Origin: [Mycobacterium] nativiensis
GTDB lineage: Bacteria; Actinomycetota; Actinomycetes; Mycobacteriales; Mycobacteriaceae
Direction of reading: 5' to 3'
Length of the DNA stretch: 62,248 bases
Assembly (NCBI RefSeq): GCF_020172685.1
Contig: NZ_CP083986.1
Span: forward strand, 1,767,537 to 1,829,784
Below the pieces are notes generated by a model that was not told where the DNA came from, did no database searches, and worked only from the letters and a program-made list of their open reading frames with translations. Shown piece after piece: positions 1-62,248 of the stretch. Made by a program: the position numbers and the translations under genes. Position 1 is the stretch's first letter. Every line of letters begins with the position of its first letter.

Positions 1-258
1 GAATCCTGTTCGAGCCGAAGGACACCCGGCGGCGACCTAATGGATCAGTGCTCAGCCGGCACGACATCCCATGAGCGCTACAGATGACCTCACCAACCGG
101 CCGGGGCACGATCTAACCCCAGGAGTCGAGCATCACTCCAGGTCAAAGTAGTGCTCACCGGCCGGCGGCTCGGTGATCAGCCTCCCGCTCAAGAACCAAG
201 ATCCCCGGTAAGGACACGCTGATCGATTCCCATTAGGTTAGCCCGATACGCTGGGGTA

Positions 259-1518
259 ATGAGTTCGTCCGCACCGTTGCTTCCCGACCTGCGCCAAGAG
301 GTCCACGACGCCGCCCGTCGGGCCAGGGTCGCCTCCCGTGCGCTGACGTCGTTGTCCACCGCGGCCAAAAACAATGCCCTGAACGCCGCGGCCGACGCGC
401 TGCTGGCCCATGCCGACGACATTCTGGCGGCCAACGCCGAGGATCTCGCCGTCGCCCGTGCCGCCGGCACCCCCGAGGCGATGCTGGACCGGTTGGCACT
501 GAACCCCGACCGGGTCTCCGGGATCGCGGCCGGGCTGCGGCAGGTGGCGGGGCTGCCCGACCCGGTCGGTGAGGTGCTGCGCGGCTACACCCTGCCCAAC
601 GGGCTGATGCTGCGCCAGCAGCGTGTCCCGCTCGGCGTGGTCGGCATGGTCTACGAGGGCCGGCCCAACGTCACCGTGGACGCGTTCGGGCTGACGCTGA
701 AGTCCGGCAACGCGGCACTGTTGCGCGGCAGCTCGTCGGCGGCACACTCCAACGCCGCCCTGGTCGAGGTCTTGCGAGGTGCCCTGACCGCGGAGGATCT
801 GCCCGCCGACGCCGTACAGCTGCTGTCGTCCGTCGACCGGTCCACCGTCACCCACCTGATCCAGGCCCGCGGACTGGTCGACGTCGTGATTCCGCGTGGC
901 GGGGCCGGACTGATCGAGGCCGTGGTGCGCGACGCGCTGGTGCCGACCATCGAGACCGGGGTGGGCAACTGCCACGTCTACATCCATGAGTCCGCCGACC
1001 TTGCGGTCGCCGAAGAAGTGCTGCTGAACTCCAAGACTCGCCGGCCCAGCGTCTGCAACGCCGCCGAGACCCTGCTGGTCGACGCCGCGATCGCCGAGAA
1101 GGCGCTACCCCGGCTGATGGACGCCTTGACCGCCGCCGGGGTCACGGTGCATGGCGGCGCCGACGCCCCCGCCTCCGAGGACGACCTGCGCCGCGAATAC
1201 CTGGCGATGGACATCGCCTTGTCCGTGGTCGACGGGCTCGAGGATGCGATCGACCACATCAACGAATACGGCACCGGCCACACCGAGGCCATCATCACCA
1301 CCAATATGGCCGCCGCCCAGCGGTTCAGTGAGCAGGTCGATGCCGCAGCGGTCATGGTCAACGCGTCGACGGCGTTCACCGACGGCGAGCAGTTCGGATT
1401 CGGCGCCGAGATCGGCATCTCCACCCAGAAGCTGCACGCACGTGGTCCGATGGGATTGCCGGAGCTGACGTCGACCAAATGGATCGTGTGGGGTGACGGC
1501 CACACACGCCCGGCCTGA
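259..1518 (+). CDS. proA: gamma-glutamyl phosphate reductase
   Basis: Cytosolic enzyme of proline synthesis. It reduces gamma-glutamyl phosphate with NADPH to glutamate 5-semialdehyde. The 419-residue product has the usual family length and an aldehyde-dehydrogenase fold. The active-site motif [10 protein letters not shown] carries the catalytic cysteine at residue 266, and the glycine-rich cofactor segment ([10 protein letters not shown]) lies near residue 212. There is no good ribosome-binding site. A TACGCT -10-like hexamer ends six bases before the ATG, so a leaderless transcript is likely. In M. tuberculosis proA (Rv2427c) is also followed by the MoxR and VWA genes, as here. The 258 bases upstream hold no gene I can support; only a short open frame of about 23 codons enters from the window edge and stops near base 74. 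Confidence 0.97.
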
Positions 1519-1548
1519 TAGGCCGGCCTGATCAGAGAGCCAACACCT

Positions 1549-2457
1549 ATGGAGATTTCGGCCAGTTCCTACCGCCCGGCCCGCCAGGCGCCGCTGTTCG
1601 CCGACATCGACGATGTCGCCCGCCGGCTGGCCGAGACCGGCTACCTGGCCGACACCGCGACCACCACCGCGGTGTTTCTCGCCGACCGGTTGGGCAAACC
1701 CCTGCTGGTGGAGGGTCCCGCCGGCGTCGGTAAGACCGAACTGGCCCGCGCGGTGGCCGCCGCCACCGGGTCCGGACTGGTGCGACTGCAGTGCTACGAA
1801 GGTGTCGACGAGGCTCGTGCGCTCTACGAGTGGAACCACGCCAAGCAGATCCTCCGTATTCAGTCGGGCACCACTGTCGGTCAGGCCGGCGACTGGGACG
1901 CCACCAAGATGGACGTGTTCTCCGAGGAGTTCCTGCTGTCGCGTCCGCTGCTGACCGCGATCCGGCGCACCGAGCCGACGGTGCTGTTGGTCGATGAGAC
2001 CGACAAGGCCGACATCGAGATCGAGGGCCTGCTGCTGGAGGTGCTGAGCGACTTCGCCGTCACCGTTCCCGAATTGGGCACCATCACCGCGACACGGACC
2101 CCGTTCACGCTGCTGACCTCCAACGCCACCCGGGAACTGTCCGAGGCGCTCAAGCGTCGCTGCCTGTTCCTGCACATCGACTTCCCCGACCCCGATCTGG
2201 AACGCCAGATCCTGCTGTCCCGGGTGCCCGAGCTGCCCGAGCACCTGGCCGCCGAACTCGTTCGGATCATCGGCGTGTTGCGCGGGATGCAGCTCAAGAA
2301 GCTGCCGTCGGTGGCCGAGACAATCGACTGGGGCCGAACACTTCTGGCGCTGGGCCTGGACACCATCGACGACGCCACCGTGGCTGCGACGCTCGGCGTG
2401 GTGCTCAAGCACCAGTCCGACCAGGTGCGCGCAACCGGAGAACTGCGGCTGAACTGA
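1549..2457 (+). CDS. MoxR-family AAA+ ATPase
   Basis: AAA+ ATPase of the MoxR group (M. tuberculosis Rv2426c type), 302 residues. The Walker A motif GPAGVGKT is at residues 56-63 and Walker B LLVDE at 146-150, followed by a sensor-like segment (LLTSNATRELSEALKRRC). MoxR proteins usually act as chaperones that load cofactors or remodel a complex together with a von Willebrand factor A partner. That partner is the next gene, nine bases downstream. The substrate is not evident. CO dehydrogenase genes, the classic target of CoxD/CoxE pairs, are absent from the window. The gene probably shares a transcript with proA, 30 bases upstream. Confidence 0.93.
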   Translation: MEISASSYRPARQAPLFADIDDVARRLAETGYLADTATTTAVFLADRLGKPLLVEGPAGVGKTELARAVAAATGSGLVRLQCYEGVDEARALYEWNHAKQILRIQSGTTVGQAGDWDATKMDVFSEEFLLSRPLLTAIRRTEPTVLLVDETDKADIEIEGLLLEVLSDFAVTVPELGTITATRTPFTLLTSNATRELSEALKRRCLFLHIDFPDPDLERQILLSRVPELPEHLAAELVRIIGVLRGMQLKKLPSVAETIDWGRTLLALGLDTIDDATVAATLGVVLKHQSDQVRATGELRLN

Positions 2458-2466
2458 TGACCCCTG

Positions 2467-3906
2467 ATGGTTCGTAGAATCCGCCCGACGCAGCCGTTGG
2501 CCCCGCACGGCATTCCCGGGCACCTGGTGGAGTTCGTCGAAGCCCTGCGCGGGCAGGGGATTTCAGTGGGGCCGTCGGAGACCGTCGACGCCGGTCGGGT
2601 GATGGCGGCGCTGGGGCTGGGCGACCGCGAGGTGCTGCGCGAAGGGCTGGCGTGTGCGGTGCTACGCCGGCCGGACCATCGCGACACCTACGACGCCATG
2701 TTCGATCTGTGGTTCCCCGCGGCGCTGGGCGAACGCACCGTGATCGCCTCCGACGACCCGGATGCCGTCGACCACGCACCGCTGCCGGAGGACGCCGAGG
2801 CGATGCGGCAGATGCTGGTCGATCTGTTGACCGCCAATCCCGACCTCGCCGACAGCGACCCACGGATGTCGGCGATGATCGCGGCGATCGTCGGGGCCTA
2901 CGGGCAGTACCGCTCCAGCCGCGGCCCGTCCTACTCGGCGTATCAGGCGCTCAAGGCGCTGGCGCTCGACGAGCTGGAGGGAAAGCTGCTGGCCGGGCTG
3001 CTGGCGCCCTACGGCGACGAACCCAGCCCGACCCAGGAGCAGATTGCCAAGGCGATCGCCGCGCAGCGGATAGCCCAGCTGCGCAAGCTCGTCGACGCCG
3101 AGACCAAGCGTCGCACCGCCGAACAGTTGGGCCGCGAGCACGTCCAGATGTACGGCATTCCGCAGCTGTCCGAGAACGTCGAATTCCTGCGGGCCTCCGG
3201 TGACCAGCTACGCCAGATGCGGCGGGTGGTGGCGCCGTTGGCCCGGACCCTGGCGACCCGGCTGGCAGCCCGTCGTCGGCGCTCCCGCGCCGGCACCATC
3301 GACCTGCGCAAGACGTTGCGGAAATCGATGTCCACCGGCGGTGTTCCGATCGACGTGGTGCTGCGCAAACCGCGCCCGGCCCGGCCCGAGTTGGTGGTGC
3401 TGTGCGACGTGTCCGGATCGGTCGCCGGCTTCAGCCACTTCACTCTGCTGCTGGTACACGCACTGCGCCAACAGTTCTCAAGGGTGCGAGTCTTCGCCTT
3501 CATCGACACCACCGACGAGGTGACGCACCTGTTCGGCCCGGAGGCCGACCTGGCGGTGGCCGTCCAGCGGATCACCCGGGAATCCGGCGTGTACACCCGC
3601 GACGGTCACTCCGACTACGGTCACGCCTTCGTGTCGTTCGCCGAGAAGTATCCGAATGTGGTGTCGCCGCGCAGCGCGTTGCTGGTGCTGGGCGACGGTC
3701 GTACCAACTACCGGGATCCGGGAGTGGACGTGTTGTCGCACCTGGTGACCGCCAGCCGGCATGCGCACTGGCTGAACCCGGAGCCTCAACATCTGTGGGG
3801 CAGCGGGGATTCGGCGGTACCGCGCTACCGCGACGTGATCCCGGTGCATGAATGCCGGTCGGCCAAGCAGCTGGCCGGGGTGATCGACGCCCTGCTTCCG
3901 GTGTGA
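2467..3906 (+). CDS. VWA domain-containing CoxE-like protein
   Basis: Partner of the preceding MoxR ATPase (Rv2425c type), 479 residues. The C-terminal third is a von Willebrand factor A domain with an intact MIDAS motif DVSGS at residues 314-318. Further metal-site and strand segments (FAFIDTTDEV, LVLGDGRTNY) follow. The N-terminal part is helical and alanine/arginine-rich, as in CoxE-like proteins. No signal peptide or membrane segment is seen, so it is probably cytosolic. By family knowledge it should bind a divalent metal and a target protein while the ATPase supplies remodelling energy. The target is unknown. Confidence 0.9.
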   Translation: MVRRIRPTQPLAPHGIPGHLVEFVEALRGQGISVGPSETVDAGRVMAALGLGDREVLREGLACAVLRRPDHRDTYDAMFDLWFPAALGERTVIASDDPDAVDHAPLPEDAEAMRQMLVDLLTANPDLADSDPRMSAMIAAIVGAYGQYRSSRGPSYSAYQALKALALDELEGKLLAGLLAPYGDEPSPTQEQIAKAIAAQRIAQLRKLVDAETKRRTAEQLGREHVQMYGIPQLSENVEFLRASGDQLRQMRRVVAPLARTLATRLAARRRRSRAGTIDLRKTLRKSMSTGGVPIDVVLRKPRPARPELVVLCDVSGSVAGFSHFTLLLVHALRQQFSRVRVFAFIDTTDEVTHLFGPEADLAVAVQRITRESGVYTRDGHSDYGHAFVSFAEKYPNVVSPRSALLVLGDGRTNYRDPGVDVLSHLVTASRHAHWLNPEPQHLWGSGDSAVPRYRDVIPVHECRSAKQLAGVIDALLPV

Positions 3907-3929
3907 GCCGCCGGGCCGAACGCCCCCAC

Positions 3930-4331
3930 TCAGGCCAGCATTTCCACGTCGACGTCCAGCGCGCGATAAGTCTCGACGGCCCTCCGGTCGCGAGTGACAA
4001 GCCTGAGACCGTGTTCGTTTGCGGCGGCGCCGACGAGCGCGTCATAGACCGAGCCGCCGGCGATCCCGGCCGATCCGAGGTTGGCCAATAGCGTTGCCGC
4101 GGCTTCAGGGCTGAGGAACCGGGTCTCGGGGAAACTGTGCGTGATCAATCGGGCAACGGTTGTCGGGGTTCTGCGCGCCGGGGGCGGCAGGCGGGTGAGC
4201 ACCGAGAAGGTCTCGAACGCAGCGTGCCCGGCCAAACCGAGATTCCGCCCGTCGAGGGCTTGTGAAGTCTGGCGATGCTGCTCGTGATCGGCGACCGCCA
4301 GTGCGACGGCGACGCTCGTATCGACGAGCAC
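3930..4331 (-). CDS. vapC: VapC-type PIN-domain toxin
   Basis: PIN-domain ribonuclease of a type II toxin-antitoxin module, 133 residues from the chosen start. All four expected acidic metal ligands are present: Asp4 (LVDTS), Glu40 (AAFETFS), Asp97 (VYDAL) and Asp115 (VTRDRR). The toxin should therefore be active. I chose a GTG start because AGGA lies eight bases ahead of it and the protein then begins with the canonical VLVDTS. An ATG nine codons upstream, which would overlap the antitoxin gene, is the alternative. The gene follows its antitoxin by ten bases. It probably cleaves a specific tRNA or rRNA site; the target cannot be read from sequence. Confidence 0.88.
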   Translation of the reverse strand: MLVDTSVAVALAVADHEQHRQTSQALDGRNLGLAGHAAFETFSVLTRLPPPARRTPTTVARLITHSFPETRFLSPEAAATLLANLGSAGIAGGSVYDALVGAAANEHGLRLVTRDRRAVETYRALDVDVEMLA

Positions 4332-4341
4332 GGTGACGGTC

Positions 4342-4575
4342 CTATCGCTGCCCGGCATCGCGCAATGTCCGCACAACATCGTCATTGATCTGCACCCCGC
4401 TCGCTGGAATCACCAGACGCCCCTCCACGTCATCGAGCGATTCATCGGCGAATGGTTCCACGCGCAGGGCGGCACCGTCGGCAGTCACCTCGACCTCACC
4501 TGGCCGCAGCCCGAGATGGTCACGCAACTGTTTTGGGATAACCAATCGGCCTGCCTTGTCAATGGTTGCACGCAT
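4342..4575 (-). CDS. vapB: VapB-type AbrB/SpoVT antitoxin
   Basis: Antitoxin of 77 residues. The N-terminal swapped-hairpin AbrB/MazE-like DNA-binding fold is recognisable (MRATIDKAGRLVIPKQLR, then LGLRPGEVEV). The acidic C-terminal half (FADESLDDVEG, INDDVV) is the likely toxin-binding tail. It should bind VapC and repress the shared promoter, which lies in the 70-base interval shared with the divergent reductase gene. The ATG is chosen because it begins the conserved domain; further in-frame ATGs upstream would enter the divergent promoter. Confidence 0.88.
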   Translation of the reverse strand: MRATIDKAGRLVIPKQLRDHLGLRPGEVEVTADGAALRVEPFADESLDDVEGRLVIPASGVQINDDVVRTLRDAGQR

Positions 4576-4645
4576 GCCTAAACGATACCTTTCGGCTGGC
4601 AAGGGCGTCACGTAGGCTAAGTGACCTGCGAAAAAGGGAGCACTC

Positions 4646-5698
4646 ATGACGATCATCGATCCCGCCGCACCGGTCCTGGTCACCGGCGGCAGCGGCTACA
4701 TCGCCAGCTGGATCGTGCGCTTTCTTCTCGAAGACGGCCGCCAGGTCCGCGCCACCGTCCGTGACCCCGACAAGCCGAGCGGCCTGGAGCACCTGCACGC
4801 GCTGGCGGGCCGGCACCCGGGACAGCTGAGCCTGCATCGGGCAGACCTGCTGGACCAGGGCAGCTTCACCACGGCGATGGAGGGCTGCCAGCTGGTCATC
4901 CACACCGCCTCGCCCTTCCTGCTGGGCGCCGTCCGGGACGCCGACGAGCAATTGGTGCGGCCCGCGCTGGAGGGCACGCGCAATGTGTTGTCCGCGGTGG
5001 ATGAGACTCCTTCGGTTGCCCGGGTGGTGCTGACCAGCAGCGTTGTCGCCATCTATGGCGACAACGCGGACATGAAGGGCAAGGCCTGCTTCACCGAAGC
5101 GGACTGGAACACCACCAGCACCCCAGAGCACCAGCCCTACCCCTATTCCAAGACGGTGGCCGAGCGGGAAGCCTGGGCGATCCAACAGCAACAGCAGCGC
5201 TGGGACTTGGTCACCATTCACCCGTCGCTGGTGTTGGGTCCGTCGCTGACGACGGCCAGCGCTTCGGGCAGCATGACCACGATGCAGCATTTCGTCGACA
5301 TGTCCATGGCGTTGGGTGCGCCCGCGCTGGAGATGGGCGTCGTCGATGTGCGCGACGTGGCGCGCGCCCATATCGCCGCGGGCTTCACCCCCGGGGCGCA
5401 TGGCCGTTACGTGGTCAACTCCGAGGTGGTCACCATGCTCGGACTCGGCCGGATACTGCGGCGGCACTTCGGATCCAGGTTGTCCTTCCCGACCCGCGAG
5501 CTGCCCAAGTTCATGGTCAAGTTGGCCGCACCGGTGGCCGGGTTGACGCGTCGGTATGTCGAGCTCAACGTCGGCTGGCCGTTGCGCCTGGACGCCTCGC
5601 GGGCCCGCTCTGAGCTCGGCGTCGAGTTCCGGCCCGTCGAGGAGTCCGTGGTCGAGCACTTCCAGCAGATGATCGACGACGGTTTGGTGCGGGCGTAG
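4646..5698 (+). CDS. NAD-dependent epimerase/dihydroflavonol-4-reductase-like protein
   Basis: Extended short-chain dehydrogenase of 350 residues. A Rossmann nucleotide-binding loop TGGSGYIAS is at residues 13-21, and the catalytic pair Tyr165-xxx-Lys169 (YPYSK) is present. The C-terminal substrate domain is typical of dihydroflavonol reductase and cinnamoyl-CoA reductase relatives. In actinobacteria this family reduces varied aldehydes, ketones or sterol-like substrates, so the true substrate is unknown. A clear ribosome-binding site (AAAGGGAG) precedes the ATG. The next gene starts about 40 bases downstream and may be co-transcribed. Confidence 0.88.
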   Translation: MTIIDPAAPVLVTGGSGYIASWIVRFLLEDGRQVRATVRDPDKPSGLEHLHALAGRHPGQLSLHRADLLDQGSFTTAMEGCQLVIHTASPFLLGAVRDADEQLVRPALEGTRNVLSAVDETPSVARVVLTSSVVAIYGDNADMKGKACFTEADWNTTSTPEHQPYPYSKTVAEREAWAIQQQQQRWDLVTIHPSLVLGPSLTTASASGSMTTMQHFVDMSMALGAPALEMGVVDVRDVARAHIAAGFTPGAHGRYVVNSEVVTMLGLGRILRRHFGSRLSFPTRELPKFMVKLAAPVAGLTRRYVELNVGWPLRLDASRARSELGVEFRPVEESVVEHFQQMIDDGLVRA

Positions 5699-5737
5699 TG
5701 CCCTTTTGCCGCCAGTATGGGAAGTGAGGAGAGCGAC

Positions 5738-6634
5738 ATGGCCCGGCCGTCTTCGTTCACATCCGAGGCGGCTCGCGCGGAATACTGCCGCTGGTACGAC
5801 GAGGCAGTTGCGCTCTGTGAGGTGCGAGTGGACGAATCCGATATTGAGACATCTTTCGGCACAACGCATGTACTGACGGCGGGCGACCCGTCGAAGCCGA
5901 CTCTGGTCGCGTTACCAGGCATGGCGACGAGCTCGACGATGTGGCTTCCGCTGCTGCCGGCACTAGCGGCCGCCAATCACGTCCGGTTGGTCGACGTGGT
6001 CGGCGATGTCGGTAAGAGCGTGGCGGCCGCGGTACTGTCTTCGCCGGCTCGAATCGCCGAATGGATCGACGAGACCCTTGATCAGCTCGGCGTAAACAAC
6101 GCCGCGTTTGTCGGGGCGTCCACTGGAGCCTGGATGGCGACGCACTATGCGATGGCTCATCCCGAGCGCGTGGAACGTCTGGCGTTGGTCTGCCCCGCAG
6201 GAATCGTGAGTGCGCAGCACCCCGGGTGGCTGTTCCGCGCGTTCATGGACGGACGCGTTCGCGCCTCCCGTCCGCGGTTCGAAGCCTTCGTCGAGTCCCT
6301 GGCAATGGCGAGCTCTCGCCAACGCATGCGCAGCGACCCGTGGCGTCCGATCATCGAACAGTTGATCAGTGGACCGCTCGAATTTCGGCGAGGGCTGCGT
6401 GAGCCAAGACCGGTGCGCTGCAACACGGCGCGGCTCGCAGCCAGCGGCATTTCCGTCGTGGCGATCATCGGCCGGCAGGAAGCCCTGCACGACGGGAAAA
6501 TGGTGGCTGAGCGGTTCCGTCATCGGCTGCCGGGCGCGCAGGTGCATCTGATCGAGGACGCCAACCACCTCGTATTCATCGATCAGCAGGACACGGTGGA
6601 CCGGCTCCTTCGGGGGTTTCTCTCCGCGCCGTGA
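5738..6634 (+). CDS. alpha/beta hydrolase
   Basis: Alpha/beta-hydrolase fold protein of 298 residues. The nucleophile elbow is GASTG with Ser128, and the C-terminal catalytic His is 277 in EDANHLVF. A segment near IIGRQEALHDGK is where the third triad residue is expected. No signal peptide is seen. The ATG is chosen because GGAGAG lies four bases upstream; an ATG seven codons earlier lacks a binding site. The family covers esterases, epoxide hydrolases and C-C hydrolases, and the substrate cannot be told. Its base composition is slightly less GC-rich than neighbouring housekeeping genes, and this segment has no counterpart I recall in the M. tuberculosis block, so it may be acquired. Confidence 0.87.
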   Translation: MARPSSFTSEAARAEYCRWYDEAVALCEVRVDESDIETSFGTTHVLTAGDPSKPTLVALPGMATSSTMWLPLLPALAAANHVRLVDVVGDVGKSVAAAVLSSPARIAEWIDETLDQLGVNNAAFVGASTGAWMATHYAMAHPERVERLALVCPAGIVSAQHPGWLFRAFMDGRVRASRPRFEAFVESLAMASSRQRMRSDPWRPIIEQLISGPLEFRRGLREPRPVRCNTARLAASGISVVAIIGRQEALHDGKMVAERFRHRLPGAQVHLIEDANHLVFIDQQDTVDRLLRGFLSAP

Positions 6635-6670
6635 CAGCCTCACGTTGTACGCTCGGCGACGTCAATCGAG

Positions 6671-7723
6671 TCAGTGCGTCCGCTCGAACACCAACCAGCG
6701 CAACTCGATCGGGCTTTCCTCGGGAGAGGTTCTGAACGCGTCGATCCCGTCTACCCATTTGATGTACCAACTGGTGGGCGGCCAGGCCCCGTCGGGCAGA
6801 TGTGCCTTCTCGTAGTCGTGCACCGATTCGTCGGAAAGCAGCCGAAGTGGTAAGCCCGCTGCCGCCGTTGACATCTCGTGACGGGTGAACAGGCTCGAGT
6901 ACACCTGCTGACAGAACTCCCGGGCGGCGTCGTCGGGGTGGTAGCCGTCGCGCGGCAGGAATGTGTTGAACACCAGTCGTCCGCCTGGTGCCAGGCATCG
7001 GGCGGCGAGCTCGAAGAGGCTGCGCACCTGATGCGTCGACCGAAAATCGGTCAGCACCTCCGAGAGCACGATCAGCTGGTAATCGTCGCGCAGGTCGTCG
7101 GACTCGGCGAACACATCACGCGCGATGACGCGCACATCCAACGAGTCCCGGTCCGCCTCGGTGCGCAGCATCTCGGCGAACTTCGGGGTCATCTCCACGG
7201 CGTCGACCGGGTGCCCGCGACGTGCCAGAGCCAGGGCGTTACGCCCGGTACCGGCGCCGATTTCCAGCACGCGATGAGTGGCCGGATCGGCGGCTTCGGT
7301 TGCCAGCTGCAAGACGCGGGCATCGGGTTCGGTGCCGAACAGCGGTGGCGTCCGCGTTGCCAGCCAACGCTCGTAGGCCTCCGAGATCGAGGTCCACTCG
7401 GCCCGGATGTTGTAGTTCAGGCTTGTGCCGATCGGGGCGTTGTAGGTGATGATGATGTTCGAGCGCGGCGACGCTGCGTAGGCCGTGGCCAGTTCGCCCG
7501 TCAAAGCGTCTCTGATATGGGCGAGTTCGGCGTCGCTGAAGGGCTTGCCCAGGCCTGCGAACACGGTGCTGCACATCGAGACGTATTCGTCCAACAGGGC
7601 CGGCACGGCCGGCAGCACGATCTGACCGTTGATCTTCGCCCGGGCGTAGAAGCGCCGCAGCATGGCATCCTTCGCCGACCGAGCGGCATCAACTGGTGTC
7701 ACGGGCAAATCTTCCACAGCCAT
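6671..7723 (-). CDS. SAM-dependent methyltransferase
   Basis: Class I methyltransferase of 350 residues. SAM-binding motif I ([11 protein letters not shown]) is at residues 153-163, followed by an acidic residue ending strand 2 (VDAVEMT) and a motif IV-like segment ([13 protein letters not shown]). About 110 N-terminal residues form a separate helical region ahead of the catalytic domain. A small molecule is the probable substrate, but it is not identified. The gene converges on the hydrolase and is divergent from nadD, with about 100 bases between the starts. Confidence 0.85.
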
Positions 7724-7824
7724 CTTCTACACGATTGTGCGGTGTTCTGCCGCCACCGGCCTGGCCAACCCATCGGTCGGCGTCTGGCGGTGACGTTTCT
7801 GCTGGTCCAGTAAGCTGGCGAACC

Positions 7825-8502
7825 ATGCAAGACGGGTTGCGCAGGCTGGGGGTGATGGGCGGGACGTTTGATCCCATCCACTACGGCCACCTGGTCGCGG
7901 CCAGTGAGGTAGCGCATAAGTTCGCCCTGGACGAGGTGGTGTTCGTACCCAGCGGTCAGCCCTGGCAAAAGGACCGGCATGTCTCGGCGGCCGAGGACCG
8001 GTATCTGATGACCGTGATCGCCACGGCGTCCAATCCGCGCTTCTCGGTGAGCCGGGTGGACATCGACCGCGCCGGACCGACGTACACCCGGGACACATTG
8101 CGAGATCTGCATGCGCTGAACCCCGATTCCGAGCTGTACTTCATCACCGGCGCCGACGCGTTGGCATCGATATTGTCCTGGCAGGGCTGGGAGGAACTGT
8201 TCGACTTGGCACGGTTTGTGGGGGTCAGCCGTCCCGGATTCGAGCTGAGGCACGACCACATCACCGATGTGATGGGCGAACTGGAGGAGCACGCGTTGAC
8301 CCTTGTAGAGATCCCGGCGTTGGCAATCTCGTCGACCGACTGCCGGATGCGTGCCCAGCAGCGCCGGCCGCTGTGGTACCTGATGCCAGACGGTGTCGTG
8401 CAGTACGTCTCCAAGCGCCGGCTCTACCGTGGCGCCGATGGGCCGGGTGAGAAGAAGGCCGTAGGCCGATCCACCAGCCTGGCGACCGGGAACAACGCAT
8501 GA
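7825..8502 (+). CDS. nadD: nicotinate-nucleotide adenylyltransferase
   Basis: Converts nicotinate mononucleotide and ATP to deamido-NAD, an essential step of NAD synthesis in the cytosol. The 225-residue product carries the nucleotidyltransferase motif [11 protein letters not shown] (His19 and His22) and the second motif ISSTDCR at 168-174. The C-terminus runs about 15 residues past the usual core. A -10-like TAAGCT ends eight bases before the ATG, so translation is probably leaderless. It opens an operon whose following genes overlap start to stop, an order conserved in M. tuberculosis (Rv2421c to Rv2417c). Confidence 0.96.
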
Positions 8503-8906
8503 CCGCGGGCCCGGAAGCGATCGACATGGCGAAAGTGGCCGCGGTGGCCGCCGCGGACAAGCTCGCCGCTGATGTCGTCGTCATCGACGTCTCTGACCAG
8601 CTGGTAATCACCGACTGTTTCGTCATCGCCTCGGCGTCCAACGAACGTCAGGTCAACGCCATCGTCGACGAGGTCGAAGAGAAGATGCGGCTGGCCGGCC
8701 ACAAACCGGCCCGCCGGGAGGGCACCCGTGAGGGGCGCTGGACGCTGCTGGACTACATCGACATCGTCGTGCACATTCAGCACCAGGACGAGCGTGATTT
8801 CTACGCTCTGGACCGGTTATGGAAGGACTGCCCGGTGGTGGCCCTCGAGCTGCCCACTGCCCTGCCCGGCCCCGACGGCACGTCGGCGTCGGAGGGCGCC
8901 TCGTGA
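8499..8906 (+). CDS. rsfS: ribosomal silencing factor RsfS
   Basis: RsfS/Iojap protein of 135 residues. It binds ribosomal protein L14 on the 50S subunit and blocks subunit joining in slow growth. Conserved family segments are visible: [19 protein letters not shown], then [12 protein letters not shown] and the DYIDIVVHI strand. Its ATG overlaps the nadD stop (ATGA), indicating translational coupling. A serine/glycine-rich C-terminal tail follows the domain. Confidence 0.95.
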
Positions 8907-9577
8907 GGGTCCGTCGGCTGATCCTGCTGCGGCACGGCCAGACCGAGTTCAACGCCGGCAGCCGGATGCAGGGCCAACTGGACACCGTCCTGAGCGATCT
9001 GGGGCGCGCACAGGCGGAGGCGGCGGCCGAGGTGCTGCGCAAACGCCACCCGTTGCTGATCGTGTCGTCGGATCTGTGGCGGGCCTATGACACCGCCACG
9101 GTGTTGGCCGAGCACAACGGGCTGCAGGTCCGGGTGGACACCCGGTTGCGGGAGACGCACCTGGGCGATTGGCAGGGCCTCACCCACGAGGAGGTCGACG
9201 CCGCCGCGCCGGGTTCCCGGCTGGCCTGGCGCGACGACGCCCGGTGGGCACCGCATGGCGGGGAGAGCAGAATCGACGTGGCCCGGCGTAGTGAGCCGCT
9301 GGTCGCCTCCCTGGTTGCCGATGAACCGGCTTGGGGCGCTGCCGAATATGACGATCGCCCGGTGGTGCTGGTCGCTCACGGCGGGCTGATCGCGGCGCTG
9401 ACCGCCGCGTTGCTGCGGCTGCCCGTGGAGAACTGGCCGGTGCTGGGTGGAATGGCCAACGCCAGCTGGACCCAGCTCAGCGGGTACTCCGACGACGATG
9501 TGACCGACCCCGCCGACGTCCGCTGGCGTCTCGATGTGTGGAATGCTTCGGCGCAGGTGGCCGGCGATGTCCTCTGA
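8903..9577 (+). CDS. gpgP: glucosyl-3-phosphoglycerate phosphatase (histidine phosphatase family)
   Basis: Phosphoglycerate-mutase-like phosphatase of 224 residues. It should remove the phosphate from glucosyl-3-phosphoglycerate to give glucosylglycerate, a precursor of methylglucose lipopolysaccharide. The catalytic motif is RHGQTEF with phosphohistidine His11, and the second histidine lies in LVAHGGL. The GTG start overlaps the rsfS stop. The assignment rests on length, motif and exact neighbourhood match to Rv2419c. The next gene acts on the same pathway. Confidence 0.92.
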
Positions 9578-10328
9578 ACCGCGGATGCCCGCGCAGGCTC
9601 GTCCGACGCTGCTGATCTTCGCCGATTCGCTGTCCTACTACGGACCTACCGGCGGACTGCCGGCCGACGATCCGCGGATCTGGCCGAATATCGTTGGCGA
9701 GCAACTGGGTTGGGATGTCGAGCTGATCGGGCGGATCGGCTGGACCAGTCGGGATGTATGGTGGGCGGCCACCCAGGACCCGCGCGCCTGGGCCGCCCTG
9801 CCCCGAGCCGGGGCCGTCGTCTTCGCCACCAGTGGGATGGATTCCCTGCCGTCGGTGTGGCCGACCGCGTTGCGTGAGCTGATTCGGTACGTGCGGCCGT
9901 CCCGGCTGCGGCGCTGGGTTCGTGACGGCTACGGCTGGCTGCAGCCCCGATTCTCGCCGATGGCCCGCGCGGCACTGCCGCCGCACCTGACTGCCGACTA
10001 CCTCGAAATGACCAGGGGCGCAATCGACTTCAACCGTCCCGGCATCCCTATCGTGGCCTGCCTCCCGTCGGTGCACATCGCCGACACATATGGCCGGGCT
10101 CACCAGGGGCGGGAGCCCACGGTGCAGGCAGTCACGCAGTGGGCGCAGCGACACGACATCACGCTGGTCGACCTGAAGGCGGCGGTGGGCGACGAGGTCA
10201 TGAGCGGCCGGGCGAATCCCGACGGTATTCACTGGAACTTCGAAGCGCACCGGGCGGTCGCCGATCTGATGCTCAAAGCGCTGGCTGAGGCCGGTGTACC
10301 CGGATCGCCTCCCATCATCGAACCATGA
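9567..10328 (+). CDS. octT: diglucosylglycerate octanoyltransferase (SGNH fold)
   Basis: SGNH/GDSL-fold enzyme of 253 residues. In M. tuberculosis the equivalent Rv2418c (OctT) octanoylates diglucosylglycerate early in methylglucose lipopolysaccharide synthesis. The nucleophile is probably Ser21 in FADSLS, and the terminal Asp-x-x-His pair is Asp219/His222 (DGIHW). The chosen ATG overlaps the gpgP stop by a few bases. The function is inferred from synteny and fold rather than from a unique motif. Confidence 0.87.
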
Positions 10329-11176
10329 CCGTCACCGTCATCACAGACTCCTCGGCGTGCCTTCCCGTCGAACTGCGCGAGCGGTGGGGCATTCGCGAGG
10401 TGCCGCTGCATATCCTGCTCGACGGCGCCGACCTGCGTGACGGGCTCGACGATGTGCCCGCCGACATCTATGCGCGTGAGCATGTCAGCACCTCCGGGAC
10501 CGGCCCGGAGGAATTGGCCGACGCCTACCGCAGGGGACTGGCCGACAGCGCCGGCGGCGGTGTGGTGGCGGTACACATCTCGTCGGCATTGTCGGGAACG
10601 TTCGTCACCGCCGAGCACGTCGCCGCCCAGATCGGCTCCGGCGTGCGGGTGATCGACTCGAAGTCGGCGGGGATGGGCACCGGGTTCGTGACGCTGGCCG
10701 CCGCGCGCGCCGCAGCCGGCGGTGCCGACCTGGACGGCGTTGCGGCAGCGGCGGATGCGGCCAAACGGCGCAGTCACGCCTACCTGGTGGTGCAGCGCCT
10801 GGACAACCTGCGGCGCAGCGGCCGGATCGGCAGTGCGGCGGCCTGGCTGGGCACGGCGCTCTCGCTGAAACCGTTGCTTGCCGTGGACGGCGGCAAACTC
10901 GTGCTCGCCCAGCGCATCCGCACGTTCAACAAGGCCGTCGCGTCGATGATCGACCGCGTCTGTGATGCGGTGGGGGATCGTCCTGCGGCACTGGCAGTGC
11001 ACCATGTCGCCAATCCACAAGGGGCGCATGACCTGGCCGACACGCTGGCCGAGCGGTTGCCGGCCTGCGAACCGGCGCTCATCACCGACCTCGGTCCGAC
11101 CTTGGCGTTGCATGTCGGGGCGGGCGCCGTCGCGGTGTGCGTGGACGTCGATCCGGGAGAGGCTCGCGGGGTCTGA
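10325..11176 (+). CDS. DegV family fatty-acid-binding protein
   Basis: DegV-fold protein of 283 residues (Rv2417c type). DegV proteins bind a single fatty acid and, where studied, present it to fatty acid kinase. Typical segments are present: [10 protein letters not shown] at the N-terminus, [10 protein letters not shown], and a [11 protein letters not shown] strand-turn. The ATG overlaps the octT stop. Being the last gene after an acyltransferase operon fits a lipid-handling role, but the carried acyl chain is unknown. Confidence 0.93.
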
Positions 11177-11184
11177 CCGAGTTC

Positions 11185-11237
11185 ATTCTGCGTCCAGGGT
11201 GGTACTCGGCGGCGTGTCGTCGTCCTGGACGCAGAAT
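11185..11237. terminator. bidirectional hairpin between degV and mmpL
   Basis: Perfect 14-bp inverted repeat (ATTCTGCGTCCAGG and its complement) around a 25-base loop, between two convergent genes. It has no T-tract, as is common in mycobacteria. Its arms share TCTGCGTCCA with a palindromic element inside irtA, so it could also be a copy of a dispersed repeat. Confidence 0.6.
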
Positions 11238-11259
11238 CAATGCCTGGGTTGCACACGGC

Positions 11260-14181
11260 TCACTGCGTCGGTGCGGCGAACCTGTCGGTGTCTGCGGCCG
11301 GCTCATCGTGCGGGGTGTGCGCGGCGATGCCCTGGATGTGCTTGTTGGGTCCCCACGGCCGGACCACCTGGGGCCACCAGAACCACTTGCCCAGCAGCGT
11401 CGCGATCGAGGGCATGAAGAACGCTCGGACCACGAAGGTGTCCAGCAGCAGCCCGATCGCCACGGTGGTGCCGTACATGCCGATCGCCTTGAGATCGCTG
11501 AAGTACATGATGCCCATGGTTGCGGCGAACACCATACCCGCCGAGGTCACCACGCCACCGCTGCCGGCCATCGCCCGGATGTAGCCGGTCTTCAGCCCGG
11601 CGTGGATCTCCTCTGCGAACCGGGAGACTAGGAGCAGGTTGTAGTCCGAACCCACCGCCAGCAGCACGATCACCGCCAGCACCAGGGTCACCCAGTAGAT
11701 GTGCTGGCCGAAGATGTGCTGCCAGATCAACACCGAGATACCGAAGGACGCCGCGATCGAACTGGATGCGGTGCCCAGGATCACCACGGCGGCCACCAGA
11801 CTTCGGGTGATCATCATCATGATCAGGAAGATCAGCGTCAGCGACGCCACCACCGCGATCATCAGGTCGTACTTGGCACCGTCGCTCATGTCCTTGTACA
11901 GGGCGGCCATCCCGCCGACGTACACCTTGGCGTCGGCCAGGGAGGACTGCTTGAGGGCCTCCTGCGCGGCGCTGCGCTCGGGCTCCACCCGGGCGATGCC
12001 CTCCGCGGTGGCCGGGTAGGTCTGGTGGGTGACGAAGAAGCGCGCTGACTTTCCGTCCGGCGACATGAACTGCCGCAGACCGATCTGAAAGTCCTTGTTG
12101 TCGAACGCCTCCGCGGGCAGATAGAAGAAATCGTCGTTCTTCGAGTCGTCGAAACTCTGCCCCATCATGATCTGGGTGTTGCTCAGTGACTCCATCTGGT
12201 TGATGAACGCGTCGAATGTGGAGTGCACGGTCAGCACCAGACCCCGCATGATCTTCATGGTGTCGACCACAGCCGGCAGCAACTCCACCGCCTGCGGCAG
12301 CAGGCGGGCGGTCTTGGTGATGTCCTCGGACAGCCGGTGCAGATGCTCGGTGAGCTGGTCGACTCCATCGGTGGTGTCGAAGGTGTTGCGCAGTGCCCAG
12401 CACATCGGGATGTCGAAACAGTGCGGCTCCCAGTAGAAGTAGCTGCGCAGCGGCCGGAACTGGTCGTCGAATTCGGCGATGTGGTCGCGGATCCGGTCGG
12501 ACACGTCCACGGTGCGCTGGGTGACCTCGGCGGTGTCGTCGAAGGTCCGGTCTACCTCCTGCAGATACCCGTACATCTCGATGAGCAACGAGATGTCCTT
12601 GTCGAGCTGCTGGGAGATGGTGTCGATATCCTTGATCCGGTCCTTGAGCGTCTTCATGTTCTGGATTATCAATTGGTTGGACGCGCTCAGTTGGAACGGT
12701 ATCGAGCTGTGCTGCAGCGGAATTCCCAAGGGACGGGTGATGTCCTGGATCATCGCGATGCCGACCACCCGCATGATGTTCTTGGCGACCCGGTCCAGGA
12801 CCAGCATGTCGGCCGGGTTACGCATGTCGTGGTCTGATGTCACCATGGTGATGTCCGGGGCCATCCGCGCCGGCGAGAAGTGTTGCTCGGCTGCGGCGTA
12901 ACTGACGTTGACCGGGGTGTCCTTCGGCAGGTACTTCCGGTCGTCGTAACCGGGTTTGAACCCCGGGAGGGCCACCAGCCCGACCATGATGACCGCCAGG
13001 CTCGCCACCATGATCGGTGCGGGCCAGCGTACGACCGAGATCCCTGCGCGCCGCCAGAATCCGCCCGGCTTGGCCGGCTTCGGGTCCAGTAGCCCGAAGC
13101 TGGTGACCACCACCAGCATTGCCGGGCCCAGGGTGAGTGCCGCCCCGACCACGACGAGCATTCCCACCGACACCGGAATACCCATGGTGTGGAAGTAGGG
13201 CAGCCTGGTGAAGTACAGCATCGCCGACGCCCCGGCGATGGTGAGCCCCGAACCCAGCACCACCGGCGTGACGCTGCGCACCGTGACGTAGTAGGCGTCG
13301 ACGCGTTCCACGCCGGCCAACCGGGCCTCGCGGTAGCGACCTATCAGGAAGATGCCGTAGTCGGTGCCCGCGGCGATCGCGAGCATCACCATGATGTTGA
13401 CCGCGAACGTCGTCAGGCCCATGACGTTGTGAAAGCCGAGGAATGCGACAACGCCGCGGGCGCACATCAGTTCCAGCAGGGTCAGGAACAGCTGTGTCAG
13501 CATCGCACCGATCGACCGGAAGACGATCAGCAGCATGATCGCGATCGCGCCGATGGTGAACAGGGTGATCTTGACCAGGCTGGAGTCGCCGATCTCCCGC
13601 AGATCCGCGGTCAACGCGGCCGGGCCGGCCACGTAGGCCTTCACCCCGGGTGGCGCCGGGGTGTCTTCGATGGCCTTGCGGACCGCCTGTACCGAATCGT
13701 TTGCTTCGGTCATGCCCTGGTTGCCGACCAGGTTCAGCATGATGTAGGCCGCCTTGGCATCCGGGCTCTGCACACCCGCCGCGGTCAGCCGGTCACGCCA
13801 GAAGTCCTGGGCGTGCTCGACGTGGGCCTTGTCGTCCACGAGTTTCTTGACGATCTCGTCGTAGTAGTGGTGGGCGGGTTCGCCGAGTTCGTCTTCGCCG
13901 ACCACCACCATCATCACGGTGGAATTGGACTTGTACTCGTGGAAGTTCTCGCCGACCAGCTGGCTGGCGATCATCGACGGCGCGTCCATCGGCGCCAGCG
14001 GTGCGGAGTGTTCCTCGGAGATCACTTCCAGCTGCGGCACAAAGATGTTGACGACGACGGTCAGCACGATCCACGCGATGATGATCGGCACCGCGAAGAC
14101 ACGCAGCGCATGCGCGAACAGGGGCCGCCTGACATGCGGCTCCTGCTGTTTGTCGAGCTGAGCCCGGATGCGTTTGATCAT
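11260..14181 (-). CDS. MmpL4/MmpL5-type RND transporter
   Basis: Large inner-membrane RND transporter of 973 residues with two MMPL domains. Paired proton-relay motifs sit in the transmembrane bundles: Asp274-Tyr275 (GTDYGIFLIGRYREA) and Asp846-Tyr847 (GSDYNLLLVSRFAEE). An extended helical-hairpin periplasmic region lies near residues 500-650 (DKDISLLIEMYGYLQEV onward). It overlaps the preceding mmpS by ATGA. MmpS-MmpL4/5 pairs export siderophores in several mycobacteria and also affect drug efflux. Mycobactin genes lie 32 kb away, so siderophore export is a reasonable but untested guess. I see no good IdeR box at this operon's promoter. Confidence 0.9.
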   Translation of the reverse strand: MIKRIRAQLDKQQEPHVRRPLFAHALRVFAVPIIIAWIVLTVVVNIFVPQLEVISEEHSAPLAPMDAPSMIASQLVGENFHEYKSNSTVMMVVVGEDELGEPAHHYYDEIVKKLVDDKAHVEHAQDFWRDRLTAAGVQSPDAKAAYIMLNLVGNQGMTEANDSVQAVRKAIEDTPAPPGVKAYVAGPAALTADLREIGDSSLVKITLFTIGAIAIMLLIVFRSIGAMLTQLFLTLLELMCARGVVAFLGFHNVMGLTTFAVNIMVMLAIAAGTDYGIFLIGRYREARLAGVERVDAYYVTVRSVTPVVLGSGLTIAGASAMLYFTRLPYFHTMGIPVSVGMLVVVGAALTLGPAMLVVVTSFGLLDPKPAKPGGFWRRAGISVVRWPAPIMVASLAVIMVGLVALPGFKPGYDDRKYLPKDTPVNVSYAAAEQHFSPARMAPDITMVTSDHDMRNPADMLVLDRVAKNIMRVVGIAMIQDITRPLGIPLQHSSIPFQLSASNQLIIQNMKTLKDRIKDIDTISQQLDKDISLLIEMYGYLQEVDRTFDDTAEVTQRTVDVSDRIRDHIAEFDDQFRPLRSYFYWEPHCFDIPMCWALRNTFDTTDGVDQLTEHLHRLSEDITKTARLLPQAVELLPAVVDTMKIMRGLVLTVHSTFDAFINQMESLSNTQIMMGQSFDDSKNDDFFYLPAEAFDNKDFQIGLRQFMSPDGKSARFFVTHQTYPATAEGIARVEPERSAAQEALKQSSLADAKVYVGGMAALYKDMSDGAKYDLMIAVVASLTLIFLIMMMITRSLVAAVVILGTASSSIAASFGISVLIWQHIFGQHIYWVTLVLAVIVLLAVGSDYNLLLVSRFAEEIHAGLKTGYIRAMAGSGGVVTSAGMVFAATMGIMYFSDLKAIGMYGTTVAIGLLLDTFVVRAFFMPSIATLLGKWFWWPQVVRPWGPNKHIQGIAAHTPHDEPAADTDRFAAPTQ

Positions 14182-14621
14182 CCGGATTTCACCAGGCAGA
14201 ACGTCTGGGCATTGAGGCCGGTGGCGCGTCGTTCGTCGAGCAGCCGGTCGTCGATTCTGATCCGGCAGCCGATCTCACCGGAATTGCCCTGCACGACCAT
14301 GTTGGCTTGGACGGCGGGAAGCACGGTGACGACGGTGAAGCTCCACGGCAGCGGCACATCGGTCAGCTGGTGGACGTTGGCCTCGGCATCCCAGTAGTTG
14401 ATGTCGGCGACGGTGCCGGGCGGCCCGAATGCCTCGTAGGCAACGGCCTTCGGGTTGAACTGCACGATCTCGACACCGGCGCCGGCGTGCGGGTTGAGAT
14501 CCTGGGAGGCGAAGACGTGGTGCAGGCGCGTGACGATCACGCTCGATACGGAGATGACCACGATGAAGATCAGCGGAATCCAGTGCCGTTTGAGTATGGC
14601 GGCAGGGGAAACCTTCCTCAT
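14178..14621 (-). CDS. MmpS family accessory protein
   Basis: 147-residue MmpS protein with one N-terminal membrane helix (about residues 14-33). A small extracytoplasmic beta-domain follows and ends in the family pattern ...RRATGLNAQTFCLVKSG. MmpS proteins pair with the MmpL encoded by the next gene and are needed for siderophore export by the MmpS4/5 groups. GGAAGG precedes the ATG. A TATGCT -10-like element lies about 100 bases upstream in the region shared with the divergent lipoprotein gene. Confidence 0.9.
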   Translation of the reverse strand: MRKVSPAAILKRHWIPLIFIVVISVSSVIVTRLHHVFASQDLNPHAGAGVEIVQFNPKAVAYEAFGPPGTVADINYWDAEANVHQLTDVPLPWSFTVVTVLPAVQANMVVQGNSGEIGCRIRIDDRLLDERRATGLNAQTFCLVKSG

Positions 14622-14908
14622 CTCACCGCCTTCCGCTGGTCGATACTGCGGTCGAACGCCGGCACCGGGCCGTTTGTTCCGGTTGGGCCCGAAACGATTA
14701 AGGCAGCCGCGAATGTCGCCTCAGGCAGCATAACCTTTGGTGGGCTAACGAATGCAAGTGATTCGCCTGACCTGCCCAACTTGAAGGCAACTTCACGGTC
14801 AGCGGCCGAGCGTGAAGCGGCCTTCACATCGGGCAACTCGGGGAGCGACGGCTCGAAAGTCGCCGCTGACGCGGCACGGCCGCGTTCTCTTCAGTAGCAT
14901 GGCCGCTG

Positions 14909-15496
14909 ATGCACGGTCTGGTGAATGGCGTCCGTTTCGGCGCAGTGGTCATCGTTGTAACGCTGGCGCTCGTCGGCTGCAGCGGCAATGGCAGGTCCGC
15001 CTCGACGTCGGCGCAGTCGACCTCGCCGCAGGCCGGCTGGACACGCCCCGATGCGCCGCCGGATCCGCACACCCTGCTCCGCGCGGGGCACCTGGCCGTC
15101 TCGCAGGTGCCCGACAGCGTGCTGATCTTCATCGAGAGCCAGACCAGCGACGCAGGTACCTGGAAGGCGCGGGTGGTCACCCCGGACGGCACCGAACAAC
15201 AGCTCAAGATCGGATCCGACGGGGTGGCGGTGCTGGTCGGCCCGAACGCGACCGAGGACAGTGACGCCGACAAGGCCAAGCGCCGCGCCAACGTCGACGG
15301 CGCCCACCTGGACTACCGGAGTGCGGTCAACAAGGTGCTCGATGCGGTTCCCAACGGGTCGATCACCGAGCTGAGCCTGCTCGATATGAACGGCACCGTG
15401 GTGTGGGACGCCGATGTGTGGGACACCGACCTGGTCGAGCACGACGTCACCATCGACGCGGCGTCGGGGGCGGTCACCGCCAACCGCCAGGTCTAA
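14909..15496 (+). CDS. lipoprotein with PepSY-like domain
   Basis: 195-residue predicted lipoprotein. The signal peptide ends in a lipobox with Cys24 (LVGC), followed by a Ser/Thr/Pro-rich linker. The C-terminal region resembles a PepSY domain: a helix YRSAVNKVLDAVPNGSI, then strands with TIDAASGAVTANR. PepSY domains are often small inhibitory or binding modules at the cell surface. The gene overlaps the convergent dehydrogenase by four bases. Its role is unknown. Confidence 0.82.
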   Translation: MHGLVNGVRFGAVVIVVTLALVGCSGNGRSASTSAQSTSPQAGWTRPDAPPDPHTLLRAGHLAVSQVPDSVLIFIESQTSDAGTWKARVVTPDGTEQQLKIGSDGVAVLVGPNATEDSDADKAKRRANVDGAHLDYRSAVNKVLDAVPNGSITELSLLDMNGTVVWDADVWDTDLVEHDVTIDAASGAVTANRQV

Positions 15497-16548
15497 CCGC
15501 CTGCACGCCCGGTGATCGGCGGCAGGTCCGCAAGCGTGACGATGCCCGGCTTCGCTGCCACCACTGCCGGCACCGCGTTGGTCACCGGCATCGCCGTATA
15601 GATCGAACCCAAGCCGTTGAAGTTCGGCTCGTTCCAGTCCTTCGGCGGCAGGCAGTTGATCACGGTGCGCATGTTGGGCAACCCGAAAACCTGGATCACG
15701 TGGCCGTGTGCCACCGGCTTGGGCGGGGTCACGTGGCTGCCCATGATCCAGTTGAATCCGACGCTGACCACGTTGTGCTCACCGACCCAGCCGCGGTGAT
15801 AGCCGAAGACACTGCCCACGGTGCCGGCCGGGATCTTCATGAAGCCCAGGTCGCTGTCACCGGTCGCGGCGGTGAACTGCACGTCGAAGGTGATGCGGTC
15901 CAGCTTCGCCCCGACCGCGTTGGCCATCATCGCCGCGGACTCGGCGAACACCTCGCTTTCCCGGCGGACGCTCTCGGCCAGGCCGGGGGTGTCGGGATCC
16001 TGGGCGAATCCCATCGCCGCCATGGTGGCCGCGGATTCGTACGTCGAGCAGTCCACCGATTCGGTGATCCGGATTTCGTCGACCCGCTCGCACGCCCCGG
16101 ACAGCACCATCCCGACCATGTTGGTCAGTCCGGGGTGCGCCCCGCTGCCGAACATCGTCGAATTCCCGGCCCGGCAGGCGTCCTCGACGCGCTTGCGGTC
16201 TTCGGGGGTCTGCTTGCCGCCGGTGATCCAGGCCGCGGTGGAGCACACGTTGATCCCGGCCTCCAGCAGCCGGACCAACTCGTCGATGCTCGGCCACAGC
16301 GGGTTGTAACAGCAGGCATCCGGCTTCAGCGCGATCAGTGCGTCGATGTCATCGGTAGCGGTGATCCCGGTGGGCTCCGGCCAGCCGGCCAGCTTGGCGG
16401 CATCCACCCCGACCTTGTCCTTGCCGTGGGCGTAGACGCCGACCAGCTCCATGTCGGGCCTGCCGATGATGGCATGCAGCGAACGCTGCCCGATGTTGCC
16501 GGTGGTCCACTGGATTACGCGAATCGGACGGTTGCCTGATGCGGACAT
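15493..16548 (-). CDS. DapB-like NAD(P)H-dependent dehydrogenase
   Basis: 351-residue oxidoreductase related to dihydrodipicolinate reductase and 2,4-diaminopentanoate dehydrogenase. The N-terminus holds a Rossmann fold with [10 protein letters not shown] near residues 15-24. A DapB-like central part ([15 protein letters not shown], then INVCSTAAW) and a C-terminal beta domain with [16 protein letters not shown] follow. Mycobacteria carry many such paralogues of unknown substrate. It is too long and divergent to be DapB itself. It is divergent from eis across a short palindrome-rich promoter region. Confidence 0.83.
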
Positions 16549-16564
16549 CGTGCTCCTTGGGGAC

Positions 16565-16588
16565 GGGGTTACCCCACATTATTGGGGT
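16565..16588. promoter_or_regulatory. overlapping palindromes at the eis promoter
   Basis: GGGGTTACCCC abuts ACCCCA-CATTAT-TGGGGT. In the second palindrome the six central bases form a -10-like hexamer for eis and the arms are a perfect 6-bp inverted repeat. A regulator bound here would cover the -10 element and also affect the divergent dehydrogenase gene. Confidence 0.45.
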
Positions 16589-16599
16589 GCGGTCTCAGA

Positions 16600-17832
16600 G
16601 TGTTTGTGGCAGCCTCGAACAACGTGCACGATGCCGTCTCCGAATCCCTGACCCTGCGTACCGCCACCGACGACGACTGGGTGGCGATGTCGGTGTTGGC
16701 CGCTACGGGTTTCGGCGAGGACTGGGACTCCGAATCGATGACCGCCTGGCGGACGCTGACCACCTCCGACAGTTCGCTGGTGGTCTGCGACGGCGACGAC
16801 GTCGTCGGCATGTCGGGCTACCTGGATCTGGAGTTGACGGTGCCCGGCGGGGCAGTGCTGCCCGCGGCCGGGGTCAGCTTCGTGGTGGTGGCTCCGACGC
16901 ACCGCCGGCGTGGCGTGCTCCGGTCGATGTACACCGAATTGCACCGGCGCATCGCCGATTCCGGATACCCGATTGCGGCGTTGACCGCCAGCGAGGGTGG
17001 CATCTACGGGCGTTTCGGTTACGGGCCGGCGACCGTGGAGCATGAGCTGACCGTGGACCGCCGGTTCGTGCACCTGCACGCCGACGCACCCGACCCCGGT
17101 GGGGTGCGGCTGGTCAAGCCTGCCGGCCACCGCGACGCGTTCGCCGCGATCTATCAGCGGTGGCGGGAGCAGACCCCGGGCGGATTGGCCCGCCCACTGG
17201 CGCTGTGGGATGACCTGCTCGCCGACCGGGAGAACACCCGCGACGGCGGTACCGCATGGTTCGGGCTGCTGCATCCCGACGGCTACGTGCTCTACCGCGT
17301 GCACGGTGGAGAACCGAAGTCGGTGCGGGTCGGCGAGTTTCGGGCGGTCACCCCGGCGGCGCACGTGGCGTTGTGGCGCGCGCTGCTCGGGCTGGATCTG
17401 ATGGGCAAGATCGTCGTCGGCACTCACCCGGATGATCCGATGCCGTACCTGCTGACTGACACCCGGCTGGCCACCACTACCGGACAGGTGGACGACCTGT
17501 GGTTGCGGATCATGGACATCCCGGCGGTGCTGCAGGCGCGCAGCTACGCCTTGGACTTGTCGGTCGTCGTGCAGGTGACGGACGGATTCCGCAGCGACGG
17601 AGGACGCTTCGCACTTGTGATCCGCGACGGCCGGGCAGCATGCACCCCGACCGACGCGCCGGCCGACGTCGAGCTGGACCTCGACGTTCTGGGCAGCCTG
17701 TACCTGGGTGCGCACCGCGCCTCGGCACTCGCCGCGGCCAGCCGGTTGCGCTGCCATGACGGCACCCTGGTGCGCCGATTGGACGCGGCGTTCGTCAGCG
17801 ACGTCCCCGCCCAGATCGGATACGGCTTCTAA
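16600..17832 (+). CDS. eis: Eis N-acetyltransferase
   Basis: GNAT acetyltransferase of the Eis family, 410 residues from the chosen start. In M. tuberculosis Eis multiply acetylates aminoglycosides and host proteins, and its up-regulation gives kanamycin resistance. Acetyl-CoA-binding residues are visible in [13 protein letters not shown], the conserved catalytic tyrosine in GRFGYGPAT, and the C-terminal Phe whose carboxylate acts as base (ends IGYGF). The middle and C-terminal SCP2-like domains match ([30 protein letters not shown]). The start is uncertain: GTG codons at 16600, 16606 and 16624 and a TTG at 16582 are in frame. The promoter carries a palindrome around a CATTAT -10-like hexamer. 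Confidence 0.92.
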
Positions 17833-17835
17833 GCG

Positions 17836-18945
17836 CTACAGCTTGGCCAGGTCGTAGCTGCCCAGGTTGTCCATCAGCACGTGCAGCTGATCCTGCGACG
17901 AACCCAGGGAGTGCTCGATCGCGGTGAGCCGTGCCGCGTAGTGGCCGACCGGATACTCCCAGGTCACCCCGATCCCGCCGTGCAACTGGATGGCCTCCTG
18001 GGCGATGTGCCGCCCCGACCGGCCGATCTGCAGCTTGGCGCGCGCTGCGATCAGCGGGTCGAAGTTGCCGTCAGCGAGCGACATGGCCGCGTACATGCTC
18101 ATACTGCGGGCCAGCTCCAACGACACGTACATGTCGGCGGCACGCTGAGTCAGGGTCTGGAAGGTGTTGAGGGGGACCCCGAACTGCTTGCGGGTCTTGA
18201 GGTAGTCGGTGGTCAGCCGCAGCGCCTCTTCCATCGCGCCGACCGCCTCGGCGCACACCGCCGACGAGATCCGGATGATCGCGCGCTCGATGGCGGCCGT
18301 GGCGTCGGTGGGCTCACCGAGCGGGGTGGCCGGTGTATCGGCGAAGTCGATCTGCGCTCCGCGCTGGCCGTCGAAGGTCCGGTAGGGCTGCCGGGCCAGG
18401 CCGTCAGCACCGTGGCCCACCAGGAACAACCCGGTTCCGCCGTCGGGCAGGGTAGCGCTGACCACCAGGGTGTCGGCACGGTCCCCGGTCAGCACCGGGT
18501 TCTTACGTCCGGTCAGCCGCCACGAATCGCCTTGCGGCACAGCCGTGGTGGTTACCTTGCCGCCGGTGCCCCGCATACCGGGTTCGGTGTGGGCGAAGGC
18601 CAGGATCTGCGCGCCCTCGGCCACGGCGTCGAGCAGTGCACGCTGCTGCGCATCGCCGCGCTCGGCGATCAGCGCGCCCGGCCCGAGTGCTCCGTGGACG
18701 ACGGGCTCGGGGGCGACCCGGCGGCCGATCTCGGTGAGCACCACCATGATCTCCAGCGGGCCGGACTCGTCCGGGTCGAAGCCCAGGCCGAGAATCCCGG
18801 TTTCCGCCAACTGGCTCCACAACTCGGGGTTGAAGCCGGGCTCGGCCTCGATGACCTTGTTGCGGGTCTCGGTGTCGTATCCCGACAACATCGAACGGGT
18901 GGTGTCGCGCAGCAGAACCTGCTCGTCGCTGAGTTGAAAGTCCAT
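17836..18945 (-). CDS. acyl-CoA dehydrogenase, second subunit
   Basis: Acyl-CoA dehydrogenase family protein of 369 residues, downstream partner of the next entry. Family segments include TDYLKTRKQFGVPLNTFQ and QLHGGIGVTWEYPVGHY. It lacks the FAD-contact region seen in its partner, and its loop FAHTEPGMRGTG diverges from FSEPDAGSD. Mycobacterial FadE pairs encoded back to back often form alpha2beta2 heterotetramers with shared active sites, so these two are probably one enzyme. The start is set by AGGAGG ten bases ahead of ATG 18945; the ATG three codons upstream is only one base from that site. Confidence 0.88.
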   Translation of the reverse strand: MDFQLSDEQVLLRDTTRSMLSGYDTETRNKVIEAEPGFNPELWSQLAETGILGLGFDPDESGPLEIMVVLTEIGRRVAPEPVVHGALGPGALIAERGDAQQRALLDAVAEGAQILAFAHTEPGMRGTGGKVTTTAVPQGDSWRLTGRKNPVLTGDRADTLVVSATLPDGGTGLFLVGHGADGLARQPYRTFDGQRGAQIDFADTPATPLGEPTDATAAIERAIIRISSAVCAEAVGAMEEALRLTTDYLKTRKQFGVPLNTFQTLTQRAADMYVSLELARSMSMYAAMSLADGNFDPLIAARAKLQIGRSGRHIAQEAIQLHGGIGVTWEYPVGHYAARLTAIEHSLGSSQDQLHVLMDNLGSYDLAKL

Positions 18946-18959
18946 GGCCGTCATACCTC

Positions 18960-20120
18960 CTAAACGCCGAGAATGGTGGACGCGATGATAGTGCGCTGAA
19001 TCTCGTTGCTGCCGCCGTAGATCGAGGTCTTGCGGTAGTTCAGGTACGTCGGCGCCGCGTCCTGCGCCCAGTCGGGCGAAGCGATACCGTCGCCGGCTTC
19101 GAACGGCAGGGAATCGGGGCCGGCCAGTTCCATGAACAGCTCGGTGGCGGTCTGCTGCAGTTGGCTGCCCCGCAGCTTGAGCACTGACGACGCGGGGCTG
19201 GGCTTGCCGTCGGCGGAATCGCTCGATACCCGCATCTGGGTGAGTTCCAGTGCCAGCAGGTCGTTTTCGAGTTCGGCGACCCGTGCGGCGAACAGCGGAT
19301 CGTCGAGCGCCCCCAGTTCCTTGGCGCGCTGCTTGAGGTCGGCGACACGCACTTTGGTGCGGGTCACCCCGGCGATGCCGGTCCGCTCGTTGCCCAGCAG
19401 GAACTTCGCGTAGGTCCAGCCGTGGTTCTCCTCACCGACCAGCTGATCGGCGGGCACCCGCACGTCGGAGAAGAACACCTCGTTGACCTCGTAGCCGCCG
19501 TCGATCAGCTTGATCGGCCGCATGGTGACACCGGGTGTGTCGACCCGGAACAGCAGGAAGGAGATACCCGCCTGCTTCTTGGGGGCCTGCGGGTCGGTGC
19601 GCACCAGGCAGAAGATCCAGTCCGCGTACTGTCCCAGCGTGGTCCAGGTCTTCTGTCCGTTGACGATGTAGCTGTCGCCGTCACGCACCGCCGTGGTACG
19701 CAGGCCCGCCAGGTCCGAGCCCGCGTCGGGCTCGGAAAAGCCTTGGCACCACCAGATGTCGAGGTTGGCGGTGGCGGGCAGGAAGCGTTCCTTGATCGCC
19801 TGGGAGCCGAATTCGGCGATCACCGGGCCGACCATCTTGGCGTTGAAGGTCAGTGGTTCGGGCACCGAGGCCAGCTGCATCTCGTCGTGCCAGATCTGGT
19901 GCTGGGTCAGCGTCCAGTCCTTGCCGCCCCATTCCACCGGCCAGTTGGGTACCGCGAGCCCGTGCGCGTTGAGGATCTTCTGGGTGGCGACGATGTCGTC
20001 GGGAAAGACCGAGTGGCCTCGCCGGCTGCGCTCGCGGATGTCGGCGGGGATCTCGGTGGTGAAGAAGGCGCGCATCTCGTCGCGGAACGCAGCCTCCTCG
20101 GCGCTCAGTGCCAGTCTCAC
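18960..20120 (-). CDS. acyl-CoA dehydrogenase, first subunit
   Basis: Acyl-CoA dehydrogenase of 386 residues. FAD and substrate segments are recognisable: GFSEPDAGSDLAGL, VNGQKTWTTLGQYADW and the C-terminal IYGGSNEIQRTI. At the position where medium-chain enzymes hold the catalytic Glu (YEG) this protein has Tyr-Gly-Gly, so the base must sit elsewhere or in its partner. GTG start preceded by GGGAGG. The partner gene follows after about 14 bases. Similar pairs act on sterol side chains and branched acyl-CoAs in mycobacteria; the substrate here is unknown. Confidence 0.9.
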   Translation of the reverse strand: MRLALSAEEAAFRDEMRAFFTTEIPADIRERSRRGHSVFPDDIVATQKILNAHGLAVPNWPVEWGGKDWTLTQHQIWHDEMQLASVPEPLTFNAKMVGPVIAEFGSQAIKERFLPATANLDIWWCQGFSEPDAGSDLAGLRTTAVRDGDSYIVNGQKTWTTLGQYADWIFCLVRTDPQAPKKQAGISFLLFRVDTPGVTMRPIKLIDGGYEVNEVFFSDVRVPADQLVGEENHGWTYAKFLLGNERTGIAGVTRTKVRVADLKQRAKELGALDDPLFAARVAELENDLLALELTQMRVSSDSADGKPSPASSVLKLRGSQLQQTATELFMELAGPDSLPFEAGDGIASPDWAQDAAPTYLNYRKTSIYGGSNEIQRTIIASTILGV

Positions 20121-20229
20121 GTCGACCTCCCGGTTGGTTGGGTGAACTCACGGTTGGTATGCACCCTAATCGCCACTTCCGCGGCCGTTCGGGGGAGGGC
20201 TTACCGTGCGCTTTTGTACGCTGGACCTC

Positions 20230-20766
20230 ATGAGACGGTCGGTCGTCGCTTTGGGTGTCCTGGTCTGGTCGGTGACGTCATGTTCGGCGGGCCCGGCAGA
20301 GAACGCCCACGCGGGCCCCGTCACGCCGGCGCCGCAGACGGCGACCGCCAAACCCGCCGCTCACCTGGGCCAGACGCTGAACCTGATGCGGATCGGCGGG
20401 CAGAAGATCGCGGTGACGCTGACCGAGGTCATTTCCCCGGCCACCGTCCCGAACGGTTGGGGCGAGGCCGGCAAGACCTACAGCGCGACCAAGCTGCGGA
20501 TCGAGAACACCGGCACCACGACCATCGTCGGAAACGGCAACAGCGACGTCTCGGTGATCGGTTCCGACGACCAGACCTACGAAGCCGATTTCGCCACCGT
20601 CACCGAGTGCCGGGACTTCACCGACGGATGGTTTCTGATCGCCGCCGGGTCGTCGAGCAGCGGTTGCGTGGTGTTCGCGCTGCCCACCGGTGTGACCGTG
20701 GCAAAGATTCGCTACTCACCGTCCTCGGGGATCTCCCAGGACATCGGGGAGTGGCTCAACCCCTGA
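20230..20766 (+). CDS. lipoprotein with DUF4352-like immunoglobulin fold
   Basis: 178-residue predicted lipoprotein. The signal sequence ends at Cys18 (SVTSC). An extracellular beta-sandwich resembling DUF4352/telomeric-repeat-factor-like modules follows (KIAVTLTEVI, YSATKLRIENTGTTTI, CVVFALPTGVTVAKIRYSP). I chose the ATG that gives a standard signal peptide; a GTG eight codons earlier is in frame. The function is unknown. Confidence 0.8.
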   Translation: MRRSVVALGVLVWSVTSCSAGPAENAHAGPVTPAPQTATAKPAAHLGQTLNLMRIGGQKIAVTLTEVISPATVPNGWGEAGKTYSATKLRIENTGTTTIVGNGNSDVSVIGSDDQTYEADFATVTECRDFTDGWFLIAAGSSSSGCVVFALPTGVTVAKIRYSPSSGISQDIGEWLNP

Positions 20767-20773
20767 TGGGTTT

Positions 20774-20817
20774 GCGCACAATCGGGCCTCGCTCCACAGA
20801 ATGACCCGATTCGTGCG
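20774..20817. terminator. hairpin after the DUF4352-like lipoprotein gene
   Basis: Arms CGCACAATCGGG and CCCGATTCGTGCG pair with one bulged base around a loop of about 18 bases. It lies directly after the lipoprotein stop and before comEA. No T-tract follows. Confidence 0.5.
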
Positions 20818-20860
20818 GTGAGCGGCCGTTGCCGGGGGTGCGCGCACTTACCGTCGGCCT

Positions 20861-21760
20861 ATGTCACCAGAACTACCCGGCGAGCGGTTGCAGCGCCGCC
20901 TCGGTCTGCTGCCCGAGCCCGGCCGCAGTGCCGACGCAGCCGAGCCCGACGACGAGGCCGACCCGAATTCGTTGCTGCCGCGCTGGCTGCCCGACGGGGC
21001 GGCGGAGGCCGGCTGGCTTGCCAAGGTGCGGGCCGATCCAGGTCGGGCCGGCGCGATCGCGCTGGCGGTCATCGCCGCGCTCGCCGTGCTCATCACGGTG
21101 TTCACCATGCTGCGTGACCGGCCCGCCCCGGTGCTGAGCGCCAAACTTCCTCCGGTGGAGATGGTTTCGACCTCGAGTCCGCGTACCGACGAGCCCGCTG
21201 CGGGCCCCGAGGCCAGCCAGCTGGTGGTCAGCGTGGTCGGGTTGGTGCACAAGCCGGGCCTGGCGACGCTGGCGCCCGGCTCGCGGATCGCCGACGCGCT
21301 CACCGCCGCCGGTGGAGCCCTCGACGGCGCCGACACGGTCGGGTTGAACCTGGCCCGCCCCCTGGTCGACGGCGAACAGATCGTGGTTGGTTTGGCACCC
21401 CCGCCGGGGCGTTCGGTGCTGGGCAGCTCGGTCGGCCCGGGATCGCCGCCACCGGAGGGGCCGCGTACGAGCACCGCACCGACGGCAGTCGGTCCCGAGC
21501 CCAAACCCGGCGGTTCAGCGAGGCTCGACGGAGGAGAGGCGAAGCTGGGACCGTCGCAGAGACCCGGCGAGCCGGTCAACCTCAACACCGCGACCGTCGA
21601 GCAGCTCGATGCCCTGCCGGGCGTCGGGCCGGTGACCGCGGCCGCCATCGTCGCCTGGCGCACCGCCCACGGCAAGTTCGCCAACGTCGACCAGCTCGGC
21701 GACGTCGACGGTATCGGCCCGGCGCGGCTGGACAAGCTGCGTGCGATGGTCCGCGTCTGA
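20861..21760 (+). CDS. comEA: ComEA family DNA-binding protein
   Basis: 299-residue membrane-anchored DNA-binding protein. An acidic cytoplasmic N-terminus is followed by one membrane helix (about 64-84), an SLBB-like domain (about 118-172, SVVGLVHKPGLATL) and a Pro/Gly-rich linker. The C-terminal helix-hairpin-helix pair is VNLNTATVEQLDALPGVGP then DVDGIGPARL. In competent bacteria ComEA captures incoming DNA. Natural competence is not established in mycobacteria. The gene is followed three bases later by comEC, as in Rv2415c-Rv2414c. Confidence 0.92.
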   Translation: MSPELPGERLQRRLGLLPEPGRSADAAEPDDEADPNSLLPRWLPDGAAEAGWLAKVRADPGRAGAIALAVIAALAVLITVFTMLRDRPAPVLSAKLPPVEMVSTSSPRTDEPAAGPEASQLVVSVVGLVHKPGLATLAPGSRIADALTAAGGALDGADTVGLNLARPLVDGEQIVVGLAPPPGRSVLGSSVGPGSPPPEGPRTSTAPTAVGPEPKPGGSARLDGGEAKLGPSQRPGEPVNLNTATVEQLDALPGVGPVTAAAIVAWRTAHGKFANVDQLGDVDGIGPARLDKLRAMVRV

Positions 21761-21763
21761 GCA

Positions 21764-23326
21764 GTGACGCCGCAGCCGCCCGCCACACCGACGGCGGACC
21801 GGCTGGATATTCGGTTGGTGCCGGCGGCGCTGGCCGGCTGGGGCGTCACCGCCGCCGGCATCCAATGGCGCATCGGCGCCACGCTGGCGGTGCTGTGTGC
21901 GCTGCTCGCCGTCGCCGCGGGGGCGCTGTGCCGGTATGCCGGAGGTACCCGACGACCCGGCTGGCGGTTGGCCGGCGCGGCTTTGGCCGCGGCGTCGGTG
22001 GTGGGGGCGGGGTTCGGGTGGGCGGTCGCACTGCGCACCGAGTCGGTCGTGCACCACCCGATCACCGCGGCGTTCGGCGGCACCGCGACCGTGACGGTGA
22101 CCCCCAGCGAGAGTCCGCTGTCCTCCGGCGCCCGGCGGGTGATGTTCCGGGCGACGCTGCAGCGCCTCGACGGCGCCGAGTCCTCGGGTCGGGTAGTGGT
22201 TTTCGCCTCGGGCATGGACTTCGCCGAGGTGATGGTCGGCCAGTCGATGGCGTTTCGCGCCAAGGTCGCCCAACCGGCCCGGCGGGACCTGACGGTGGCG
22301 GCGCTGACAGCTCAGGGGCAGCCGAGGCTGGGGGAGCCCGGACCCGTCGCGCGGGCGGCCCATCGGGTCCGGGCCCGGTTCGCCGCCGCCGCCGGGCAGG
22401 TATTGCCCGGCGAGCAGGCCAGGATGCTGCCTGCGCTGGTACTCGGTGATACCTCGGCGATCACCGCGGCCACCGGCCGGGAGTTTCGAGCCGCGGGCCT
22501 GACCCATCTGATGGCGGTCTCCGGCGCCAACGTGACCATCGTCTGCGGTGCGGTGCTGTTCTCGGCGCGGCTGGTCGGGCCGCGCGCTGCCGCGGTGCTG
22601 GCCGCGATTGCGCTGGTCGCGTTCGTGATCGTCGTGCAGCCCACGGCCAGCGTGCTGCGGGCGGCGGTGATGGGGGCGATCGCGCTGCTGGGCGTGCTGT
22701 CGGCGCGACAACGCCAGGCCATCCCGAGCCTGGCCGCCAGTGTGCTGGTGCTGCTGGCGCTGGCCCCGCACCTGGCCGTCGATGTCGGATTTGCGCTGTC
22801 GGTGATCGCGACCGCGGCATTGGTGCTGATCGCACCGGTGTGGTCGGCCCGGCTGGTGGCCCACGGCTGGCCCAAACCGCTGGCCATCGCGGTCTGTGTG
22901 GCGTGGGCCGCCAACCTGGTGACCGCGCCACTGATCGCCGGTATCTCCGGCCGGCTCAGTCTGGTCAGCACGGTCGCCAACCTCGCGGTGGCTGCGCTGG
23001 TCGCCCCGATCACGGTGCTGGGCAGCGCAGCGGCGGTGCTGTGCGGCTGGTGGCCGGGGGCCGCGCAGCTGCTGATCCGCTTCACCGGACCGGAACTGTG
23101 GTGGGTGTGCCGGGTGGCGCACGCGGCCGGCGGTGTCCCCGCCGCGACCGTGCCGGTGCCCGAGGGGCCGGCCGGGGTGGTCGGTGTGGGCGCCGCGGCG
23201 ATCCTGGTGGTCATCTGCTGGCGGTGGCGGTGGTGTCGGCGGGTGCTGGCCGTGCTGGGGCTGTGCGCGCTGGCCTGGTCGGTGTCCGAGGTGTTGACCG
23301 ACTGGGCGGGTGTCGGGGCTGCGTGA
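21764..23326 (+). CDS. comEC: ComEC/Rec2-like membrane channel protein
   Basis: 520-residue polytopic membrane protein with the ComEC competence domain (ALVLGDTSAITAATGREF, then GLTHLMAVSGANVTIVCG). The translocation channel family normally also carries a C-terminal metallo-beta-lactamase nuclease domain. It is missing here, and the protein ends in hydrophobic helices, as in other mycobacterial ComEC proteins. GTG start three bases after comEA. The DNA-uptake role is inferred from the family. Confidence 0.9.
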   Translation: MTPQPPATPTADRLDIRLVPAALAGWGVTAAGIQWRIGATLAVLCALLAVAAGALCRYAGGTRRPGWRLAGAALAAASVVGAGFGWAVALRTESVVHHPITAAFGGTATVTVTPSESPLSSGARRVMFRATLQRLDGAESSGRVVVFASGMDFAEVMVGQSMAFRAKVAQPARRDLTVAALTAQGQPRLGEPGPVARAAHRVRARFAAAAGQVLPGEQARMLPALVLGDTSAITAATGREFRAAGLTHLMAVSGANVTIVCGAVLFSARLVGPRAAAVLAAIALVAFVIVVQPTASVLRAAVMGAIALLGVLSARQRQAIPSLAASVLVLLALAPHLAVDVGFALSVIATAALVLIAPVWSARLVAHGWPKPLAIAVCVAWAANLVTAPLIAGISGRLSLVSTVANLAVAALVAPITVLGSAAAVLCGWWPGAAQLLIRFTGPELWWVCRVAHAAGGVPAATVPVPEGPAGVVGVGAAAILVVICWRWRWCRRVLAVLGLCALAWSVSEVLTDWAGVGAA

Positions 23327-23338
23327 CACGATTGGCGG

Positions 23339-24301
23339 GTGAGCCAACCGGTTTCGCCCCTGCACCTGATCCTCGGCGATGAGGAGCTGCTGGTCGAACG
23401 GGCCGTCGCGCAGGTGCTGGCCGGGGTGCGGGCGCAGGCCGGCACCACCGAGATCCCGGTGGACCGGTTGCGCGCCGGTGAGGTCGAGGCCGGTGAGCTC
23501 GCCGAGTTGCTGAGTCCGTCGCTGTTCGCCGATGAACGCGTGGTGGTGCTGGAGGCAGCCGGTGAGGCAGGCAAGGAGGCCGTGGCACTGATCGGCGCGA
23601 CCGCCGCCGACGTCCCCATGGGCACCGTGCTGGTGGTCGTGCACTCCGGTGCGGGGCGGGCCAAGGCCCTGGCCGGACAGCTGCGGGAACTCGGCGCCCA
23701 GGTGCACACCTGCGCGAAGATCACCAAGGCCGGCGAACGCGCCGACTTCGTCCGCGCCGAGTTCCGCCGGCTCAAGGTCCGCGTCGACGACGCATGCGTG
23801 ACCGCGCTACTGGATGCGGTCGGCTCCGACATCCGCGAACTGGCCTCGGCCTGCTCGCAGCTGGTCGCCGACACCGGCGGGCATGTGGACGCCATCGCGG
23901 TGCGCCGCTATCACAGCGGCAAAGCCGAGGTGAAGGGCTTCGACGTCGCCGATCGGGCCGTCGTCGGCGATGTCGCCGGGGCCACCGAGGCGCTGCGCTG
24001 GGCGATGCTCCGCGGCGAACCGCACGTGGTACTGGCCGACGCCCTGGCCGAGGCGATCCACACCATCGCCCGGGTGGGGTCCAAGTCCGGCGATCCGTAC
24101 CGGCTGGCCGGCGAATTGGGCATGCCGCCCTGGCGGGTGCAGAAGGCGCAGAAGCAGTCCCGGTTCTGGTCGCGGGAGACGGTGGCGGCCGCGATACGGC
24201 TGGTGGCCGCGCTCAACGCCGATGTCAAAGGCGCAGCCGTCGACGCCGACTACGCGCTTGAGGCCGCGGTCCGGCGGGTCGCCGAGCTGGCCGACCGCTA
24301 G
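23339..24301 (+). CDS. holA: DNA polymerase III subunit delta
   Basis: 320-residue delta subunit of the clamp loader. It opens the sliding clamp during replication. Family pattern: an N-terminal AAA-like fold starting [17 protein letters not shown], a C-terminal collar domain ([19 protein letters not shown]), and no functional Walker A, which is normal for delta. GTG start 12 bases after comEC, so it probably shares that transcript. A strong hairpin follows. Confidence 0.95.
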
Positions 24302-24317
24302 TTCCGGAGCAACACGA

Positions 24318-24349
24318 AGGCCCCCGTTCACCGGCGGAATCGGGGGCCT
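24318..24349. terminator. bidirectional terminator between holA and rpsT
   Basis: Perfect 9-bp stem AGGCCCCCG/CGGGGGCCT with a 14-base loop between two convergent genes, serving both. Confidence 0.75.
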
Positions 24350-24372
24350 GTGTTCGCGGGTTACCCGCGCGA

Positions 24373-24633
24373 TCAGAGCTTGTTGATGGCCTGCGCCAGC
24401 GCCGACTTCTTGTTGGCGGCCTGGTTCTTGTGGATCACGCCCTTGCTGACGGCCTTGTCCAGCTTGCGGCTGGTCGAGACCAGCAGTTCGCCGGCCTTGT
24501 CCTTGTCGCCGGCCTCGGCGGCTTCACGTAACGCACGGATCGCGGTGCGCACCGCCGACTTCACCGACTGGTTGCGCAGCCGGGCGCGCTCGTTGGTCCG
24601 GTTGCGCTTCACCTGCGACTTGATGTTGGCCAC
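24373..24633 (-). CDS. rpsT: 30S ribosomal protein S20
   Basis: 86-residue S20, a basic helical protein that binds 16S rRNA early in 30S assembly ([20 protein letters not shown] at the start, [17 protein letters not shown] at the end). The GTG start is set by AAGGAA six bases upstream and by the conserved N-terminus. It is transcribed alone, convergent with holA, as in M. tuberculosis. Confidence 0.97.
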
Positions 24634-24732
24634 GAAAGTTCCTTCGTAAAAGCTTGAGGTTGGGTTCGCCTCCCGACACGGGGGCAACGGCTGTTCAGGC
24701 TACCAGTTGGCCGGGGAACTCCCCAACTCGAC

Positions 24733-25590
24733 TCAACCCCGGGCGGCCACCTCGACCCGGTGCAGGTCGTCGCCGAGCTCGATCGGACCGTCGAACTCCG
24801 CGGCGGCCAATGCCCGCCACTGCTCCTCCTGCCCGGGCGCGATGGCCGGTACGTAGTGGGTCAACACCAACGTGCCGACCCCGGCCCGCCGGGCGGTGGC
24901 GGCGGCCTCGGCAACCGAGGAGTGGTAGTCGCAGATGTCGCGGATCCGCTGCTGGGGGAGCGGATCGATCAGGTCCTTGCGGATCACGGTGTGTACCAGG
25001 GCGCCGGCTCCGGTGGCCAGCTCATCGAGGCTGGCACACGGCACGGTGTCGCCGGCCATCACCACGGAGGCCGTCCCGCTTTGGTCGGTGTGTTCGATCC
25101 GGAACCCGATCGTCGGCGTCACCGGACGGTGATCGGTGGGTCCCACGGTGATCTGTACGCCGTCGCGATCCCAGACCTGGCCTTCGGTGTGCTCACGCAC
25201 CTCGACCGGGGGTGGTGCCGTCAGGTCGGCGTGGTGGGCGATCCGGTAGCCGATGTCGTGGCCGAATGCCTTCAGCGTTGCCGCCACGACTTCGGCGGTG
25301 CCCGGCGGCCCGATGATCGGCAGCGGCGCGGCGTCGGGAGTGAACGTGGTGACCCATCGGGTGATGATCAGGTCGCCGAGGTCGGCGATGTGGTCACTGT
25401 GCAGGTGAGTGAGCAGGAGGGCGGACAGCGTGTTGGCGGACCCGCCTGCCGCGGCGAGCCGCTGCAACACCCCGCGCCCGCAGTCGACCAGCAGCTGTTG
25501 GCCGCCGGCGCGGATCAGGGTCGAGGGTCCGGCGCGGTTCGGGTCGGGGATCGGGCTTCCGGTGCCCAGCAGGGTGATCTCGATCGTCAT
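24733..25590 (-). CDS. metallo-beta-lactamase fold hydrolase, RNase Z-like
   Basis: 285-residue metallo-beta-lactamase protein (Rv2407 type, annotated as ribonuclease Z). The zinc motif THLHSDH gives His62, His64, Asp66 and His67. Further ligands lie in VMAGDT and LTHYVP. RNase Z trims tRNA 3' ends, but arylsulfatase-like relatives share these motifs, so the substrate is not certain. The ATG that begins [11 protein letters not shown] is chosen; longer in-frame starts would run into the divergent promoter. Confidence 0.85.
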
Positions 25591-25717
25591 GACGTCACAT
25601 ATGCCACAGCCGGCCGACGGATGCACTGCGAACGGCGGACTTTCGCTCATCGGCCCCCCACTTCCAGGCAAATGGCCTAGCCTGGTGTGAAGCAGATCAC
25701 TGCGGCGGGAGGCATCT

Positions 25718-26146
25718 ATGCGCATCGCGGATATATTGCGGAACAAGGGCGCGGCGGTCGTGACCATCCATCCGGACGCCACGGTCATGGAATTTCTCGC
25801 GGGTCTGTCCGAGCGCAACATCGGTGCCATGGTGGTCATGGGGCCCGACGGCCTGGAGGGGGTGGCCTCCGAACGTGACGTGGTGCGTCAGCTGCACGTC
25901 CACGGCGCCAGCCTGTTGGCCCGGCCGGTGTCGGCCATCATGACCCGGCTGGTGGCGACCTGCACCAAATCCGACACCGTCGACGAGGTCAGCATGTTGA
26001 TGACCGAGCACCGTGCGCGCCACATCCCGGTGCTCGAAGGCGGCCGGCTGGCCGGGATCGTCAGCATCGGTGACGTCGTCAAGTCCCGCATGGAGGAGCT
26101 GCAGGCCGAGCACGCGCAGCTGCGCTCCTACATCAGCCAGGGGTAA
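25718..26146 (+). CDS. CBS-pair domain protein
   Basis: 142-residue protein made of two tandem CBS motifs (about residues 8-58 and 72-126) and nothing else (Rv2406c type). CBS pairs bind adenine nucleotides and usually sense energy state. Key turns are seen in [25 protein letters not shown] and its second copy [23 protein letters not shown], both abbreviated here in sense. GGGAGG precedes the ATG. It is divergent from the RNase Z-like gene and convergent with the PemK-like gene, with seven bases between stops. Confidence 0.9.
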
Positions 26147-26153
26147 TCGCCCG

Positions 26154-26768
26154 TCAGCTCCAGGCGTAGTCGCTGCGGAGCCGGGAGGCCACCACCTCGA
26201 ACACCGTGCGCTCCAGGATGGCGCCCTCGCGCCGGATCGACTCCTCGGGCACGTCGAGCACCCGGTCCAGCCGCACCCAACTGACCCGGTGGGCTTCATC
26301 CCAACTGCCGGCGCCGATACCCACCCAGTTCGCGTCGTCCTGGTGCCGCGCCTGGCTGGACAGCATCAGCCCCAGCAGGGTGGTGTGGTCGCGGCCGACG
26401 ACCAGCACCGGGCGATCCTTGCCCTGGCCCGGATCGTCCTCGTAGGCCACCCAGGTCCAGACGATCTCGCCCGGGTCGGCCCGGCCGTTGAGGTCGGGGG
26501 CGTAGACCAGTCTGCGGGCGCGGTGCGCGGTGGGGACGCTGCTGTCGGTCACCGGCCGGCCGGTCGGGATCGCCGGCGATTCGTCCGGTGCCGCGCCGCT
26601 CAGTATCTCCAGGCCGATCTTGATGCCCTGCTCGATGCCGCGCTGGATGCGCTGTTGCACCAGCGGTGCCTGTTCGAGTTGGCGAATGAGCCGTGGGGCT
26701 TCGTTGAACACCAGGTTCTCAGCGAGCCGCTGCACGGTCTGCCACGGGGTCTTCCGCGGGGAAGCCAT
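26154..26768 (-). CDS. PemK/MazF-like fold protein
   Basis: 204-residue protein (Rv2405 type). About 95 N-terminal residues are helical (TVQRLAENLVFNEAPRLIRQ). The C-terminal part resembles a PemK/MazF SH3-like barrel (GEIVWTWVAYEDD, DRPVLVVGRD, LDRVLDVPEESIRREGAIL). No antitoxin gene sits beside it and the extra N-terminal domain is unusual for a toxin. It may be a housekeeping relative rather than an active RNase. The chosen ATG starts MASPRKTPW; an in-frame start 44 codons upstream lacks coding character. Confidence 0.75.
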   Translation of the reverse strand: MASPRKTPWQTVQRLAENLVFNEAPRLIRQLEQAPLVQQRIQRGIEQGIKIGLEILSGAAPDESPAIPTGRPVTDSSVPTAHRARRLVYAPDLNGRADPGEIVWTWVAYEDDPGQGKDRPVLVVGRDHTTLLGLMLSSQARHQDDANWVGIGAGSWDEAHRVSWVRLDRVLDVPEESIRREGAILERTVFEVVASRLRSDYAWS

Positions 26769-27355
26769 GGTCGCAGCATAAGCGAAATGCCTTGGGGAGA
26801 ACGATGACCTGGGTTTCCGGTGCCGTTCCAGCGTGGCGATTTTTTTAGCGCGAGCGTAAACAAAACCACACAGCAACCTGTACGAAAACTTATGTGCCAC
26901 TTGTATTGTCCCCAGAGTTAGGGCGGCGTACGTTACGAGAATATTCGTTCATATGTGGGGGCTTCTGAAGGTGGGGCGCAGGCTCATCGCGGTCTTGGTC
27001 GGCCGGAGCATTGATCGCTGAATCGGGAAGTCGCCGGATCACGATCTTGGGGAGGGTCTCGAGTGTTTCTTCCAGGGGTGTATGAGCTGGGGCAATGCGC
27101 CGCCTGGAACGACGTGTACGACACAGTCTCGTCGGCATCTGCCGCCTTGCTGAGGGGCCCGGTGGGTATCTCCCGGCCTCGTTCGTGCATCGACCGGCTA
27201 TCAGGAGGTATATGAGTTGCACACCTATCACGTAAGGCTTCAACCGCAACAGGATTAGTGAAACTGATAGCGCCCCTGCGACTTTCGGTGACAGCACCCG
27301 GGGGCGACTGCGGTGGGTATCTGGCCGCCGCACACAATCGTGAAAGGCATTGAAC
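26769..27355. other. gene-poor interval with a possible small ORF
   Basis: About 590 bases of lower GC than the surroundings, including a T7 run near 26840. Neither strand carries an established gene. The only coding hint is a 50-codon frame at 27063-27215, given separately. The last 100 bases should hold the promoter of the secreted protein gene. I see no tRNA or known small RNA. Confidence 0.5.
27063..27215 (+). CDS. possible 50-residue small ORF
   Basis: GTG preceded at six bases by GGGGAGGG, encoding MFLPGVYELGQCAAWNDVY and a further 31 residues. Its stop overlaps an ATG (ATGA) that has its own AGGAGG seven bases ahead and opens an eight-codon frame ending in TAA. The spacing of two good ribosome-binding sites is suggestive. 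Third-position GC is lower than in neighbouring genes, and I recognise no homologue. Confidence 0.25.
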   Translation: MFLPGVYELGQCAAWNDVYDTVSSASAALLRGPVGISRPRSCIDRLSGGI

Positions 27356-27913
27356 ATGAACATGCGCAAAATCGTGGTGATCGGCGGCCTGGCGGCCGGC
27401 GCGGCGTTCGCATTGGCGCCGTTGGCATCGGCCGTCCCGGACCCGTTGACTCCGGTTGTGGACGGCGAGATCGCGTCGATGAACTTCCTCTTCGGGACCG
27501 ACACCTTCCTGTCGGGGGTCCCGTCCGGTGACATCGAAATTGGGCCGCAGGGCTTCGACATCATTAAGCCGGCGGATGTACATACGGTTCAGGACGACGG
27601 CAAGACCCTGTTCGATTTCCTGGTCTACGGACTTAACCCGACCGCGGCCGGACTCGCCACCGACCCGGGCGCCTACACCGTCTATAACGGCGCGATGGTC
27701 CCGTTCGACGACGGCATCAACTCGTTGCTGTTCGCGATGATGCACGGCGGCGCTGTGCTCGATTGGGACGGCGGCACCGGCGACCTGTTCGGCGGGAACA
27801 GCATGATGGACATCGCCAACGGCGCCACCAGCGGCTGGGGCGAAGCTGCGAGCTACTTCCAGTTCGCCTGGGGTGACCTGATGGGGTACTTCGGCATCTT
27901 CCCGCCGGCCTAG
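27356..27913 (+). CDS. small secreted protein, copy 1 of a tandem pair
   Basis: 185-residue exported protein of unknown function. A signal peptide (MNMRKIVVIGGLAAG onward) is cleaved probably after Ala26 (ASA). The mature part is acidic, Gly/Asp/Phe-rich and has no cysteine (DIEIGPQGFDIIKPADVHTV, YGLNPTAAGLATDPGAYT), ending WGDLMGYFGIFPPA. It resembles the protein encoded about 550 bases downstream along its whole length. GAAAGG eight bases ahead selects this ATG over a TTG two codons upstream. A perfect terminator hairpin follows. Similar short proteins seem mycobacterium-specific. Surface or outer-membrane association is a guess. Confidence 0.8.
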   Translation: MNMRKIVVIGGLAAGAAFALAPLASAVPDPLTPVVDGEIASMNFLFGTDTFLSGVPSGDIEIGPQGFDIIKPADVHTVQDDGKTLFDFLVYGLNPTAAGLATDPGAYTVYNGAMVPFDDGINSLLFAMMHGGAVLDWDGGTGDLFGGNSMMDIANGATSGWGEAASYFQFAWGDLMGYFGIFPPA

Positions 27914-27929
27914 CTGCGGAGGGGAAGCG

Positions 27930-27959
27930 AACCCCCCGGAAGATCACTTCCGGGGGGTT
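27930..27959 (+). terminator. terminator of secreted protein gene 1
   Basis: Perfect 13-bp stem (AACCCCCCGGAAG and its complement) with loop ATCA, 17 bases after the stop codon. Confidence 0.8.
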
Positions 27960-28360
27960 CAGCTTGTCGGCGTCGTCTTAGAGACCGGACTGCAGGCACA
28001 GCGAGAGCCGGGAGCAGATCTGGCCTCTTTCTCCTTCATCGTCGCCGGTTGGGGCCCGGCGAATTTCACCATGCTTTCGACCCGCGCCCATGATGATGTG
28101 ACTGGACAGTCCCCAGCGTCGAGGAAGGGTGGGTTGCACGCTCCGCGCTCGCTACGTCGCCGAACGCTGATAAATACCGCGTTGCCTGGCATGGAAGTGA
28201 ACGTTAAGTTGCGCTGGGCCGGGGGAACTTGTTAGTTTCCTTCCGTCTGGCACTGCCGGTGGCATGCTCGCCGACTACGGCTTGAGCAGTGATTCACATC
28301 GCCCGCCGCGACAACCGTGATCCAACACACAGCCTTTTCTGTAAGCGGTGGAGTTGCTAT

Positions 28361-28378
28361 TAACAAGGCATCTTGTTA
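28361..28378. promoter_or_regulatory. 18-base palindrome, candidate operator
   Basis: TAACAAG-GCAT-CTTGTTA, a perfect 7-bp inverted repeat 85 bases before the second secreted-protein gene. The half-site CTTGTTAG recurs at 28228-28235. The size and symmetry suit a dimeric helix-turn-helix regulator; none is encoded next to it. Confidence 0.5.
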
Positions 28379-28462
28379 GCTTTTCATCAGCTTTCAGCGA
28401 CGTGCTGGGGGGACACCCGACGGCGATCGGCAGTCGGGAGGACATCGGGAAAGGCAACGAGT

Positions 28463-29032
28463 ATGAGCATTCGCAAGATCGGCGTAATCGGCAGCTTCGC
28501 GGCTGGTGCGGCACTGGCATTGGCGCCGCTGGCGGCCGCCGCTGGCGACGAGACGCCCACTCCTCCGGACTTCAGCGACATCCTCGCCGGTCAGGTCAAG
28601 TCGATGAACTGGCTCTTCGAGACGCAGGCCAAGATGGCCGGCTTCGACGCCGACCTGATCACCAAGGGTGACCCGACCTCCGAGAACCCGCTGTCGTTCG
28701 ACACCATCGCCAAGGCGGACCTGCTGGAGAGCGCGGCGTTCGGCAAGCTGCTCTACGGCGTGAACTGGGAAGACGAGATCGGTTCGGTCCCGGGCTCCTT
28801 CAGCCTGTTCAACGGCGCGCTGACCCAGTTCAACGACGCCAACAACGTGCTGATGTACGCGCTGATGACCGGTGGTGACGAGATCCAGCTCGAGGATGCC
28901 GGCAGCTACCTGTTCGGTTCGGAGAGCGGGATCGAAGCGGGCTTGGCCGGCGACGGCTTCTTCGCTGACTTCAGCAACTTCTTCCAGGCCGGCGTGGCCG
29001 ACCTGGGTGGGTACTTCGGGTTCGACATCTAA
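28463..29032 (+). CDS. small secreted protein, copy 2 of a tandem pair
   Basis: 189-residue exported protein paralogous to the previous gene. The signal peptide is MSIRKIGVIGSFAAGAALAL onward, cut around Ala27. The mature part is acidic (DFSDILAGQVKSMNWLFETQ, YGVNWEDEIGSVPGSFSLFN) and ends GVADLGGYFGFDI. The shared features are the IRKI-start signal peptide, a KSMN/ASMN-FLF or WLF segment, and the terminal GYFG motif. GGGAAAGG lies eight bases before the ATG. A strong intrinsic terminator follows. The function is unknown; GjpA-like or porin-associated roles are possible but not shown. Confidence 0.8.
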   Translation: MSIRKIGVIGSFAAGAALALAPLAAAAGDETPTPPDFSDILAGQVKSMNWLFETQAKMAGFDADLITKGDPTSENPLSFDTIAKADLLESAAFGKLLYGVNWEDEIGSVPGSFSLFNGALTQFNDANNVLMYALMTGGDEIQLEDAGSYLFGSESGIEAGLAGDGFFADFSNFFQAGVADLGGYFGFDI

Positions 29033-29051
29033 ATCGTCGCTCCAAAACGCG

Positions 29052-29079
29052 ACCCCCGGAGGCACCCGCCTCCGGGGGT
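29052..29079 (+). terminator. intrinsic terminator of secreted protein gene 2
   Basis: Perfect 12-bp stem (ACCCCCGGAGGC and complement) with loop ACCC, followed by TTTCGTTTT. Flanking AAAACG/CGTTTT can extend the pairing. Confidence 0.85.
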
Positions 29080-29162
29080 TTTCGTTTTGCGGGCTTCGCC
29101 TCGCTACGCTGGCTAGACAGTAAGATCGCGCCGCCGCACCACCCGCTCACCAGGAGATTCCC

Positions 29163-31025
29163 ATCAGCAGTTTCGCCGACAAGACCTTCACTGCGCCGGC
29201 GCAGATACGGAACTTCTGCATCATCGCCCACATCGACCACGGCAAGTCCACCCTGGCCGACCGGATGCTGCAGCTCACCGGCGTAGTCGACGACCGGTCG
29301 ATGCGCGCCCAGTACCTGGACCGGATGGACATCGAGCGCGAGCGCGGCATCACCATCAAGGCCCAGAACGTGCGCCTGCCCTGGACGTCCAACGGTGAGC
29401 AATACGTCCTGCACCTGATCGACACCCCAGGCCACGTCGACTTCACCTACGAGGTGTCCCGCGCGCTGGAGGCCTGCGAGGGCGCGATCCTGCTGGTCGA
29501 CGCCGCCCAGGGCATCGAGGCTCAGACCCTGGCCAACCTGTATCTGGCGCTCGACCGTGACCTGACCATCATCCCGGTGCTCAACAAGATCGACCTGCCC
29601 GCCGCCGACCCGGAGCGTTACGCCGCCGAACTGGCGCACATCATCGGCTGCGAGCCCGAGGACGTGCTGAAGGTGTCCGGCAAGACCGGCGAGGGGGTGA
29701 CCGATCTGCTCGACGAGGTCGTCAAGCAGATCCCACCGCCCAGCGGCGACGCCGACGCACCCGCCCGGGCGATGATCTTCGACTCGGTCTATGACATCTA
29801 CCGCGGCGTGGTCACCTATGTCCGTGTCGTCGACGGCAAGATCACCCCGCGCGAGAAGATCGCGATGATGTCCACCGGCGCCACCCACGAACTGCTTGAG
29901 GTCGGCATCGTGTCCCCGGAGCCCAAAGCCACTGAGGGGCTCGGCGTCGGCGAGGTGGGCTACCTGATCACCGGCGTGAAAGACGTGCGCCAGTCCAAGG
30001 TCGGCGACACCGTCACCACCGCTCGCAAGGGTGCCACCGAGGCGCTCACCGGATATCGCGAACCCAAGCCGATGGTCTACTCCGGGCTTTACCCGGTGGA
30101 CGGGTCGGACTACCCGAACCTGCGCGAGGCGCTGGACAAACTGCAGCTCAACGACGCCGCCCTGACCTACGAGCCGGAAACCTCGGTGGCGCTGGGCTTC
30201 GGCTTCCGCTGCGGCTTCCTGGGCCTGCTGCACATGGAGATCACCCGGGAGCGGCTGGAACGAGAGTTCAACCTCGACCTGATCTCCACCGCACCCAACG
30301 TGGTCTACCGGGTGATCAAAGAAGGCAAAGGCGGCGAGTCCGACGAGATCGTGGTCACCAACCCGTCGGACTGGCCGGAAGGCAAGGTCCGCACCGTCTA
30401 CGAGCCGGTCGTCAAGACCACGGTGATCGCGCCCAGTGAGTTCGTCGGCACCATCATGGAACTGTGCCAGTCCCGCCGCGGCGAGCTGGGCGGCATGGAC
30501 TACCTCTCCGAGGAGCGGGTCGAGCTGCGGTACACGATGCCGTTGGGCGAGATCATCTTCGACTTCTTCGACTCGCTGAAATCACGCACCCGCGGCTACG
30601 CCAGTCTGGACTACGAGGAGGCCGGCGAGCAGGAGGCCGACCTGGTCAAGGTGGACATCCTGCTGCAGGGCGAGGCCGTCGACGCGTTCAGTGCGATCGT
30701 GCACAAGGATTCGGCGTCGGCCTACGGCAACAAGATGACCACCAAGCTCAAGGAGCTGATCCCGCGCCAGCAGTTCGAGGTGCCGGTGCAGGCTGCCATC
30801 GGCTCGAAAATCATTGCCCGCGAAAACATTCGCGCTATCCGCAAGGACGTGCTGTCCAAGTGCTACGGCGGTGACATCACCCGTAAGCGCAAGCTGCTGG
30901 AGAAGCAGAAGGAAGGCAAGAAGCGGATGAAGACCATCGGGCGGGTCGACGTGCCGCAGGAGGCGTTCGTCGCCGCGCTGTCCACCGATAGCGGCGGAGG
31001 CGCCGGGGAGAAGGCCAAGAAGTAG
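29163..31025 (+). CDS. lepA: elongation factor 4 (LepA) with non-canonical start
   Basis: Translational GTPase EF4, which acts on ribosomes that are stalled or mis-translocated. From this start it has 620 residues. G1 AHIDHGKST is at 22-30, G3 DTPGHVD at 87-93, G4 NKID at 141-144, and the LepA-specific C-terminal domain ends with [17 protein letters not shown]. The conserved N-terminus ([17 protein letters not shown]) lies upstream of the first ATG, which falls inside the G domain after G1. Back to the in-frame TAA at 29121 there is no ATG, GTG or TTG. AGGAG lies exactly six bases before an ATC codon, so I place the start there; ATT at 29157 is the alternative. It is followed by lppR with a one-base overlap. 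Confidence 0.9.
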
Positions 31026-31789
31026 TGCTCACCCGAGCACGCAGAACCGCTGCAGGCGTGGCGGTGCTCGCGCTGCTGACGAGCGGTTGCACCACCGTGG
31101 TCACCGGCACCGTTCGGCCGGCACCCGGATTGGCGCCTACCCCGGTCACCGGGATGGCACTCCGGCAGGTGCTGCTCGACGACGCCGAGCTGGCCAAACT
31201 GGTCGGCCGCCCCTTCCGCAGCGACCCCTCCCTGCCGCCGCGGTTCGGTGGAGTCGACGAACTGCCCGACGCGTGGGACGCGGCCGATCCGGCGGATTGT
31301 GTCGGCACCGCGGTCGGCGGCCAGCGGAGCGTCTACGAAGACGCGGGGGTGCAGGACGTCGCCCACGAGTTCTGGGACAGCGCCGCGACCGAGGGTTTGC
31401 CGTTGACCGGGGTGGGGGAGGCGGCGATCGCCCTGGAGACCGCCGCCGACGCCCAGGCGCTCTTCGACAAGTTCTCCGAACGGTGGGCCCAATGCGACGG
31501 GGTCACGGTAGTCCGCAACGACCCGGGCAGCAGTGACGCGAGTGGCGAGGTCACCGATGTCTCCACCGGCGACGTGGTGCTGACCGCCACGGTGCGGACC
31601 AGGGTGGACGGCGAGGAGGGCCTGCGGGTCACGCGGGCCGTGGCGGTGCGGGTGAATTGCGTCGTCGATGTCGACGTGTTCTGGTTCGCCGGTGAGGACG
31701 ACCATGCCGACGCTCCGCCCGCCGGGGACACCACCGCAGCCGACCTGGCGCGCGCGATGTTGGACAAAGTCCGCGGGCTCACCGGCTGA
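31025..31789 (+). CDS. lppR: lipoprotein with PknH-like sensor domain
   Basis: 254-residue predicted lipoprotein (Rv2403c, LppR type). A signal sequence with lipobox Cys22 (LTSGC) is followed by an extracellular domain similar to the PknH sensor (ALRQVLLDDAELAKLVG, DPADCVGTAVGGQRSVYEDA, VRVNCVVDVDVFWF). Cysteines in DCVG and NCVV probably form a disulfide. PknH-like lipoproteins are thought to bind ligands at the envelope; the ligand is unknown. The GTG shares its G with the lepA TAG stop, so translation is coupled. Confidence 0.85.
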   Translation: MLTRARRTAAGVAVLALLTSGCTTVVTGTVRPAPGLAPTPVTGMALRQVLLDDAELAKLVGRPFRSDPSLPPRFGGVDELPDAWDAADPADCVGTAVGGQRSVYEDAGVQDVAHEFWDSAATEGLPLTGVGEAAIALETAADAQALFDKFSERWAQCDGVTVVRNDPGSSDASGEVTDVSTGDVVLTATVRTRVDGEEGLRVTRAVAVRVNCVVDVDVFWFAGEDDHADAPPAGDTTAADLARAMLDKVRGLTG

Positions 31790-31819
31790 GTCACGTCTGC
31801 TCGCGCAGAAAAACTAGCG

Positions 31820-33922
31820 CTACATCGGCGCGTTCGCGGGCTGGAACACCCCGGTGGAGTCGGCTTCCTCCTCGGCGCGGATCACGTGCACGACGGCGTT
31901 GATCAGCGCCAGGTGGGTGAAGGCCTGCGGGAAGTTACCCAGGTGGCGTCCGGTGCGCGGCTCGATCTCCTCGGCGTAGAGGTGCAACGGGCTGGCGAAC
32001 GACAGCAGCCGCTCGCACAGGTGCTTGGCGCGGCTGACTTCGCCGATCTCCACCAGCGCCGAAACCAGCCAGAACGAGCAGATCGTGAAGGTGCCCTCGG
32101 TCCCCGACAGCCCGTCGTCGGTCTCCTCGACCCGGTAGCGCAGCACCAGCCCGTCCTCGGTGAGCTCCTCGGCGATCGCCAGCACGGTGGCGCGCACCCG
32201 TGGGTCGTCGGCGGGCAGGAAGCGGGTGAGCACCACCAGCAGCAATGAGGCGTCCAGCGCGTCGTTGCCGTAGGTCTGGGTCAGCACTCCGCGGGAGTCC
32301 ACCCCGTGGGCCAGCACATCGGCCTTGATCTCCTCGGCGATCACCCGCCAATGCCGGGCGTAGGAGACTTCGCCCTGCAGTTCGGCCAGCTTCGACCCGC
32401 GATCCAGCGCCACCCAACACATCACCTTCGACGAGGTGAAGTGCTGCGGTTCGCCGCGCACCTCCCAGATGCCGCGGTCGGGCTCGCGCCAGTGCTCGAT
32501 CGCCTCCTCGACCTGACGCTTGAGCACCGGCCACAGGGTTTCGGGAATCTGCTCACGCGATTTGGCGTGCAGATAGACCGAGTCGAGCATGGTGCCCCAG
32601 ATGTCGTGCTGCTTCTGGTTGTAGGCACCGTTGCCGATTCGCACCGGGCGGGCGTTGTCATAGCCGGACAGGTGATCGAGTTCCTCTTCGGCCAACTGGT
32701 GTTCCCCGCCGACGCCGTACATCACCTGTAGCGGACGCTGCTGACCGTTGTTGGCGCCGGACACATCGGCGATGAACGAGAAGAAGTCGTCGGCCTCGCG
32801 GTCCAGGCCGAGCGTGTAAAGGCCCCACAGCGCGAAAGTCGAATCGCGCACCCAGGCGTAGCGGTAATCCCAATTGCGTTCGCCCTGAGGTGTTTCCGGC
32901 AGTGACGTGGTGGAGGCGGCCAACAGCGCGCCGGTCGGCGAATAGGTCAGGCCCTTGAGTGTCAGCGCACTGCGCTGCAGGTAGACCCGCCACGGGTGGT
33001 CGGGGAAGTTGCCGATGTTGATCCACTGCCGCCAGCACTCGGTGGTGTTCCACATCTTGTCGGCGGCTTCGGCATAGCTTTGCGGCGCAGGGTGTTTCGA
33101 CCAGCTCAACGCGACGAAGACGTCGTCCCCCTCGGTCAGCCGAGTGCGGGCCCGGGCCTCGCGTCCCTCCAGGCCCAGCCGCAGATTCGTCGTCAACCGC
33201 AGTGTGGGGTGATCGTCGGGGTTCTGCCGGGCCCGCGCGATCGCCTCGCCGTAGGCGTTGGCCGAATACTCCCAGGTGGCGCTGGTGCGGTGGTAGTCGA
33301 AGGCCGGCTCGCAGCTCATGGTCAACTCGACGGTGCCGCTGACACAGCGCACCGTGCGCAACAGGATGTGCTCGGCGTCCCAGTCGGTGGGGGTGCGCCG
33401 GTGGGTCCGCGACCGGGATTCGATGTCATGCCATTTTCCCATCACCAACGCGTCGCGCACGATCAGCCAGCCGGTGTGGGTCTGCCAGGTGGTCTCCATG
33501 ATCGGGCTGCCGGGCAGGTACCGCCGGGCGGCGGGCACCGATACCCCGTACGGTCCGAGCCGGAAGTGGCCGGCACTGCGGTCCAGGATCGCCCCGAAGA
33601 CGCTGGGGGAGTCCGGCCGCGGCACGCACATCCATTCCACCGAGCCGGCCGCTGAGATCAGGCAGGTGTTCTCGCAGTCCGACAGGAAGGCGTAGTCGGC
33701 GATCGGCGGAAAAGGGTTGCGGAATTGTCCGGGCGCGGCGGTGTACGGGACGGGGGCGGTCTCCGACAGCGGCGGCGTCGTTCTGGAGTCGAGGCGAATA
33801 CCCGGGGCTGGTTGGCTGCCGTCAGGTGCGGTCTTGTCGGGTGCATCGCCCGGCGGGGTGTGCAGGACCATTCCGACATCATCTCTGCCGCCTCGCCGTG
33901 CGTCCACCTGACTCGCCCGCAT
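31820..33922 (-). CDS. glycoside hydrolase family 15 protein, trehalase type
   Basis: Cytosolic GH15 enzyme of 700 residues (Rv2402 type). An N-terminal beta-sandwich (NPFPPIADYAFLSDCENTCL) precedes an (alpha/alpha)6 barrel with WDYRYAWVRDSTFALWGL and a second acidic region EIEPRTGRHLGNFPQAF. Mycobacterial members have been shown to hydrolyse trehalose, so alpha,alpha-trehalase is the best guess over glucoamylase. The first 60-70 residues are low-complexity and poorly conserved. An ATG at codon 18 is an equally plausible start. Confidence 0.85.
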   Translation of the reverse strand: MRASQVDARRGGRDDVGMVLHTPPGDAPDKTAPDGSQPAPGIRLDSRTTPPLSETAPVPYTAAPGQFRNPFPPIADYAFLSDCENTCLISAAGSVEWMCVPRPDSPSVFGAILDRSAGHFRLGPYGVSVPAARRYLPGSPIMETTWQTHTGWLIVRDALVMGKWHDIESRSRTHRRTPTDWDAEHILLRTVRCVSGTVELTMSCEPAFDYHRTSATWEYSANAYGEAIARARQNPDDHPTLRLTTNLRLGLEGREARARTRLTEGDDVFVALSWSKHPAPQSYAEAADKMWNTTECWRQWINIGNFPDHPWRVYLQRSALTLKGLTYSPTGALLAASTTSLPETPQGERNWDYRYAWVRDSTFALWGLYTLGLDREADDFFSFIADVSGANNGQQRPLQVMYGVGGEHQLAEEELDHLSGYDNARPVRIGNGAYNQKQHDIWGTMLDSVYLHAKSREQIPETLWPVLKRQVEEAIEHWREPDRGIWEVRGEPQHFTSSKVMCWVALDRGSKLAELQGEVSYARHWRVIAEEIKADVLAHGVDSRGVLTQTYGNDALDASLLLVVLTRFLPADDPRVRATVLAIAEELTEDGLVLRYRVEETDDGLSGTEGTFTICSFWLVSALVEIGEVSRAKHLCERLLSFASPLHLYAEEIEPRTGRHLGNFPQAFTHLALINAVVHVIRAEEEADSTGVFQPANAPM

Positions 33923-33959
33923 CTTGGTTTCCGTTGGTGAGCCGCATAGGGTGGGCGGG

Positions 33960-34157
33960 ATGGTTGGCTTCCTGAGCTGGTGGGACGGCGTTGAGCTGTG
34001 GCTGTCTGGCCTCGGTTTCGTGGTGCAGACCGCCGTGGTGATGCCGGTGGTGCTGGTGCTGGCCTACGCTCTGGCGGTGCTTCTGGACGCCGCGTTGGGG
34101 GAGGGGATCCGGGTGCTGGAGCATGTGCGGCGCGACGGGGACGGCGGGACGCGCTGA
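33960..34157 (+). CDS. small membrane protein (65 residues)
   Basis: Single hydrophobic segment (about residues 20-43, VVQTAVVMPVVLVLAYALAV) with a charged C-terminus (EGIRVLEHVRRDGDG). It resembles the unnamed Rv2401A-type membrane protein found between the GH15 gene and subI. GGGCGGG precedes the ATG weakly. Its TGA overlaps the start of the next microgene. The function is unknown. Confidence 0.65.
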   Translation: MVGFLSWWDGVELWLSGLGFVVQTAVVMPVVLVLAYALAVLLDAALGEGIRVLEHVRRDGDGGTR

Positions 34158-34234
34158 TGCCCCGCTCGCAGGTGACGTTGATTCTGGTCGGCTTGATCGC
34201 CTTGGTGATCGTCAGCTGGCTGCTGACCCGCTGA
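34157..34234 (+). CDS. 25-residue membrane microprotein
   Basis: ATG shares bases with the preceding stop (TGATG). The product starts MPRSQVTLILVGLIALVIVS and ends in WLLTR. It is one membrane helix flanked by basic residues, the form of known bacterial membrane microproteins. Tight coupling to the 65-residue membrane protein suggests the two act together. There is no homology evidence. Confidence 0.5.
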   Translation: MPRSQVTLILVGLIALVIVSWLLTR

Positions 34235-34249
34235 CCACGTGGCTTCTGT

Positions 34250-34255
34250 TAGGCT
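34250..34255 (+). promoter_or_regulatory. -10 element of the subI leader transcript
   Basis: TAGGCT ends seven bases before the ATG of the cysteine leader ORF, the spacing expected for a leaderless mRNA. Confidence 0.6.
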
Positions 34256-34262
34256 TCCCGGC

Positions 34263-34355
34263 ATGTTCGCAGCGTCCGGTAATGGAGAGTGCCACATTCT
34301 GGCCCTTATTGCCGTGGGTAATTGCGCTGTGGCCGACGTGCACTGTTGTCGCTGA
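34263..34355 (+). CDS. cysteine leader peptide of the sulfate transport operon
   Basis: 30-codon leaderless ORF starting MFAASGNGECHILALIAVGN and ending CAVADVHCCR. It has four cysteines, two adjacent and one codon before the last sense codon. In M. smegmatis short leaderless ORFs with clustered Cys codons precede the homologous subI and sirA operons and attenuate them according to cysteine supply. The position, -10 spacing and Cys-Cys run here match that model. Starved ribosomes would pause on the Cys codons and free the downstream subI start. A strong anti-Shine-Dalgarno hairpin is not obvious here. Confidence 0.75.
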   Translation: MFAASGNGECHILALIAVGNCAVADVHCCR

Positions 34356-34463
34356 TCCCGCATCCGTCGACGCACCGGTGTCGCAATCTCCGACAATTCA
34401 TGGGGTAATTGCCTTTGCGTAGCGACGGGACCATCTGTCTCAGCCTGCACTGAAAGGTCATCC

Positions 34464-35483
34464 ATGCTTCACACCGTCACACGCGGCGCCGCCCTCTCGC
34501 TGGCCGCTGTCCTGATCGCTGGGTGCGGCGGCGGCCCCAGTGACGTGGTCGGGGGTGGCGACCGGTCCGAGGCGCACACCACCCTCACGCTGGTGGCCTA
34601 CGCGGTTCCCGAACCCGGCTGGAGCAAGGTGATCCCGGCGTTCTACGACACCGAGGAGGGCGCCGACGTGCAGGTCGTCACCTCCTACGGGGCCTCGGGC
34701 GATCAGTCCCGCGGCGTGGCCAACGGCAAACCCGCCGACCTCGTGAACTTCTCGGTGGAACCCGACGTCACCCGCCTGGTGAAGGCCGGCAAGGTCGGCG
34801 AGGACTGGAACGCCGACGTCACCCGGGGCATCCCGTTCGGTTCGGTGGTGAGCCTGGTGGTGCGGCAGGGCAATCCGAAACGCATCAAAGACTGGGACGA
34901 CCTGCTGCGGCCCGGGGTCGAGGTGATCAGCCCCAGCCCGCTGAGCTCCGGGTCGGCCAAGTGGAACCTGCTGGCCCCCTATGCCGTCAAGAGCGAGGGA
35001 GGCAAGAACCCGCAGGCCGGCCTGGACTTCGTCGATCGCCTGGTCAGCGACCACGTCAAGCTGCGCCCAGGTTCGGGACGGGAGGCCACCGATGTGTTCC
35101 TTCAGGGCAGCGGTGACGTGCTGATCAGCTACGAGAACGAGGCCATCGCGATCGAGCGCAAGGGCAAGCCGGTCGAGCACATCAACCCGTCGCAGACCTT
35201 CAAGATCGAGAACCCGCTGGCGGTGGTGACCACCACCAGGAACCTCGACACCGTCACCGCGTTCAAGAACTTCCAGTACACAGCTGTCGCGCAACGCCTC
35301 TGGGCGCGGGCGGGCTTCCGCCCGGCCGACCCGGGTATCGCCGCCGAGTTCCGTCATGACTTCCCGGCACCCGACAAGCTCTGGACGGTCGCCGACCTCG
35401 GCGGGTGGGATGTTGTCGACACCGGATTGTTCGACAAGGAAAGCGGCACCATCACCAAGATCTACACCCGGGCCACCGGATGA
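34464..35483 (+). CDS. subI: sulfate-binding lipoprotein
   Basis: 339-residue periplasmic binding component of the sulfate ABC importer. It is anchored by a lipobox at Cys21 (LIAGC). Conserved sulfate-binding family segments are seen: TSYGASGDQSRGVANGKPADLV, abbreviated from residue 72, and NPLAVVTTTRN. It delivers sulfate to CysT/CysW. AAAGG lies six bases ahead of the ATG. ATGA overlap with cysT. Confidence 0.93.
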   Translation: MLHTVTRGAALSLAAVLIAGCGGGPSDVVGGGDRSEAHTTLTLVAYAVPEPGWSKVIPAFYDTEEGADVQVVTSYGASGDQSRGVANGKPADLVNFSVEPDVTRLVKAGKVGEDWNADVTRGIPFGSVVSLVVRQGNPKRIKDWDDLLRPGVEVISPSPLSSGSAKWNLLAPYAVKSEGGKNPQAGLDFVDRLVSDHVKLRPGSGREATDVFLQGSGDVLISYENEAIAIERKGKPVEHINPSQTFKIENPLAVVTTTRNLDTVTAFKNFQYTAVAQRLWARAGFRPADPGIAAEFRHDFPAPDKLWTVADLGGWDVVDTGLFDKESGTITKIYTRATG

Positions 35484-36337
35484 CCGCCGTCGTCGTCACC
35501 GAGGCAACCCGGCCCGGTGAGGAGGGGCCGCCGCCGGACGGCGGGTTCCGCCAGCAAGCTGTGTCGCTGCGGGTGGGCGCCGCGGTGGTGTGGCTGTCGT
35601 TGATCGTGCTGGCGCCGCTGGCCGCGGTCGCCTGGCAGGCGACCGGCGGTGGCTGGCGGGCATTTCAGTTGGCGGTCACCTCGCACGCCGCGCTCGAGTC
35701 ATTCCGGGTGACCTTGACGATCGCGGCCGGGGTCACCGTGGTCAACATGGTGTTCGGACTGTTGATCGCCTGGGTGCTGGTGCGTGACAACTTTCCCGGC
35801 AAACGCTTCGTCGACGTGATCATCGACCTGCCGTTCGCGCTGCCCACCATCGTCGCCAGCCTGGTGATGCTGGCGCTGTACGGCCCGGCCAGCCCGGTCA
35901 ATGTGCATCTGCAGCACACCGCCTGGGGTGTGGGCCTGGCGCTGGCGTTCGTCACCCTGCCGTTCGTGGTGCGTTCCGTGCAGCCGGTGCTGCTGGAGAT
36001 CGATCGGGAGGTCGAGCAGGCCGCCGCCTCGCTGGGCGCCTCCGGGGTCACCATCCTGCGCACCGTGGTGTTGCCGTCGCTGACACCGGCGCTGCTGACC
36101 GGAGCGGGTCTGGCGTTCTCCCGGGCGATCGGTGAGTTCGGATCGGTGGTGCTGATCGGCGGGGCGGTACCCGGCAAGACCGAGGTGTCCTCGCAGTGGA
36201 TCCGCACCCTGATCGAGAACGACGACCGCACCGGGGCGGCGGCGATCTCCCTGGTACTGCTGGCGATCTCGTTCCTGGTGCTGCTCGGGCTGCGGGTGCT
36301 GGGGGCGCGAGTGACCCGGCGGCAGGAGCGCCCGTGA
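35480..36337 (+). CDS. cysT: sulfate ABC transporter permease CysT
   Basis: 285-residue inner-membrane permease with about six helices. The ABC-coupling loop is EQAAASLGASGVTILRTVVLP (EAA motif, shown in part). Forms the channel with CysW. Start codon overlaps the subI stop; the gene matches Rv2399c in place and length. Confidence 0.94.
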   Translation: MTAVVVTEATRPGEEGPPPDGGFRQQAVSLRVGAAVVWLSLIVLAPLAAVAWQATGGGWRAFQLAVTSHAALESFRVTLTIAAGVTVVNMVFGLLIAWVLVRDNFPGKRFVDVIIDLPFALPTIVASLVMLALYGPASPVNVHLQHTAWGVGLALAFVTLPFVVRSVQPVLLEIDREVEQAAASLGASGVTILRTVVLPSLTPALLTGAGLAFSRAIGEFGSVVLIGGAVPGKTEVSSQWIRTLIENDDRTGAAAISLVLLAISFLVLLGLRVLGARVTRRQERP

Positions 36338-37149
36338 CGTCGTCGCCGAAAGTCCGTTACCTCGTCCGATTCGTGGCGCTGGCCTACATCGGATTGCTGC
36401 TGGTCGTACCGGTGTCGCTGATCCTGTGGCGCACCTTCGAACCGGGATTCGGGCAGTTCGTCGACTACATCTCCACCCCGGCGGCGATCTCGGCGCTGCA
36501 GCTGTCGCTGCTGGTGGTGGCGATCGTGGTGCCACTCAACGTCCTCTTCGGCATTCCCACCGCATTGGTGCTGGCCCGCAACCGCTTCCGCGGTAAGGGA
36601 GCGCTGCAGGCGATCATCGACCTGCCGTTCGCGGTGTCGCCGGTGATCGTCGGTGTGGCACTGATCGTGCTGTGGGGCTCGGGTGGGCTGCTGGGCTTCG
36701 TGGAGAACGACTGGGGCCTCAAGATCATCTTCGGCTTGCCGGGCATCGTGCTGGCCAGCATCTTCGTCACGCTGCCGTTCGTGATCCGGGAAGTCGAACC
36801 GGTGCTGCACGAATTGGGCACCGACATGGAGGAAGCGGCGGCCACGCTGGGTTCCAGTTGGTGGCAGACGTTCTGGCGGATCACCCTGCCGTCGATCCGC
36901 TGGGGGCTGACCTACGGGATCGTGCTGACCGTTGCGCGCACCCTCGGCGAGTACGGCGCGGTGCTGATCGTGTCGTCCAACCTGCCCGGCAAGTCTCAGA
37001 CGCTGACCCTGCTGGTGTCCGACCGCTACAACCGCGGCGCCGAATACGGCGCCTACGCCCTGTCGACGCTGCTGATGACGGTGTCGGTCCTGGTGTTGAT
37101 CGTTCAGATGGTGCTCGACATGCGGCGGGCCGGGAAGGGGAGCAAATGA
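36334..37149 (+). CDS. cysW: sulfate ABC transporter permease CysW
   Basis: 271-residue second permease with a similar fold and the EAA loop [23 protein letters not shown] start overlapping the cysT stop (GTGA). It pairs with CysT and contacts the CysA ATPase. Confidence 0.94.
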
Positions 37150-38189
37150 GCAACGCGATCACCGTGCGCGGAGCCAACAAGCGCTACGGAGACTTCGTCG
37201 CGCTGGACAACGTGGACTTCGCGGTGCCGTCCGGTTCGCTCACCGCTCTGCTCGGCCCCAGCGGCTCGGGCAAGTCCACGCTGCTGCGGGCCATCGCCGG
37301 CTTGGACCACCCGGACAGCGGCACCGTCACCATCAACGGCGTCGACGTCACCGGGATCCCACCGCAGCGGCGCGGCATCGGGTTCGTGTTCCAGCACTAC
37401 GCCGCGTTCAAGCACATGACGGTGCGCGACAATGTGGCATTCGGGCTGAAGATCCGCAAACGTCCCAAATCCGAGATCAAAGAGAAGGTGGACAACCTAC
37501 TGGAAGTGGTGGGGCTCAGTGGTTTTCAATCCCGCTACCCCAATCAGCTCTCGGGTGGGCAGCGTCAGCGGATGGCCTTGGCGCGGGCGCTGGCGGTGGA
37601 CCCGCAGGTGCTGCTGCTCGACGAGCCGTTCGGTGCGCTGGACGCCAAGGTCCGGGAAGACCTGCGCGCCTGGCTGCGCCGCCTGCACGAGGACGTGCAC
37701 GTCACGACGGTGCTGGTCACCCACGACCAGGCCGAGGCGCTCGATGTCGCCGACCGGATCGCCGTGCTCAATCAGGGCCGCATCGAGCAGCTCGGCACTC
37801 CGACCGAGGTGTACGACGCCCCGGCGAACGCGTTCGTGATGTCGTTTCTGGGGGCGGTGTCCTCACTCAACGGCTCGCTGGTGCGCCCGCACGACATCCG
37901 GGTGGGTCGCAGCCCGGAGATGGCGGTGGCCGGTATCGACGGCGGTGCGTCCTCTGACGTGTTGCGCGCGGTGGTGGACCGGGTGGTGGTGCTGGGCTTC
38001 GAAGTTCGGGTCGAGTTGACCAACGCGGCGACCAAAGCGCCGTTCATCGCGCAGATCACGCGCGGCGACGCCGAGGCGCTGTCGCTGGTCGAGGGGGACA
38101 CCGTCTACGTGCGGGCCACCCGGATGCCGCCGCTGGGCGGCGAGGGGGCAGTTGACCCCGACCCGGCGTCGAGTTCCGCGTTGGCGTGA
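37146..38189 (+). CDS. cysA: sulfate ABC transporter ATP-binding protein
   Basis: 347-residue ATPase of the sulfate importer. Walker [10 protein letters not shown] is at 37-45; signature [15 protein letters not shown], Walker [13 protein letters not shown] and switch VTHDQ are intact. A C-terminal TOBE-like regulatory domain follows. ATGA overlap with cysW completes a four-gene coupled operon. Convergent with che1. Confidence 0.96.
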
Positions 38190-38199
38190 CGCCCTCTCG

Positions 38200-38232
38200 C
38201 GGATTGGCGCGCTGAGCCGAGCTCGGCGCGAA
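38200..38232. terminator. imperfect hairpin between cysA and che1
   Basis: GGATTGGCGCG and CGGCGCGAATC can pair with mismatches around GAGCTC in the 43-base gap between the two convergent operons. A weak case. Confidence 0.35.
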
Positions 38233-38958
38233 TCAGGCAGCCAGGTCCGTGCCGGAGGCCAGGGCCGTCTCCACCCGGTCCAGCACGGTCGCGGCCACCA
38301 GGCGGTGCGCGCCCAGCGGCTCGGCCATCGGAATCCCCGCGCGCGCAGCATAGTCCGCGATTCCGTCGGTGATCCTGCCGTGGGCCAGGAACCACGGGGC
38401 GATCATCAGCTTGGTGGCGCCGCGTGCCATGAGGCGCTCGACGGCTTCCGAAACCGAGGGATGCGGACCTTGAGTGGCGAAGGCGACTTCCACTCCGGCC
38501 CAACGGGTCCCGCGGGACAGCGGGGCGGCGACTCGAGCGGTCTGCGCATTGGCCTCCTGGTGGGAGGAACCCACCGCGACCACCACCACACCAAGATCCG
38601 GGTCGAACCGGGAAGCCCCGGCGGCGCTGACCCGCTCACCAAGAACCTGTACCAGCCGGTCGTCCTCGCCCAGGGTGGGCGCCACCCGCACCGGAACCCC
38701 CGACTGTTCGATCACCGCCGGGATGTCGATGCGGGCGTGGTAGGCGCTGGCCAGCAGGAACGGGACCACGACGACGTCGTCCGCGCCACCGCTCACCTCA
38801 CCCAACACGTCACGCAGATTCGGGGTGCTGTGCTCGCAGAACGCCACCCGCACATCGAATTCCGGCGCCACCCGGCGCAGATGCCCGGCGATCGCCTCGG
38901 TGTTGGCGGCCGAGCGCGGGTCCCGGCTGCCGTGCGCCGTCAAGACCAGCGTGGTCAC
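38233..38958 (-). CDS. che1: sirohydrochlorin chelatase (CbiX/Che1-like)
   Basis: 241-residue two-domain CbiX-type chelatase. The N-terminal half holds TLVLTAHGSRDPRS with the metal-site His, and the second half holds VVVVAVGSSHQEANAQ and IAPWFLAHGRITDG. It should insert iron into sirohydrochlorin to make sirohaem for the sulfite reductase encoded two genes upstream. A cobalt role is the alternative. GTG start overlaps the cysH stop. Equivalent to Rv2393. Confidence 0.88.
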   Translation of the reverse strand: MTTLVLTAHGSRDPRSAANTEAIAGHLRRVAPEFDVRVAFCEHSTPNLRDVLGEVSGGADDVVVVPFLLASAYHARIDIPAVIEQSGVPVRVAPTLGEDDRLVQVLGERVSAAGASRFDPDLGVVVVAVGSSHQEANAQTARVAAPLSRGTRWAGVEVAFATQGPHPSVSEAVERLMARGATKLMIAPWFLAHGRITDGIADYAARAGIPMAEPLGAHRLVAATVLDRVETALASGTDLAA

Positions 38959-39686
38959 GAGGCGTGCAACCCGCATTCGGTCTTGGCCAGGCCCGCCCAG
39001 CGTCCGCTGCGCGCATCGGCGCCGGCCGCCGGTTTGATGGTGCACGGCGCGCAGCCGATAGACGGGTATCCCTCGTCGATCAGCGGGTTGACCAGCACAT
39101 TGTTCGCGGCGATGTAGGCGTTGAACTCCTCGTCGGACCAGGCCGCGATGGGGTTGATCTTCACCAGGCCGAACTGTTCGTCGTAGCTGATCAGCGGGGC
39201 GTTGGCCCGGGTGGGCGCCTCCACCCGGCGCAGCCCGGTCACCCAGGCCGAGTAGCTGGCCAGTGTGCGGGCCAGCGGCTCCACCTTGCGCATCTGGCAG
39301 CACAGGGCCGGGTTGGACGCGAACAGGTCCTTGCCGTGGCTGGCGTCCTGCTGCGCCACGGTCTGCTCGGGGGTGACGTTGACCAGCTGGATGTCGTACA
39401 TCGCCTCGACCGCATCGCGGGTGCCGATGGTCTCGGCGAAGTGGTAGCCGGTGTCGAGGAACAGCACGGGCACGCCCGCGCGAATCTTGGCCGCCAGGTC
39501 CACCAGCACCGCGTCGGCCATGTTGGAGGCCACCACGTAGTTGCAGGTTGCACCTCCTCGCGGGCCGTTCACCCCGCCGAAGTTCGCGTCGGTCCACTCC
39601 AACAGCTCGGTGGCGGTGGCGCCGTCGAGCTCCGCCGCACCCTTGGCGGCGAGCTCACGCAGCTGATCTTCGGTGTGCTCCCTCAT
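38955..39686 (-). CDS. cysH: adenosine 5'-phosphosulfate reductase
   Basis: 243-residue APS reductase that makes sulfite using thioredoxin. The four cluster cysteines that mark the [4Fe-4S] APS type are Cys129-Cys130 and Cys212/Cys215 (GCAPC). The catalytic cysteine is Cys238 near the C-terminus (ECGLH). Together with sirA it carries sulfate reduction to sulfide. ATGA overlap with sirA, GTGA overlap with che1. Confidence 0.96.
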   Translation of the reverse strand: MREHTEDQLRELAAKGAAELDGATATELLEWTDANFGGVNGPRGGATCNYVVASNMADAVLVDLAAKIRAGVPVLFLDTGYHFAETIGTRDAVEAMYDIQLVNVTPEQTVAQQDASHGKDLFASNPALCCQMRKVEPLARTLASYSAWVTGLRRVEAPTRANAPLISYDEQFGLVKINPIAAWSDEEFNAYIAANNVLVNPLIDEGYPSIGCAPCTIKPAAGADARSGRWAGLAKTECGLHAS

Positions 39687-41356
39687 CGCAGGTCATCTTC
39701 TTCGGCCCGGATCGCCCACTGGGCGAAACGCTCGCCGGCGTTGCGGCCCTTGATGAAGTTGCGCACCACCCGCTCGATGTAGTCGCCGAGTTCGTCGTTG
39801 GTCACCTTGTGCTGGCGCAGTTTGCGGCCGAACCCGCTGTCCTGCCCCAGGCTGCCGCCGAGGTGCACCTGGAAGCCGGGGATCGAGTTGCCGTTGCCGT
39901 CGTCGATCATCTGGCCCTTGAACCCGATGTCGGCGACCTGGATGCGGGCACACGAGTTCGGGCAACCGTTGATGTTGACCGTCACCGGAACATCCAGCAA
40001 CGCGTTGAGGTCATCGAGGCGCTGTTCGAGCTCGGGAACCAGACCCTGGGCGCGCACCCGGGTCTCGACGAACGACAGCTTGCAGAACTCCAGGCCGGTG
40101 CAGGCCATCAGATTGCGCCGCCACGGCGACGGGTTGGACGGCAGGCCCAGCGCGTCCAGTTCGGCGGTCAGCCAGTCCAGCTTCTCGTCGGGGACGTCCA
40201 GGATGATCAGCTTCTGATACGGCGTGAACCGCGCCCGGTCCGAGCCCATCTGCTCCATGAGCTCGGCCACCTTGAGCAGCGTCTGGCCGTTGACCCGCCC
40301 GGAGATCGGGGCAACGCCGACAGCGTTGAGGCCGTTGCGGGTCCGCTGCACCCCGACGTGGTCGATGGGGGAGGTGGGCTTCTCGGGCGCCGGGCCGTCG
40401 ATGAGCGGCCGCTTGAGGTATTCGGTCTCGAGGACTTCGCGGAACTTCTCCGGTCCCCAGTCCTTGAGCAGGAACTTCAGCCGAGCCTTGGACCGCAGCC
40501 GGCGATAGCCGTAGTCGCGGAACAGGCTGGTGACGGCCTCCCAGACGTCGGGCACCTCGTCCAACGGCACCCAGGCGCCCAGCCGCTGGGCGAGCATCGG
40601 GTTCGTGGACAGCCCGCCACCGACCCACAGGTCCAGGCCGGGGCCGTGCTCGGGGTGGTTGACCCCGATGAACGAGATGTCGTTGACCTCGTGGGCGACA
40701 TCCTGCAGGCCCGACACCGCGGTCTTGTACTTGCGCGGCAGGTTGGCGTAGTCCGGGTTGCCGATGTAGCGGCGGACGATCTCATCGAGTGCCCAGGACG
40801 GGTCGAGCACCTCGTCGAGGGACTCGCCGGCCAGCGGCGAACCCAGCATGCCGCGCGGGCAGTCGCCGCAGGCCTCCACGGTCTGCAGGCCGACTTCGGC
40901 CAGCTTGTCCCAGATCTCGGGGACCTTCTCGATCTCGATCCAGTGGTACTGCAGGTTGTTCCGGTCGGAGATGTCGGCGGTGCCCTGCGCGTAGTCGACC
41001 GAGATCTGACCGAGGGTCCGCATCGCGGCGGCAGACAGCGCCTTGCCGTCGCAGCGCACCCGCATCATGAAGTACTTGGCCTCCAGCAGGTCGGCGTTCT
41101 CGTCGCCGGTGAAGGTGCCGTCGTAGCCCTGCTCACGCTGGGTGTAGAGGCCCATCCAGCGGAAACGCCCGCGCAGGTCGTCCTTGGTGATGCTGTCGAA
41201 CCCCTGCTTGGAGTACACATCGATGATCCGCGCCTGCACGTTCAGCGCCGGGTCATCCAGCTTGAACTGCTCGTTGGGGTTCTGCGGCTCGGTCTCACCG
41301 AGTGCCCACTGGGCCTCACTGCGTTTGCGGGCGGGTGCGGACGGGGTGGTGGTCAA
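39683..41356 (-). CDS. sirA: ferredoxin-dependent sulfite reductase
   Basis: 557-residue sirohaem/[4Fe-4S] sulfite reductase (M. tuberculosis NirA/SirA). Cluster cysteines are in ACTGLEFCKLSF (C-x5-C) and NGCPNSC (C-x3-C). The tyrosine and cysteine near sirohaem that are cross-linked in the M. tuberculosis enzyme lie in LEAKYFMMRVRC and EACGDCPRG. I choose a TTG start because AAGGAGAG lies just upstream and the protein then begins MTTTPSAPARKRSEAQW, like the tuberculosis enzyme; an ATG 11 codons upstream is in frame. The binding site is enclosed in a hairpin, and a polycysteine leader ORF precedes the gene. Confidence 0.95.
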   Translation of the reverse strand: MTTTPSAPARKRSEAQWALGETEPQNPNEQFKLDDPALNVQARIIDVYSKQGFDSITKDDLRGRFRWMGLYTQREQGYDGTFTGDENADLLEAKYFMMRVRCDGKALSAAAMRTLGQISVDYAQGTADISDRNNLQYHWIEIEKVPEIWDKLAEVGLQTVEACGDCPRGMLGSPLAGESLDEVLDPSWALDEIVRRYIGNPDYANLPRKYKTAVSGLQDVAHEVNDISFIGVNHPEHGPGLDLWVGGGLSTNPMLAQRLGAWVPLDEVPDVWEAVTSLFRDYGYRRLRSKARLKFLLKDWGPEKFREVLETEYLKRPLIDGPAPEKPTSPIDHVGVQRTRNGLNAVGVAPISGRVNGQTLLKVAELMEQMGSDRARFTPYQKLIILDVPDEKLDWLTAELDALGLPSNPSPWRRNLMACTGLEFCKLSFVETRVRAQGLVPELEQRLDDLNALLDVPVTVNINGCPNSCARIQVADIGFKGQMIDDGNGNSIPGFQVHLGGSLGQDSGFGRKLRQHKVTNDELGDYIERVVRNFIKGRNAGERFAQWAIRAEEDDLR

Positions 41357-41362
41357 CGGACT

Positions 41363-41379
41363 CTCCTTCGAGAAAGGAG
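41363..41379 (-). promoter_or_regulatory. hairpin sequestering the sirA ribosome-binding site
   Basis: On the mRNA, CTCCTT-TCTCG-AAGGAG pairs perfectly, burying the Shine-Dalgarno of sirA. It is the expected output element of the upstream cysteine-codon attenuator. Confidence 0.65.
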
Positions 41380-41473
41380 CCGGCGGCATTGAGCGCGATT
41401 CACCGGATGTCTGTCTCCGGCGGCGCAGATCCGGCGGCCAGCTGGGAAAAGACAGGTGGGCGGGTCTACGGGA

Positions 41474-41569
41474 TCAAGGCAGACAGCGACAGCTGCAGAT
41501 GCGCTTGAAATCGATGTGTCGCCGAGCCGCCAGGGCAATCCCAGATGCGGTGCAGTAGGCGGCGGTCAC
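41474..41569 (-). CDS. cysteine leader peptide of the sirA operon
   Basis: 31-codon leaderless GTG ORF (MTAAYCTASGIALAARRHID, ending FKRICSCRCLP). Three Cys codons lie within five codons, shortly before the stop. The RRHID segment and Cys run resemble the polycysteine leader ORFs described before sulfur operons in mycobacteria. A CATAAT -10 sits seven bases ahead of the GTG. The sirA start is about 115 bases downstream behind a hairpin over its ribosome-binding site. Low cysteine should stall ribosomes on the Cys codons and relieve repression of sirA-cysH-che1. Confidence 0.82.
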   Translation of the reverse strand: MTAAYCTASGIALAARRHIDFKRICSCRCLP

Positions 41570-41576
41570 AGGGGCG

Positions 41577-41582
41577 ATTATG
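41577..41582 (-). promoter_or_regulatory. -10 element of the sirA leader transcript
   Basis: CATAAT (read on the minus strand) ends seven bases before the leader GTG, consistent with a transcript that begins at the start codon. Confidence 0.65.
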
Positions 41583-41759
41583 CCATGGATGCCGAAAATC
41601 TTCCTTACCGGCGCAAAGTTGTGATCAGCGTGAGCAAAACTCAGTTGGGGCCCGGCGGCTAGGCGGCCGGGTCGGGGGACAGGGCAGTCAGGGCTCGGGA
41701 ACGTGCGAACCGACCTGGGGTGCCGCAGAGCACAGCCGAACGGAAGGCGGGTGGGACAG

Positions 41760-42302
41760 GTGAGTGTTGTCGACTTCGAGTGGGAACCGGCGTGGGAACC
41801 GCTACCGGCAGCCGAGCCCATGCCGCGTGTCAACGGACGCGCCCGGCTGCGCCGCTGGCTGGCGATCGCGACGCTGGTGGCCGCGGCCGGTGGTGGCGGG
41901 TGGCTGGCTGTTCAGCATTATCAAACCCATCTGGCCGGCGCGGAGGCACTCGAGGCCGCTGAGGCATATGTGTTGCGGCTGACGAACATCGACGCCGACG
42001 ACGTCGATCGGAACTTCGCGCAGATCGCCGACGGCTCCACCGGCGAGTTCAAGGCGATGCATACCCGCTCCGGTTCGGCGATCCGCCAGGTGCTGATCGA
42101 CAACAAGGCCACCGCTCGTGGGCACGTCACCGAAGCGGTGGTGAAATCCGCCGAGAAGAACCACGCCGTGGTGGTGCTGCTGGTCAATCAGGCGGTGCGC
42201 AATGCCGACAACCCCGAAGCGGTGATCGATCGCAGCCGGGTCCGGATGACCATGGACAAGGTGGACGGCCGCTGGCTGGCGAGCAGGGTGGAGCTGGTAT
42301 GA
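41760..42302 (+). CDS. Mce-associated membrane protein
   Basis: 180-residue protein of the Mce-associated type (Rv2390c type). A short cytoplasmic N-terminus is followed by a membrane helix (about 36-54) and an extracytoplasmic NTF2-like domain ([32 protein letters not shown]). Such proteins stabilise Mce lipid importers at the envelope. No mce genes lie here, so it may serve a distant locus or the Rpf encoded next, with which it overlaps ATGA. The start is the GTG beginning [12 protein letters not shown]; an ATG 19 codons upstream is also in frame. Confidence 0.82.
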
Positions 42303-42703
42303 GGAAATTCACAGCGCCGGCGGCCGGTGCGCTGCTGTTCGCGGCCGGGCTCGCCGGTGCGGCCCACGCCGACACGATCAACTGGGACGCCATCGCCAAG
42401 TGTGAGTCCGGCGGGAACTGGGCGGCCGACACCGGCAACGGTGATTACGGCGGCCTGCAGATCAGCGGTGCGGCCTGGGACGCCAACGGCGGGGTCGGGT
42501 TGCCCTCGCAGGCCACGCCGACGCAGCAGATCGCCGTCGCCAAACGGATCATGGCCAGTCAGGGCCCCGGAGCCTGGCCGACATGCGCATCCCGCGGCAG
42601 CGTTGCCGCGACCGGTGACGGTGCGGCCCCGGTGGGATCGCTGACCCACTATCTGACCGCGCTGCTCGACGACGCCGAGGGGACGGTCGTTCAGTCCGAC
42701 TGA
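42299..42703 (+). CDS. resuscitation-promoting factor, RpfD-like
   Basis: 134-residue secreted Rpf, a lytic transglycosylase-like muralytic enzyme that revives dormant cells. The signal peptide is cut after Ala24 (AHA). The Rpf domain follows at once: [15 protein letters not shown] with catalytic Glu36, then [15 protein letters not shown] and a Cys pair (Cys35 and WPTCAS) for the disulfide. It lacks a membrane anchor. Its position before hemW matches rpfD (Rv2389c). Confidence 0.93.
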
Positions 42704-42764
42704 GGCCCCGACGCAGGCCCGGGCGCACAGCACCGGCCGTCGCGCCGTGGGATGATCGGGCCCT

Positions 42765-43955
42765 ATGACGCTCACCCCCGCCGCGGTCGCGCTGCCCGCC
42801 GTCGCGCCGCGTTCATGCGGTTCGCTGGAACACCGGGGCCCGTTCGGCGTGTATGTGCACGTGCCGTTCTGCTTCGCCCGGTGCGGCTACTGCGACTTCA
42901 ACACCTACACCCCGGCGGAGCTTGGCGGCGCCAACCCCGATGAGTGGGTGGCGGCGTTGGCGCGGGAGCTGGAGTTGGCCGCCGAGCGCCTGGGCGGTCC
43001 ACGTGCGGACACCGTGTTCGTCGGCGGCGGCACCCCGTCGCTGCTGGGCGCCGCTCGTCTGGTGCAGGTGCTCGACCAGGTGCGTGAGCACTTCGGGCTG
43101 GCCGAGGACGCCGAGGTGACCACCGAGGCCAATCCGGAGTCGACGTCGCCGCAGTTCTTCGAGGCCATCCGCGCCGCCGGCTACACCCGGGTGTCGCTGG
43201 GCATGCAGTCGGTGTCGCCGCGGGTGCTGGCCACCCTGGACCGGATTCACTCGCCGGGCCGTCCGGTGGCCGCCGCGCGGGAGGCCCTGGCCGCCGGTTT
43301 CGAGCACCTGAACATCGACCTGATCTACGGCACTCCCGGTGAGACCGACGACGATCTGCTGCGTTCGGCGGAGGCCGCGCTGGAGGCGGGTGTCGACCAC
43401 GTCTCGGCCTACAGCCTGATCGTGGAGGACGGCACCGCGCTGGCTCGGCGGGTTCGGCGCGGGGAACTGCCGGCCCCCGACAACGACGTGCTGGCGCACC
43501 GCTACGAGCTTGTCGACGCCACCCTGCGCGCCGCCGGGATGGACTGGTACGAGGTGTCCAACTGGAGCCGGCCCGGCGCCGCGTGCCGGCACAATCTGGG
43601 CTACTGGGGCGGTGGCCGCTGGTGGGGTGCGGGACCCGGGGCGCACAGCTTCGACGGCGCCCTGCGCCATTGGAACGTCAAGCACCCCAACGCCTATGCG
43701 CAGCTGCTGGGGGAGATGACGCTTCCGGTCGCCGGTTTTGAGGAGCTCTCCGAGCCAGACCGGCACACCGAAGATGTGATGCTGCGACTGCGGTTGCGCG
43801 ACGGGTTGGAGCTGGCGCTGCTGGATCCCGGCGAGCAGGAGCGCGCCGCGGTGGCCGTCGCCGACGGCCTGTTGAGCAGCGACGGCGAACGGCTGGTGCT
43901 GACCGACCGCGGTCGGCTACTGGCCGACGCGGTGGTCCGTTCGCTGCTGGGGTAG
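42765..43955 (+). CDS. hemW: radical SAM haem chaperone HemW (HemN-like)
   Basis: 396-residue radical-SAM protein. The cluster motif Cys36-x3-Cys40-x2-Cys43 (PFCFARCGYC) followed by DFNTY and the overall length fit HemW, which binds and delivers haem, rather than the true coproporphyrinogen dehydrogenase HemN. The M. tuberculosis gene (Rv2388c) is labelled hemN. GxTPS (GGGTPSLLG) and NIDLIYG segments are conserved. Confidence 0.92.
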   Translation: MTLTPAAVALPAVAPRSCGSLEHRGPFGVYVHVPFCFARCGYCDFNTYTPAELGGANPDEWVAALARELELAAERLGGPRADTVFVGGGTPSLLGAARLVQVLDQVREHFGLAEDAEVTTEANPESTSPQFFEAIRAAGYTRVSLGMQSVSPRVLATLDRIHSPGRPVAAAREALAAGFEHLNIDLIYGTPGETDDDLLRSAEAALEAGVDHVSAYSLIVEDGTALARRVRRGELPAPDNDVLAHRYELVDATLRAAGMDWYEVSNWSRPGAACRHNLGYWGGGRWWGAGPGAHSFDGALRHWNVKHPNAYAQLLGEMTLPVAGFEELSEPDRHTEDVMLRLRLRDGLELALLDPGEQERAAVAVADGLLSSDGERLVLTDRGRLLADAVVRSLLG

Positions 43956-43983
43956 TCGGCGGACCGGTTGGTTCGCGGCGGGT

Positions 43984-44286
43984 CTAGCCGCTGAACCAGC
44001 CGCGCCCGCTGTCCCAGCTGCCGCAGATGCCGTTGAGGCAGCCGTGTCCGAAGCCGCCCTGACCGGGGACGAAGCCGCCGCAGCCCTGCCAGTTGGCGTC
44101 GTGGCCGCAGCCGCTGCCGCCCCCGTTGCCGTCGGGGCCGCCGGAACCGTGTGGTTCGGCGACGACGCTGTGGCTCGCGGTGCCCTGCGGTGCCGTCATC
44201 ATCATCACGCCGGTCGGGGCGACTGCGATCGCCGCCGCGGCTCCGGCTACGAACATCGATCCAACGAGATTCCGAATACTTAGCAT
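43984..44286 (-). CDS. small Gly/Cys-rich secreted protein
   Basis: 100-residue exported protein of unknown function. An N-terminal signal helix (SMFVAGAAAAIAVAPTG) leads to a mature part rich in Gly, with four cysteines (SGCGHD, QGCGGF, HGCLNGICGSW) that could form two disulfides. CGGAG sits nine bases before the ATG. A GGGTAT element with GTTA 15 bases upstream of it resembles a SigF-type promoter. It converges on hemW. Confidence 0.65.
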   Translation of the reverse strand: MLSIRNLVGSMFVAGAAAAIAVAPTGVMMMTAPQGTASHSVVAEPHGSGGPDGNGGGSGCGHDANWQGCGGFVPGQGGFGHGCLNGICGSWDSGRGWFSG

Positions 44287-44738
44287 GGCTCCATACTCCG
44301 CGTGAGTGCTGTTGTTGCCAAGGGTTGTGTGAGTACGGATACCCATTCCTGACCATCGGTAACACGTCACCGTTATCTGGCCGCAGTTGTCGCCATCACC
44401 GGGGGCCCGGGCTGAGGACGGCGAGATTCGGATCCACAACTGCGGAACATCTGCGTTCAAACAACCGTATGTACGCATCGACGGATTGCACTGTCAACGT
44501 ATTCACAGCAATGCTGCCTGGAACCTGCCAGCTTCGACGTCCCGCTGGGGCTGTGTGGCCCAAATAGCTTGATGAACAGTGGAATCAGGCTCTTTAAGAT
44601 GGGCACTCCCAAAGGAGCGAGGCGGCGTAGGCGGATCGGTAGCAATATTGTGAGGCATTCTTGTAAGAAACCGCATATGCGGATACGCTGCCTTGCGGCG
44701 GTGCCGCAAACGCGACAGCCGGATGGAGGACCGACGGG
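44287..44738. other. divergent intergenic region
   Basis: About 450 bases between the secreted-protein gene and the Rieske gene. It contains the possible SigF-type promoter for the former and a perfect 12-base palindrome CCGCATATGCGG at 44671-44682, about 57 bases before the Rieske start. I see no gene or RNA here. Confidence 0.5.
44339..44363 (-). promoter_or_regulatory. possible SigF-type promoter
   Basis: On the minus strand GTTA, 15 bases, GGGTAT, about 50 bases before the small secreted protein gene. The -35 is a partial match only. Confidence 0.35.
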
Positions 44739-45764
44739 ATGGCAGTTCAACGGACGCGACGTGCCGACGACCGGGCGCACGGCGTCGGCGGGCGAGTGCT
44801 CGACTTTCTGGGGCGACAACAGTGGATGGACCGGCCGAGCTACCGGCTGGAGAACGTGCTGAGCTTCGTGTTCAACGCGTTCGGCGGCGCGCGGAACACG
44901 GTGACGAACTTCTTGAACGGCGTCTGGCTCGGACACCCGGTGCATCCGCCGCTGGCATCGCTGACCACCGGCGCCATCGGGACGACGGTGGCACTGGACG
45001 CGTTGAGCCTGCTGCCGGGCAGGCCCTCGACCGAGGTTCTCGACGCGTCGCGATTCGCCGAGCGAGCGTTGGGGCTGGGGGTCCTGGCCAACTTGGCCTC
45101 AGCTGTCACCGGCGTGACCGACTGGCAGCACACTCATGAGAGGGATCGGCGCATCGGCCTGGTCCACGGCGTGCTGAACCTCGTCGCGACCGGCCTGTAC
45201 ATCCAGTCCTGGCGCGATCGGCGCCGCGGACGGCATCTGCGGGGCATCGTGACCAGCGCGGTCGGCTACGGCATCACCAGCAGCAGTGGCTTCTTGGGCG
45301 GAGCGCTGGTGTTCGGGTCCGGCATCGGCATGGACCAGTCCGGTGACCGGCTGCGCATCCACGACTGGACGCCGGTGATCCCGGCGGTGGAGTTGCCGAC
45401 CGGCAACAGGCTCAAGCGCGTCGACGTCGACGGGGTGGGCGTGGTGCTGTGCCGCGACGGCGACGACGTGTCGGCGTTCGCCGGCCTGTGTCCCCACCTG
45501 GCCGCGCCGATGGAGGACGGCTGGGTCGACCGCGGTCGGGTCGTCTGCCCCTGGCACGGCTCGCAGTTCGACGTGCGGACCGGCGAGGTGGTGCGTGGGC
45601 CGGCCGCCGCCCCGCTGCCCTGCTACCAGGCGCGGCTGCGCGACGGAATGGTCGAACTGCGCGACGGCGCCCCGGCTCCGCTCGGGGTGGGCCGGGAGAA
45701 GTACCTGGACTCCCAACCCCTGCAGTGCCCCGAAATCCCGGACGCAGAGGAGATCGCACAGTGA
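44739..45764 (+). CDS. DUF2231 membrane-Rieske [2Fe-2S] fusion protein
   Basis: 341-residue fusion. The N-terminal part is a DUF2231-like membrane region (WLGHPVHPPLASLTTGAIG, then several helices to about residue 200). The C-terminal part is a Rieske domain with Cys251-Pro-His253 and Cys270-Pro-Trp-His273, the complete [2Fe-2S] ligand set. No oxygenase catalytic domain is present, so it is an electron carrier or redox sensor tied to the membrane. It is coupled by GTGA to a hemerythrin gene, which suggests shared oxygen, NO or iron chemistry. Confidence 0.85.
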   Translation: MAVQRTRRADDRAHGVGGRVLDFLGRQQWMDRPSYRLENVLSFVFNAFGGARNTVTNFLNGVWLGHPVHPPLASLTTGAIGTTVALDALSLLPGRPSTEVLDASRFAERALGLGVLANLASAVTGVTDWQHTHERDRRIGLVHGVLNLVATGLYIQSWRDRRRGRHLRGIVTSAVGYGITSSSGFLGGALVFGSGIGMDQSGDRLRIHDWTPVIPAVELPTGNRLKRVDVDGVGVVLCRDGDDVSAFAGLCPHLAAPMEDGWVDRGRVVCPWHGSQFDVRTGEVVRGPAAAPLPCYQARLRDGMVELRDGAPAPLGVGREKYLDSQPLQCPEIPDAEEIAQ

Positions 45765-46249
45765 GCAACGCCTACGACGTCCTGCGGGACCACCACAACG
45801 TGCTGCGCGGCCTGGGCGGCCGGTTCAAGGCCGCCCCGGTCGGATCGCCGGAGCGGCAGGTGATCCTCGACGAACTGCTGCGGGAGTTCACCATCCACAT
45901 GCGCATCGAGGACGACATCTACTATCCGGCCCTGGCGGCGGCCAGCAGGCTGATCGCGATCGCGCACGCCGAGCACCGGCAGATCTACGACCAGCTGGCG
46001 GTCGCGTTGCGTACCCCGGCCGACTCACCGAATCACGTGGACGAGTGGAACTCGTTCCTGACGGTGCTCGAGGCGCACGCCGACGAAGAGGAGCGCGACC
46101 TGGTGCCACCGCCGGCGCCGGTCGACCTGACCGACTCGGAGTTGGAAGACCTGGGCAACCGGATGGCCGCGGAGATGGAGCGGCAGCGCAATTCGAAGTT
46201 CGAGCAGCTGCACGTGAAGGCCCGGGCGAGGCTGTTGAAGGCGTTGTAG
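45761..46249 (+). CDS. hemerythrin HHE domain protein
   Basis: 162-residue four-helix hemerythrin-like protein. Ligand residues are in RDHHNVL, FTIHMRIEDDIYYPAL, AHAEHRQIYD and EAHADEEERDLV, giving the His/Glu/Asp pattern for a diiron site. Family members bind O2 or NO or store iron. GTG start overlaps the Rieske-protein stop, so the two are made together. Confidence 0.85.
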   Translation: MSNAYDVLRDHHNVLRGLGGRFKAAPVGSPERQVILDELLREFTIHMRIEDDIYYPALAAASRLIAIAHAEHRQIYDQLAVALRTPADSPNHVDEWNSFLTVLEAHADEEERDLVPPPAPVDLTDSELEDLGNRMAAEMERQRNSKFEQLHVKARARLLKAL

Positions 46250-46306
46250 CCGGGCCGTCCCGGGGCGGCGTGCGCTGGGCCGGGAGGGGCGGAAGAGCAT
46301 AGCTTG

Positions 46307-48025
<1,719 letters not shown>

Positions 48026-48048
48026 CACCGGATTGGCGCCGTTGCCGA

Positions 48049-48948
48049 TCAGTGCAGCAGAGAGTCGGCGAGCAGGCCGCTGACCATCGACTCGATGGTG
48101 TTCTCGATCGACGACGCCAGGGTGGCGGTCACCGATGCGACGGCCTGGGTGCGGAAGCGCACCAGCATGCCGATCAGCTCGGCGATCTCGGTGTCGGCCG
48201 GCAACGGTGCACCGGGCTGGATTCTGGTCAGGACGTGTTCGGCGCCGGCCCGCACCAGCATCTGGCTGATCGCGTCGATGTGCGGCAGTGACTGCTCGTA
48301 GAGATCGATGAGCTTGTTGACGGCGATGCCATAGCCACGGACCTCGTTGAACGCCTCGATCAGCTTGGGCCGGGTGATGGTGGCCAGGGAATCGTCAGCC
48401 CCGTCGACACGGATCACCCCGAGTGCCACCAGTCGCCGAAACCCCTGCGGGTCGCCGATCCGCCGCTCCGCCTCGGGACGCGACATGGTTTCGGGCCGCT
48501 CGGTGGTCCAGCTGCCGGCGATCGCGCTCTCCAGGCCCAGAATGTCGCCCAGGTCCTTGCCCTGCTCCCAGGCGCCGATCATCTCTTTGACGTGCGCGAT
48601 CGTGTAACCGCGGTCGAGCATCGAGGTGATCAGGCGCAGCCGGGTCAGGTGCGTGTCGTTGAACAGCGCGATCCGCCCGACCCGCCGTGGCGGCGGCAAC
48701 AGGTCCCGGTCCCGATATACCCGGACGTTGCGGGTGGTGGTGCCGGCCAGCCGGGCCAGGTCGTCGATCCGATATTCCCGGGATGCCGTGTTGCCGCCGG
48801 GGTGGCGCACCACGATCTCGAAAAGTTGGGTCACCGCGGCCTCGATGACCTCGCGGGACTCGCGTCGCACCCGGCGGGGGACCCGCCGCAGGTTCGCCAG
48901 TACGCCGGCGATGGAGTCCGGCCGGGGAGAACGGTCCGGCGTGGTCAT
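48049..48948 (-). CDS. MerR family transcriptional regulator
   Basis: 299-residue regulator. A MerR winged helix-turn-helix lies at about 59-125 (YRIDDLARLAGTTTRNVRVY, then RGYTIAHVKEMI). A long C-terminal helical region without metal-binding cysteines follows, so it probably senses an organic ligand. Its ATG overlaps the monooxygenase stop, making it the last gene of the SDR-diiron-monooxygenase operon and its likely local regulator. A TGACATTAGTCA palindrome at the operon promoter is a candidate site. Confidence 0.87.
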   Translation of the reverse strand: MTTPDRSPRPDSIAGVLANLRRVPRRVRRESREVIEAAVTQLFEIVVRHPGGNTASREYRIDDLARLAGTTTRNVRVYRDRDLLPPPRRVGRIALFNDTHLTRLRLITSMLDRGYTIAHVKEMIGAWEQGKDLGDILGLESAIAGSWTTERPETMSRPEAERRIGDPQGFRRLVALGVIRVDGADDSLATITRPKLIEAFNEVRGYGIAVNKLIDLYEQSLPHIDAISQMLVRAGAEHVLTRIQPGAPLPADTEIAELIGMLVRFRTQAVASVTATLASSIENTIESMVSGLLADSLLH

Positions 48949-50429
48949 GCCACCGCGTGGTAGTCGGCGAGGCGGAAACTGCGCATCTGCCGAAGATACT
49001 GGGTCGCGAAGCCTGGGTACATCGACGCGTTGAAACCGTCCTCGGTCAGATACCAACTGCGGCAGCCCGACATCCACGTCGTCTTGCCCAGCCGCCGCTG
49101 GATCTGCGCATTGTGGCGCCGTTGTACGTCGTCACGCACATCCAGATAGCGCAGGTTCCCGTCGCGGATCGCGCCGACGGCCCGCACCACGTAGTCGAGT
49201 TGGCCTTCCACGTACACCAGCAGTGAGTTGTGGCCCGGCCCGGAGTTGGGGCCGGTCATGAAGAACAGGTTCGGGTAGCCGTGTGCCTGAATGCTTTTGA
49301 AAGCCTGACCGCCGCTGCTCCAGTCGTCGGCCAGTGACCTGCCGCCCAGCCCGGTGACCGGAAACGGCGGGCCGGTCAGGTGCACGTCGTAGCCGGTCGC
49401 GAACACGATGGCGTCGAAGTGGTGTTCCACGCCGTCGCTGGTGCGGATGCCGGCCGGGCTGATCGTGGCGATCGGCCAGTCGATCAGCTTGCAGTTGTCA
49501 CGCTGTAGTGCGGGGTAGTAGTCGCTGGAGATCAGCATGCGTTTGCAGCCCGGGGTGAAGTCCGGGGTGAGTTGCCGGCGCAGCCACGGATCCTTGACGG
49601 TCGCACGCAGATGGGCCTTGCCCAGTTGCGCCACCAGGCCGCTGAGCGGGGTGTTCCACACCAGCGCGGTGGCGCTGGCCTCATGCCCCCAGAACAGCGC
49701 CTGGCGGGCAAGCTGCTGGGCAGCGGGGACTTTGGCGAACAACTCCTGCACGACCGGAGGCATGGCCACGTCCAGGCGGGGGATCACCCAGCCCGGAGTG
49801 CGCTGAAAGACCTTGACGAAACCGGCCTGCTCGACCAATTCCGGGATGATCTGCACCGCGCTGGCGCCGGTGCCGACGACCGCGACCTTCTTGCCGGCGA
49901 AGTCGTAGTCGTGATCCCAGCGGGCGCTGTGGATCTTGTGGCCGGTGTAGGTCTCCAGGCCGCGGATGGCCGGGAAGCTGGAGTCGGGCAGCGGGCCGGA
50001 TGCCAGCACCACGGTGCGGGCCCGAAACTGGGTGGCTCGCCTGCGCCCGGCCGCCACGGCGGTGACTTTCCAGACCCCGGCGCTCTCGTCGAACGTCAGC
50101 CCGGTGACCTCGGTGCCGAACCGGATGTGGCGGCGCAGGTCGAATCGGTCGACCATGTCCTCGATGTGCGCACAGATCTCGCCCGCCGACGGATATGCCC
50201 GCGTCCAGCCGGGGTTGGCGACGAAGGAGAAGGAGTAGAGCAGCGACGGAATGTCGCACGCCGCACCGGGGTAGCTGGTGTCGCGCCAGGTGCCACCGAC
50301 TCGGTCGCTGCGCTCCAGGATGACGATCTCGTCGTCGGCGATGCCGGCCTCGGCCAGCTTGATCGCCGCGCCGATCCCGGTGAAGCCGGCGCCCACGATC
50401 AGCGTCTGATAGACGGGTGCGCGCGCCAT
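48945..50429 (-). CDS. flavin-containing (Baeyer-Villiger type) monooxygenase
   Basis: 494-residue FAD/NADPH monooxygenase. FAD fingerprint GAGFTG is at 13-18, the Baeyer-Villiger signature YTGHKIHSARWD at 161-172, and the NADPH-binding GTGAS at 186-190. It resembles EthA/MymA. These enzymes oxidise ketones or S/N atoms and can activate thioamide prodrugs. The start is one base after the diiron protein stop. The substrate is unknown. Confidence 0.9.
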   Translation of the reverse strand: MARAPVYQTLIVGAGFTGIGAAIKLAEAGIADDEIVILERSDRVGGTWRDTSYPGAACDIPSLLYSFSFVANPGWTRAYPSAGEICAHIEDMVDRFDLRRHIRFGTEVTGLTFDESAGVWKVTAVAAGRRRATQFRARTVVLASGPLPDSSFPAIRGLETYTGHKIHSARWDHDYDFAGKKVAVVGTGASAVQIIPELVEQAGFVKVFQRTPGWVIPRLDVAMPPVVQELFAKVPAAQQLARQALFWGHEASATALVWNTPLSGLVAQLGKAHLRATVKDPWLRRQLTPDFTPGCKRMLISSDYYPALQRDNCKLIDWPIATISPAGIRTSDGVEHHFDAIVFATGYDVHLTGPPFPVTGLGGRSLADDWSSGGQAFKSIQAHGYPNLFFMTGPNSGPGHNSLLVYVEGQLDYVVRAVGAIRDGNLRYLDVRDDVQRRHNAQIQRRLGKTTWMSGCRSWYLTEDGFNASMYPGFATQYLRQMRSFRLADYHAVA

Positions 50430-50430
50430 G

Positions 50431-51351
50431 TCAGGCCGCCGGTTCGTGGGTGAGCTCTTTGAACCAGGTCGGGATGGGCTTGAGCAGCCGCTTGGGGTAG
50501 AAGCCGGACAGCCACACCGCGGGATTGGCCAGCAGGTGATACGGGCTGTCCGGGTTGGCCATCCAGCCCGAGTAGCGCTTGACCACCTGGTAGGCCGGCA
50601 CTCGCCGGGTGTGTTCGCCGCGCTCGCCGAACTGCGTGAAACGCATCAGTGCCGAGTAGAGGCGCTGGGGATCCAGACCCATGCCGATCACCTCGTTGCG
50701 GATCCGGTTGAGCAGCGGGATCGAGATCAGCGCGCCGACGATCAGTGACGGGGAGACGACGGTGCCGACGAACTCGATGGCCAGCCTGCGGGCGTCGGCG
50801 TGTCCGATCATCTCCAGGACTTCGAAACCAACGACGATGTGCCGGGATTCGTCGTTGTTGATCTTCTCGAACACCTGGTGGCAGACCGGATCGTCGACCT
50901 CGTCGAGCAGGAACTTCAGCAGCGCCCCGTCGAGCGCGACTTCCAGCATCGGGATCACCGTGCCCAGCACCGACAGCGGCAGGTCGTCGGCGTAGTCATC
51001 GAGCCACTGCATCGCCAACCGGATGTTGACGTTGGGCTCGGGTATTTCGCCGTCCTCGAGCATGCCCCATCGCTTCATCAGGGCCAGTTCGGCGTTGGCG
51101 TGCCGTTGTTCCTCGGCGTGGAAGTACCGGTAGATCTCGGCCAGCGTCGGGGTGGGCGCCTTGCGTGCCAGGGCGGCGAACCCGCGGGCGCCGATGTTCT
51201 CGATCCAGCACAGGTCGGCCATGAATCTCTTGAGCTTGGGCACCATCTCTGGGCGGATCAGCTCGGCTCCCGTTGCGTCCCAGTCGATGTCGGCCAGCGC
51301 CCACTGCCGATTCTTGATCTTGGCGAGCATGACGTCCATGTCGAGAGCCAT
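50431..51351 (-). CDS. ferritin-like diiron oxygenase-type protein
   Basis: 306-residue helical protein with a complete class I diiron ligand set: Glu51, Glu81-xx-His84, Glu137, Glu168-xx-His171 (in HAEEQRHA and NNDESRHIV). This is the pattern of AurF-like and hydroxylase-type carboxylate diiron enzymes. It probably performs an O2-dependent hydroxylation or N-oxidation within this operon, or detoxifies oxygen species. GGAGA precedes the chosen ATG; an in-frame start 35 codons upstream would overlap the SDR gene. Confidence 0.8.
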   Translation of the reverse strand: MALDMDVMLAKIKNRQWALADIDWDATGAELIRPEMVPKLKRFMADLCWIENIGARGFAALARKAPTPTLAEIYRYFHAEEQRHANAELALMKRWGMLEDGEIPEPNVNIRLAMQWLDDYADDLPLSVLGTVIPMLEVALDGALLKFLLDEVDDPVCHQVFEKINNDESRHIVVGFEVLEMIGHADARRLAIEFVGTVVSPSLIVGALISIPLLNRIRNEVIGMGLDPQRLYSALMRFTQFGERGEHTRRVPAYQVVKRYSGWMANPDSPYHLLANPAVWLSGFYPKRLLKPIPTWFKELTHEPAA

Positions 51352-51362
51352 CTGATTCTCCT

Positions 51363-52220
51363 TCAGTCGGTCCGCCCGGGCAGTGCCGTGCTGGCACGGA
51401 ATGCCAGCCCGACTGTTCGGGTGAATGTCTCCGGCGCGAAACGTTTGATGCTCCAACCGATTTTGGCGTCCAGCTGCGGCATGCAGTACAGACCGCCGCG
51501 GTCATTGGTGTCCAGGCAGTCGCGGGCGACCCGGTCGGCGGACAGCCCGGTCCAGCGCATCAGCAGGTTCGCGGCCTCGCTGGATTGCGCGGTGATGCGG
51601 CCGGATTCGACGATATTGGTCTTGACGAACGTCGGGCACAGCACGGTGACACCGATTCCGGTACCGGACAATTCGGCCGCCAAGGTCTCCGACAGGGACA
51701 GCACGCCGGCCTTGCTGACGTTGTAGGCCGCCATCTCCGGGGCGGCGCCGAACGACGCGGCTGAGGCGACGTTGATGATCCCGCGGGGTTGTTCGGATCC
51801 CGCCTCGCGCAGGATCGGGGTGAACACGTGGCAGCCGTGGATCGGGCCCCACAGGTTGATGCCCAGGATCCAGTTCCAGTCGTCCAGCGCCATCTCGCCG
51901 ATCGGCTGCCCGCCGGCGCCGACGCCGGCGTTGTTGATCACCAGGGTGGGCGAGTGGCCGAACCAGGCCCGCGCGGCTTCGGCCAGCGCGGCGACATCGT
52001 CGAGCTGCGAGACGTCGCAGTGCACGGCGGTGGCGCGACCACCCGCGGCGGTGATGGCGCCAACGGTGCCCTGGGCCGCGTCATCGTCGATGTCGCTGCA
52101 GACCACAGCGCTGCCGCGGCGGGCGAGTTCGATGGCGAATGCGGCGCCGATGCCGCTTCCGGCCCCGGTGACCACCGCGCAGGCGTCGTGGCTGCGTTTC
52201 GGCGATCGCCCGAAGATCAT
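51363..52220 (-). CDS. short-chain dehydrogenase/reductase
   Basis: 285-residue SDR. Cofactor loop TGAGSGIG is at 18-25, NNAG at 96-99, and the catalytic Ser153, Tyr166 and Lys170 are all present. First gene of the operon SDR, diiron protein, monooxygenase, MerR. It probably interconverts an alcohol and a ketone, which would supply or consume the monooxygenase substrate. The promoter is about six bases upstream. Confidence 0.9.
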   Translation of the reverse strand: MIFGRSPKRSHDACAVVTGAGSGIGAAFAIELARRGSAVVCSDIDDDAAQGTVGAITAAGGRATAVHCDVSQLDDVAALAEAARAWFGHSPTLVINNAGVGAGGQPIGEMALDDWNWILGINLWGPIHGCHVFTPILREAGSEQPRGIINVASAASFGAAPEMAAYNVSKAGVLSLSETLAAELSGTGIGVTVLCPTFVKTNIVESGRITAQSSEAANLLMRWTGLSADRVARDCLDTNDRGGLYCMPQLDAKIGWSIKRFAPETFTRTVGLAFRASTALPGRTD

Positions 52221-52227
52221 GGGACTG

Positions 52228-52256
52228 AGCTAACAGCCAATGGTGACATTAGTCAA
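52228..52256 (-). promoter_or_regulatory. promoter and palindrome of the SDR operon
   Basis: On the minus strand TTGACT, 17 bases, TTAGCT. The -35 lies within TGAC-ATTA-GTCA (52244-52255), a perfect palindrome and candidate MerR or other repressor site. Confidence 0.6.
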
Positions 52257-52266
52257 TGGCAATGTT

Positions 52267-52308
52267 GTAGAGCCGGGTCCGGGCCGTTGGGCCCGAACCC
52301 GGCTCTAC
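52267..52308 (-). terminator. terminator of the GjpA-like gene
   Basis: Long hairpin: outer 12-bp perfect stem (GTAGAGCCGGGT and complement), one mismatch, inner 6-bp stem, loop GTTG. Located 30 bases beyond the stop codon. Confidence 0.75.
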
Positions 52309-52337
52309 GTCCCGCGCGAGTACGCGCAGGGTTATCG

Positions 52338-53291
52338 CTAGGCGAAGAGTCCGCTCACCCAGTCGAAGTCGAACAGGTTGGCGCCGGCGAGCGCGTCACC
52401 CAGGTCCGGGTCGATCGGGACCTCGACATCGGGCACCGGCAGGTTCATGGTCAGCGCGTTGGCGATCATCTCGGGCAGGATCCGGAACATGTAGTCGATC
52501 GGGCCGTCCTCGGTCAGGAAGCCCACCAGCGGTGCGTGGACGGTGTCCGAGCCGTCCTGCGGGTCCCACGGCACGTATCCGTTGAGGAAGGCGTCCAACG
52601 GATTCTGCGCCACGTGGTCACCGGTGTCGGTGAACTGGTCGCTCAGCGCATACATGGCGCTGATCGACGGGCTCATCATCGCCTCGGCCATGCCCTTCCA
52701 CGTGCTGTAGTCGCCGAAGACGTCCTGGACATTGGCCCAGTCGCGCAGCATGGCGCTGCTCAGGCCGAAGATGCCGGCGACCTCTTCGGTCTCGCCGCGG
52801 GGGGTGTGGTCGAACAGCGGCTGGAAGACGTTCTGCATGTTGAACAGCATGTCTTTGTTGATCAGGTTGAACGCCTCGGTGGCGTTCCCGTCCTGCAGGT
52901 ACTGGTTGACCAACGGCAGGAGGGCCTCCAGGCCCAGGGCGGCGCCGTGCCCCGACCAGATCCCCTCGACACCCGCCATCGATGCCTCGAGGCTGTTCTT
53001 GGCGATGTCGCCGTAGTGGCCGAAGAGTTCGCCGACGGCCGTTCCGATCGGGTTCGGGCCCGACAGCAGGTCCATCAGGGCGTCCATGTTCTCCGAGGTC
53101 GTGGCGGTGAGCTGCACGTCGGACTGGTGTGCGTCCAGGGAGATGATCGGTGCGACCGGGTTGATGGCGATCACGCCTGCGGCGGCCACGGCGACCCCGG
53201 CGGCCAGCACCAGGTTGGTGCGGCTGGTCGGCACAAAGTCGGATACGGTGCCGCGATCGGGGGTCGATCCCGCGGCAAGGGCGAGCTGCAT
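52338..53291 (-). CDS. GjpA-like secreted or outer-membrane protein under IdeR control
   Basis: 317-residue exported protein. The N-terminus has a hydrophobic helix (NLVLAAGVAVAAAGVIAINP, about 26-45). It leads to the segment VQLTA typical of the mycobacterial proteins annotated as porin GjpA and relatives. The rest is acidic and helical with no known catalytic motif (GPNPIGTAVGELFGHYGDIA, FLNGYVPWDPQDGSD). AAGGAG sits five bases before the ATG. Two IdeR boxes lie upstream, shared with the divergent mbtL operon, so a role in iron or siderophore passage through the outer membrane is inferred. A strong terminator follows. Confidence 0.75.
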   Translation of the reverse strand: MQLALAAGSTPDRGTVSDFVPTSRTNLVLAAGVAVAAAGVIAINPVAPIISLDAHQSDVQLTATTSENMDALMDLLSGPNPIGTAVGELFGHYGDIAKNSLEASMAGVEGIWSGHGAALGLEALLPLVNQYLQDGNATEAFNLINKDMLFNMQNVFQPLFDHTPRGETEEVAGIFGLSSAMLRDWANVQDVFGDYSTWKGMAEAMMSPSISAMYALSDQFTDTGDHVAQNPLDAFLNGYVPWDPQDGSDTVHAPLVGFLTEDGPIDYMFRILPEMIANALTMNLPVPDVEVPIDPDLGDALAGANLFDFDWVSGLFA

Positions 53292-53373
53292 TGCTTCTCC
53301 TTATGGTGACCTCATCTGGCATGAGGTTGTTTTAATGTGGAACGCGGGCCAACCTTAACCAGACGCTTCTGCG

Positions 53374-53392
53374 CTAGGCAAGCCTTACCTAA
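53374..53392 (-). promoter_or_regulatory. IdeR iron box 1 (GjpA-like side)
   Basis: Minus strand TTAGGTAAGGCTTGCCTAG, 15 of 19 matches to the iron-box consensus, about 80 bases before the GjpA-like start. Confidence 0.75.
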
Positions 53393-53414
53393 CCGTGTGT
53401 CACGCATCACAAAG

Positions 53415-53433
53415 TAGGGTAAGGCTAACCTTA
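53415..53433 (+). promoter_or_regulatory. IdeR iron box 2 (mbtL side)
   Basis: TAGGGTAAGGCTAACCTTA, 15 of 19 matches, ending seven bases before the mbtL ATG. The centres of the two boxes are 41 bases apart, so IdeR dimers bound at both could repress in both directions. Confidence 0.8.
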
Positions 53434-53440
53434 CTTCGCG

Positions 53441-53722
53441 ATGTCGTGTAGCGTCCCTCCGGTGAGTTCGTCGCCATCTGATGCTGTCGGTAGTGCACTG
53501 CGCGAGATCCTGCGAGACGACCTGAATGTCGACCTCAGCCGGGTCACCCCGGAGTCGAGGTTGGTCGACGAAGTCGGCCTGGACTCGGTGGCATTCGCGA
53601 TCGGCATGGTTGCCATCGAGGACCGGCTCGGCGTGGCGCTGTCCGAGGAAGACCTGCTGAACTGCGACACGGTCGGTGACCTCGAGGCCGCGATCCGGGC
53701 GAAAGCCCCCGCCGACGCGTGA
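53441..53722 (+). CDS. mbtL: mycobactin acyl carrier protein MbtL
   Basis: 93-residue acyl carrier protein. The phosphopantetheine serine is Ser49 in GLDSVAF. It carries the lipid chain destined for the mycobactin lysine. The ATG lies just after the IdeR box and probably starts a leaderless mRNA; a GTG seven codons in is the alternative. It is followed by mbtM with GTGA overlap, as in Rv1344-Rv1345. Confidence 0.92.
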
Positions 53723-55296
53723 GCGTGCTGGCTGGGGCCCTGACCCGGGCGATGACCGCCTCGGACCAGGATCTGGTGATCTTCGACCAGGGCAGCGGCA
53801 CGTGGCAGCGACACCCCTGGGCGCAGGTGCACTCGCGCGCGCAGAGCGTGGCCGCCAGGGTGCTCGACACGGACCGATCCGGCGCGGTCGGCCTGGTCGG
53901 AGACCCGACCGTGGAGCTGGTCGCCGCCATTCAGGGGGCCTGGCTGGCCGGACGTCCGGTTTCGATCCTGCCCGGTCCGGTACGCGGCGCCGACCCGCAG
54001 CAGTGGGCGCGGGCGACGCTGAACCGGTTCGCCGGAATCGGAGTCGACACGGTTTTCAGCCACACTGCCTCGCTGCAGCTGCTCAGTGAGACCGACTCCG
54101 GTGTCGGGGTGCATGACGTCGCCGCCGTCGCCACCGAGCGTTCGGCTGCCTTCACGCCGGTGGCCGCCGCGCCGGATGCGCCGGCGGTGCTGCAGGGCAC
54201 GGCCGGATCGACCGGAACGCCGCGCACCGCGCAGCTGTCGCCGGCCGCGGTGCTGGCCAACATCAGCGGGCTGCTGGCGCACGTGGAACTGGACGTGTCC
54301 GAAGACGCCGGCTGCTCCTGGCTGCCGCTCTACCACGACATGGGCCTGACCTTCTTCCTCAGCGGCGCGCTGTCCGGGGTGCCGTTGTGGCTGGCGCCCA
54401 CCGCGGCGTTCGCCGCCTCGCCGTTCCGCTGGCTGACCTGGCTGCACGAGAGCGCCGCCACCCTGACCGCGGCCCCCAACTTCGCCTACAGCGTGCTCGG
54501 CAAGTACGCGCGCCGCATCCCCGACGTCGACCTGAGCCGGGTGCGGGTGGCGATCAACGGGGGAGAACCCGTCGACTGTGCCGCCCTGGAGCGCTTCGTC
54601 GCCGAGCTGGCCAAGTTCGGATTCGCCCCGGGTGCGGTCACGCCGTCCTACGGGCTGGCCGAGGCCACCTGCGCGGTGACCGCGCCACGTCCGGGCACCG
54701 GCCTGTTGTACGACGAAGTCACCGGCGCCGCAACCGATTCCCCGGTGCGTCGGCACGCGATCCTGGGTGTGCCGATCCCCGGCATGCAGGTGCGTGTCGC
54801 GCCGACGACCGGACACGGCGCCGACCAGCCCGGCCGCGATGTCGGCGAGATCGAGATCCGCGGCACCTCGATGATGTCGGGTTACATCGGCGAACCCGCG
54901 CATGACCCCGACACCTGGTTCGCCACCGGCGACCTGGGCTATCTCACCGACGACGGCCTGGTGGTCTGCGGCCGGGCCAAGGAGATCATCACGGTGGCCG
55001 GCCGCAACGTGTTCCCGACCGAGATCGAACGGGTGGCCGCCGAGATCCGCGGCGTGCGGGAGGGTGCGGTGGTCGCGGTCGGCACCGACGATGAGCGTCC
55101 CGCTCTGGTGGTCGTTGCCGAGTTCCGCGGCCGGGACGAGGCCGGCGCCCGCAGTGACCTGATCTCCCGGGTGGCGTCGGAATGCGGGGTGGTGCCCGCC
55201 AAGGTGGTGTTCCTGGCGCCCGGCTCGCTACCGCGGACGTCTTCGGGCAAGCTGCGGCGCATCGAGGTCAAACAGAACATGGAGGTGCTGAGTTGA
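53719..55296 (+). CDS. mbtM: long-chain fatty acyl-AMP ligase MbtM
   Basis: 525-residue adenylate-forming ligase (FadD33). It activates a fatty acid as acyl-AMP and loads it on MbtL. The P-loop-like core [27 protein letters not shown] and the hinge region [19 protein letters not shown] (in part) fit acyl-AMP ligases. GTG start overlaps mbtL. Confidence 0.93.
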
Positions 55297-56462
55297 CTTC
55301 GGACTCTGGGGGGCTCGACGCCTACCGGGCACTGCTCGACGAAGCCTTCGACCAGCAGGTCGCCGACTGGACCGTCGAAGCCGAAGCGACCGAACGCTTT
55401 CCGCGCGCCCTGATCGAACACCTGGGTCGCACCGGAGTGTTCGCGGGCAAGTGGGACAACGGTCAGCATCCCGACGTCGCCAAGCTGGTGGCGCTGGCCT
55501 CGAAGCTGGGACGGCTGCGCTCGGCCGGAATCGGAGTCGGCGTGAGCCTGCACGATTCGGCGATCGCGATCCTGCGCCGGTTCGGACGATCCGAGTACCT
55601 GCAGGGCATCTGCGAGCAGGCCATCGCTGGTGAGGCGGTGCTGTGCATCGGGGCGTCCGAGGAATCCGGTGGTTCGGATCTGCAGATCGTTGAGACCGAA
55701 GTCCGTTCCGCGCGCGAGGGATTCGAGATCCGCGGCCGAAAGAAGTTCGTCTCGCTGTCGCCGATCGCCGACCACATCATCGTGGTGGCCCGCGGCGTCG
55801 ACCATGACGCGAACAGCCGGCACGGCAACGTCCTGGTGATCGCAGTGCCGACCGCGCAGGTGAAGGTGTGTGAGCCCTACCGCAAGGTCGGCGCCGGGCC
55901 GCTTGACACCGCCGCGGTCGAGATCGACACCTGGGTGCCGGCCGACGCTCTGATCGCCCGCCCGGGCACCGGCCTGGCCGCCATCTCCTGGGGGTTGGCG
56001 CACGAACGCATGTCGATCGCCGGGCAGGTCGCGTCGTCGAGCCAGCTGGTGCTGGGGCTCACCCACGCCCGGATGATGCGCCGCCGCCAGTTCGGTGCCA
56101 CCCTGTTCGAACACCAGGCGTTGCGAATGCGGGTCGCCGACCTGCAGGCTCGGGTCGACCTGCTTCGCCACGCGCTCAACGGCATTGCCGCCGAAGGACG
56201 CCTGGACCTGCGCGCAGCCGCGGCGATCAAGGTCACCGCGGCCCGGCTGGGCGAAGAAGTGTTCTCCGAGTGCATGCACATCTTCGGCGGCTCCGGCTAC
56301 CTGGTGGATGAGACACCGATCGGGCGCTGGTGGCGCGACATGAAGCTGGCCCGGGTGGGCGGTGGCACCGACGAGGTGCTCTGGGAGCTGGTGGCCGCCG
56401 GGATGCGCCCCGACTACGACGGCTACGCCGAGTTGTTCGACAGCGGGTCGTCGTCGGGGTAG
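55293..56462 (+). CDS. mbtN: mycobactin acyl-ACP dehydrogenase MbtN
   Basis: 389-residue acyl-CoA-dehydrogenase fold protein (FadE14). It introduces the cis double bond into the acyl chain on MbtL. FAD and substrate segments: [41 protein letters not shown]. The TTG start overlaps the mbtM stop and has GGAGG a few bases ahead. Its 3' end overlaps the convergent mbtK by 40 bases. Confidence 0.92.
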
Positions 56463-57052
56463 CGCAGCACCGCGTAAAGCGCCATCTTGCGATAACCCAT
56501 GTCGTGTTCGCCGAGGAAGGCGCCGCCCACATACTCGGCCAGTCGACGCATCGCCGTGTTGCGGTACTCGGGTTCGAACATCATCCGCCGGCACCGCTGT
56601 TCGAAGTCGAACGCGCTGGCCATGACCCGTGGTAGCAGGATCGCCGCGAACCCCCGATTGACCGCCGCGATGTCAGCGACGGCCCCGTGCATACCCAGAT
56701 CGTACGGGTCGGCGTCGTAGTACTTGGCGATGGAATCCTTTGCGGCCCGGTATAACTCGATATAGCCGCTGTCTTGTCCGTGCCGGCTGACGATGAGCGG
56801 CCGCGTGTAGCTGCCGGCGACCTGGGCGCTCAGATAGGCGTGCCAGCGCTCCGGTGGCCAGGCGGACTCCCACGTCTGCGCCAGGTGCGGCCGGTTCATC
56901 CATTCGGAGATCATCTCCGCGTCGGCGTCCGGGTCGGCCACCCGGATCGCATAGGGCTCGGCCAGAACCGGAATCGGGGGTGCCGGGACGCGGCGGACCT
57001 CGTCGGAAATATCCGTCAGCTCGCGGTGCAGGATGGTTGCGGCGTCAGTCAT
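56423..57052 (-). CDS. mbtK: mycobactin lysine N6-acyltransferase MbtK
   Basis: 209-residue GNAT-fold acyltransferase (Rv1347c type). It transfers the acyl chain from MbtL to the epsilon-amine of a mycobactin lysine. Conserved segments: [31 protein letters not shown] and [17 protein letters not shown]. It converges on mbtN and is divergent from irtA across about 130 bases holding an IdeR box. Confidence 0.93.
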
Positions 57053-57091
57053 AACGAGCAGTGAGCCTACCCGAGCGCCTATCCCCGTAAG

Positions 57092-57110
57092 TGAGGGTAG
57101 GGTAACCTAG
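57092..57110 (+). promoter_or_regulatory. IdeR iron box of irtA (and possibly mbtK)
   Basis: TGAGGGTAGGGTAACCTAG matches 15 of 19 consensus positions. It lies 70 bases before irtA and 40 bases before the divergent mbtK start, so both may be iron-repressed. Confidence 0.75.
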
Positions 57111-57179
57111 GTTCGGCTTGCCGGCACGGGCGCCGGGTCCCGTCCCGCGGGATGGGCAACCGTTGGTGAAAGGACCTGG

Positions 57180-59768
57180 ATGGCGCGCGGCTTGCAGGGT
57201 GCGATTCTGCGGGGCTTCGGCGCCCGCGACCACATCGTGACGGTGCTCGAGACCAGTCGGATCGCCCCGCACTGCATCCGCATCTGGATGCATTCGCCGA
57301 CCCTGTTCACCGACGCGGCCGTCGAACCCAGTGCCTGGCTGCGCTTCTGGTTCCCCGACCCCGACGGCTCCAACACCGAGTATCAACGTGCCTACACCAT
57401 CGCCGAGGGGGATGCCGCGACCGGACGATTCGCGGTCGACATGGTGCTGCACGAACCGGCCGGGCCGGCCACCCGGTGGGCTGGCACCGTCGAACCCGGA
57501 GCAACCATCGCGGCCATGTCGCTGATGGGCTCGTCGCGATTCGAAACACCCGATGACGACGCACAGCCGGCCGGATATCTGCTGATGGGGGACTCGGCGT
57601 CGATCCCGGGGATCAACGGGATCATCGGAACCGTCGCACCCGACGTGCCGATCGAGCTGTACCTCGAACAGCACGACGACAACGACCCGTTGATCCCCCT
57701 GCGCGAGCATCCCCGGCTGCGGGTGCACTGGGTGCCCCGCCGGGACGCGAACTCGCTGGCCGCGGCGATCGAGGCCCGGGACTGGTCGGACTGGTACGCG
57801 TGGGCCACGCCGGAGGCCGCGACGCTCAAGGCGCTGCGCGTGCGGCTGCGTGACGAGTTCGGATTCCCCAAATCCGAGATCCACGCGCAGGCCTACTGGA
57901 ACGCCGGGCGTGCCATGGGTACCCAGCGCGAACCCGAGCCTTCGTCGTTGACTCTGCGTCCACCAGAGCAAAGTGCGAGTGAGGCGCCTGGTGAGCGCAG
58001 AGTCAACGCAAAGGGGGAGTGGCGGGCGCAGGCCGCCGGCCGGCTGCTCGGTCCACTCAAGGCGCCGCTGATCGTCTCCGGTGTCCTGCAGGGACTGATC
58101 ACGCTGCTGCAGCTGGCACCGTTCGTGCTGCTGGTGGAGTTGGCGCGACTGCTGGTCTCCGGCGCCGACCAGTCACGGCTGTGGACGGTGGGCATCGCCG
58201 CGGTCTCGCTGCTCGGGCTGGGCACGCTGCTGGGTGCGGGACTGACCCTGTGGCTGCATGTGGTCGACGCCCGCTTCGCCAGCGCGCTGCGGACCCGGCT
58301 GCTCACCAAGCTGTCTCGGCTGCCGCTGGGCTGGTTCACCGCCCGGGGCTCCGGGTCGATCAAGCAACTGGTCGCCGACGACACCCTGTCGCTGCACTAT
58401 CTGGTCACCCACGCCATCCCCGACGCCGTCGCCGCGGTCATCGCACCGGTGGCGGTGCTGGTCTACCTGTTCGTGGTGGATTGGCGGGTGGCTCTGGTGC
58501 TGTTCGTGCCGGTGCTGGTCTACATGGTGCTGATGTCGGTGATGATGACCCAGTCGGGCCCCAAGATCAGCCAGGCGCAGCGCTGGGCCGAGCGGATGAA
58601 CGGCGAGGCCGGCACCTACCTGGAGGGACAGCCGGTGATCCGGGTGTTCGGCGGGGCCGCCGCCTCCACGTTCCGCCGCCAGTTGGACGACTACATCAAT
58701 TTCCTCGTGGACTGGCAGCGGCCGTTCGTCGGCAAGAAGACGCTGATGGACCTGGTCACCCGGCCGTCGACGTTCCTGTGGCTGATCATGCTGGCCGGCA
58801 CCCCGCTGATCGTCGCGGGCCGGATGGACCCGGTGAACCTGCTGCCGTTCCTGTTGCTGGGCACCACCTTCGGCGCCCGCCTGTTGGGCATCGGGCTGGG
58901 TCTCGGCGGCATCCGCGGCGGCATGCTGGCGGCCCGGCGGCTGCAGATCGCCCTGGACGAGCCCGAACTCGGGGTGGCCGAGCAGGACGCCGCGAAGACC
59001 AAGGCCTCCGCGCAGGCCGGTACCGTGCGCTTCGAGGCGGTCGGCTTCGCCTACCGGCCCGGGGTGCCGGTGATCTCCGACGTGTCCCTGACCCTGCGAC
59101 CCGGCACGGTGACCGCGCTGGTCGGCCCGTCCGGCTCCGGCAAGTCGACGCTGGCAGCGCTGCTGGCGCGCTTCCATGACGTCGGCGAGGGCTCGATATC
59201 GATCGACGGGCACGACATCCGCACGCTGTCCGCCGACGAGCTGTATCGCCGGATCGGCTTCGTGCTGCAGGAAACCCAGTTGGTGCACGGGACGGTGCGC
59301 GAGAACATCGCGCTGGCCGTTCCGGACGCGACCGATGAGCAGGTGCGTGCCGCCGCCAGCGAGGCGCAGATTCACGAACGGATCCTGCGGCTGCCGCAGG
59401 GTTACGACACCGTGTTGGGTGCTGCCGCCGCCCTCTCCGGTGGTGAGCGGCAACGGCTCACCATCGCCCGCGCCATCCTCGCCGACACACCCGTGCTCAT
59501 CCTCGACGAGGCCACTGCCTTCGCCGACCCCGAGTCGGAATACCTGGTGCAGCAGGCATTGAACCGGCTGACCAAGGACCGCACCGTACTCGTCATCGCA
59601 CACCGGTTGCACACCATCACCGGTGCCGACCAGATCGTGGTGCTCGACCACGGCGGCATCGTCGAACAGGGCCGCCACGATGAGCTGCTCGCCGCCGGAG
59701 GCCGCTATCTGCAGCTGTGGGAGACCGGCCGTCAGGCGGTCACCGCGGGAGCGGAGGCGTCGCGATGA
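57180..59768 (+). CDS. irtA: mycobactin import ABC transporter IrtA with siderophore-reductase domain
   Basis: 862-residue fusion. An N-terminal siderophore-interacting FAD domain (about 10-250: [36 protein letters not shown]) reduces ferric mycobactin at the inner face. A linker, six membrane helices (about 290-570) and an ATPase follow, with Walker [10 protein letters not shown] at 649-657 and signature LSGGE from 752. It works as a heterodimer with IrtB. The linker residues at about 256-276 are encoded by a 63-base palindromic element. AAAGGA precedes the ATG. Confidence 0.95.
57946..58008. repeat. palindromic element inside irtA
   Basis: 63 bases. Outer arms CGTTGACTCTGCG and complement (13 bp) and inner arms CACCAG/CTGGTG (6 bp) are separated by a 2-by-2 mismatch. 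The length is a multiple of three and it lies in the interdomain linker. Its TCTGCGTCCA core is shared with the hairpin after degV, suggesting a dispersed element. Confidence 0.65.
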
Positions 59769-61504
59769 TCCGCACCCTGATCCAGCTGATCCCGCAGGAC
59801 CGCCGCGGCCGGATGTTCGGCTACGCCGTGCTGACGTTGCTGTCGGTGGCGGTACGCGCCGCAGGCACCGTGCTGCTGGTTCCACTGGTGGCCGCGCTGT
59901 TCTCCGACAACCCACGCCACGCGCTGGTCTGGCTGGGCTGGCTGACCGTCGCGACCGTGGCCGGCTGGCTGATCGACTTCACATGCGCGCGAATCGGATT
60001 CGACCTCGGGTTCGCCGTGCTCGACCACACCCAGCACGACGTCGCCGACCGGCTGCCCGGAATCCGATTGGACTGGTTCACCCCCGACAACACCGCCACC
60101 GCGCGGCAGGCGATCGCCGCCACCGGCCCCGAACTCGTCAGCCTGGTGGTCAACCTGCTGACCCCGCTGATCAGCGCCGTCCTGCTGCCGCCGGCCATCG
60201 GGCTGGCGCTGCTCGGGGTGTCCTGGCAGCTGGGGCTGGCCGCCCTGGGTGGGGTGCCGCTGCTGCTGGGTGCGCTGTGGGCGGCCAACCGGCTCAGCGC
60301 CCGGGCCGACGCCGCCGCCGGTGACGCGAACACCGCGCTGACCGAGCGCATCATCGAATTCGCCCGCACCCAGCAGGCGCTGCGCGCGGCCCGCCGTGTC
60401 GAACCCGAACGCAGCACGGTCGGCGCCGCGTTGAGCGCCCAGCACGGCGCGGCGATGCGGTTGCTGCTCATGCAGATTCCCGGTCAGCTGCTGTTCAGCC
60501 TGGCCAGTCAGGGCGCGCTGATCCTGCTCGCCGGCGCCACCGCCGCGCTGACCGTGACCGGCACCTTGAGCGTGCCGGAGGCCATCGCGCTGATCGTGGT
60601 GATGGCGCGCTACCTGGAGCCGTTCACCGCCATCAGCGAACTGGCGCCGGCCCTGGAATCGACCCGGGCCAGCCTGGAGCGGATCCAGGCGGTGCTCACC
60701 GCCCCGACGCTGACCGTGGGAACCGGCGGGCTGCGGGATGCCGGAGCGGCGCCCCGGATCGAATTCGACGACGTCACCTTCGGCTACGGCGCAGCCGGCG
60801 CCCCGGTACTGGACCGGGTCAGTTTCGCCCTGGAGCCGGGCACCACCACCGCCGTCGTCGGGCCGTCCGGGTCGGGCAAGAGCACCATCCTGGGCCTGAT
60901 CGCCGGCCTGCACGAACCCACCGGCGGCCGGGTCCTGTTCGACGGGGTCGACGCCGCCGAACTGGACGAATCGGCGCGGCGCGCGGCGAGCAGCGTGGTG
61001 TTCCAGCACCCCTACCTGCTGGACGGCACGATCCGCGACAACGTTCTGGTCGGAGATCCCGACGCCGACCAGGACGGTTTCGTGCGGGCCACCGAACTCG
61101 CCCGGGTCGACGAGCTGACCGGACGGCTGCCCGACGGCGCGGACTCGAAGGTCGGGGAGGCCGGTGGCGCACTGTCCGGTGGTGAGCGCCAACGGGTCAG
61201 CATCGCCCGTGCTCTGCTCAAACCGGCACCGGTGCTGCTGGTCGATGAGGCGACCAGCGCCCTGGACACCGAGAACGAGGCGGCGGTGGTCGACGCGCTG
61301 ACCGCCGAGCTGCGGCCGCGCACCCGAATCATCGTCGCGCACCGGCTGGCCAGCATCGCCCAAGCCGACCGGGTGCTGTTCATCGATAACGGCCAAATCG
61401 TCGAGGCCGGCACCATCGACGAATTACGCGCCGCCGGTGGTCGTTTCGACGAGTTCTGGCGGCAGCAGCACGATGCCGCCGGTTGGCGGATCAAGACGGG
61501 CTAG
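59765..61504 (+). CDS. irtB: mycobactin import ABC transporter IrtB
   Basis: 579-residue half-transporter, the same length as M. tuberculosis IrtB. Six membrane helices are followed by an ATPase with Walker [10 protein letters not shown] (366-374), signature [16 protein letters not shown], and Walker [17 protein letters not shown] overlap with irtA ensures balanced synthesis of the heterodimer. Confidence 0.96.
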
Positions 61505-61524
61505 GGCGTGCGATCATTCCAGGC

Positions 61525-62127
61525 GTGAGCGCCGATGATGACCCCGAGGCCCGCATCCGGGACTTGGAGCGCCCGCTGTCGGACTTCGCCAGGGCCGCGG
61601 AACTGACCGTCCCATCAGCCGGCGCCGAGGGGTACGCTCCGCCGCCGCGAGGCCGGGGGATCGCTGTGGCGGTCGGTGCGATCGCGGCGGCTCTCGTGAT
61701 CGGCGCCGGTGTGGCGGTTTTCCTGATCGCCGGCGGTTTGACGAACACGACACCGGGGCACCCGAGCCTGCCCAGTGGTGCCGCGCCGGCACCGTCCACC
61801 GCGCCGATCGACGTCCCGGCGCCGCCCGCCGAGCCATCGCCGGCCGTCCCGGTGCCCGACAGCGCCGTCACCGTCACCATCGCCGGGGCCGGGGAGAACA
61901 AGACCGTGGCCTGCGCCGGCAACTACGTCTCCGTCAGCGGGGTCAGCAACACGGTGGTGCTCACCGGTCAGTGCGCCGGTGTGACGGTGTCGGGCATCGG
62001 CAACATCATCACCGTCGAATCGACGCCCAGGATCACGGCATCGGGCCTGAACAACCGGATCACCTACCGCTCCGGGAATCCGGAGGTGAGCACCTCGGGG
62101 CTAGATAACGTCGTCGAACGAGGTTAG
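61525..62127 (+). CDS. DUF3060 membrane-anchored protein
   Basis: 200-residue protein. An acidic N-terminus (ADDDPEARIRDLERPLSDFA) is followed by one membrane helix (about 45-72), a Pro/Ala linker and a C-terminal DUF3060 beta-repeat domain (TVACAGNYVSVSGVSNTVVL, GVTVSGIGNIITVES, TASGLNNRITYRSG). The two cysteines in the repeats may pair. The start lies 20 bases after irtB, so it may share the iron-regulated transcript. The function is unknown; this family is common at mycobacterial surfaces. Confidence 0.83.
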   Translation: MSADDDPEARIRDLERPLSDFARAAELTVPSAGAEGYAPPPRGRGIAVAVGAIAAALVIGAGVAVFLIAGGLTNTTPGHPSLPSGAAPAPSTAPIDVPAPPAEPSPAVPVPDSAVTVTIAGAGENKTVACAGNYVSVSGVSNTVVLTGQCAGVTVSGIGNIITVESTPRITASGLNNRITYRSGNPEVSTSGLDNVVERG

Positions 62128-62148
62128 ACATCCCAGGGTCGTAAGTTG

Positions 62149-62248
62149 TCAAGCGGCCCGGGTATCGGGGTTGGTTTGGCGGTGTGCCCAGGCTTTGTGT
62201 TCGTCGTAGGTGCTGTGGTGGCGTATGCAGCCGTGCAGGATGCCGACG
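62149..62248 (-). mobile_element. 3' end of a probable IS110-family transposase
   Basis: The last 32 codons of an open frame that enters from the window edge and stops at 62149. They read VGILHGCIRHHSTYDEHKAW and end in RQTNPDTRAA. The GILHGC...TYDE..AW pattern is what I recall from the C-termini of actinobacterial IS110/IS116/IS902 transposases. The element extends beyond the window, and only 21 bases separate it from the DUF3060 gene. Confidence 0.6.

Follow-up and report, generated by a model that had tools for sequence, protein, structure and literature searches.

An undescribed family of proteins, encoded behind iron boxes and carrying an export-type N-terminus, appears to be tied to mycobactin, and comparison of genomes across the genus of its founding member supports this well. 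The founder is a predicted exported protein of 317 residues, coded divergently from mbtL in a 62,248-nucleotide window (C1:1767537-1829784, the whole stretch of DNA that was analysed) of a single-contig genome of 5.28 Mb. We propose that this protein acts on the siderophore route under an IdeR-controlled divergent promoter pair, a proposal to which we give an even chance.

The divergent iron-box region

The features of the locus are as follows, with positions counted from the first letter of the window:

46307 to 46325, unstranded: iron box, 15/19, upstream of mbtI (consensus scoring)
46332 to 47678, plus strand: mbtI, salicylate synthase (TIGR03494, 588.9 bits against a cut-off of 325.15)
52338 to 53291, minus strand: gene for the predicted exported protein, 317 aa, family founder (open reading frame list and translation; earlier called "GjpA-like")
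53297 to 53302, minus strand: ribosome-binding site AAGGAG of the exported-protein gene, conserved in the alignment
53309 to 53327, unstranded: inverted repeat ACCTCA-N7-TGAGGT of the exported-protein gene's 5' leader, just upstream of the ribosome-binding site
53352 to 53357, minus strand: putative -10 TAAGGT of the exported-protein gene (10 of 11 aligned rows read TAAGGT or TAACGT)
53374 to 53392, unstranded: box A, an IdeR site of 17/19 (degenerate consensus), attributed to the exported-protein gene (in the loci compared, a second box is seen only where the gene is)
53376 to 53381, minus strand: putative -35 TTGCCT of the exported-protein gene, 18 bases from the -10 and overlapped by box A
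53415 to 53433, unstranded: box B, an IdeR site of 18/19 (degenerate consensus), attributed to mbtL (genome scan and alignment)
53426 to 53431, plus strand: putative -10 TAACCT of mbtL, within box B (letters and alignment)
53462 to 53722, plus strand: mbtL, acyl carrier protein (NF004533, 144.8 bits against 72; open reading frame listed from 53441)
53719 to 55296, plus strand: mbtM, fatty acid--ACP ligase (NF004510, 858.7 bits against 621)
55182 to 56462, plus strand: open reading frame containing mbtN, acyl-ACP dehydrogenase (NF037942, 758.7 bits against 700; match from residue 45)
57092 to 57110, unstranded: iron box, 15/19, upstream of irtA (consensus scoring)
57180 to 59768, plus strand: irtA-like ABC transporter with a siderophore-interacting domain (Pfam SIP, FAD_binding_9 and ABC domains)
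59717 to 61504, plus strand: irtB-like ABC transporter (Pfam ABC_tran)

The gene content agrees with an earlier note on this DNA, which had placed the boxes between a secreted GjpA-like gene and mbtL: on one side of the gap is an open reading frame of 317 residues with an N-terminal hydrophobic segment, and on the other are mbtL, mbtM and mbtN with irtA- and irtB-like genes after them. We take the two transporter genes to be irtA and irtB from gene layout. The mbtL reading frame opens at ATG 53441, and because the alignment with most relatives begins at residue 8, the start is probably the GTG at 53462. Approximately 4.5 kb past irtB, outside the window, is a DHB-AMP-ligase-like gene that scores below the TIGR02275 cut-off and would be mbtA by layout; beside it is a divergent synthetase with two carrier domains, one condensation domain and one adenylation domain, presumably mbtB, again by layout. 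A second family gene (C1:1838687-1839746; L011:12688-13747) lies behind this mbtB-like synthetase, with boxes of 16/19 and 15/19 and a cutinase gene after it. The 317-residue protein itself matched no Pfam family and contains no cysteine; its N-terminal hydrophobic stretch, judged by eye to span residues ~24 to 45, is aligned across a 33-row alignment of the family.

Boxes A and B start 41 bases from one another. On the two strands, strict matches to TTAGGTTAGGCTAACCTAA number 14 and 15 of 19 for box A and 15 and 14 of 19 for box B, in agreement with the spacing and scores of the two 15/19 boxes earlier noted between these genes. Scored against the degenerate IdeR consensus TWAGGTWAGSCTWACCTWA, as printed in PMC9505556, box A matches at 17/19 and box B at 18/19. 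A scan of the 5.28-Mb genome allowing up to three mismatches returned five sites, with box B at one mismatch, box A and one other at two, and two at three, so that boxes A and B are the top IdeR sites of the genome, box A being tied with one other. The reversed pattern yields three sites per strand within three mismatches genome-wide, and sites with three mismatches therefore mean little on their own, being near background. When the intergenic region was shuffled by swaps, a score of 17 was reached in none of 1,000 shuffles and a score of 15 in 11 of 1,000; two such high-scoring sites within one gap are not due to chance. We note that a 17/19 box at C1:5030448-5030466 (L013:2949-2967) lies ahead of a gene for a DUF2470 protein, and a 16/19 box at C1:696052-696070 (L012:3053-3071) ahead of an open reading frame with a sub-threshold DUF7159 match.

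The promoter elements were read from the letters and from an 11-sequence alignment of the divergent region, and the layout suggests that the gap would act as a divergent IdeR-controlled promoter pair, the predicted -35 of the exported-protein gene being overlapped by box A and the predicted -10 of mbtL by box B. With both promoters so overlapped, iron-loaded IdeR should shut both in iron plenty and open both in scarcity, and the exported protein would most likely be made under iron starvation and then exported. The leader of the exported-protein gene carries a further element, the inverted repeat, whose copy at 53309 to 53327 is the sole exact occurrence of ACCTCA-N7-TGAGGT in the genome; nine of 12 orthologue leaders have it unaltered, among them that of a relocated gene (in genome G180, below), and folding of the leader gives a hairpin z score of -2.1. 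This repeat is possibly a second operator or an RNA element.

The iron-boxed family and its mycobactin neighbourhood

A protein search of 198 same-genus genomes, in 94 of which mbtM is present (E<=1e-150), returned 11 near-full-length orthologues, one from the genome under study and ten from others at 52 to 57% identity. Ten of these 11, the window's own included, are divergent from mbtL, and so is the orthologue of Mycolicibacter sp. MYC098, the single relative obtained from a scan of named genomes. Conservation of the place beside mbtL, which had been put forward as a check on the locus, is thereby borne out. All 11 divergent loci (ten sampled genomes and MYC098) contain two boxes of 15 to 18/19, 39 to 42 bases apart.

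The family extends well beyond these orthologues. Eighteen weak protein matches, one per genome and picked by similarity alone, fit the family profile at E values of 6e-18 to 5e-42, and 17 of the 18 (the exception is L028) are preceded by a box scoring 15/19 or more. The profile built from the 33-row alignment finds the family in 130 of the 198 same-genus genomes (E<=1e-15). When 249 genomes of 68 genera were drawn from the whole order, matches came only from the genus of the window (23 genomes). Members share an architecture of an N-terminal export-type segment and a domain of approximately 300 residues, to which many relatives add a long acidic or Gly/Ser tail. A search of plasmids returned no named relative. 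A literature search, at the level of titles and the openings of abstracts, found no entry naming the family, and on the protein itself nothing beyond a genome note.

Box counts were made on family matches down to E 7.1e-57, weaker matches standing outside them; there are 112 such matches, of which 94 and 17 were scored and one, a fragment beginning at profile position 92, was left out. Among the 94 ranked matches, boxes of at least 15/19 precede 43 of 46 at E<=1e-90, 29 of 30 between 1e-90 and 1e-70, and 6 of 18 that are weaker; a reversed-consensus control upstream of the same 94 genes gave none. The 17 matches from the eleven orthologue-bearing genomes were scored apart and 16 are boxed, L085 missing at 14/19. 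At E<=1e-70 the total is 88 of 93 (72/76 and 16/17), and a boxed member is present in 70 of the 77 genomes in which any member was scored; because of the relatedness among genomes, these figures are not to be read as counts of events. Among the weaker matches without a box, many begin at profile position 25 to 27 and resemble another paralogue type. Four close members lack a box (10 to 13/19): G177:C1:2724742, G096:C1:5772767, G096:C1:3817627 and G140:C1:471251. The unboxed G177 gene adjoins an NRPS-like gene. Tandem boxes, often 25 bases apart, are found ahead of many single family genes. A third family group (L084 to L091) is present in eight of the eleven orthologue-bearing genomes, with a box of at least 15/19 in seven of the eight. 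By eye, these genes lie near a bcp-like peroxiredoxin gene, and in L088, the locus examined for it, an L,D-transpeptidase gene is also near.

Neighbourhood counts, which cover part of the 198 genomes, place a family gene directly against a mycobactin or irt gene in no fewer than 20 of the 198, and the arrangements number at least four. Ten genomes have the gene divergent from mbtL; it lies behind irtB in G180, where the relocated orthologue has kept its own 17/19 box, the -35, 18-base spacer and -10, the inverted repeat and the ribosome-binding site; between divergent mbtL and mbtI in G183; ahead of mbtI in six more genomes (G093, G024, G004, G053, G150 and G136); and between mbtB and mbtA in G188 and G030. 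G000 and G022, already counted, have an additional family gene behind mbtB. In all seven mbtI cases the boxes precede the family gene and none stands before mbtI itself (best 9 to 11/19). Start candidates for mbtI lie 4 to 75 bases past the family gene in L292, L293, L294 and L297 and 104 to 113 bases past it in G183; in L295 and L296 the nearest start, 70 to 71 bases past, is the only firm one. The family gene and mbtI thus form an apparent operon in seven genomes.

A tree of 34 family members, built without the six mbtI-linked members and the mbtA/mbtB-linked member of G030, places the mbtL-linked clade (100/100) apart from the member of G183, whose partner is G135 (98/93), and unites the mbtB-linked members of G000, G022 and G188 in a third clade (100/99). 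Because the mbtL-linked clade and G183 stand apart, linkage to mbtL was either gained or retained in two separate lineages. The earlier suggestion that the gene goes with the siderophore system is sustained by its synteny with mbtL (10/11), the box kept after relocation, the 88 of 93 boxed members and the mbt links in at least 20 of 198 genomes.

It is plausible, however, that an exported protein under IdeR control serves some other iron source or surface task, such as haem or ferric-ion capture, adhesion or host contact, and we regard this as the most serious alternative, if still a fairly unlikely one. IdeR governs genes beyond siderophore synthesis as well, and 17 of the 20 family loci in one sampled set have no mbt gene immediately beside the family gene; members G078:C102 and G180:C58 have no mbt gene within their 14-kb stretches. 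In genomes with mbtM, 16 of 42 top family matches lie within 50 kb of it, and many of these look like one clade. MbtM has no match at E<=1e-150 in eleven genomes that carry a boxed member, but MbtB (>=60% identity) is present in ten of the 11, the miss being G134. The several placements inside mbt clusters, the apparent operon with mbtI and the presence of two separate clades beside mbtL likewise argue against a task unconnected with the siderophore and for one on its route.

Relation to GjpA porins and to known siderophore systems

The exported protein had been called GjpA-like or porin-like, a tempting label that the present analysis corrects. Against the GjpA model NF033942 it aligns over residues 31 to 74 only, with 26.5 bits against a cut-off of 100, and the relatives of G183 and G039 score 26.9 and 34.9 bits. 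Genuine GjpA-family genes number 12 in this genome, five lying in one 15-kb stretch (C1:4003472-4018750), and hhalign comparison with these genuine members is confined to N-terminal columns, 36 with the 12 orthologues and 72 with a 21-member set; with the protein's own paralogues, beside mbtB and elsewhere, 276 columns align (E 1.2e-33). What is in common with GjpA is therefore the N-terminal export segment and the residues that follow it (36 to 72 profile columns), past which the window protein has no detectable relation to it. On the N-terminal-only profile alignment and the score below the curated cut-off, membership of the GjpA porins was rejected for the window protein.

A weaker form of the same idea is that the protein is a distant GjpA relative acting as an iron-regulated general porin, which would raise mycomembrane permeability in iron starvation. 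A profile from the 12 genuine GjpA proteins gives a weak alignment of approximately 220 positions to three members of the wider family (L027, L028 and L033; E 3e-13 to 4e-11) and finds a second weak stretch in several others, so that a remote common origin of the wider family and GjpA is possible, and the N-terminus is shared with NF033942. Against this, the orthologues and the 21-member set align through those N-terminal columns only and the score is far under the curated cut-off. Upstream of 15 further GjpA-type genes in this genome, a set that takes in all 12 genuine ones, the best scores are 10 to 13/19, with no iron box. We consider a porin role improbable.

Structural comparison did not favour either a channel or a siderophore site: a search of PDB sequences with the 33-row profile returned four chance-level matches (best E 0.024) and no relative, and an AF2 model from two sequences, with a mean pLDDT of 31.8, was not usable.

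The siderophore reading has closer parallels among known systems. The gap resembles IdeR-controlled mbt promoters in having the same 19-base boxes over promoter elements in a divergent pair, and differs in that one product belongs to a predicted exported family with no Pfam match. In M. tuberculosis we take lprD (Rv1343c) to be divergent from mbtL, as the exported-protein gene is here; its product is presumably a lipoprotein, from which the window protein differs in having no cysteine. Our literature search found no paper naming lprD together with IdeR. Rv0455c (DUF5078), a 14-kDa protein, is described in PMC9042941 as periplasmic and required for siderophore secretion, and the likeness is that of an exported-protein gene tied by its neighbourhood (mmpS4/L4 or mmpS5/L5) to the siderophore system. 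It stands beside inner-membrane exporters, whereas the 317-residue protein is coded beside mbtL, and the two are set apart here by description.

On the siderophore reading, the protein would act in the periplasm or outer envelope, alongside MbtL-N and IrtAB, and its task would be the trafficking or capture of mycobactin or carboxymycobactin. PMC9042941 and PMC7058343 state that the crossing of the outer membrane by mycobactin is unknown or unclear, and because they do so, the family is a testable candidate for that step. Passage of mycobactin through the outer membrane by the family is an inference. Bolder still, the family may be a missing genus-specific envelope component, co-regulated by IdeR and in one genome group apparently co-transcribed with mbtI, that moves mycobactin or carboxymycobactin through the periplasm and mycomembrane in export, recycling or ferric-siderophore uptake; this we put forward tentatively, as rather unlikely to hold in full. 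Should a transport role fail, the family would be an unrecognised addition to the mycobacterial iron regulon.

The regulator and the assignment of each box

The genome codes for two DtxR-family proteins (PF02742, Fe_dep_repr_C, above cut-off), either of which could be IdeR. The boxes might accordingly be read by the second of these, for example a regulator of MntR or SirR type, in response to another metal. The sites fit the IdeR consensus, however, and boxes are also present at mbtI, mbtL and irtA, which are IdeR targets; control by another regulator is thus very unlikely, and we infer binding by IdeR and a response to iron.

The assignment of box A follows from comparison of mbtL loci with and without the exported-protein gene. 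No second separate box (>=14/19) is present in any of 61 mbtL-like loci that lack the gene (0/20 and 0/41), the second set coming from 60 fetched stretches of which 18 without mbtL were set aside and 42 kept, some of the retained mbtL-like genes being just 41 to 54% identical. The further mbtL-like locus that has a family gene, that of G183, does contain the second box, and in G180 mbtL, now without a divergent neighbour, has one box. Since the second box is absent from the 61 gene-less loci and kept in the relocated G180 copy, box A travels with the exported-protein gene. That both boxes form a tandem operator for mbtL alone, with the exported-protein gene a bystander, was rejected as scarcely tenable, because although tandem boxes also stand ahead of single genes, many family genes among them, neighbour-less mbtL-like loci have no second box, the relocated gene has its own, and the wider family is boxed wherever it is located. 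The pairing with mbtL is found in one clade, Mycolicibacter as judged by MYC098, and in the separate genome G183.
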